Notes: generated by a model not told the origin, from the letters alone. DNA of 33,096 nt from Terriglobia bacterium (GCA_030041095.1 JASHON010000042.1:1-33096), one strand, 5' to 3'. Shown: positions 1 to 33,096, counted from the stretch's first letter. Program-made: numbers and translations.

Positions 1-1
1 C

Positions 2-172
2 TGGCTCAATCTGGTGGAAACGCTCTTTGGCAAGATGGCGCGTACATTTCTGAAACATATTCGCGTCACCTGCCGCCAAGAACTGAAAGATCGAATACTG
101 CTCGGCATTACGGAAATTAACCAAGAGCCGGTCGTCCACCAGTGGAAGAACTTCGATGCGCTAAATGTGTAA
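2..172 (+). pseudogene. IS630-family transposase, C-terminal end (cut by window edge)
   Basis: Reading frame 2 is open from the window edge to a TAA at 170-172 and gives 56 residues. It begins WLNLVE, followed by FGKMARTFLKHIRV and, near the end, EINQEPVVHQWKN. This is the C-terminal end of IS630-type DDE transposases: SWLN-x-VE carries the last catalytic acidic residue, followed by the HIRV / NxxPVVHxW tail. The 5' part lies outside the window, so it is unclear whether the gene is intact upstream. The element abuts a truncated minus-strand gene at about 186, which suggests it inserted into that gene. Confidence 0.85.
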
Positions 173-185
173 CTATTTTAACGAA

Positions 186-455
186 TCTATATACTAGCCG
201 GTTTCTCAGGTCCAAAACTACTGCGCTATACGTGCCGACGGTGTGATGCCTACTCCTCGCCACGAACCACGATGCGAGGCAAACGAGGACGATGATGGCA
301 GCAATCCCCACAGCCCTAAGGCGTCGCTCCCGCTGGGCGGCTCTTCGAAATCTGGCGAAATCATTGACGCATGGCGAGCAGCGGGACATATGGACGAAGA
401 AATCCCGCTGTTGACCAGGATCACCTTTTCCGGGGGCAATCGCCTTGATGACCTC
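186..455 (-). pseudogene. Truncated zf-HC2/anti-sigma-like single-TM protein
   Basis: The minus strand from about 455 down to 186 encodes EVIKAIAPG, then a HMSRCSPCVNDF segment (H-x3-C-x2-C, the zinc-finger-like motif of anti-sigma/zf-HC2 proteins). A basic stretch follows, then one hydrophobic helix (AIIVLVCLASWFVA), then AVVLDLRNRLVYR. This order is common in small acidobacterial membrane-anchored regulators. The frame is closed off by unrelated DNA on both sides: the IS630 remnant at its 3' end and the VirB4-like fragment at its 5' end. It is therefore a gene fragment and not a complete CDS. The assignment is by motif only. Confidence 0.55.
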
Positions 456-582
456 ACGGTTGTTCCTGACCACGAAGGGCGATGTGGGCATAGTGCTTCG
501 AGTGGAAGGCGTGGATTACGAGTGCCTGGACTCCTCGGCGGTCGATCATTCGACGAAGCGGCTGGAAGCGCCTTTCCGAAGT
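454..582 (+). pseudogene. VirB4/TrbE-like type IV secretion ATPase fragment
   Basis: Frame 1 reads LFLTTKGDVGIVLRVEGVDYECLD, followed by TKRLEAPFRS and a stop at 583. This matches the N-terminal region of VirB4/TrbE/CagE ATPases, where a 'FLTKxGDxGxVLRVxGxDYEcLD' strand pair precedes the large ATPase domain. Only about 43 residues remain. The rest is replaced at about 575-582 by an IstB-like sequence in another frame. It is a relic of a conjugative element and has no Walker motifs left. Confidence 0.65.
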
Positions 583-870
583 TAGTGGAAGCGAAGCGCC
601 AGTTGCGACCGCGCCAGGTGCTGGCACGCTGGGTGCGTTACGACTTGATTGCTTTGGACGAAGTGAGCTACGTACCCATCCCGGATCTGGGAGCGGAGTT
701 TCTGTTCCATATGGTGGAAGAGAGGGCTGAGAGAGCGGCCGTGCTCATGGCTACGAACCTACCGTTTTCGGAATGGACGCAGGTGATTCCGACGAACAAA
801 TGGTTCTTTGTGAAGATACGATGGCGCTGCCGCTAATCGATGGCTATGCCCACTATAAAGGTTCCTGGAA
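579..870 (+). pseudogene. istB: IstB-like ATPase fragment (IS21 helper protein)
   Basis: The frame gives LVEAKRQLRPRQVLARWVRYDLIALDEVSYVPIPDLGAEFLF (about 582-710), then NLPFSEWTQVIP. These are the Walker B (LIALDEV) and C-terminal signature of IstB, the AAA+ helper of IS21 transposition. The Walker A half is missing, replaced by the VirB4-like fragment. After about 800 the similarity moves to another frame (AL-x2-LIDG-x-AHY, compare IstB 'ALIDRITDRAHI'), so the C-terminus is frameshifted. No IstA transposase is visible. It is a dead fragment. Confidence 0.75.
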
Positions 871-917
871 ATCGCGTACGGTCTGGCCGATTTGGACACC
901 TGCTTGCCGCCATGGCA

Positions 918-1054
918 TAGCAGGTTGCGGAAAAACTCCTACGGGAGTTGACGTAGTGCCGGCTTCCAGCCGGCGACTCCCTTCAATTCAACGGAGGCCG
1001 GCAAGATGCCGGCGCACCGTTCGCGGCCGTGTCGAGTTTTTCTGCAGCCTGATA
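918..1054. repeat. MITE-like element type 1, complete copy
   Basis: The ends are imperfect inverted repeats: CAGGTTGCGGAAAAACTC at 921-938, and the complement of CAGGCTGCAGAAAAACTC at the right end. The core holds GCCGGCTTCCAGCCGGC, a perfect hairpin, flanked by GGGAGTTG/ACTCCC, then ATTCAACGGAGGCCG and GATGCCGGCGCACC. A second copy lies at 17731-17842 in the same orientation. There is no coding potential, and it lies in a gene-poor stretch. Confidence 0.8.
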
Positions 1055-1228
1055 AGGCGCTCCAATAGACTCGGGGGTTAGCCCGAAAAAGTAGTTGACA
1101 ACGGGAATCTGCTTGCGTAATCTGGACATCTTTGTATAGTACGTTTGTTTTGAATAACTTACTGCGAATATGTCGCATCTAGACTGAGCGTTCCTGTGAT
1201 TTCGCCTCGGCCATTTAGGGTGAGTGAG

Positions 1229-1252
1229 CGCATATATATGCGACAATGTCGC
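1229..1252. other. Two overlapping perfect palindromes in a gene-free stretch
   Basis: CGCATATATATGCG (1229-1242) is a perfect palindrome. It shares its last bases with GCGACAATGTCGC (1240-1252), a perfect inverted repeat around one central base. A related TGTCGCAT lies at about 1169. This could be an operator or the end of a lost element. No promoter or gene next to it explains it. The wider gap from 870 to 1933 holds only repeats, this site and the leader elements. Confidence 0.4.
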
Positions 1253-1255
1253 CAC

Positions 1256-1392
1256 TAGCACGCTGCGGAAAAAGCCTATCTGCCTTGCTCAATGAGGCGA
1301 GAGATCTCTGCATCTCTTCGAAAACAAATGCTGGGATTGTTCGCTGCGGTCAGAAGGACATTCGTTGGAAGCGTTTTTGGGCACCCTGGTAG
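1256..1392. repeat. MITE-like element type 2, copy a
   Basis: It starts TAGCACGCTGCGGAAAAAG and ends GCGTTTTTGGGCACCCTGGTAG, imperfect inverted ends of the same kind as the type 1 element. The core reads CTCTGCATCTCTTCGAAAAC and then TTCGCTGCGGTCAGAAGGAC. Copies b (19191-19320) and c (22195-22332) share the core and orientation. It is non-coding. Confidence 0.8.
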
Positions 1393-1537
1393 AGTGCAAA
1401 CCAAGAGGTTCGAGTATTCTTCTTAATACGACAAAATCGCAATTACGGGACTACAAATGACATCATCTTCGGCCGCGAGACGCGGATGAGCAAGGCAAAG
1501 AAACAAAGCTATGGGTAAAGAAGCCGCAAGGTTAGCA

Positions 1538-1646
1538 GGGCTTCCTTTGGCGTCTCTTTTTGGCGAAGGAGCCGCAAGGAAGCCCCGGATCGACAACCCA
1601 AAGGCTGACGACTGGTTTGCAGTATAGAGGAAGTCTGGGCAGGGTT
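1538..1646 (+). promoter_or_regulatory. Structured leader element, copy A (distal, partly decayed)
   Basis: The P1 helix is a perfect 10 bp: GGGCTTCCTT at 1538-1547 with AAGGAAGCCC at 1576-1585. It encloses a conserved GTCTCTTTTTGGC segment with an inner hairpin GGC-GAAGGA-GCC (1562-1573). The conserved GATCGACAACCC follows at 1588-1599, then GGCTGAC at 1603. Its P2 partner is decayed, but the outer AACCC/GGGTT pair (1595-1599 with 1642-1646) survives. The element lies about 290 nt before the first TonB receptor, upstream of copy B. It matches no riboswitch class that I recognise. Confidence 0.6.
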
Positions 1647-1812
1647 TCAACAAAGGCATAGGAAACAAGCCCATCATCTGCGGCCGCTTCCTGGCCTGCT
1701 CTTTTCCGGAATTGTGGAGGTCTTGACGTTTGTGGCGCAGAGCCGGTTGCCCTACCGGCGGATGCTCGTGATGACGGGCATCTTGCCGGGAGCGACATGG
1801 CTCGTTCAACAA

Positions 1813-1916
1813 GTTTCTCCTGCAGCGTCTCTTTTGGCGAAGGAGCCGCAGGGAAACTCAGGATCGACAACCCGCAGGCTGGCGACGGTTTCATTCTGGA
1901 GCTGCCAGCCAGGGTT
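1813..1916 (+). promoter_or_regulatory. Structured leader element, copy B, directly before TonB receptor 1
   Basis: P1 pairs GTTTC (1813-1817) with GAAAC (1853-1857) and CCTGC (1819-1823) with GCAGG (1848-1852), with one bulged T. The sequence differs from copy A but the helix is the same. The inner hairpin is GGC-GAAGGA-GCC at 1836-1847. GATCGACAACCC is at 1862-1873. P2 pairs GGCTGGC (1877-1883) with GCCAGCC (1904-1910), extended by AACCC (1869-1873) with GGGTT (1912-1916). P2 ends 12-13 nt before the GGAGG at 1923, so it could control translation. It may be a riboswitch-like or protein-binding leader; the ligand is unknown. Confidence 0.65.
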
Positions 1917-1933
1917 TCTCTTGGAGGAATCTT

Positions 1934-4900
1934 TTGGCTCAGAATCATTTCAATCCCTCTAAAACCGTCTCCCCGACAATTGCGAGGTCCATGCACGTAG
2001 CCTGGGCGCTCGCAGCTTTGTTCTCGACCGCTCTCCTTTTCAGGGCGCCTGTTACCGTCTGGGCGGGAGTTGGCGGCAGCATTTCCGGAATGGTCACTGA
2101 CCCGAGCGGCGCCGTCGTGCCTGAGGCCATTGTCGCCGTTCGCAACGTTGAGACCGGCATCGAGCGGAGCACCGTTACCAATCGGGAAGGGTTCTATGCC
2201 TTCACCACGCTGCCGAGCGGCGATTACAACATCGAGATCAATCACCCGGGATTCGAGCCTTACCAGCGAACCGGGCTGATCATCGGCGCCAATACGGCGC
2301 TGCGTGTGGACGCCGGATTGACCATTGGCCCGCAGAAGAAATCCATTGTTGTCTCCGAAGCCGGCGTTCACGTGCAAACCTCCAGCACCCAGATGGGCGA
2401 CCTCATCACCGGCGCCACGATGACGGCTGTGCCTTTGAATGGCCGCAGCTATACGGATCTGCTGGCCCTGCAGCCGGGCGTCGCTCCGATCACCAGCCTC
2501 ACTTCGGAATCGATCCAGGACGTAGGCGCCGCGGCGCTTCCTCCTTCCGGGGACTTGAACTCCGGCAATCTCTCCATCAGTGGCGAGCGGGAAGACGCCA
2601 ATGGCTTTATGGTGAACGGAAGCGACGTTGAAGAAGACGTCAACATGGGCGCAGCGATCATTCCCAATCTCGATTCCATCGCGGAATTTCGCATCCTCAC
2701 CAGTGACTTCGATGCTGAATACGGAAACTATAGCGGCGGTCAAGTGAACGTGGTGACGAAGTCCGGCACTAACCAGTTTCATGGCGACGCGTTTGAATTC
2801 CTGCGCAACACAGACTTTGATGCGCGCAACTTCTATTCGCCTGACCGTGGGAGCTTTCAACAGAACCAGTTTGGCGGGACGTTTGGAGGACCGATACGGC
2901 GCAACAAGATTTTCTTCTTCGCTGACTACCAAGGTACCCGCCTCATCCAAGGCGTGGATACAGGACTGATTCCCGTCCCCTCGCTTCAGGACCGGGAAGG
3001 AAATCTCCTGGATGATGCGAGCTTGTTTCAGACGGTGCTGTCGAATGGCCAGGCGGCTCCAACCACGGTCAGCGGGCCCTACTGGGCAAGCCTGCTCTCG
3101 CAGAAGCTCGGCTATCCGGTTAATGCAGGTGAGCCTTATTACACGCCGGGATGCGCCAGCCCGGCAGAGTGCGTTCTTCCCAATGCGGTGATTCCAATGA
3201 GCGCCTGGTCTGCTCCTGCCGAGCGCCTGCTGCAATACATTCCGAAGCCGAACTCTCCTGGCAACAATTTCTCCACCTCCGCCTACAACCAGGATCTTCG
3301 TGATGACAAAGGCGCCCTGCGGCTGGATGCCAGCACGCGCTGGGGCCTGCTCTCGAGCTACTATTTCATGGACAATTACTCCCAGAACGATCCCTACCCT
3401 GTCGCTCAGGGCGGAGCCAGCGTGCCGGGCTTTAATGCTCTGAATCTGGGCCGCGCACAGTTGCTGAACTTGGGTGATACCAAGACACTCGGCCCCAGCG
3501 CAGTGAATGAATTCCACTTCAGCTTTCTTCGTAATGCCAATATTCTGGGCCAGCCGATAGGCGGGGTCGGCGTCAGCCTGGCATCGCAGGGTTTTGTGGT
3601 GGGGCCAGGCACGCCCGGCATTGTCCCACTCTCTCCCCAAACCGAGGGCGTAGAAAACATGGTCTTCAATAACTATTCGATCGGGACGAATACCAACCGG
3701 CTGGCGGACTTCGGAAATACATTCCAGTGGCTGGACAATTTTTCCAAGGTGGCAGGAACTCACACCTTCAAAGCAGGCGCCGAATTCCACTACGACCAAG
3801 TCAATACGCTTCCCGTGGCCCAATTTAATGGTAGTTTTTCTTTCTTCGGAAGTGAAACCGGCCTTGACTTCGCAGACTTTCTTCTCGGGATTCCCAGCCA
3901 GTACAACCAAAGTTATCTTCAATCGTTTTACGGTCGCAATAAATATACTGGATTGTACGGACAGGATAGCTGGCGAGTCACGCACAACCTCACGCTCAAC
4001 TACGGCCTGCGGTGGGATCGGATCGAGCCTTGGTACGAGAAATACAACCAGATTTCGGCGATGGTTCCCGGCGAGCAGTCAGCGGTCTTTCCCGGCGCGC
4101 CGGCCGGCATCGTCTACCCCACGGACCCGGGGATCCCTCGCACGTTAGCTCCTGCCGGCAATCTCGATTTTTCACCACGTCTTGGCCTGGCCTACTCACC
4201 CAGTGTGCAGGGAACCGGTCTGCTCGGCAAACTCTTGGGCGGCCCTGGTAAGACCAGCATACGTGCGGGCTTCGGAACTTTTTACACCGATATCGAAGCC
4301 GTAACCATCGGCGTTCTGGCCGCGAATGCGCCCTATGGCACTACTTACACCAGCCCGGCGCCGCCCCTCTTTGCCACTCCGTTTGTCACGGCCTCAACCG
4401 GTCAAAACCTTGGCCAATACTTTCCCGTCCAGCTCGCGCCGCTCAACTCCTCGGCAAGTCACCCCGATTCCAATATCAACTGGTCGCAATATGAGCCGAT
4501 CAGCGGCATTCCAGCTTATTCTCCCTCGAACAAGATTCCCTCCGCCGACGAATACACGTTTTCGCTGGAACGCCAAATTGGATCCAATACTCTGGTGAGC
4601 GCCTCCTATGTGGGATCCCAGGCCCATCATCTTCTGGTGTTGGTCGAAAACAATCCTGGCAACCCAGCCCTGTGCTTGAGCCTGAGCCAGCCGGGCGACG
4701 TGATGCCCGGCACACCCACGTGCGGTCCGTTTGGTGAAAGCAACGTCTACACTACCGCGTCCGGCCAGGTGATTGACGGTACCCGCGGCCCGTTTGGAGC
4801 CGATTTCGGCAGTAATACCAATCAGGCCACCATCGGGAATTCCAATTACAATGCCCTTGAGGTGAGCCTTCAGCACACCAGTGGACCCCTCGAGCTTTTA

Positions 4901-5557
4901 GTTGGCTATACCTACAGCAAATCTCTCGACCAGTCTTCGAACCTCGGCGAAGAGGTGAACCCTTTGGATTACGGGCTCAGCAAGTCGCTTTCCGCTTTTG
5001 ACATGACGCAGAACTTCGTCGCCAGCTACGATCTTCAACTTCCGATCGCTCATCTCTTCCGCACCCGGAATCGCTGGACGCAAGGCTGGTCACTTTCCGG
5101 GATCACGCGCTTCGGCACCGGTTTTCCGGTGACGCTCTATAACTATGGGGACAACTCGCTTTTAGGCGCCGAGCCGAACGGCGTGAACAACTACGGCGTC
5201 GATGAGCCGGATTACGCGCCGGGTCCGCTCGAGATCAATTCCAATCCACGTAATGGAAAGCCCTGTTTCAACACAGCGCTATTCAGTGAGAATGCCTTAG
5301 GCACACCCGGCACGGCCGCGCGGCGCTTCTTCTACGGTCCGGGGATCAACAACTTCGATCTGGCCCTGCTCAAGAACGTGCGCTTGACGGAATCGAAGTC
5401 TCTTCAGTTCCGGCTGGAAGCGTTTAACGTTTTCAATCATGCGCAGTTTTATGGGCCTGCCGCTGTGGATGGCAACATCAGCAGCAGCACGTTCGGACAA
5501 GTGGTGAGCGCTGCCGCGCCGCGCATCCTTCAGATCGCCGCCAAACTCAATTTCTAA
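1934..5557 (+). CDS. TonB-dependent receptor, Oar-like, with carboxypeptidase-regulatory domain
   Basis: This is a 1207-residue outer-membrane receptor. The TTG at 1934 is preferred as start because GGAGG lies 6 nt before it; an ATG at 1991 has a poorly spaced site. An export signal lies at about residues 20-45. A carboxypeptidase-regulatory-like beta-sandwich follows at about 48-130 (GSISGMVTDPSGAVVPEA). The plug domain follows (PLNGRSYTDLLALQPGV, then KSGTNQFHGDAFEFLRNTDFDARNF in pieces). A long beta-barrel ends in phenylalanine (AAKLNF), as expected for BAM insertion. Oar-like proteins of this size are abundant in Acidobacteriota and usually lack a known substrate. Two leader-element copies precede it. 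The next receptor lies 290 nt downstream. Confidence 0.95.
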   Translation: MAQNHFNPSKTVSPTIARSMHVAWALAALFSTALLFRAPVTVWAGVGGSISGMVTDPSGAVVPEAIVAVRNVETGIERSTVTNREGFYAFTTLPSGDYNIEINHPGFEPYQRTGLIIGANTALRVDAGLTIGPQKKSIVVSEAGVHVQTSSTQMGDLITGATMTAVPLNGRSYTDLLALQPGVAPITSLTSESIQDVGAAALPPSGDLNSGNLSISGEREDANGFMVNGSDVEEDVNMGAAIIPNLDSIAEFRILTSDFDAEYGNYSGGQVNVVTKSGTNQFHGDAFEFLRNTDFDARNFYSPDRGSFQQNQFGGTFGGPIRRNKIFFFADYQGTRLIQGVDTGLIPVPSLQDREGNLLDDASLFQTVLSNGQAAPTTVSGPYWASLLSQKLGYPVNAGEPYYTPGCASPAECVLPNAVIPMSAWSAPAERLLQYIPKPNSPGNNFSTSAYNQDLRDDKGALRLDASTRWGLLSSYYFMDNYSQNDPYPVAQGGASVPGFNALNLGRAQLLNLGDTKTLGPSAVNEFHFSFLRNANILGQPIGGVGVSLASQGFVVGPGTPGIVPLSPQTEGVENMVFNNYSIGTNTNRLADFGNTFQWLDNFSKVAGTHTFKAGAEFHYDQVNTLPVAQFNGSFSFFGSETGLDFADFLLGIPSQYNQSYLQSFYGRNKYTGLYGQDSWRVTHNLTLNYGLRWDRIEPWYEKYNQISAMVPGEQSAVFPGAPAGIVYPTDPGIPRTLAPAGNLDFSPRLGLAYSPSVQGTGLLGKLLGGPGKTSIRAGFGTFYTDIEAVTIGVLAANAPYGTTYTSPAPPLFATPFVTASTGQNLGQYFPVQLAPLNSSASHPDSNINWSQYEPISGIPAYSPSNKIPSADEYTFSLERQIGSNTLVSASYVGSQAHHLLVLVENNPGNPALCLSLSQPGDVMPGTPTCGPFGESNVYTTASGQVIDGTRGPFGADFGSNTNQATIGNSNYNALEVSLQHTSGPLELLVGYTYSKSLDQSSNLGEEVNPLDYGLSKSLSAFDMTQNFVASYDLQLPIAHLFRTRNRWTQGWSLSGITRFGTGFPVTLYNYGDNSLLGAEPNGVNNYGVDEPDYAPGPLEINSNPRNGKPCFNTALFSENALGTPGTAARRFFYGPGINNFDLALLKNVRLTESKSLQFRLEAFNVFNHAQFYGPAAVDGNISSSTFGQVVSAAAPRILQIAAKLNF

Positions 5558-5723
5558 AAAAAGGGAGAGAAAATGTGCATCCTCGTGGCGGGTGGTGGAA
5601 AAGACTGAGGTGCCTCAGGATCCCAGCAACACGAACAGCCCGACGACGTAAAACTTCGGAAGGCAAGGAGAGCTTACTCGGGAAGGTGATTCGAGTGAGT
5701 TAGACAACTAAGGAATTGTGGGA
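5558..5723 (+). other. Intergenic stretch between the two receptors (possible 11-aa micro-ORF)
   Basis: Directly after the receptor stop, GGGAGAG at 5563-5569 precedes ATG 5573, which opens a 12-codon frame ending at 5608 (MCILVAGGGKD). Nothing else supports expression. A short inverted repeat CTGAGGTGCCTCAG (5605-5618) overlaps its end but has no T-tract, so it is not a convincing terminator. The rest, up to leader copy C, shows nothing I recognise. Confidence 0.25.
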
Positions 5724-5824
5724 GGGCTTGCCACGGCGTTTCTTTTGGCAAAGGAGCCGCAAGCAAGCCCGAGATCGACAACCCAAAGGCTGACGACCCA
5801 TTCGCAGTATAGGGGAAGTCAGCC
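5724..5824 (+). promoter_or_regulatory. Structured leader element, copy C, directly before TonB receptor 2
   Basis: P1 is GGGCTTG (5724-5730) with CAAGCCC (5764-5770). The inner hairpin GGC-AAAGGA-GCC is at 5747-5758. GATCGACAACCC is at 5773-5784. P2 is GGCTGAC (5788-5794) with GTCAGCC (5818-5824); against copy B this is a compensatory A-T for G-C change. P2 ends 12 nt before the AAAGG at 5836 that serves the next gene, the same geometry as copy B. The outer AACCC/GGGTT pair is not kept. Confidence 0.65.
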
Positions 5825-5848
5825 GCACTTTCAAGAAAGGTGGACTTT

Positions 5849-8137
5849 ATGCGCGGTTGCACCCCGATGCGGCGGATATTTCTCTCCGTATTGCTTAGTT
5901 TTATCTTCAGTCCAATACTCGTTCATTCGCAAAGCAAACTGTATGTGCTTGAAGGCCGTGTGCTTGATCCGCAAGGTCTTCCGATCGCGGAAGCCACATT
6001 AATCCTGCGCGATACTCTCTCCGGGCAAAGCCAACAGCAGCAGACGTCTTCTGACGGCCGCTACTCCTTCCATGTCTTAGAGGCAGGCTTTTACACGCTG
6101 ACAGCGAGCCACAGGGGGTTCTCCGATCAAGTCCGGTTCCTTCAGCTCAAGCCTGAACATCTCCTCATCACCGAAGATATCCGGCTGCTTGTAGCCGGTG
6201 TGCGCCAGGGCGTGACGGTGGTTTCCGGCTCCCGCGTCGAAGAACTACAACAGGATTCACCCTCTCCGGTAACTGTGGTGACACACCAGCAGATTGTTGA
6301 TACCGGCAAGGAAACGGTTGGAGGAGTGCTTTCGGAGGTGCCGGGAGTCGTGACTCGCGACTACGACACCTACGAGCAGGGCTTCGCCGACGAACAAATT
6401 GACGGCATCGATTCGCGGCAAGTGCTGGTGCTTGAGGATGGCCTTCCGATTGTGGGCGCGCGAGGCGTCAACAGCGGCGTGATTAATCTCAACGACCAGC
6501 CCGTCGGCCCCTTGGACCAGATCGAAGTGGCCAAGGGAGCAGGTTCCGCGCTGTATGGGACAGACGCCATCGGCGGGGTGATCAATCTGATTACACGCAA
6601 GCCTGCATCTCCACTTGACGCCGATCTAAATCTCTCCGGGGGTTCGCTTGGAGTCTTTGATGGCCGCGGCAGCGTGGGGTCCAAAGTCAAAAACGGGTGG
6701 GTGCTTGCAGACTTTGAAAGGCATCAGGGGAATAGCTATAGCCTGATTCCGCCCAGCACCACAGGCCCCCAGTACGGCATCTACGACGGCTTTTTCGACG
6801 GAAGCTATGACTTCGGGAAACGGACCTCGTTCGATTTTCGCGCGGGCGGCTATCACGACCATTATGTGGGCCAGAGCGAAACCGAGACCGGCCTGTCCCA
6901 GAGCAACGATACTGCCAGCAACCAGAACTTCGCTCTCACCGGTAACTTTCAGCTTACGCCATCAAGCGTGCTCCAGGTACGGGGCTACATCGCCAACTAC
7001 AACGAAGGTGATTTGACCTTGCCGGTGGGGCCATTGACAGCGTCTCCTGACGTCACGGATTTGGCGACCTTGGGCGAGCGTTACCATCGCATGGATGCAA
7101 CTTGGTCCAAAACCCTGGGAGCCCACCAGTTCCTCCAAGGAGGCTATGAGTGGGTCCAGGATTTATATAAAGGCAATAATCGGCTGCTCGGAGGCGACGC
7201 CGGCCAGCAGATAACAACCAATGACTTGTGGGCTCAGGACCGCATTCAGCTTGCTTCTCCGCTCCTGCTCACCCTGGGAGTCCGCTACCAGCACCATTCT
7301 CTGTACGGCAGCCACACGGTTCCCAAGGTCGGCCTCTCCTACCGCATCACTAGCCATCTTGCTTACCGGGCCTCATTCGGCTACGGTTTCCGCGCTCCCG
7401 ACCTGGGGCAGCTTTATTACGATTTTGCCAACCCGGCTGAGTTCTATCAAGTGATTGGCAATCCCGATCTGCGGCCGGAGACCTCGCGCAGCATCAACAC
7501 GGGGTTCGGCTACCGCCGCTCTCGCTGGAGCGGAAGCCTGAATCTCTACCGAAACGACGTGCACAACCTGATCGACTACGAGTATATCGGCACGCCGGAG
7601 ACGCAATCACAATTGGACGCCATCCTGGAGGAATACAACATCCCTGCGGATTTCGATGTCTCTCTGGACCGAATGATTTACCTCTACGTGAACCTCGACC
7701 GGATTTACACGCAGGGAGCGGAAGTAAGCAGCCAATATGCGCTGACTTCCCGCATTCTCCTGAGAGGAGCCTATACCTATCTTGACGCCTACGACGAAAT
7801 CAACCACACCGAGCTTCCTGACCGTTCCCGCAACCAGGGATTCGCAGAGGTGCGGTACAACAATCCAACGCACGGGTTTACCGCCAATCTGCGGGGAAGC
7901 CTCTTCAGTAGCTGGCTGCTGGATGAGATGGGCGACCGCGCCGCAGGCTACGGAATCTGGAGCCTGTACGGCTCAAAAAAATTAACGCGAGGCGCAAGCT
8001 TTTACGTCGCCATCGACAACCTCTTCAACAGCCGCGACCCTGCACTGCACGACAATCCACCCACCTACAACCGGCCGGATTACGGCCGCACCTTTCGAGT
8101 GGGGATTCGTTATACCTTCTCACGCGGCGAACGCTGA
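5849..8137 (+). CDS. TonB-dependent receptor, BtuB/FyuA-like, with carboxypeptidase-regulatory domain
   Basis: This outer-membrane active-transport receptor has about 762 residues. I chose ATG 5849 because AAAGG lies 8 nt upstream; a GTG at 5840 would sit on top of that site. The signal peptide is RRIFLSVLLSFIFSPILVHSQ. A short carboxypeptidase-regulatory-like domain follows (GRVLDPQGLPIAEATLIL), then a textbook plug: PVTVVTHQQIVDTG, VGGVLSEVPGV, VLVLEDGLPIVG, EVAKGAGSALYGTDAIGGVIN. The barrel closes with FRVGIRYTF plus a five-residue tail. Leader copy C precedes it. A small CxCG protein and an exported CbiX-like protein follow in the same operon, which suggests a metal complex or corrinoid-like substrate. 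The substrate is inferred from context only. Confidence 0.95.
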   Translation: MRGCTPMRRIFLSVLLSFIFSPILVHSQSKLYVLEGRVLDPQGLPIAEATLILRDTLSGQSQQQQTSSDGRYSFHVLEAGFYTLTASHRGFSDQVRFLQLKPEHLLITEDIRLLVAGVRQGVTVVSGSRVEELQQDSPSPVTVVTHQQIVDTGKETVGGVLSEVPGVVTRDYDTYEQGFADEQIDGIDSRQVLVLEDGLPIVGARGVNSGVINLNDQPVGPLDQIEVAKGAGSALYGTDAIGGVINLITRKPASPLDADLNLSGGSLGVFDGRGSVGSKVKNGWVLADFERHQGNSYSLIPPSTTGPQYGIYDGFFDGSYDFGKRTSFDFRAGGYHDHYVGQSETETGLSQSNDTASNQNFALTGNFQLTPSSVLQVRGYIANYNEGDLTLPVGPLTASPDVTDLATLGERYHRMDATWSKTLGAHQFLQGGYEWVQDLYKGNNRLLGGDAGQQITTNDLWAQDRIQLASPLLLTLGVRYQHHSLYGSHTVPKVGLSYRITSHLAYRASFGYGFRAPDLGQLYYDFANPAEFYQVIGNPDLRPETSRSINTGFGYRRSRWSGSLNLYRNDVHNLIDYEYIGTPETQSQLDAILEEYNIPADFDVSLDRMIYLYVNLDRIYTQGAEVSSQYALTSRILLRGAYTYLDAYDEINHTELPDRSRNQGFAEVRYNNPTHGFTANLRGSLFSSWLLDEMGDRAAGYGIWSLYGSKKLTRGASFYVAIDNLFNSRDPALHDNPPTYNRPDYGRTFRVGIRYTFSRGER

Positions 8138-8154
8138 CTCAGGAGAAAGCGTGC

Positions 8155-8415
8155 ATGAAGCCGAAGTCTGAACTTACGCCGGAGATCCGGCCAGAATCAA
8201 GAAGGGTCCTTGCGAACTGTGAAGGGCTGGGGCACGTGTGCGAATGCGGCGCCGTCCATCTGGTGCTGGGCGCGGTGAGCCTCAGCTTCTCGCGCCAATC
8301 ATTCATTCAGGCGGCCGAACTTATGATGAGTGCGGCCAGACAGTTGATGCACCCTTCTACAAGGGCCGGAATTCGAAAGGAAAGCCCAACTGGCAGTGGC
8401 GAAATAATTCATTGA
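8155..8415 (+). CDS. Small conserved-type protein with CxCG-x2-H metal-site motif
   Basis: 86 residues; ATG 8155 follows AGGAGA by 8 nt, 17 nt after the receptor stop. The middle reads GLGHVCECGAVHLVLGAVSLSFSRQSFIQAAELM: His27, Cys29, Cys31 and His35 could form one metal site, followed by a strand-helix unit. Similar short 'CxCG..HL.LG..SL' proteins occur in bacteria, but I know of no assigned function. There is no signal peptide, so it is probably cytoplasmic. The tail after about residue 68 is low-complexity. It lies between the receptor and the exported CbiX-like gene (14 nt before the latter), so a role in metal handling is plausible but unproven. Confidence 0.65.
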   Translation: MKPKSELTPEIRPESRRVLANCEGLGHVCECGAVHLVLGAVSLSFSRQSFIQAAELMMSAARQLMHPSTRAGIRKESPTGSGEIIH

Positions 8416-8429
8416 AACGGAGACGCAGA

Positions 8430-9521
8430 ATGAAAACCCTTCTTTCGAAATCTATTATCGTTGGCTTACTGGCCACCCTGGCGGGGCTCACGCCAGAGTT
8501 TGCCACAATTTCGAGTTCCTCAGGCGCACAAGCGGCCAGCGGCATTCTCCTGCTGGCCCACGGCGGCAGCAAAAAGAAATGGAACAAGGACGTGGATGCG
8601 CTGGCAGCACAGGTCAGAAAAACCATGCCGGTGCAGGTGGCATTCGGAATGGCGGACAAGATAACCCTGCAGGCCGCCATCGACCGCCTCACTCAACAAG
8701 GCGTACGAGAGATTGTAGCCGTGCCGCTGTTTATTTCCTCGCATAGTTCGTTGATCGAATGCGAGCGTTATCTGCTGGGCCTGCGCGCCAAGGCTCCGGC
8801 GGACTTGGCGATGTTTGCCGGGATGCACCACCATTCAGTGGGTCATATGGGAATGAGTTCCGATGACCCCGCTGCAGATCTGACGACGCCGGTTAAATGT
8901 CCGGTCCCGATCCATATGACCTCGGCGATTGACCATAGCCCGCTTGTAGCCCAAATTTTGCTCTCCCGAGCCGAACGCCTGAGCAAGAATCCCAGGCGCG
9001 AGACAGTTGTCCTCGTGGCGCATGGCCCGGACTCAGACGAAGAGAATCAGAAATGGCTGGTGGACATGAGCATCCTTGCGGACACGATGCGGAGAAGTAG
9101 TCAGTTCAAGCGCATCGAAGCCCTGACGCTTCGAGACGATGCCCCGGAGCCGATCCGCTCCCGAGCCACTGCCCAACTGCGAGCCACGGTGGAGCGCGCT
9201 GACCGGCAAGACAATCGGGTCCTGGTAGTGCCTCTGTTGATTTCCTACGGCGGCATTGAAAAGGGCATTAAAAAGCGACTGGCAGGCCTTAAATACGTGA
9301 TGAGCCGCCAAGGGTTGCTGCCGGACGCGCGCATGGCCGAATGGGTCCTGCAACAAGCGCAGGGCAGCCTGAATTCCACTTCACAGCCTGAGCGAAGACG
9401 GTCCTCTGTTCAACGATCCGACGTGCGCCCCGAGCTTCAGCAGCGCGGTCGCCTCGTGCTCATGCGCCGTTCGTCAGGGCTGGCAGAGATCCCGGCCCGC
9501 AGCCCGCAATTGATCCCATAA
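8430..9521 (+). CDS. cbiX: Exported two-domain CbiX/SirB-like chelatase-family protein
   Basis: 363 residues from ATG 8430, with CGGAGA 6 nt upstream; a longer open frame exists but would overlap the preceding gene. Residues 1-36 form a signal peptide ending AQAA. Two CbiX-type repeats follow, opening with ILLLAHGG (His44) and VVLVAHGP (His198), the histidines that bind metal in cobaltochelatases. PLFISSHSS (His105) and a His/Met-rich loop, MHHHSVGHMGM (132-142), add possible ligands. Known CbiX/SirB enzymes insert Co or Fe into sirohydrochlorin in the cytoplasm, so an export signal is odd and argues for periplasmic metal or tetrapyrrole handling. The last 50 or so residues are disordered and basic. 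It is the third gene of the receptor operon. Confidence 0.85.
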   Translation: MKTLLSKSIIVGLLATLAGLTPEFATISSSSGAQAASGILLLAHGGSKKKWNKDVDALAAQVRKTMPVQVAFGMADKITLQAAIDRLTQQGVREIVAVPLFISSHSSLIECERYLLGLRAKAPADLAMFAGMHHHSVGHMGMSSDDPAADLTTPVKCPVPIHMTSAIDHSPLVAQILLSRAERLSKNPRRETVVLVAHGPDSDEENQKWLVDMSILADTMRRSSQFKRIEALTLRDDAPEPIRSRATAQLRATVERADRQDNRVLVVPLLISYGGIEKGIKKRLAGLKYVMSRQGLLPDARMAEWVLQQAQGSLNSTSQPERRRSSVQRSDVRPELQQRGRLVLMRRSSGLAEIPARSPQLIP

Positions 9522-9627
9522 CGGGAAAGGACCGGTGAAATGCCGCGGCATGCCGTAGCGGACGAGCAATAACCAACCATGCCCTGGTCCAAGAAGTTGT
9601 GACAAAACCGAGTGAAAGGGAAAAAGC

Positions 9628-9722
9628 CTCACGCGAAGCCGCAAAGCGACCGAGCTCCGCAAAGAGTATAAGGAACTTCGCCTTGCGCTTCTTTGCGCCT
9701 TGGCGTCTCTGCGAGAGGCCAT
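9628..9722. repeat. Inverted intergenic repeat of the CTTTGCG type
   Basis: The left half (CCTCACGCGAAGCCGCAAAG) and the right half (TTCTTTGCGCCTTGGCGTCT, then GCGAGAGG) are imperfect inverted copies. This kind of 'CTCACGC-AAG-CGCAAAG' repeat is scattered between genes in many environmental genomes. The flanks of the 9522-9773 gap show nothing else. Confidence 0.6.
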
Positions 9723-9773
9723 TGATTTCTTCACCGCTTCAATGGCCGGCGGAACCCGCACTTGTTCATCAAG

Positions 9774-10718
9774 TCACCATACCGACTCTTGGACGGGGAT
9801 AGTGATTCCGAGCTGTTTGAGCGCTTCAATAAGCTGAAGGTAGACAGGAGCAGGATTCGCCACTGCCGGGGGCAGGTGACCTGCCTGCCTGGCGGCTCTG
9901 GCTAGCCGTTCGAGGATGGCAGGAATCGCCGTCTCGGGAAGCCCCCTTACGCGGGTCCCGCGGTAGTTCGTCAGGATGCACTGGATGGCTTTCGGAAGGC
10001 GCTTGGGATCGACGGTTCCATCCAAACAGAGGTATGGCAGCTTCCAGGTCCGCGGATTCGATGGGTCGCTGACATAAGCGAAGCAGTGGGCGGGAAGCTT
10101 GTATTTCGGGTGAAGGACTCCTTCCTGCACTTGCACTACGTCGGACCCTGAAGTCCCGGCGATCGGCTCTTCGGGTAGCACGCGAAGCGCTGCCTCCTCT
10201 GCAGACTGGCGTGGACGATAAATTCCTTGCACGCTCAACCACCACAAATCGACCGGAGCCTCAGTTTGTTCGAGCGAGACGAAAGCCCGGTCCCGTTTGC
10301 CGCCATGCGCCAGATCGGCCGCATAGAGCATCACACCGTCGCTGACCGCCACGCAACGAACCTGTTGAGCTACGGCATAACCTACAGCTTGATCGAGTGC
10401 CTGGTCTACCGACCGCCGGTGCCATGCCAGCGTGCCCGGCCGCTTCGCTTCTATAATCAGCCAGCGAACGCCAAGGTGAGAAAGAACGATGTCTGCGTGT
10501 TCCACCTGTAGGTTGATGCCGGCAAGCGGCCAGTCGAGCACTCCCGTAAAAAGGTCTTCAAGAATGCTTTCAGTCACTTTTTCCAGGGGCTCTTTCTGGA
10601 AAGGATGAGTGGTAAGTCGCTCCATCCGCCTGCGAAGGAAGTCTGCCCACATTGAGCCAATCCGTTCCACGCAATGCCGATAAACAGCAAGATGCCCGAT
10701 ATCATCCAGCGATCCCAT
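9774..10718 (-). CDS. PD-(D/E)XK-like nuclease-domain protein (HsdR N-terminal-like)
   Basis: 314 residues from ATG 10718, which has GGTGAGG just upstream; a TTG at 10736 is an alternative start. The N-terminal half contains ILEDLFTGVLDW, then HADIVLSHLGVRWLIIEAKRPG. This is a D-x(13)-E-x-K arrangement typical of PD-(D/E)XK nucleases such as the HsdR N-terminal domain, followed by QALDQAVGYAVAQQVRCVAVSDG, where the usual conserved Q/Y helix and strand fall. The C-terminal half is not recognised. No helicase is present, so it is not a complete type I HsdR. It follows the restriction gene in the same direction after a gap of about 215 nt and may belong to the same defence locus. Confidence 0.65.
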   Translation of the reverse strand: MGSLDDIGHLAVYRHCVERIGSMWADFLRRRMERLTTHPFQKEPLEKVTESILEDLFTGVLDWPLAGINLQVEHADIVLSHLGVRWLIIEAKRPGTLAWHRRSVDQALDQAVGYAVAQQVRCVAVSDGVMLYAADLAHGGKRDRAFVSLEQTEAPVDLWWLSVQGIYRPRQSAEEAALRVLPEEPIAGTSGSDVVQVQEGVLHPKYKLPAHCFAYVSDPSNPRTWKLPYLCLDGTVDPKRLPKAIQCILTNYRGTRVRGLPETAIPAILERLARAARQAGHLPPAVANPAPVYLQLIEALKQLGITIPVQESVW

Positions 10719-10933
10719 GCCCGCCTCACCGTACAAACGACAAAATCATAATGCGGCCAGAGCGGTATTTCAATGTATGGGGAGGACAGGCCCAGCGTTG
10801 TGAGCCAAGCACTTTCTGGCGTCATCAGTCCTGACGGGAATGGCGTTCGACAGGCTCAACCACCCGCAATCTCACCCGTGCCCCGTGTATCTTGAAGGGC
10901 CAGCAACCGCTCATAGCCGGCAATCTCGGGCGA

Positions 10934-11492
10934 TTAAGTTCCCAGTGGTTCTACGTCGATCCCGATAATCCAAACCGGAACGGGCGGAAACGTGCGGCCC
11001 ATCCGCAGAAGGTCGCCGACCAGCATTTCGCAATACGACACTCCCGACGACATTTGCTTCCTGAGCCTGTTCATAGGAAGTATCTCGATACCGGCATCGA
11101 TCTCGCCGATGTTGTAAAAGTACTGGAATTTCTGCAAGTCGTACTGCATCGAAAAGTACTTGCCGAACTGAACTTCGGCGGCCACCCTCCCCGTTCACAA
11201 AATCAATCTCTTTGAAAGGTCTTGCGTCGGACGTCAGGCCCGGAATTTCGACACTCAGGTTGACCCGCTTTGCGCTCCACCCAAAACGCCGGAACCCGAC
11301 TTTTAACAATCTGTTCAGTTCTTTTGGTGCATAGAGCGGGCGGCCCAGGCGCGTCTTCTCATGGCTGATTTTCGTTCTCCTCGGGGATAGAACATTGCCT
11401 ATGAGCTCTCGAACCTCCATTTCAAGGCGGGAAAACCGCGTGTGTATGATTTCGAGTCCACCCAAGTGAGAAAACTCGTGAACAATTTTCAC
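10934..11492 (-). pseudogene. BglII/BstYI-like type II restriction endonuclease, one frameshift
   Basis: It starts at GTG 11492, overlapping the TGA of the control gene (GTGA). The first frame runs to FKEIDFVNG. The next frame, from 11185, continues VAAEVQFGKYFSM and ends GIDVEPLGT. Removing one base from the GGGG run (minus strand, 11189-11192) joins them as one protein of about 185 residues, close to BstYI (203) and BglII (223). The join restores Asp97, Glu106 and Gln108, the D-x8-E-x-Q active site of the BglII/BstYI family, so the cleaved site is likely GATC-containing. HIDAG-like (GEIDAGIEILP) and MSSGVSYCEMLVGDL segments also match the family. It is either a real inactivation or a homopolymer error. 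Confidence 0.8.
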
Positions 11493-11737
11493 GTTCGCTC
11501 CAACAGCCAGGCCACGCTAACTCTTAGCGCCTTCGCGAGCGCCACCAGCTCTGTGTCGGTGACGATCCGCTCTTGGTTTTCAACCTTAGAGATCCCCACC
11601 CTGTCGAGATGGACACCCAACGTCTCCAGGCGTGCTGACAATTCCGATTGAGTAAGGCGCGGGCTGACCCGCTGCCTGGCCTCCCGAATTCGGGGGCCGA
11701 CGATATTCCTCTTTCCGGTGATATAATCTGATCGCAA
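11489..11737 (-). CDS. XRE-family helix-turn-helix control (C) protein of the R-M system
   Basis: 82 residues, nearly all one HTH_XRE domain: IREARQR, then LTQSELSARLETLGVHLDRVGISKVENQ as the helix-turn-helix (positions about 18-50), then DTELVALAKALRVSVAWLL. The annotated start is a TTG at 11737 without a clear Shine-Dalgarno, so the exact N-terminus is uncertain. The gene overlaps the endonuclease start by 3 nt and precedes it in the operon, as C genes of type II systems do. The symmetric site at 11796-11814 between the divergent promoters is its likely operator. Small C proteins usually delay endonuclease expression until methylation is complete. Confidence 0.85.
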   Translation of the reverse strand: MRSDYITGKRNIVGPRIREARQRVSPRLTQSELSARLETLGVHLDRVGISKVENQERIVTDTELVALAKALRVSVAWLLERT

Positions 11738-11742
11738 GGCAG

Positions 11743-11755
11743 GCGCGTGACGCGC
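11743..11755. other. Short hairpin in the leader of the control gene
   Basis: GCGCGTGACGCGC is a perfect 6-bp inverted repeat around one base. It lies between the minus-strand -10 box and the TTG start of the control gene. It could weaken translation or act as a second protein site; there is no direct evidence for either. Confidence 0.35.
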
Positions 11756-11767
11756 TAAAGACCGCGC

Positions 11768-11814
11768 TTGATTATAGGGCAGGTCCGAATATATAATGTT
11801 CTAGTTTAGAACAT
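11768..11814 (+). promoter_or_regulatory. Divergent R-M promoters with a symmetric operator
   Basis: Plus strand: TTGATT (11768-11773), an 18-nt spacer, and TATAAT (11792-11797) point at the methyltransferase. Minus strand: TATAAT (11776-11771) points at the control/endonuclease operon and has no good -35. ATGTTCTAGTTTAGAACAT (11796-11814) is a perfect 8-bp inverted repeat with a 3-nt centre. It overlaps the -10/+1 of the methyltransferase promoter and the -35 zone of the other. Binding there could repress the methyltransferase and activate the control/endonuclease operon, the usual logic of C-protein switches. This is inferred from geometry. Confidence 0.7.
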
Positions 11815-11829
11815 CGTTTTCTCCACAAT

Positions 11830-12771
11830 ATGAAGCATTCCTCACAGCGACTGCCCTTCCCGATGCCGGGGTTCACCATGGCTCCGCGCTATTCGCGTGA
11901 TGCGCTCGTTACTGTTTTTCACGGTGATCGCTTGGAACTCTTCCGCGAGATTCCTTCAAAGGAGGCGCGTCTGATCGTAACCTCCCCTCCGTACAACATG
12001 GGCAAAAAGTACGAACGGAAAAGCAGTCTAGATGATTACCTGGAAGGGCAGCGGCAGACTTTGACCGAGGCAACGCGTATCCTCGCTGATGATGGCAGTT
12101 TGTGCTGGCAGGTGGGGAACCACGTCGAGGGGACCGAGGTCACTCCACTGGATGTTCTGATTTTCCCAATTTGCAAAGGGTTGGGGCTCAGGCTGAGGAA
12201 CAGAATCGTCTGGCATTTTGAGCACGGATTGCATTGCTCGCGGCGATTCTCAGGAAGGTATGAGACGATCCTTTGGTTTTCTAAGGGGGACCAGTACATC
12301 TTCAACCTGGACGCCGTGCGAATCCCGCAGAAATATCCAGGCAAGAAATACTTCAAAGGTCCGAAGATGGGCCAATATTCATGCAATCCTCTCGGGAAAA
12401 ATCCTGGAGATCTGTGGATTATTCCCAACGTCAAGCACAACCACATCGAAAAAACGGCACACCCGTGCCAGTTCCCCGTAGAGCTCATCGAGCGGCTGGT
12501 GTTGGCGCTGACGAATCCAGGAGATCTTGTCGTTGACCCTTACGGCGGTGTGGGTACTACGGCCTGCGCTGCGGTGATCAACAAACGCCGGGCAGCAATC
12601 TCAGACACTGTCGGCGACTATTTGGAAATCGCTCGCGAACGCGTGGAACTTGCCGCACTGGGCAGGCTTCAGGTACGCCCGAAAGACAGGCCGGTCTATA
12701 AGCCGGATCCACGAACGGCAGTAGCTAGACGCCCATCAGAGCTTGGGGCGCCCAGGCTACTTGAAATGTAA
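11830..12771 (+). CDS. Type II DNA methyltransferase, beta class (N4-cytosine or N6-adenine)
   Basis: 313 residues. The catalytic motif IV is TSPPYNMGK (SPPY at 52-55) and the AdoMet motif I is VVDPYGGVGTTACAA (Asp236 on). In this catalytic-then-AdoMet order the enzyme is beta class, and SPPY is commonest in N4-cytosine enzymes such as M.BglII. A RFSGRYETILWFSKGD segment and AHPCQFPVELIERL (motif X region) are also typical. There is no Shine-Dalgarno before ATG 11830, and the predicted transcript start is only about 26 nt upstream; ATG 11863 or 11878 are alternative starts. It is divergent from the control/endonuclease pair and intact, whereas the endonuclease is frameshifted, so the locus may now act as an orphan methyltransferase. 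Confidence 0.92.
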   Translation: MKHSSQRLPFPMPGFTMAPRYSRDALVTVFHGDRLELFREIPSKEARLIVTSPPYNMGKKYERKSSLDDYLEGQRQTLTEATRILADDGSLCWQVGNHVEGTEVTPLDVLIFPICKGLGLRLRNRIVWHFEHGLHCSRRFSGRYETILWFSKGDQYIFNLDAVRIPQKYPGKKYFKGPKMGQYSCNPLGKNPGDLWIIPNVKHNHIEKTAHPCQFPVELIERLVLALTNPGDLVVDPYGGVGTTACAAVINKRRAAISDTVGDYLEIARERVELAALGRLQVRPKDRPVYKPDPRTAVARRPSELGAPRLLEM

Positions 12772-13586
12772 TCTGGCGAACTAAACGACCCTCGGCTGTG
12801 AGACGAGGAGTTTCAACCATCCCCGATGGGGACATCGTAATGGCGTACGTCCCGTTCAGGATTTGTGTATCGCCATTCGTGGGTACATCGATCTTTCGAG
12901 CCGGTTCAGCCGCGCTCGTATCAAGAGCTTTGAGTTCCTCGACTCCTGAAGCACTCGCCCACCAACTCCTCAGCTTTTTTCGGAGCGGCATGCGTTGGTC
13001 CGGATTCTCGCACACGATTCTCTCACGCCCGGCACTATGCGAGATTGGCAAAGCGCTGACCGTCCCTAATACCTTGGGCATCAAGTTTTGTGACCAACAA
13101 ACCCAGTAAGTATTTTAGAATCAACAGAACATTTTCGTTGCAACCAACAAACCCAGCAAGTGTTGGAAACGACTTGAGTTATAGGAAACATGCCTTTCGT
13201 ATCCCAGTAAGTTTTTGAAAAAACGCAGGTTACAAGCCATACACCATAGGCAACACGCAACAGGCCAGAGGCAGCCGGCAAGCGGCGAGGAACACCGGAC
13301 GAATGACAACGGTCTTCTGGCAGCCAACCGCTGTCTTGAAAATGCGACAGGATTTCGTCACCAGGGTGCATTGGAGATCGGAACGGCTCATTTTCATAGC
13401 TTCGCGGGTGTCGCGAAGCGACATGACCAACCGACACCAAGCGAATTTTTCGGAACGCTCATTAACGACTCTTCGCGGCGCGTTGAACTTCCGGTGGTCA
13501 TCTGGAATGCCAGGTGGACGTGCATCTTCCCTCGCCGCCCGAAGCAGTTCTTCCTGGTCACCTCAATTCTCCTTGCTGGGGGTTAC
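12772..13586. other. Gene-poor stretch with short direct repeats
   Basis: ACCAACAAACCCAGYAAGT occurs at 13093-13111 and 13143-13161, exactly 50 bp apart, and CCCAGTAAGT recurs at 13203. A TGTCGC-GAA-GCGACA hairpin lies at about 13409-13423. A purine-rich run at 13250-13300 looks like degenerate tandem sequence. Open frames exist here (minus 13084-12725, plus 12798-13109, plus 13303-13689), but none has a ribosome site or a family pattern I recognise. The minus-strand 12725-13084 frame (119 codons) is the least unlikely gene. Confidence 0.4.
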
Positions 13587-13593
13587 GGCCGCG

Positions 13594-13845
13594 TTAGCGG
13601 CCACGGCCGGCAAACAATCCGGCGAGTCCGAGAAAGTGATACACCACCAGCCCCATCATGACGACCAGGTAAGCTCGCAGACCCAGTAGCGAAAGCCGCA
13701 CGCTTAAAGTCATGCGCATGGGCCCGAGTTTTTCGGTATCCACCTTTTGTTCAGGTTCGTCGTCGAGCGGATGAACCACCACAAAGAAGTTCTGCTCCCG
13801 CTCCTTCAGTTCTTCAGCATTCGTCAGCGCTCGAATCGTCGCCAT
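13594..13845 (-). CDS. Small membrane protein downstream of the Nramp-like gene
   Basis: 83 residues from ATG 13845, which has a strong GGAGGT 7 nt upstream; a start six codons earlier would overlap that site. The N-terminal half is soluble and charged (ELKEREQNFFVVVHPLDDEPEQK), and the C-terminal half is one long hydrophobic segment (LRAYLVVMMGLVVYHFLGLAG). A GGCCGC-GTTA-GCGGCC hairpin (13587-13602) sits over the stop codon. It follows the transporter gene on the same strand after 150 nt and could be co-transcribed. The function is unknown. Confidence 0.7.
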   Translation of the reverse strand: MATIRALTNAEELKEREQNFFVVVHPLDDEPEQKVDTEKLGPMRMTLSVRLSLLGLRAYLVVMMGLVVYHFLGLAGLFAGRGR

Positions 13846-13978
13846 CTCAATCACCTCCATCAAGAGTCTGCAATTCCTGTGACAGGATGCCGGAAAACTC
13901 GCCCCATCACGTCATCGAGAGAGCCTGCATTTGCTTTCAAACGAATACGCAGATGCTTCCCTGGGCCTGACGGACAGG

Positions 13979-13999
13979 CTTTTTCAGCAACCTGTTAAA
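13979..13999. repeat. Solitary terminal inverted repeat of the MITE family
   Basis: GCTTTTTCAGCAACCTGTTA matches the right-hand terminal repeat of the type 1 and 2 elements (compare GCGTTTTTCAGCATCCTGTTA at the end of the copy at 22195-22332). No element body is attached. It supplies the TAA (13997-13995, minus) that ends the Nramp-like gene, so an insertion or excision here probably reset the C-terminus. Confidence 0.55.
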
Positions 14000-15341
14000 T
14001 TCCGCCCTGCCTTCCTCCGGGGAAAAGGTTCGGGGCAACAACTTGTGCCGCCAGGACCAGAGAGAGGGCAAACAGGATGATGATCATCATCCAGTTCACC
14101 ACGTTATTCCAACGCTTGTTCGCATACTTCTCACCCAGGAGCTCCTTGTCGTTCAGAAGAAGCTGAAGAAAAATGATTGCCGGGGGCAGGATGATGCCGG
14201 CTAGTACCTGAACGCTCAGGATGATCAACTGTAACGGCGCGCGAGGGATCAAGACAATTGCTGCCGTCGCCGCAACGCACAAGACATAAATGCCGTAGAA
14301 ACCCGGTGCTTGCTTCACTTTCAGTTGCAAGCTGTGCGGCCAGCCTTTGACCTCGCCGTATGCCCACGAGCTCGACAGTGAGATGGCAGTGGAGCCGAGA
14401 ATCGCCGCATTAATCATCAGGATCAGAATTCCCGCGCGGATCCAGGGTCCCGTCAGGTGCGCCATCTCGTGGGCCATCTGCGCCGGATCGCGGAACGGGA
14501 TTCCGTGCGCGAGTGCGTAGTTGCCCGCAATCATCATGCAGCCAGCCACCACAATGGTGAAGCAAGCTCCTAACAGGGTGTCCACCTGAGCCCATTTCAC
14601 GTCCGAAGAGCGCAGCCGCTTGTCAGCAATGCAGCTCTGCTGGAAGAAGAGCTGCCAGGGGGCGATCGTCGTCCCAACGATGGCAATCACCAGAAACACC
14701 AGATTGGGCGTCAAGCCCCCCGCGGGCATTGTGGGAATGAGCGTGTTATGTACAATCTCGCTGACAGGAGGCCGCAGCAGTAGCGCAATCGCGATCCAGG
14801 CGGCATCGAGCAGGCACAAGGCCACAACAACCCGCTCCCATCGGCGGTAACTCCCCGTGAGCACGATCGCCATAAGGCCCGCGGCGGCCAGGAATACGCC
14901 AAGCTGCGGTGGAACGGCGAGCTGCCGCGTAGCCAGATCGACCGCCGCAAACTCGGTTACTAGAGTCAGAAAATTCACTAACTGCAGGTCCAGCAGGGAA
15001 AACAAGCCCCACCAGCGGCCGAACCGCCGGTAGATCATGGCGGCGTGCCCTTTGCCGGTGGCGATGCCCAACCGAACGACCATCTCCTGGATGAAGTAGG
15101 TGCAGGGCAACAAGAACAGCAGCAGCCATAGGAGGTGCGTTCCGTACTGTGCACCCGCCTGGACGTAAGTGGAGACGGCGCCCGCGTCGTTGTCCGCCTC
15201 CATCACGATGAGCCCCGGACCGGAAACCATCAGGAACGTCAGCAGATGGTGCGCCCACTTCGATCGCACTACCCTTCCGCCCCTTGGAACGACCGGGACC
15301 TTAATCCCCGCAGTCGCTTCCGGAATGAACAGCTTCGCCAT
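13995..15341 (-). CDS. Nramp-related metal transporter, probably magnesium (NrmT-like)
   Basis: 448 residues from ATG 15341 with AAGGAGG upstream, and about eleven membrane helices. The helix-1 metal motif reads MEADNDAGAVSTY (Asp50-Asn51-Asp52-Ala53-Gly54) in place of the canonical DPGN of Mn/Fe Nramps. Helix 6 reads TTIAPWQLFFQQS without the usual MPH methionine. These changes characterise Nramp-related magnesium transporters (NRMT/NrmT), in which loss of the methionine removes the preference for soft metals. The M-box riboswitch and terminator upstream independently point to Mg2+. The stop codon lies inside a MITE-end remnant, so the last residues (GGRQGGI) may not be ancestral. A small membrane protein gene follows. 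Confidence 0.88.
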   Translation of the reverse strand: MAKLFIPEATAGIKVPVVPRGGRVVRSKWAHHLLTFLMVSGPGLIVMEADNDAGAVSTYVQAGAQYGTHLLWLLLFLLPCTYFIQEMVVRLGIATGKGHAAMIYRRFGRWWGLFSLLDLQLVNFLTLVTEFAAVDLATRQLAVPPQLGVFLAAAGLMAIVLTGSYRRWERVVVALCLLDAAWIAIALLLRPPVSEIVHNTLIPTMPAGGLTPNLVFLVIAIVGTTIAPWQLFFQQSCIADKRLRSSDVKWAQVDTLLGACFTIVVAGCMMIAGNYALAHGIPFRDPAQMAHEMAHLTGPWIRAGILILMINAAILGSTAISLSSSWAYGEVKGWPHSLQLKVKQAPGFYGIYVLCVAATAAIVLIPRAPLQLIILSVQVLAGIILPPAIIFLQLLLNDKELLGEKYANKRWNNVVNWMMIIILFALSLVLAAQVVAPNLFPGGRQGGI

Positions 15342-15654
15342 GGCACACCTCCTTTCGCAGCGAATCGTAAATGCTGTTGATCTTCCACACAGCTCGGGCT
15401 CTCGCGTTCCCTACGACTTCGTTCTCGGCCAGAGAGCAAGGCGAGACCTACTGCCGTGTGAGTCGCGTATCGTCTGTCAGGTTGAAGGGCGAAGGGTGGG
15501 AAAAGAAACGGTGTGGTCGGGCGAGGATGAAAATCAGAACTTCCTGGTCACAACCGGCTCTAACATCCCATACAGTTCGCGTCGCTACCCGCAGGCTTGT
15601 CGCTGCTGTCTGTCATATACCTTTCTGGTGGTAGGTGAGACGCCAGAGGAGGGA

Positions 15655-15694
15655 AACTAAAATAGCCCCTCCTCGGGAGACGGAGAAAGGGCTA
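15655..15694 (-). terminator. Intrinsic terminator, likely M-box expression platform
   Basis: On the minus strand TAGCCC-TTT-CTCC pairs with GGAG-GGGCTA around the GTCTCCCGA loop (15694-15663), followed by ATTTTAGT. It lies about 50 nt after the M-box aptamer and 310 nt before the transporter start, as expected for Mg2+-induced termination. The competing anti-terminator was not worked out. A hairpin with CCGCA/TGCGG arms (15709-15732) lies between the two. Confidence 0.65.
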
Positions 15695-15744
15695 ACTCTG
15701 GGAATCGACCGCAATGGCCGTGGCCTATGCGGAACCGGATATCC

Positions 15745-15913
15745 CCACTCGCCCAAGCTTTAGCACCGCGCGCCGTAAGATCCCGCCACTCGGGATCAGC
15801 CACGTTAGACAAACCCTTAATCCGGGAGTGCCTGTTCTACCGCTGTCGCCAGCATCTTTGGACGCCGGCTGGGCAGTGGCCTATATGCCGCGCGGACGCC
15901 TCGCCTACCGAGG
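15745..15913 (-). ncRNA. M-box (ykoK) magnesium riboswitch
   Basis: Read on the minus strand, the segment opens CCTCGGTAGGCGAGGC, then CATATAGGCCACTGCCCAG, GCGTCCAAAGATGCTGGC, a GGTAGAACAG segment, ATTAAGG, and near the end GGTGCTAAAGCTTGGGCGAG. These match the M-box (RF00380) blocks in order: GUUAGGUGAGGCUCC, AUAGGCCACUGCCC, the ACGUCNAAAGACGC stem, GGGUNAACAG, and GUGCUAAAGCUC. The outer CCTCG/CGAG helix closes. The class senses Mg2+ and turns off Mg2+ uptake genes. The gene it serves is the Nramp-like transporter. Confidence 0.93.
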
Positions 15914-16215
15914 ATCCGTTTTTTTGATGCACGACTCGCTTCGCCAATCGTGTCATCTCCACCTTTTTACGCCTTCCTTCCACAGCCCGTCAAGAAAAAA
16001 CTTCGATTGGCAGGCTGGATGCATTTCCGCGCCTAACGGTCTTCTCTAGACGTTGCTGGAGAGCAGCCTTCGTGGAAGTTTCAGAGGTCCTGATGCGTGC
16101 GCCGATGTAGGATACGGGCGAATGGCTTTGAGCGCGAATCCGCCCGCGGGCAGTGAACAGCGGAGTGCCGTGTCCAGTTGATCCCCGCCTGCTTCAGCGT
16201 GAAGCTCTGCCCGGT
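15914..16215. other. Intergenic region upstream of the M-box
   Basis: This separates the oxidoreductase stop from the M-box and should hold the transporter promoter on the minus strand. I see no convincing -35/-10 pair. Plus-strand TTTTTTT at 15919 is adjacent to the aptamer base. There is no coding support. Confidence 0.4.
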
Positions 16216-17517
16216 TTACGCCTCCGGATACTTCCATGGCGCACGATAATCCCGCCTGAGCAGTTGGTTCGCCTCCGGGTCACCCACGATCTCTTCCTTT
16301 TCGCCGTCCCATTCAATGCTGCGCCCAAGCTTGAGCGAAAGCATGCCCAAAAGGCTCATGTTGGTCGAGCGGTGTCCGATTTCAATATCGCGGATTGGGC
16401 GCCGGTGAGTGCGGATGCTTTCGAGGAAGTTGGCCCAAAGCGAGGCAATGTTCTGGTCGTCAGGTTCATCCAGATGCGGAGCGAAATGGATGTTGGGCTT
16501 CGTGTCGGTGTCCGGATAAAAGGTGCAGCCATCGATCCAACCCATATGGAATGTACCGTGATCGCCGTAGAAATAGCATCCGACGTAGGCTTTCTCCGCG
16601 CGATTGCCCGCATAGAGCCGGTGCTCCCAGTACGCGGTAAAAGTCTCGAATTCGAACGCCACCACCTGCGTGTCCGGCGCATTGGTGGAGTCGCGGCGGA
16701 TCCAGCGCCCGCCTGTGGAATAGACTTTGCGCGGGTATTTCTCCTCAGTCCACCAGAGTATTTGGTCCATCCAATGGACGCCCCAGTCGCCCAGTTGGCC
16801 GTTGGCGTACTCGAGGAATTGGCGGAAGCCTTTCGGATGGATGGCACGGTTGAAATTCCGGTAAGGCGCAGGCCCGCACCACATATCCCAATCCAGGCCA
16901 GGAGGCGGTTCGGAATCCGGCGTCGGATGCCCTGGCCCGCCCGGATAATCCACAAATGCCCGCACGCACCCGATCTTCCCGGCCTTGCCGGCCTTTAGAA
17001 ATTCCATTCCCTGGATGTGGTCGGGCGACATCCGCCGCCAAAGGTCTGCTTGCATCACGCGGTCCGACTCGCGCGCGGCCCTCACCATAGCTTTGCCTTC
17101 CAGCACGGTATGGCTCACGGGCTTCTCCACATAAACGTGCGCGCCCGCCTGAACCGCTGCAATAGCGATCAGAGGATGCCAATGGTCGGGCGTTGCCACA
17201 ATCACGATCTCCGGCTTCTCGTTCTGGAGCAATTCGCGAAAATCCTTGTATTTTTTCGGCTCATCGCCTGAGAGTTTCGTGACGTTGTCAGCGGCTGGAT
17301 TCAACTGCTGGTCATCAACGTCGCACAGGGCAACGATTTTCGACTGGCCGGATTTCATCGCCACGTGACAGATGTTCATTCCCCACCATCCGGTTCCGAT
17401 GAGAGCCGTGCGAAACTTCTCCGGAGTTTGCCCCAGAAGGGCCGGGAAGCCCCCTGCGGCGAGCCCTGCCAGCGCGCCCGCCGTAGCCGTAGACTTCATG
17501 AATTTTCTTCTATCCAT
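16216..17517 (-). CDS. Gfo/Idh/MocA-family oxidoreductase, Tat-exported
   Basis: 433 residues from ATG 17517 (GGAGG 6 nt upstream). It opens with a Tat signal, MDRRKFMKSTATAGALAGLAA, with RR-x-F-M-K in place. The Rossmann NAD(P) site is TALIGTGWWG, followed by ALCDVDDQ. EKPVSHT is the conserved EKP motif of the family. GQLGDWGVHWMDQILWW matches the substrate-side His region (D-x-G-x-H). Family members oxidise or epimerise sugars, glycosides or inositols; exported forms are common in Acidobacteriota, Planctomycetota and Verrucomicrobiota. No sugar-catabolic neighbour lies in the window, so the substrate cannot be guessed. A DUF2252 remnant overlaps the start. Confidence 0.93.
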   Translation of the reverse strand: MDRRKFMKSTATAGALAGLAAGGFPALLGQTPEKFRTALIGTGWWGMNICHVAMKSGQSKIVALCDVDDQQLNPAADNVTKLSGDEPKKYKDFRELLQNEKPEIVIVATPDHWHPLIAIAAVQAGAHVYVEKPVSHTVLEGKAMVRAARESDRVMQADLWRRMSPDHIQGMEFLKAGKAGKIGCVRAFVDYPGGPGHPTPDSEPPPGLDWDMWCGPAPYRNFNRAIHPKGFRQFLEYANGQLGDWGVHWMDQILWWTEEKYPRKVYSTGGRWIRRDSTNAPDTQVVAFEFETFTAYWEHRLYAGNRAEKAYVGCYFYGDHGTFHMGWIDGCTFYPDTDTKPNIHFAPHLDEPDDQNIASLWANFLESIRTHRRPIRDIEIGHRSTNMSLLGMLSLKLGRSIEWDGEKEEIVGDPEANQLLRRDYRAPWKYPEA

Positions 17518-17722
17518 CGAACGCCTCCAATAGCAAGCTGCGATCGGGTCCCTCCACTTGAGCGTAAAAGAAAAGCTTCGAGATCCGGTCGATATCGATT
17601 TTCATGCGCATGTCGTAAAGCTGTCGAAAATAATAATGACGGCCTCGATCGTCGCCGGTCCAGCCCAGCAAAACATCGCTCGCCGATTGTAGCATTCGCT
17701 GCCCGGTCACGAAACGCTGCGC
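17510..17722 (-). pseudogene. DUF2252-domain protein remnant
   Basis: On the minus strand the frame reads QRFVTGQRMLQSASDVLLGW, then GRHYYFRQLYDMR and IDIDRISKLFFYAQVEG. This matches the core of DUF2252 proteins ('VVxGQRLmQAaSDxFLGWtxxxGRdfYvRQLrDMKgs'). The N-terminal side is replaced by a type 1 MITE copy starting at 17731. The C-terminal side stops at a TAG that overlaps the start codon of the Gfo/Idh/MocA gene. About 70 residues of an original protein of over 400 remain. Confidence 0.75.
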
Positions 17723-17730
17723 GACATTTG

Positions 17731-17842
17731 GGGAGTTGACGTAGCGCCGGCTTCCAGCCGGCAACTCCCCTCAATTCAACGGAGGCCGACAAGATGCCGG
17801 CGCACCATTCGCGGCGGCGCCGAGTTTTTCCGCATCCTGTTA
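17731..17842. repeat. MITE-like element type 1, copy lacking its left end
   Basis: GGGGAGTTG and AACTCCCC bracket the perfect hairpin GCCGGCTTCCAGCCGGC. ATTCAACGGAGGCCG and GATGCCGGCGCACC follow, and the right terminal repeat GAGTTTTTCCGCATCCTGTTA ends at 17842. It is nearly identical to 940-1054. The left terminal repeat is absent; the element runs straight into the DUF2252 remnant. Confidence 0.8.
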
Positions 17843-17940
17843 CGGGAAGCAGAGGGCAACACCCACGACAAAGACAAATACAAGGACAAAGGCCAAAAGA
17901 AAAAGAGGACACTTCTAACGAGGTAAGAGGGGGGACGTTT

Positions 17941-18219
17941 CTAAACCAGCTCGATCACTACGCGCCGACCAACCATGGCCGCCGCTCGCTGACGGCTTGA
18001 GAGCGTGATGTCGTTTTTCTGATCCAGTAGGCGGTCAACTTGAGTCCGGCTAGTTTTGAGCAGAGCTGCCATCCGAGCCTTAGATATTTTCCTTTTCTTC
18101 ATGGCCTGTGCGAGCTGCCATGCCACAACCTCTTTGATGGCCTGGGCTTGCGCCTCCTCGAAGATGCCCTCTTCTTTCATGAAATTATCGATGCTCGAAC
18201 CCATATGTTTCTTGCTCAT
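17941..18219 (-). CDS. XRE-family antitoxin-like DNA-binding protein
   Basis: 92 residues. A SSIDNFMKEEGIFEEAQAQAIKEVVAWQLAQAMKK lead-in is followed by a helix-turn-helix (ISKARMAALLKTSRTQVDRLLDQ) and a final strand (RRVVIELV). This fits short 'GSSxDdFLkEEGI' XRE proteins, often annotated as antitoxins and found beside RelE/HigB toxins. No toxin ORF is adjacent. The gene sits 27 nt after a UPF0175 gene on the same strand. The DNA just downstream (17850-17940) holds only purine-rich repeat-like sequence. Confidence 0.75.
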   Translation of the reverse strand: MSKKHMGSSIDNFMKEEGIFEEAQAQAIKEVVAWQLAQAMKKRKISKARMAALLKTSRTQVDRLLDQKNDITLSSRQRAAAMVGRRVVIELV

Positions 18220-18246
18220 TGTGCGGTGATGAATCTGCTACAGCGG

Positions 18247-18513
18247 TCACGCCTTGAGACGGCCAGCAGTCTGGCGTTCCTCTTCTAAGTCCTCAAAGCT
18301 GTAGCGCAACGGGGGAACACCGTGTCTAGCCGCAAAATCCATGAAAGCCGCCACAGGGGTGTGGCACAGCTCAGCGGCACGTCCCAGCGAGAGCCTGTCC
18401 TCGCGATAAAGTTCGAGGGCGAGTAACCGCGAAGCTTCCTGAGAGAGATCACTTCCTTCCAGATTGGCGACCCTCACGAGTTCCGACGGTAGCTTTACGT
18501 CCACGGTTTCCAT
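18247..18513 (-). CDS. UPF0175-family small protein (antitoxin-like)
   Basis: 88 residues. It shows VDVKLPSELV, then SQEASRLLALELYREDRLSLGRAAELCHTPVAAFMDFAARHGVP and YSFEDLEEE. This is the whole UPF0175 pattern: a short strand, then an HTH-like helix set with 'LALELYREGRLSLGKAAELAG'. UPF0175 members often pair with PIN-domain DUF3368 toxins; none is seen here. It lies upstream of the XRE-like gene in a likely two-gene operon and is divergent from the higBA remnant. The start at ATG 18513 has only a weak ribosome site. Confidence 0.85.
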   Translation of the reverse strand: METVDVKLPSELVRVANLEGSDLSQEASRLLALELYREDRLSLGRAAELCHTPVAAFMDFAARHGVPPLRYSFEDLEEERQTAGRLKA

Positions 18514-18573
18514 GCCTTGAATTTATCGCATTGACGACGATTTGTCACTCACCTGGGGCACTTGGCGCGTGGA

Positions 18574-18627
18574 GAGTGGTTTATGTCGGGCGCATTCTGA
18601 GTCACGCTGAATACGATGAAGGAGTGG
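18574..18627 (+). pseudogene. higB: HigB-like toxin, C-terminal fragment
   Basis: The frame reads RVVYVGRILSHAEYDEGVAK, close to the end of HigB-type mRNA interferases ('VYIRHVLTHAEYDKG'). Only about 18 residues are left; the N-terminal catalytic core is gone. It directly precedes a HigA-like antitoxin remnant in the usual higB-higA order. Confidence 0.5.
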
Positions 18628-18635
18628 CAAAACGA

Positions 18636-19024
18636 ATGATCGCAGTATTTGAAGAATACGCGCTGCACGTTAATACGCCAACGCCAATCACTTCGGGGCG
18701 CCAGTATGAAGAGTACCTGTCCGTTCCTGGACAGGCTGGCAAGCAGGGAGCATCCGAACGAGGATGAAGAGACGTACGCCGAAGTGTTGATGACCCTGAT
18801 TGAAGCGTACGAGGAAGAGCGCCATTCCATTCCTGATGCTTCCCCGGGTGGGAGTCCTTCGCGCGCTGATGGACGCCAATAATCTCCGTCAAAAAGATAT
18901 GGCTTCCATCTTCGGCCCTGAAAGTATTATGTCTGAGGTCCTGCACAAGAAATGCGGCGTCAACAAAGGCCAGATCGAGGAATTGAGCAAACGATTCAAG
19001 GTTTCTCAGGCTGTGTTTTTCTAG
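18636..19024 (+). pseudogene. higA: HigA-type antitoxin with two frameshifts
   Basis: Three frames join into one COG5499-like protein. TPITSGRQYEEYLSV (to about 18727) is followed by LDRLASREHPNEDEETYAEVLMTLIEAYEEERH (about 18730-18830), then VGVLRALMDANNLRQKDMASIFGP and VNKGQIEELSKRFKVSQAVFF to the stop at 19024. The last part carries the helix-turn-helix. Frameshifts are needed near 18725 and near 18845. It is a decayed antitoxin, or a CDS with sequencing errors; the loss of higB favours decay. Confidence 0.75.
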
Positions 19025-19190
19025 TGGTTAGGACGTGGCGACGCGAAGCTGGCGAACTCTGGCAGTCGCAATTTGAGCGGACACGAACGGATCGACTTCA
19101 ACCAAAGTCCAATGAAACTCCATTAACGGACGGTCGAAATCCAGCCGCGTAGAATCAATAGCCTGGGATCGTCAGCAGTCAACCCCACAG

Positions 19191-19320
19191 CAGGCTGCAG
19201 AAAAAGCCTGGCTGCCTTGCTGAGCCAGGCGGGAGACCTCTGCATCTCTTCGAAAACAAATGCTGGGATTCTTCGCTGCGCTCAGAAGGACATTCGTTCA
19301 AAGCGTTTTTCAGCATCCTG
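19191..19320. repeat. MITE-like element type 2, copy b
   Basis: It starts CAGGCTGCAGAAAAAGCC and ends GCGTTTTTCAGCATCCTG, so the ends are inverted copies with few mismatches. The core (CTCTGCATCTCTTCGAAAAC, then TTCGCTGCGCTCAGAAGGAC) is nearly identical to 1256-1392. It is non-coding. Confidence 0.85.
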
Positions 19321-19360
19321 ATGGACGCCAAATTTTTTATTTTCAATCTACGGTGGATTT

Positions 19361-19405
19361 CCCAAGCTGAACGTCGCGGGTTCGATCTCCGTCCCCCGCT
19401 CTCCA
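19361..19405 (+). other. tRNA 3'-end-like fragment, possible attachment-site remnant
   Basis: GCGGG-TTCGATC-TCCGT (19376-19392) folds as a T-arm with the invariant TTCGA loop, followed by CCCCCGC as a possible acceptor strand. No D-arm, anticodon arm or 5' acceptor strand precedes it. Such 3' fragments are left where an element integrates into a tRNA gene. A direct repeat GGGTCCAATTGGGTCCA follows at about 19441-19457. No integrase is visible. The rest of 19025-19565 shows nothing coding. Confidence 0.4.
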
Positions 19406-19565
19406 GCTTTTCAAGAGCGTCAGAGTACCATCCGACCGATGGGGTCCAATTGGGTCCATTTCCGGGCATTACAAATTATGGCGACGCCAAATGCTCTTGA
19501 GCCGGCCAGCGGCCGTATGGCTTCGGGCATGCTCTCTGCGCGGTACCGAAGGGCAAGGCGTGTTT

Positions 19566-20765
19566 TCAGAACATAAAGCCTGCTTCGATCACGCCGCGCG
19601 GTTGGGTACGGCGCCTACCATTCAGGCCGAACGCAAATCCTGGCGTCGAATTCGTAGCCCACACTACAGAGAAATCTTCCCTGATGAAGAAACCGTGATT
19701 CTGATACGTGGGGGTCAGGGTAAAAGACCACGCATTGCTGCCCGGACCATACAATAGATTGACCGCCTTTTCCGTGAGGTTCCCGGTGCTCGAAATATAT
19801 TCTTCCCGGCTCGCCAGCGAGATGCCGTGCTTGAAACTGTAGTTCAGCAACAGCGCGCCGCCTCGCGTGTCCGCTCCGTGCACCATGCCGACGGTCGAGT
19901 TCGTCGGGACGTGAGTGTATTGAAAATAAGGCTGAATCATCCAGCTCTCGTGACTGTAAGTGTAAATCACGTTGTAGATGTTGCTGTTGTTCTGTACCGG
20001 CGTAGCAAAGTTGGTGAACTTCGTCTGTCCCAGGTTGCCGCCTCCTACAAATGATAGGGTATTGGCGGAATTGAAGGTGTAGGCGACAATGCCGGTGATC
20101 CACGTATACCGGTTGGAATAAAAGCCGTCGTTCCAGCTAATCGATCCGCTCCACTTCCCCTTGCTGTCATTGATCTGGATGCCCCGGTTGATGGCGTTCT
20201 CCTGGTTCCAAAGCAGTCCGCGCTCGATATTCATATTTTCGAAGTCGAACGTGTCCTCGGCTCCAATCAGCGTCGGCAACTCACCGATCTCCACGGAGAA
20301 ATTACCCTTCACCAGTTTTAGGTAGCCCACCGGAAGTGGGCCGTAGAGATCACTGATCGTGTTCTCTGTTGAGAGAAAGGCGGTTCCGAGCGCCGGAACG
20401 TTGTAGGCTCCCGCCTGAAGATAAAACTGCCACCAGCCGGTAGTCTTTTGAAGAAAAACCTGGCCGTTGCTGAGGTCCCAATGTGTCGATTGGTCGCCAG
20501 CAACCCAATTTCCCTGAGTCAGGCCCATGCCACTAAGGATGCCCGTAACATCGATTGTTCCAAACGGGCCGGCATTGAACGTGTGAGGAACGGCAGTTTG
20601 CAGCGGCGCCGTCATGGAGGGCGCAGGCAGAGGTTGCGGGACAGATGGCGTCGCCGTCGTAGCTGCTGAGGAGGCTTGGTCCTGGGCGGAAAGTTGAATG
20701 ACGCAAACGAGGCTTAATGCTAATACGAGACACGGAAGGCATGAAAGTCGGATAGGGTAGCGCAT
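19566..20765 (-). CDS. Outer-membrane beta-barrel porin-like protein
   Basis: 399 residues from ATG 20765 (GAGGAG 7 nt upstream). The signal peptide ends CVIQLSAQ. A Pro/Ala/Thr-rich linker (about 30-60) leads into FGTIDVTGILSG, then alternating amphipathic strands rich in aromatic residues (TTGWWQFYLQAGAYNVPAL, WSGSISWNDGFYSNRY, HESWMIQPYFQYTHVPT). The protein ends GVIEAGFMF, with the terminal Phe needed for BAM insertion. It resembles OmpL-like/BBP2 barrels of Acidobacteriota. It is the last gene of the minus-strand kdp run, 83 nt after the preceding small membrane gene, so a role in bringing K+ or another ion across the outer membrane is possible. Confidence 0.88.
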   Translation of the reverse strand: MRYPIRLSCLPCLVLALSLVCVIQLSAQDQASSAATTATPSVPQPLPAPSMTAPLQTAVPHTFNAGPFGTIDVTGILSGMGLTQGNWVAGDQSTHWDLSNGQVFLQKTTGWWQFYLQAGAYNVPALGTAFLSTENTISDLYGPLPVGYLKLVKGNFSVEIGELPTLIGAEDTFDFENMNIERGLLWNQENAINRGIQINDSKGKWSGSISWNDGFYSNRYTWITGIVAYTFNSANTLSFVGGGNLGQTKFTNFATPVQNNSNIYNVIYTYSHESWMIQPYFQYTHVPTNSTVGMVHGADTRGGALLLNYSFKHGISLASREEYISSTGNLTEKAVNLLYGPGSNAWSFTLTPTYQNHGFFIREDFSVVWATNSTPGFAFGLNGRRRTQPRGVIEAGFMF

Positions 20766-20848
20766 GTGTCGGCTCCTCGTCTACAGAGCTCCCGTGTACC
20801 AAATGGGTCCCAGCGCTGGTAGCTTCGGCAGTCCTGATTTCGAGGTAG

Positions 20849-21085
20849 TCATTTGCCGATACCCGAATTCGATTGGCGAGTCTGCCACCATCGCCGTATC
20901 GCAATACCGGACCAGACAATCTCCACTAACCCGAAGGGCCAAGCTCCCTGAAGAAAACCGTACAGGGAACCCAACAAACACGCGGCCGCGAAAGCCAGCG
21001 TCAACCAACTGCTCCGATCCTGAAGGGCGTAGCACGCCACCATCGCCGTCGCCGCGAACAATCCAAACAGTGTGAGCCAATTCAA
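20849..21085 (-). CDS. Small hydrophobic protein of the kdp cluster
   Basis: 78 residues with three hydrophobic segments: NWLTLFGLFAATAMVACYAL, WLTLAFAAACLLGSLYGFL and AWPFGLVEIVWSGIAI, then a basic tail. The 'GSLYGFLQGAWPFGLVE' block is typical of a conserved small membrane protein seen in many genomes. The start is a TTG at 21085 without a clear ribosome site; no better start is present. It sits between kdpC and the barrel gene on the same strand, about 58 nt after kdpC. The function is unknown. Confidence 0.75.
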   Translation of the reverse strand: MNWLTLFGLFAATAMVACYALQDRSSWLTLAFAAACLLGSLYGFLQGAWPFGLVEIVWSGIAIRRWWQTRQSNSGIGK

Positions 21086-21142
21086 CGCGAGCCGAAATCC
21101 TTCACAGCCGATTTGCGCGAAATACAGGCTGGCGCCTGCGGA

Positions 21143-22162
21143 TTATGACGTCGGGGCGCCGTACTTCTCACGCAGGGCGAGGTTCACTTCAAGCACGTTG
21201 ATCAGTTTTTCTCCGGCGAGTCTGTCCAGCGGAGCGTGGGCGTTCTGGTCCAGGATCTGCTGAATTTCGGTGCGAACGGTTGCGGGATTGCGCTTCAAGT
21301 CTGAAGCCCATTTCGCGACAACGCGGCTGAGCTGGTATTCGGCATTCTCCATCGTGATGTCCGGCCCAAGCCCTGAAGCGGACGTTGTTACATAATCTCC
21401 GGGTACTTTCTGAAGTGGCACATGAGGGTGATCGTTACGCCACATATCAAAGAAAGTCGATTGAATATCTGTCCCTACGCTTACGGGGACGATTTGGGTT
21501 TGCGTCTTGCCGCCGGGTAGCGTGGCTGTGACTGCAGAAGGAAACTTGCCAGGATGTTCCTTCGAGAAGTTTTCAAAAAAGGGCACGGCAAGATCGGTCG
21601 GTTGGGGGTTCGGCGTTCCCGGGTTCTGTTGGATCCATTGTTTCACAAGGACGGAGTGCGCGTTTGCCCAAGCTTGCACGTAGGCGGCATGAGTGGGGTC
21701 GGCCGTAACCCAGGCTTGCGCCAACTCGTTATGCCCGTCGGCCCATTGGGCGACGATGTGGGGCTGGCCCTGGTAGTGATCCTTCTGAAACCACGCCTCG
21801 ATGTCGGGTGCAACGAGTTGGCCGGCTTTGGGGCCGTTAGCGTATTTCACAATCGGACCCAGCATCGTAGCCACGCGGGCGCGCAGGGCATAGTTAGAAG
21901 CCGCGATAGCTGATGATGACGACGCAGCGGCATTGTAAGAAGCCGCCGAAGGGCGAGGCCAGAAGTATTCGTCTTTGGTAAAAGGCTGAGAGATCAGCTT
22001 AGAGCCAATCACCTTGCCATTCGGGCCTCGCAACAGGCTGCCGCTCGCCTGAAAGGGAAAGAAAATTCTCCCCATCAACCACAGCGCTCCGGGATAGATG
22101 CCGCAAACGAGAACCACGCTCGCGATGAGAAGGAACACGCTTTTGGATATGTATCGTGTCAT
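21143..22162 (-). CDS. kdpC: KdpC, K+-transporting ATPase subunit, with large insertion
   Basis: 339 residues from ATG 22162 (GGGAG 8 nt upstream), compared with about 190 for typical KdpC. The N-terminal helix (VFLLIASVVLVCGIYPGALW), the ISQPFTKDEYFWPRPSAASYNAA block, and the C-terminal ASGLGPDI-TMENAEYQLSRV and INVLEVNLAL blocks are all KdpC. Between about residues 105 and 250 lies an extra segment of about 150 residues, rich in Trp, Gln and His, with a WFQKDHYQGQPHIVAQWADG region and another at TDIQSTFFDMWRNDHPHVP. KdpC is a periplasmic-facing single-span subunit that helps KdpA/B assemble. The insertion may act as an extra external module. Confidence 0.95.
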   Translation of the reverse strand: MTRYISKSVFLLIASVVLVCGIYPGALWLMGRIFFPFQASGSLLRGPNGKVIGSKLISQPFTKDEYFWPRPSAASYNAAASSSSAIAASNYALRARVATMLGPIVKYANGPKAGQLVAPDIEAWFQKDHYQGQPHIVAQWADGHNELAQAWVTADPTHAAYVQAWANAHSVLVKQWIQQNPGTPNPQPTDLAVPFFENFSKEHPGKFPSAVTATLPGGKTQTQIVPVSVGTDIQSTFFDMWRNDHPHVPLQKVPGDYVTTSASGLGPDITMENAEYQLSRVVAKWASDLKRNPATVRTEIQQILDQNAHAPLDRLAGEKLINVLEVNLALREKYGAPTS

Positions 22163-22194
22163 ATTCATATCTCCCTGATCGGGGGCCCAGCTTT

Positions 22195-22332
22195 TAGCAG
22201 ACTGCGGAAAAAGGGCAGTCTGTCATGCTGAGCGAGGCGGAGCATCTCTGTGTTTTTTTGGAAATAAATACTCAGATTCTTCGCTCCGCTCAGAATGACA
22301 TTCGTTGATAGCGTTTTTCAGCATCCTGTTAG
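22195..22332. repeat. MITE-like element type 2, copy c, inside the kdp operon
   Basis: TAGCAGACTGCGGAAAAAG on the left and GCGTTTTTCAGCATCCTGTTA on the right form the terminal repeats, with TA at the outer edges. The core (GGAGCATCTCTGTG, then TTCGCTCCGCTCAGAATGAC) is the divergent type 2 core. It fills most of the 260-nt gap between kdpB and kdpC, where a few tens of nucleotides is usual. Confidence 0.85.
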
Positions 22333-22426
22333 CGCAGCGCTCGTCTGATGACTACGGCGCCATTTTGCGCTGGCGCCTTCGAAGAACTGCACGGTCAAGA
22401 AGCGGACCTTGCCGCACGCCCCGCCT

Positions 22427-24586
22427 TTAATGCACCAGGTGCAACCCGACCATCACGACGTCAATCAGCTTAATCCCGATAAACGGAACGATGACGCCTC
22501 CGAGTCCCCAGACCAACAGATTCTTGCGCAGCAGCGCGTCAGCGCCGAGCGGCTCATAGCGAACACCCTTCAAGGCCACTGGGATCAGGAACGGAATGAT
22601 CAGAGCATTAAAAATCACAGCGGAAAGGATGGCGGACGCCGGCGAGTGCAGGCGCATGACGTTCATTGCGTTCAGCCAGGGCAACGTTCCGGCAAACATC
22701 GCGGGAATAATCGCGAAATACTTAGCAACGTCATTGGCGATAGAAAACGTCGTCAAGGCGCCACGCGTCATGAGGAGCTGCTTGCCGATCTCGACAACTT
22801 CGATCAACTTGGTGGGATCGCTATCGAGATCGACCATGTTGGCGGCCTCTTTTGCCGCCTGCGTTCCGGCGTTCATGGCTAAAGCGACGTCCGCCTGAGC
22901 GAGCGCCGGCGCATCGTTGGTGCCATCGCCCATCATCGCGACCATCTTTCCCTCCGCCTGCTGTTTGCGGATGTATTCGAGTTTATCGGCCGGGGTGGCC
23001 TGGGCCAGGAAATCGTCCACACCCGCTCTCTTGGCGATCGTCGCGGCCGTCAGGGGATTGTCACCGGTAATCATGACCGTCCGAAGCCCCATCTTGCGAA
23101 TGCGCTCGAAGCGCTGCGGCATCGCAGGTTTCAAGACATCTTCGAGGACAATCACTCCGGCGATATCGGCGCCGTCCGCCACCACGAGCGGCGTGGCGCC
23201 TTTCGAGGCGACGGAGTCGACCGCCGCTTCAAGCCCTTCGGGGATGTGGCCGCCCTGGCGCATCGCGAACTTGATGATGGCGTCGGGCGCTCCCTTACGA
23301 ATGGCCCGGCCGCCGGGAAGATCGATGCCGCTCATGCGAGTTTGCGCGCTAAACGGCACAAACGCCGTGTCACGCGGCGCTTCGACCTCCATGCGAGCGG
23401 CGTTAACGATGCTCTTCCCTTCCGGTGTTTCGTCAGCCACGGAGGCTAGCGCTGCAAGGTGTGCGAGCTCCGCTTCCGAGTAGGCCCCGATGGGCACGAA
23501 TCCTGTGGCCTGGCGGTTCCCCATGGTGATGGTCCCCGTCTTGTCGAGCAGGACCACGTCGATGTCGCCCGCCGTCTCCACCGCCTTGCCACTCTTGGCG
23601 ATAATGTTGGCTTGCAGCGCACGATCCATGCCCGCGATTCCTATGGCGGCAAGGAGTGCGCCAATGGTGGTCGGAATGAGACACACCACAAGCGCAATGA
23701 GAGTTGGAACGTCTGTGCCAAGGCTTTTCAGTACTCCGGGAAGACCCAGGTAGCTTGCCATGTATTGCTCGGCGTTCCAGGCCATCGGCCACAAGGGGAC
23801 AACCACGATCAGGAAGATCAGCGTAAATGCAGAGAGAACCAAGGTGAGCGCGATCTCGTTCGGAGTGCGTTGGCGGATGGCACCCTCGACGAGAGCTATC
23901 ATCCGGTCGAGAAATGATTCGCCGGGTTTCGTGGTGATTCGAACTTCGATCCGGTCGGAAATCACCCTTGTGCCGCCCGTCACGCCCGACCGGTCTCCGC
24001 CAGATTCACGAATCACCGGTGCAGACTCGCCTGTAATCGCGGATTCATCCACTGCGGCGATGCCCGCAATAACCTCTCCATCGCTCGGGATGACCATTCC
24101 GGCTTCCACCACGACGCGGTCGCCAGCCTGGAGCGCCGTGGACGGCGCCTTTTCGAGTTCTCCGCCACCTTCGCGAAGACGGTACGCGATCGTTTCTGCG
24201 CGAGTGCGCCGTAATGACTCGGCTTGTGCCTTTCCGCGCGCTTCGGCGAGCGCCGTTGCAAAATTGGCGAACAGCACGGTCAGGAACAGCCACGCATCGA
24301 GCGCTATGAAATACGAAATGGGCACGAGCTGCGGCGCGGTCGTCAACGCATCGCGAATCACGTAGAGAAAAGTGAGAAAGGCGCCGACTTCGACCGTGAA
24401 CATCACCGGATTCTTCCACTGAATGTCCGGGCCCAACATACGAAAAGAGTCTTTCAGCGCTTCTTTGCCCAGGCCAGGTGTCCACATGGTCCTGAGCTTG
24501 GTCCGGCGCGGCGGCCTCGTCTGTTCCTCAGCCGGTACGGGCTTGGTTCCGATTTTGTCGAGTTTCAGCTCGCTCGGAGACTCCAT
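22427..24586 (-). CDS. kdpB: KdpB, P-type K+-transporting ATPase catalytic subunit
   Basis: 719 residues from ATG 24586 (GGAG 7 nt upstream), slightly longer than usual at the N-terminus. Features in order: the TGESAPV actuator motif, [20 protein letters not shown] in the membrane core, [11 protein letters not shown] with phospho-acceptor Asp348, KGAPDAI in the nucleotide domain, [14 protein letters not shown], and [22 protein letters not shown] in the hinge. NLLVWGLGG and [12 protein letters not shown] close it. It hydrolyses ATP to drive K+ uptake through KdpA. It lies 43 nt after kdpA and 264 nt before kdpC because of the MITE. Confidence 0.98.
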
Positions 24587-24628
24587 TTTTCTACTCCTTC
24601 AAAGATATGATCCCGGTTGCTTCGGTTC

Positions 24629-26455
24629 TCACCCGCCAAAAGGAATCGGGCCGAAATGCTCTGCAACGGGACCGAGCGCCGCAGCCGGAAGGAAAAGCAA
24701 CGCGCCGATAATCACAATCGTCCCGATGAGAAGAAAACCGAAGGTGAACGTGTCATCGCGCAACGTTCCGGCGCCGAACGGGCTGGTCTTCTTGATCCCT
24801 AGAAATGCCGCCATGGCGATAGGCGCGATAATGGGCAGATAGCGGCTGAAGAGCATCACCAGTCCGGCGGCAATATCAAACTGGCGGGCTGTGGGCGCGG
24901 GACTTGGATTATTGTTAAGTCCGTAGTCGACACCGAGCCCATCAAACGCCGATCCGTTATTGGCGGAGGCGGAGGAGAACTGATACAGGATTTGCGAAAA
25001 GCCGTGTGCTCCAGGATTTGATTCCGCTTTCAAGCCCCAGCTTGTTCCTGCAAAAAGACCCGTCGGCATCAGGATCATCAACGGATGCACGAGCAGGGCG
25101 ATAATCGCCAACTTCACCACACGAGCGTCGATTTTCTTGCCCAGATACTCCGGTGTTCGGCCCACCATCTGGCCGGCGATGAAGATGCCGATGATCAAGA
25201 ACAGCAGCATGTTGATCATTCCGACGCCCTTGCCGCCATAAATGCAGTTCAGCCACATGCCCACCATGGGTGAAAGCGCAGCGATCGGATTGAGACTGTC
25301 ATGCTCCGCATTGACGGCGCCGCAGGTCTGGTCGACGGTGACTGCCGCGAAGGTCGCCCCAGCGGACGTTCCGAAGCGCAATTCTTTCCCTTCGAGATTT
25401 CCTAAGTGCTGATCCACCGGCAGCGCGGCGACCGCAGGAACGTTTACGGCACGTTTGCCTCCCGCAGCGCTCGCATCCAGAACCTGGTAGGTCTTGGCTG
25501 GATGCGCAGTGAGCCCAGGATTGGGCTTCTGAGTATCGAAATGAACGGACCAGACAATGGTACCGAGCATGAGCACCATCATTACGGAGAATATGACCCA
25601 AGCGTGGCGCGTCTTCTTCAGCATCCGCCCGTACATCAGCACAAGCGCAAACGGGAACATCATCATGGCCAACGTATCGAAAAAGTTTGAAAACGCGGTC
25701 GGATTCTCATAAGGATGCGCTGAGTTCATGCCGAAGAATCCGCCTCCATTAGTGCCGAGCATCTTCATGGACTCGAACGCTGCGACAGGGCCTACGACAA
25801 TCGTTTGTAACTGGGGCTGGCCCGTGGGCGTCGTTCCCATCGCTCCGGGTTCCAGCGTGGCCACTTGCACGTCGCTCTTGTAAGTCATCGGGCTTCCCTG
25901 CTGCAAGAACAGCAAGCCATAGAGGAAGGCGGCCGGCACGAACATGTAAACAAGGACTCGCCACATATCGAGGAAGTAGTTGCCCACGGATTTGTCGCTG
26001 CGCAAGGCGCGAATGATGGCAGTGAGCGCGCTTAAACCGACTGCTGCCGAAATGAAGAGCATGGTAATGCAGAAGAAAGTCTGGCTGAAGTTGGAGAAAC
26101 TCACATCCCCTGAATAGTGTTGCAAGTCCGTGTTCGTCATGAATGAGATGACGGTGTTAAAGATGGTCGTTGGCGCAAGCATACCCAGCTTTCGCGGATT
26201 CAGCGGCATCCAAGGCTGAAGCGAGAGGACGACGAAACCGTAAACGAAAAGAAGCGCGTTGAAGATCAGCAGTGACACCGTGTACTGTTTCCAGTTCTGC
26301 TCTCCGAAGTTCAATCGCTTTTCGAACCACCGCAGGACAGGGAGAGGCTTGTACTTGCCATCCATGATCCACGCCATGTATCCGCTAAGCGGTATGGCTA
26401 TCAAGGTGGCGGTCGCCAAAAGCGCAAATGGAAGGAACCAGATTTGAAGAAACAT
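24629..26455 (-). CDS. kdpA: KdpA, K+-binding and translocating subunit
   Basis: 608 residues from ATG 26455, chosen because GAGGAG lies 9 nt upstream; the frame stays open further 5' without a site. There are about ten membrane helices. The selectivity-filter-like loops are present: SFMTNTDLQHY, MLGTNGGGFFGMNSAHPYENP, and the LSPMVGMWLNCIYGGKG loop. A periplasmic-looking insertion around KTYQVLDASAAGG to ATFAAVTVDQTCGAVN makes it slightly longer than the E. coli protein (557). It is the second subunit of KdpFABC, directly after kdpF. Confidence 0.98.
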   Translation of the reverse strand: MFLQIWFLPFALLATATLIAIPLSGYMAWIMDGKYKPLPVLRWFEKRLNFGEQNWKQYTVSLLIFNALLFVYGFVVLSLQPWMPLNPRKLGMLAPTTIFNTVISFMTNTDLQHYSGDVSFSNFSQTFFCITMLFISAAVGLSALTAIIRALRSDKSVGNYFLDMWRVLVYMFVPAAFLYGLLFLQQGSPMTYKSDVQVATLEPGAMGTTPTGQPQLQTIVVGPVAAFESMKMLGTNGGGFFGMNSAHPYENPTAFSNFFDTLAMMMFPFALVLMYGRMLKKTRHAWVIFSVMMVLMLGTIVWSVHFDTQKPNPGLTAHPAKTYQVLDASAAGGKRAVNVPAVAALPVDQHLGNLEGKELRFGTSAGATFAAVTVDQTCGAVNAEHDSLNPIAALSPMVGMWLNCIYGGKGVGMINMLLFLIIGIFIAGQMVGRTPEYLGKKIDARVVKLAIIALLVHPLMILMPTGLFAGTSWGLKAESNPGAHGFSQILYQFSSASANNGSAFDGLGVDYGLNNNPSPAPTARQFDIAAGLVMLFSRYLPIIAPIAMAAFLGIKKTSPFGAGTLRDDTFTFGFLLIGTIVIIGALLFLPAAALGPVAEHFGPIPFGG

Positions 26456-26588
26456 CGTCGTCATCTCCTCGCGTAGCGTGCACTCCCACGCATTTCGAGA
26501 CCCCGCGGCTTCGTTTCCCAATCCTCGCGAAGGGCCGCAGAGTCTGAAGAACAGACACTGCGTTACCCTGACCGCCGAGAGCTTCTTT

Positions 26589-26669
26589 TCAAAACCGTTC
26601 GGGCCGGATTAAGGCGGCGAACAGGTAACCGAAAAGAAACAGTGTTGTAAGCGCCGTAAGAATAATCAT
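26589..26669 (-). CDS. kdpF: KdpF, small membrane subunit of the K+-ATPase
   Basis: 26 residues. It starts MIILTALTTLFLFGYLFAAL and ends IRPERF, the standard KdpF layout of one helix followed by an (L/I)-x-P-E-(R/K)-F end. KdpF stabilises the KdpABC complex as a peripheral helix. The start at ATG 26669 is preceded by GAGGGCG. It lies 10 nt after the small gene above it and 133 nt before kdpA. Confidence 0.92.
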   Translation of the reverse strand: MIILTALTTLFLFGYLFAALIRPERF

Positions 26670-26679
26670 TCGTGCGCCC

Positions 26680-26775
26680 TCATATCTTTTCGCAAGCTTT
26701 CAGGAACAAGAGACACAGGCCCATGCAAACGATTCCTAAAACGAACATTGCAGGCAGCCAGATTTCCAGGTTCAT
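26680..26775 (-). CDS. 31-residue membrane peptide of the kdp operon
   Basis: It starts MNLEIWLPAMFVLGIVCMGL and ends LLFLKACEKI: one hydrophobic helix with a basic end. ATG 26775 has AGGAG 7 nt upstream. Very short 'MNLEIWIPAMFxLGLxxLxLMLxFxxAC' peptides stand before kdpF in other kdp operons. The function is not known to me; like KdpF it may be an accessory subunit. Confidence 0.8.
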   Translation of the reverse strand: MNLEIWLPAMFVLGIVCMGLCLLFLKACEKI

Positions 26776-26819
26776 GACCATCTCCTAAGTAAAAGGACTC
26801 TTGCCGAGAATACTTCCGC

Positions 26820-27467
26820 TCACTCTGGTGATCGTCTGTTTCGATCCGGTCGGGGCGGCGCCGGCGCCTCGTCGCGAATACGCCAGCTCCAGGGATGAGA
26901 CAGCACCCATGCCACCCACCTGCACTGAAGCAACGCTCGACACCAAAGGGAACGAATCCAAGCGCACCAGTCGCGGTCGTCGATTTCTGCGAAAACGACG
27001 CGATGGCCAAGGCGACTGAGCGAGCGTTCCAGTTTCCGCGCTTCATTGAGCCATCGGCGTCTTCGTCCTCCCAGGACAACCAGCGATGCCGGACTCAATA
27101 CCTGCCGCAGGCACTCCTTTGGGTTACGGCAGAGAACGATCTCGATGCATACGTCCTCAGCTCTAACCCCCGAATCAGAAAGCGCTCGAAGCGGGCGGCG
27201 CTCGAGAAATTCGAGCGATACCGGAGGCCGATCCAGCGGAAAGTGAAAGGGAACGCCCTGGGCCACGAGAAGCCTGATCCGGCCGTTCAAACCCTTGGCG
27301 AGATTGCTGGCCATCCGCAGTGCCACCAGCGTACCTTCCCGGTCGGTCAAGATGACCGTCACCGTGAGACCTTCGCCGAAGGCGAAACCGAACGATTGGG
27401 AACGCTCAACTTGAAAATCATTCAGTGCCGCTCCCAGGGTTAGCGCTTTATTCATCCGGGCCTTCAT
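26820..27467 (-). CDS. USP-like protein, first gene of the kdp operon
   Basis: 215 residues from ATG 27467 (GGGGAG 6 nt upstream). The core (TVTVILTDREGTLVALRMASNLAKGLNGRIRLLVAQGVPFHFP, then DVCIEIVLCRNPKECLRQVLSPASLVVLGGRR) has the alternating strand-helix order of a universal-stress/Rossmann domain. A second block (KLERSLSRLGHRVVFAEI) follows, then a basic Trp-rich C-terminus. It stands at the head of the kdp run and divergent to a KdpD-like kinase that lacks its own USP and KdpD sensor domains, so it may supply that part in trans. The function is inferred only from position and fold pattern. Confidence 0.7.
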   Translation of the reverse strand: MKARMNKALTLGAALNDFQVERSQSFGFAFGEGLTVTVILTDREGTLVALRMASNLAKGLNGRIRLLVAQGVPFHFPLDRPPVSLEFLERRPLRALSDSGVRAEDVCIEIVLCRNPKECLRQVLSPASLVVLGGRRRRWLNEARKLERSLSRLGHRVVFAEIDDRDWCAWIRSLWCRALLQCRWVAWVLSHPWSWRIRDEAPAPPRPDRNRRSPE

Positions 27468-27546
27468 CACTCGCTCCCCACCCTCGCCAAAACCGGAACC
27501 ACGGTTCCTTCGATCGACTGAACTCAGCTTGCGGCAACGGGTATAA

Positions 27547-27596
27547 GGACCGCATAAAGTTCAAAAAAATATTTCTTGCGAATCTTTATGCTGTCT
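27547..27596. promoter_or_regulatory. Inverted repeat between divergent kdp arms, candidate KdpE site
   Basis: GGACCGCATAAAG (27547-27559) and CTTTATGCTGTCT (27584-27596) are inverted with 11 of 13 matches, separated by 24 nt of A/T-rich DNA. They lie midway between the USP-like start (27467) and the kinase start (27758). Repeats with TTTAT-type cores are known for KdpE-family binding. The rest of the 290-nt region shows no clear -35/-10 pair. Confidence 0.5.
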
Positions 27597-27757
27597 TGAT
27601 GCGGACATTCTTACACTGTCGAGATCACGGTGGTTGGCCTTGATGGCGCATTGGTTTCAACATGCGTCCCTACATCAACACCAATGGGACTTTGCCGATG
27701 CTCTGAAGGATTTTGATCGATGGAGTTCTATACTACGGATAGCGGATTCAAGAAATA

Positions 27758-29299
27758 TTGGGTCGAGCCTGGGAGATGCTGACAACAAGGTCCACATGGC
27801 CGCCTCCGCGGCTGGGACGAGCAGAGGCAACACTCGACGGTGTGCTGGGCTGGCTTCGAGAAGTCAGCCGGACGATTCGGGGGCTGAAAGCGCTCGGCCT
27901 GGGGCTCGCGGCAACGGTGGTTTGCACGTGGCTGGCGTTTCACGCGGGTTTGAACCTCGCCTCATCGGGTTTTATGTACCTCGTCCTGGTTGTCCTTGCC
28001 GCGATCTACGGAGGTTTCCGGCAGGCCACGATTGTTTCGGTGGTTGCCGTCGCCTGCCTGAACTACTTTTTCATTCCGCCGCTGCTTACGTTCACCGTCA
28101 GCGATCCGCGAAATTGGGTTGCGCTTGGCGCGTTCGAGTTCACCGCTCTGGCGGTCAGCCGGCTTTCCCACCAAGCCCAGGTGAAAGCGTCCGAGGCCAT
28201 TGCCGAACGGCGTGACGCTGAGCGGCTCTACCAAATCTCCCGGCAAGTTCTGCTGTTGGATCGCGCTCGGGAACCCGGCCCGTGGATACCGTCGCTGATT
28301 TGCGAAACCTTCAGTCTTGCCGGCGCCGTACTGTTCGACGCCGTATCAGCCAGGAGCCATGTCAGTGGAAGGATTCCAGCCCAGGCGGAAGAGCAGACTC
28401 GCGAAGCGTATTATTCAAATTCAGACAAGTTCGACACGAACACGCAGTCGTGGTTTTGTGCGCTGCGGCTGGGGGCTCGTCCGGCCGGCGGCCTGGGTTT
28501 GTGCGGCGGTAAGATGAGCTCTCTTGTGGCAACGGCACTCGCATCGTTGAGTGCGATTGCTTTGGAGCGAAGGCGATCTTTCGAAAGGGAGTTTCATGCC
28601 GAGGCGGCTCGGGAAGTCGAACAATTGCGCACGGCGGTGCTCGATGCATTGGCGCATCAGTTCAAGACACCTCTGGCGACGATCCTGACGGCAAGTTCGG
28701 GCCTTCTGGCGGCCGGAGGCCTTTCGGGTAGCCAGGCTGAGCTTGTTACCCTGATCGACGAAGAAGCAGGGGAACTTAATGGCTTGGCCTCCCATCTCCT
28801 GCGAGCGGCCAAGCTCGACGGCGTTGACTTCAAGCCGAACCGCGAGCTGCTCCTGCTTTCGAGCCTCATTGAACCCGCAATCGAAACGCTCAAGGAAACG
28901 TCCGCGGATGCCCGATTTCGGGTTCATGTTTCTCAGAGTGAGACTCCGGTCATGGCCGATCGCAAACTCATGATTACGGTGCTGGCGCAGCTTTTCGAGA
29001 ATGCGATCAAGTATTCCGTCCCGGAGTCGCCCATCAATGTAGAGGTCAAGCTGAAGGATGCCGAGGTCATCGTGAGCGTTGAGAACCAAGGACCTGGTAT
29101 TGCGCCTGCTGATCGCGAAAAAATCTTCGAGCGGTTCCATCGTGCCCCGGGAACGGAACAGGGCCCACCCGGCACGGGCCTAGGACTCTCAATCGTCAGA
29201 AGAATTGTTGAGGCGCACTCCGGGCGCGTCTGGGTTGAGGGAGATCAGGACTGTGGAGCAACTTTCTCGCTTGGCTTGCCCGGGGCGTTCAGAAAATGA
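27758..29299 (+). CDS. kdpD: KdpD-like sensor histidine kinase without KdpD/USP sensor domains
   Basis: 513 residues from TTG 27758; ATG 27776 and GTG 27840 are alternatives, and none has a good ribosome site. It opens with the four-helix DUF4118 module (ALGLGLAATVVCTWLAF to NYFFIPPLLTFTVSDPRNW), then a GAF-like region (about 170-270), then DHp helix ALAHQFKTPLATIL with phospho-acceptor His300. The ATPase domain follows: NAIKYS (N box), NQGPGIAP (G1), FHRAPG (F box) and GTGLGLSIVRRIVEAH (G2). E. coli KdpD has 894 residues; here the N-terminal ATP-binding KdpD and USP domains are missing. It overlaps kdpE by 4 nt (ATGA). Confidence 0.9.
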   Translation: MGRAWEMLTTRSTWPPPRLGRAEATLDGVLGWLREVSRTIRGLKALGLGLAATVVCTWLAFHAGLNLASSGFMYLVLVVLAAIYGGFRQATIVSVVAVACLNYFFIPPLLTFTVSDPRNWVALGAFEFTALAVSRLSHQAQVKASEAIAERRDAERLYQISRQVLLLDRAREPGPWIPSLICETFSLAGAVLFDAVSARSHVSGRIPAQAEEQTREAYYSNSDKFDTNTQSWFCALRLGARPAGGLGLCGGKMSSLVATALASLSAIALERRRSFEREFHAEAAREVEQLRTAVLDALAHQFKTPLATILTASSGLLAAGGLSGSQAELVTLIDEEAGELNGLASHLLRAAKLDGVDFKPNRELLLLSSLIEPAIETLKETSADARFRVHVSQSETPVMADRKLMITVLAQLFENAIKYSVPESPINVEVKLKDAEVIVSVENQGPGIAPADREKIFERFHRAPGTEQGPPGTGLGLSIVRRIVEAHSGRVWVEGDQDCGATFSLGLPGAFRK

Positions 29300-30015
29300 A
29301 TGCAACGACATCGGGAGGGAAGATATTGATTGTGGATGACGATGCCAGGCTTCGGCGCGCGCTTCACAGTTCGCTGCACAGTCTGGGCTTCGAAATCACT
29401 GACAGTCCGAACGGCGAAGTGGCCTTGAGGGAAACAGAGAACCATAAGTTCGACGTGGTCCTCCTGGACATTAACATGCCCGGCATGGGTGGCTTCGAGA
29501 CCTGCCGTGAGCTTCGCCGGGCGAATCCCCGGCTTCAAATCCTCATGCTCACCGTCCGGGAGAGTGAGGAAGACAAGGTCAAAGCACTCGACGCAGGAGC
29601 GGACGATTATGTAACGAAGCCATTCTCTGTGCCGGAACTGATGGCCCGGATTCGAGCCGCAATTCGACGAGCTACGACCAGCACAACCGATGCGCCGGAA
29701 ACAATCCTGATCGGAGATATCGAACTCGACCCTCAACGCCGGACTGTCCGCAAGTCCGGTGAGATCGTGCGCTTGACTCCGAAGGAATTTGATTTACTCC
29801 ACTACTTGATGTCTCATGCGGGGCTCCCGGTCACTCACGTAAGACTCTTGCACGCCGTTTGGGGCGCTGAATACAGTCAAGAACGGGAATACCTGCGAAC
29901 TTTCATTCACGAGTTGAGGAAAAAATTGGAAGACGACCCGTCGTCTCCGCAGTACCTGCTCACCGAGGCCTATGTAGGTTATCGCTTCAGAGAGCGCGAG
30001 GTGGGACAAACGTAA
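29296..30015 (+). CDS. kdpE: KdpE-type OmpR-family response regulator
   Basis: 239 residues. The receiver domain has acidic Asp14-Asp16, phospho-acceptor Asp58 (VVLLDINMPG) and TKPF. A winged-helix DNA-binding domain follows (IELDPQRRTV, LTPKEFDLLHYLM, then LRTFIHELRKKLEDDP and YVGYRF). The start codon overlaps the kinase stop, so the two are translationally coupled. It probably activates the divergent kdp operon when K+ is low. It ends 65 nt from the convergent glycosyltransferase gene, with no clear terminator between. Confidence 0.95.
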   Translation: MNATTSGGKILIVDDDARLRRALHSSLHSLGFEITDSPNGEVALRETENHKFDVVLLDINMPGMGGFETCRELRRANPRLQILMLTVRESEEDKVKALDAGADDYVTKPFSVPELMARIRAAIRRATTSTTDAPETILIGDIELDPQRRTVRKSGEIVRLTPKEFDLLHYLMSHAGLPVTHVRLLHAVWGAEYSQEREYLRTFIHELRKKLEDDPSSPQYLLTEAYVGYRFREREVGQT

Positions 30016-30080
30016 GTGCAACCGGTTCCTTCCATACAGTCCTGATGGCATAGAGACTCGAGGCTGCGATCTCTGCAACC

Positions 30081-31628
30081 TTACCAATAACGTCTGAAGT
30101 GAGGCCATGCCTTCGTCAGATTGAAGCGCAATCCACGGCAAACGAAAATCGGACGGTGATTTTCATAGGGCATGGCGAAGGCAACACCGAATGTGCCCTC
30201 CATTTCGACGCTCCCGCAGAAACGCTTCCACAACCCAGGATTGCCGTTAACATGGATGATGACGCTGCCGTCCGCGCCGTGCGGTCCCCAGAGATAGTAC
30301 TGGTTTTGGCCGGAGATTGCAGCCGGCAAGCCATCAGCTTTTCCGTAAAAATCGATGGCTGCCGCTTCTCCGTAGTTTGTGGCTAGGATCGCTGCCTGCT
30401 TGCGCTGAGCGGCCGGTAGCGACCGGTAGATGCCGGCAACTTGTTTCTCCAGCGCTCGCCAACCCAGCTCATCCGAAAAGACCTGGGTCAGCGGGGCGCC
30501 GATACCCGCAGCTTCATCGGGCCGCGGCTTCAGATGTGTGCGGGCGAAGTAGCGCGCCAGCGACGGCGGACTCAAAATAGGCAGAACGATCGGAGCCGCC
30601 AGCGCGAAGTTCGCGGTCGCAGCCGCCATCCACAAGGCAACCGCCCAGGCTCTTACGCGGCCCAGGGCCACCGCACCCACCGCGAACATCGCCGGATAGA
30701 CCGCGAAGAGATAATAATCTTTCCCGCCTGCCCCTACGTTGATCGCCGTTGCCGCAATCAATGCAATCGAAAGGAACCGGACAGATTTCAACTCCTTGAC
30801 GATAAATGGAGCCACAACACCCGCGATCCACAGCGGCGCAAGCAGCAAGTTCATTGCGAGGATCTGGCCGATTTCGAATAGTAAAGGGTTACCCGTGAAA
30901 TTTGTTCTCGCCATGTGGTGGTGAAGGATGACAATGAAAAATGGCCATCCGTGGAACGCTTGCCAGATGAGGCTTGGCAGCGAAATCGCCGCAGCAACAG
31001 CCACGCCGTACCAACAGTTCTTGCTCATGAGCTCGCGACGGCCCCGCGTGAGAAGAAGGCCGACGAAGAGCGCAATCACCCACATTGCGATCCCATACTT
31101 GGCTTCCATCGAGATGCCTGCAACGAGCCCGGCCCAGATCCAGGCTCGATGGTCGTCGCGAATGACGGCGCGCACCACAAAATAAGCGCAGGCAGTCCAA
31201 GCGAGAGGCTCGAAGGTTGAAGTGGTCAGCGTCGTCGTGAGCCCCACCAAGCCCGGTGCGATGGCAGCGGCAATGGCCGCCATGACCACTGCGACGCTGC
31301 TGCCCTTGAGAAGTCTGACAAGCGCGGCTGACAGCGGAACTAATGCCGCAGCGGCGACTGCCGCCGGCAGTCGAAGAAGCCATACGCTGATTCCGAAGAA
31401 CTGGGTTGCGGCTGCCAGCAGCGGCACCAAGGGCGGTTGGTCTACGTAGCCAAAGGCTGGATGGCGGCCGCAGACGATGAAGTAAAGCTCGTTTCTGAAA
31501 ATGTCATAACGTCCTGCTACCAGGGCGTGAACGACGAACGTTACAGCCGCAATGCCCCAAACCATCCGTGCCGCATGTCTCGCGCCCCTGTTAGCCGGCT
31601 CGATAGAAATTGCCTGGTCTTCGCTCAT
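30081..31628 (-). CDS. ArnT/PMT-like glycosyltransferase family 39 membrane protein
   Basis: 515 residues. After the first helix, RYDIFRNELYFIVCGRHPAFGYVDQPPLVP is the first extracytoplasmic loop of GT39/PMT enzymes, with the acidic catalytic-type residues Asp and Glu. About ten hydrophobic segments follow, and a GGKDYYLFAVYPAMFAVGAV block is typical of bacterial relatives. The C-terminal domain (about 360-515) is soluble. These enzymes move a sugar from a polyprenyl-phosphate to a lipid or protein on the outer side of the membrane; the acceptor is unknown here. The start at ATG 31628 has only an A-rich leader. It follows the dehydrogenase gene by 82 nt on the same strand. Confidence 0.88.
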   Translation of the reverse strand: MSEDQAISIEPANRGARHAARMVWGIAAVTFVVHALVAGRYDIFRNELYFIVCGRHPAFGYVDQPPLVPLLAAATQFFGISVWLLRLPAAVAAAALVPLSAALVRLLKGSSVAVVMAAIAAAIAPGLVGLTTTLTTSTFEPLAWTACAYFVVRAVIRDDHRAWIWAGLVAGISMEAKYGIAMWVIALFVGLLLTRGRRELMSKNCWYGVAVAAAISLPSLIWQAFHGWPFFIVILHHHMARTNFTGNPLLFEIGQILAMNLLLAPLWIAGVVAPFIVKELKSVRFLSIALIAATAINVGAGGKDYYLFAVYPAMFAVGAVALGRVRAWAVALWMAAATANFALAAPIVLPILSPPSLARYFARTHLKPRPDEAAGIGAPLTQVFSDELGWRALEKQVAGIYRSLPAAQRKQAAILATNYGEAAAIDFYGKADGLPAAISGQNQYYLWGPHGADGSVIIHVNGNPGLWKRFCGSVEMEGTFGVAFAMPYENHRPIFVCRGLRFNLTKAWPHFRRYW

Positions 31629-31710
31629 GGTTTTTCTTTGTCCTGATCGCCTATATTAAGCACTTGCGTACTACTCTCCCGGACGGTTGGGTCAATCCAT
31701 TCTCCTGGTT

Positions 31711-32727
31711 TTACCACTCGACAAGCCCCTTGCGGTAGGCTTCGTCTCCGTTGGCCCAGCGGGGCAGGCGCTCGGGTGTTTCCGGGTAAGCCACGCGGTG
31801 GGTGATCCACCGCCCCGCATCGATGAGGCCGCTTTCCATCAATCGGATGGTCCGGCGAAGGTCCGCGCTGGTTGCGTTCCGGCTCGCGTATAGGGTGACT
31901 TCGTGGGAATGGAAATAAGGGTCGTTGAAAGTCAGGTCTCCCTGAAATAAACCCACAAGAATTACCTTGCCTCCGTGCGCGACATAATGAAAGGACTTCA
32001 TCATCGCGTCGCGATTTCCGGTGCAGTCAAAAACGACCGTGGGCAAATCGCCGCTGCCCCATTCCAGGAGTTCAGGAACTGGGTCTTTGGCCGCGTTGAG
32101 GCAATGCGGAATCTTGAGTGCATCACGGCACCAGGCAAGCCGCCGCTCATCAATATCCATGACACTCGCCCTGAGCCCTGCAAGGCGCACGAACTCAATG
32201 ACGGCCAGGCCGATGGGGCCGGCGCCGACCACGAGCACCGTATCCTCCGGCGTGAGGGCCGCTCTCCCGACCGCGTGCAGCCCGACGCTGAGCATTTCCA
32301 CGATCGCAAGCTGGTCGAAAGAAAGCGAGCCAGATTGGTGTAGCTTCGAGCGTGGCAGTGTGAGCATCTCCCTCATGCCGCCGTCTGTATGCACGCCCAG
32401 AACCTTTAATCCGGAACAGCAATTCGTCTTGCCGCGACGGCACGCACCACACAAGCCGCAACTGAGATAAGGCTCAACCGCGCAACGGTCGCCCGGCTTC
32501 AGTCCGGAATCTTCAGCGCGCACTTCGAGAACTTCCACCGCCAACTCGTGGCCCAAGATGCGCGGATAACTGAAAAACGGCTGACGGCCGTGGAAGGCGT
32601 GCAAGTCCGTGCCGCACACCCCCACTCTTCGAACGCGTACCAGTGCTTCATCCGGAGCAGGTGGCGGGGGCGAATCCACGTCTGCTACTCGAAGCTCTCC
32701 GGGCTTAACCAGGACAACTGCTTTCAA
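31711..32727 (-). CDS. Zinc-dependent alcohol/polyol dehydrogenase (MDR superfamily)
   Basis: 338 residues from a TTG at 32727, supported by GAGGAG 6 nt upstream. The catalytic zinc ligands Cys38 (GVCGTDLHAFHG) and His60-Glu61 (LGHE) are present, as are the structural-zinc cysteines Cys90, Cys93, Cys96 and Cys104. The NAD(P) site is VLVVGAGPIGLAVIEF, followed by SVMDIDERRL, whose Asp suggests NAD. The pattern fits sorbitol/threonine/galactonate-type dehydrogenases (RspB/YjjN-like). The substrate is not clear. It may be co-transcribed with the GT39 gene. Confidence 0.92.
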   Translation of the reverse strand: MKAVVLVKPGELRVADVDSPPPPAPDEALVRVRRVGVCGTDLHAFHGRQPFFSYPRILGHELAVEVLEVRAEDSGLKPGDRCAVEPYLSCGLCGACRRGKTNCCSGLKVLGVHTDGGMREMLTLPRSKLHQSGSLSFDQLAIVEMLSVGLHAVGRAALTPEDTVLVVGAGPIGLAVIEFVRLAGLRASVMDIDERRLAWCRDALKIPHCLNAAKDPVPELLEWGSGDLPTVVFDCTGNRDAMMKSFHYVAHGGKVILVGLFQGDLTFNDPYFHSHEVTLYASRNATSADLRRTIRLMESGLIDAGRWITHRVAYPETPERLPRWANGDEAYRKGLVEW

Positions 32728-32887
32728 GCGCTACTCCTCAACCTCTCTCATGAACCTGATTCTGGAAGCCACCGAGAGGTGAGCGGATAGTTTATGTTGG
32801 GGTGGCTGAATCCGCAAGACAGAGGCGGTCTGGCGCCAGGGTGATTTTGTTCTGAGCTTCAAGTTGCCAAAAGCATGCTGGGCGCTT

Positions 32888-32998
32888 GTTGAAAACGGGC
32901 GGTGCTATCATCCTGAGGAGCCAGGGCGACGAAGGATCCCTGCCTTTGCTTGATTTTCCAAATGCCGAGATGCTTCGCTAGGCTCAGCATGACATGAC
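32888..32998. repeat. Imperfect inverted intergenic repeat of the CAGCATGAC type
   Basis: CATCCTGAGGAGCCAGGGCG on the left and GAGATGCTTCGCTAGGCTCA-GCATGAC on the right are imperfect inverted copies ('ATCCTGAG..GCGAAGGATC' style). This class of repeat is common between genes in Acidobacteriota and relatives. The rest of 32728-33096 holds nothing recognisable up to the window end. Confidence 0.5.
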
Positions 32999-33096
32999 CC
33001 GAAGTGTTTCTTCATCGCCCTGTCAGAACAAATTTACCGTGGGTCTGCACGGCGAGATATCCAGGCGCTTGATCACGCCGAGGACAACGCAGAAAG

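Follow-up and report, generated by a model that had tools for sequence, protein, structure and literature searches.

The operon described here encodes a TonB-dependent receptor (TBDT), a micro-protein and an exported CbiX-type homologue of the class II chelatases, and lies within a 33,096-nt stretch of DNA (hereafter, the window) from a Terriglobia bacterium. The arrangement is real and conserved, and places exported relatives of the class II chelatases in heme and iron uptake, where they are mostly undescribed; no description of the exported CbiX-type family, of its fusions or of its leader was found in the open literature (most subscription papers lie outside such a search). We propose, with about even confidence, that the operon is a unit for the uptake of heme (or another iron-tetrapyrrole) with extraction of the iron in the periplasm, in which the CbiX-type protein would be the counterpart of HmuS and of FetB/IhtB.

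Layout of the operon, its receptor and its micro-protein

Three co-directional genes occupy the + strand, namely those for the receptor (5849-8137), the micro-protein (8155-8415) and the CbiX homologue (8430-9521), separated by gaps of 17 bp and 14 bp respectively, with GGAG-like ribosome-binding sequences ahead of the micro-protein and CbiX genes; this is the operon that a sequence-only reading had described, and it is present where that reading placed it. An Oar-like outer-membrane protein gene (1934-5557, + strand) lies upstream and an opposite-strand gene (9774-10736) downstream. The source genome, acidobacterial to judge from its relatives, is a draft of 4.9 Mb in 207 contigs. The remainder of the window, with gene names read from translations, is mostly taken up by a kdp potassium system and by an NRAMP-like transporter accompanied by an M-box riboswitch.

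No cob or siroheme genes occur within the window, and an Rfam search returned no cobalamin riboswitch. The only other CbiX match in the genome, on contig 83, is a short canonical protein (FLD...GKHLSRDLP) that has no signal peptide, and given this separate, unexported CbiX, siroheme and cobalamin synthesis can be explained without the exported protein. Homologues of the latter are likewise found outside cob operons, and the earlier view that the operon does not serve cobalamin synthesis is supported.

The receptor reading frame could begin at GTG 5840, ATG 5849 or ATG 5867, and its product contains CarboxypepD_reg (3e-13), Plug (7e-20) and beta-barrel (4e-48) domains; only three Plug receptors with a strong match are found in the genome. 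The nearest solved structures are CirA, BtuB and heme/siderophore receptors, and an orthologue adjoins CbiX in survey locus L049 (6e-214). Against the heme-receptor model TIGR01785 the protein scores 152 bits (curated cut-off 316.85), and its top NCBIfam model, TonB-B12, is matched far under its cut-off; the receptor falls beneath all curated cut-offs, and its identification as a true heme or B12 receptor was rejected.

The micro-protein (86 aa) carries the motif HVCECGAVH, and its conserved core comprises a Cys, a second Cys or Gly region, and a His. The H-x-C-x-C-x3-H pattern pointed out earlier is there as written, but its first His is variable among 13 homologues, in which C29 alone never varies and H35 seldom does. 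Pfam gave no match for the micro-protein; in a profile comparison it aligned, Cys/His motif included, with the DUF6686 (PF20391) protein of locus L149 (probability 62%, E 7.5e-5), a family that Pfam itself did not match to it. Its gene is often linked to those of cysteine-free S4 paralogues, a separate and strong association. We regard the micro-protein as a probable cytoplasmic accessory, either metal-binding or regulatory, and it is the weakest part of our explanation.

Export, fold and metal site of the CbiX-type protein

The third gene encodes 363 aa (8430..9521, + strand), assigned to the CbiX family by Pfam (PF01903; 51.1 bits, cut-off 22) and by its predicted fold. Its N-terminus, MKTLLSKSIIVGLLATLAGL...AQA/ASGILLLAHGG, resembles a Sec signal peptide, predicted to span residues ~1-36 (8430..8537) on the basis of a hydrophobic segment and an AQA-A site. 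The same layout recurs in nearly all homologues, in which a hydrophobic N-terminal stretch is followed by an AxA-like site immediately ahead of the chelatase domain. The signal peptide that the sequence-only reading had called clear is accordingly upheld, and the prediction of export is well supported by these N-termini. No Cys of a lipobox lies near the predicted cleavage region.

The predicted structure (pLDDT 85.5) resembles SirB most closely (Z 20.7 over 235 residues), followed by coproporphyrin and protoporphyrin ferrochelatases (Z about 19), the periplasmic CbiK of Desulfovibrio vulgaris (2xvz, Z 17.3) and FetB of P. gingivalis (9b86, Z 17.2). The model thus points to a two-lobed class II chelatase fold, a match that does not by itself establish function. 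A family sequence profile run against the PDB picks up CbiX/SirB and not CbiK. Cytoplasmic SirB and CbiX-L are the nearest relatives by both fold and sequence family (PF01903), yet the window protein departs from them in its predicted export, in its metal site and in its location outside cob or siroheme operons. CbiK-P of D. vulgaris, a periplasmic cobaltochelatase, shares the periplasmic class II fold but is CbiK-type, whereas the window family is CbiX/SirB by sequence profile.

Residue conservation was assessed across 52 sequences from Acidobacteriota, Bacteroidota, Planctomycetota, Elusimicrobia, Marinimicrobia and Pseudomonadota. Invariant in all 52 are H44 (8559..8561), W51, M74 (8649..8651), H198 (9021..9023), W209 and E277 (9258..9260). 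The metal site of SirB/CfbA-type enzymes consists of His-Glu-His (in SirB, His10/Glu43/His76; PMC11301274). When aligned on the solved CfbA (6m25), H44 coincides with the ligand His9 (SirB His10) and Met74 replaces the ligand Glu42 (SirB Glu43), while H105 of the LFISSHS motif (8742..8744; kept in 41/52) lies two residues before the position of CfbA His75 and SirB His76. The canonical site is thus incomplete throughout the alignment: the first His is kept, the Glu is a Met in 52/52 and the second His has shifted position, and catalysis may have been lost as a result. The earlier description of two chelatase repeats with both key histidines therefore stands in part, H44 (in the N-terminal repeat) and H198 (the first His of the second repeat) being invariant; H105, the second His of the N-terminal repeat, is off-position and incompletely conserved, and the C-terminal repeat has H198 as its only key His. 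The His/Met-rich loop noted alongside them, HHHSVGHMGMS (8826..8858), is real, in that 41/52 homologues carry at least four His plus Met residues there, and is modelled with low confidence.

Gene neighbours, fusions and regulatory elements

Of 396 acidobacterial genomes, 41 have an exported homologue, and further ones come from Bacteroidota, Planctomycetota, Pseudomonadota and other groups, the named loci with related proteins being mainly acidobacterial. Genes in the survey loci, GC-rich ones included, were called with a codon-usage caller that forced homology hits. Among 80 named loci, a TBDT lies on the same strand within 700 bases of CbiX in 29 (background about 6%), the micro-protein adjoins the TBDT and/or CbiX in 17, and both partners are present in 14. 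Within two same-strand genes, a TBDT accompanies 24/75 CbiX genes as compared with 15/262 control genes on the same contigs (Fisher p 1.5e-8). In roughly half of the loci, CbiX adjoins no TBDT and no other obvious iron gene.

The operon of Granulicella rosea (L049/L112) runs S4 paralogue, TBDT, micro-protein, CbiX, FTR1 and siderophore-interacting reductase; L058/L086 have TBDT, micro-protein and CbiX, and comparable arrangements are found in L088, L091, L097, L099, L111, L116, L128 and L134. In three Bacteroidota loci HmuY, above its Pfam cut-off, stands beside CbiX: CbiX-TBDT-HmuY in Fulvivirga (L139), TBDT-HmuY-CbiX in Fodinibius (L147), and HmuY-CbiX-TBDT-HmuY-DUF6686 in L149. Elsewhere CbiX and two TBDTs follow genes for a binding protein, a permease and an ATPase that scores above the heme-transport equivalog cut-off (L122); FeoB follows TBDT-CbiX (L109); and TBDT-PepSY-PepSY-CbiX stands opposite a divergent iron-dependent repressor (L137). 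In five genomes of five families (L060, L061, L068, L071 and L072), CbiX and TBDT form a single reading frame of 910-1030 residues without stops; Pfam, applied to two of these fusions, finds CbiX, Plug and barrel in both, and the micro-protein gene lies directly 3' of the fusion in L061 and L072. The N-termini of receptors face the periplasm, so that is where a fused chelatase would be expected to act.

A Pyrinomonadaceae-and-kin clade is set apart by a MerR gene and a YHS-domain heavy-metal P-type ATPase gene upstream of CbiX (six loci). In the three aligned sequences of this clade H105 is replaced, mostly by Asn, whereas all but one of the TBDT-linked proteins keep His. Function in the clade has probably diverged, and for the window we rely on the receptor-linked members.

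In the 5' region of the operon (5711..5802, + strand) lies a conserved leader hairpin with a TTTCTTTTGGCAAAGG loop and a 3' GAGATCGACAAC, scored at 52.9 bits by covariance model R1, in whose training set the window sequence is included. Its general form has the loop TCTTTTGGC(G/A)AAG and the tail GATCGACAAC. In the window's genome, one copy precedes the window TBDT, two the Oar-like gene, and a further, independent one an FTR1 permease gene adjoining a FUR-family gene; in Granulicella operons the hairpin precedes both S4 and TBDT. It has no match in Rfam. RNAalifold yields a short consensus stem only, as the leader alignment is imperfect; folded singly, most copies are predicted to form a hairpin about the conserved loop. 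Upstream of S4, TBDT, micro-protein, CbiX and fusion genes stands a palindrome, GACY-N5-RGTC, whose flanks are conserved, and the majority of its 36 sites in 1.6 Mb belong to such genes; we take it to resemble an IscR type-1 site. No such operator was found in the window's own genome, where it is the leader hairpin, in place of the palindrome, that links the operon to iron.

The sequence-only reading had proposed uptake of a metal or tetrapyrrole, and the neighbours (HmuY, a heme ABC ATPase, FTR1, FeoB, the siderophore-interacting protein and Rrf2-like operators) narrow this to heme or iron. Its appeal to gene neighbourhoods is also answered, as the homologues are exported by prediction and stand outside cob operons, and the genes are found together in distantly related lineages.

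Proposed function and competing readings

As its relatives lie in heme and iron uptake operons and are in some cases fused to the receptor, a probable role of the exported protein is to remove iron from imported heme, or to carry it, outside the cytoplasm. We infer the ligand, the catalysis and the route of the iron as follows. The receptor, judging from its family, would bring a metalloporphyrin into the periplasm, where the CbiX-type protein may bind it between its two lobes and pull the iron out in what would amount to a reverse ferrochelatase reaction. H44, H198, H105 and Met74 would surround the metal, with the His/Met loop as a putative landing place once it is freed. The iron could then cross the inner membrane through FTR1, as suggested by the Granulicella operon and the shared leader hairpin, with FeoB or a heme ABC transporter presumably in its stead in some relatives; in the fused forms, the receptor would carry the chelatase domain on its periplasmic end. 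Weighing against this reading are the loci that lack telling neighbours, the clade linked to a metal P-type ATPase, the altered metal site, the low score of the receptor with heme-receptor models and the missing IscR-like operator in the window's genome.

There are precedents for this proposal. The iht locus of Porphyromonas gingivalis encodes the TBDT IhtA, the exported CbiK-like IhtB and the ABC components IhtCDE (PMC10913741), and IhtB/FetB has been proposed to remove heme iron (PMC10913741, PMC13402209); these precedents are themselves partly hypothetical. FetB/IhtB resembles the window protein in combining export with a class II chelatase fold and in being encoded alongside a TonB receptor in a heme/iron uptake context (PMC10913741), but it is described as a CbiK-like lipoprotein, whereas the window protein is CbiX/SirB-type by sequence and lacks a lipobox, and its family adds the His/Met loop, the Met for Glu, the micro-protein partner and, in some genomes, the receptor fusion. 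HmuS of Bacteroides, a class I fold, is reported to extract heme iron in the periplasm, together with hmu-type partners such as HmuY and a TBDT (PMC12583661), and periplasmic iron removal followed by Feo import has been shown in B. fragilis (PMC6460266); the role proposed here, removal followed by Feo or FTR import, is alike. The Met-rich insertion of HmuS, absent from biosynthetic class I chelatases, loosely parallels the His/Met loop (PMC12583661). We claim no homology between the large, membrane-anchored, CobN-like HmuS (about 1450 aa) and the 363-aa class II window protein.

The main rival, which we consider possible though unlikely, is that the protein carries heme or porphyrin in the periplasm without catalysis: its chelatase fold would serve only to bind heme at the receptor exit and hand it over, for instance to a transporter of the HmuTUV type. 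The lost Glu and displaced second His would suit such a carrier, as would the linkage to HmuTUV in L122 and to HmuY elsewhere, and a title cited in PMC10320005 and PMC11301274 calls the periplasmic CbiK of D. vulgaris heme-binding. Against this, FTR1 and FeoB of other operons import free iron and not heme, and H44, H198, W51, W209 and E277 are kept in 52/52 sequences, as is expected of an active site. A zinc-limitation unit, in which the receptor imports a zinc complex that the exported protein and micro-protein handle, seems improbable to us: the neighbours are iron or heme genes, the common operator is like an IscR type-1 site and not a Zur box, and the window genome has one S4 match. Granulicella-type operons do, however, open with a cysteine-free (C-) S4 paralogue, a four-Cys S4 being encoded elsewhere in the genome, and C-/C+ ribosomal protein pairs are classic zinc-starvation genes. 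The CxC/H of the micro-protein further resembles a zinc site, and its strong linkage to C- S4 genes keeps the zinc reading alive at low probability.

Still less credence is given to a periplasmic binding protein for copper or another soft metal, for which one may cite the His/Met loop, Met74 and the six Pyrinomonadaceae-type loci with P-type ATPases; that clade is distinct, as its altered H105 attests. Marginally lower again we rank metal insertion or exchange in an imported porphyrin or corrinoid, whether FetB-like Mn insertion or cobalamin salvage. FetB is reported to produce Mn-protoporphyrin (PMC13402209), and TonB-B12 is the receptor's top, if far sub-threshold, model, but the window's lack of a cobalamin riboswitch and of cob genes, and the iron-transport genes beside the homologues, argue otherwise.

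In its most complete form the preferred reading of periplasmic iron extraction would define a family, so far undescribed, of periplasmic heme de-chelatases of CbiX type in which Met stands in for the ligand Glu, physically coupled and sometimes fused to a TonB receptor and controlled in Acidobacteriota by a likewise undescribed leader RNA common to iron permease genes; to this we attach tentative belief, on balance short of even. How bacteria without heme oxygenase extract heme iron outside the cytoplasm has so far been answered mainly for Bacteroides HmuS. The present family would offer a second, unrelated chelatase fold for heme iron removal, in Acidobacteriota and several other phyla, and its receptor fusions allow a direct test of whether transport and iron removal are physically coupled.

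A leader hairpin in Acidobacteriota

A leader hairpin with a conserved loop (TCTTTTGGCGAAG) and tail (GGAGATCGACAAC) recurs in Acidobacteriota, where the genes lying 3' of it encode TonB-type receptors, S4 paralogues and, in one case, FTR1. Three copies are located in the window (1524-1617, 1798-1891 and 5711-5802), another in the surveyed locus L192 (G000:C196, 3023-3114), and further ones in loci L099, L111, L112, L134, L091 and L075; an Rfam search with the hairpin matched no families. The window also holds an M-box magnesium riboswitch (15737-15919, minus strand), upstream of a gene for an NRAMP-like transporter (13995-15341).

A palindrome upstream of the relatives' genes

In relatives, the palindrome YYGACYNWWWNRGTCRR is observed 5' of the CbiX, TonB-dependent receptor, micro-protein and S4 genes (L045, L061, L091, L099, L112, L113, L123, L125, L133, L134 and L151); it was not found in the window's own genome. 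It resembles a type-1 IscR (Rrf2) operator.

Neighbours of the micro-protein and exported CbiX genes

In several surveyed loci (L049:2996-3670; L074, L075 and L077-L080), the micro-protein gene adjoins a gene for a cysteine-free paralogue of ribosomal protein S4, and a four-Cys S4 is encoded at another place in these genomes. At L089 (2165-3913), two exported CbiX-L units stand in tandem within a single 582-aa ORF. In one set of loci (L042, L044, L046, L090, L092, L094, L095, L096 and L121), the genes upstream of the exported CbiX encode MerR and a metal P-type ATPase with a YHS domain; in the aligned sequences of the set, this CbiX carries Asn or Lys in place of the second chelatase His.
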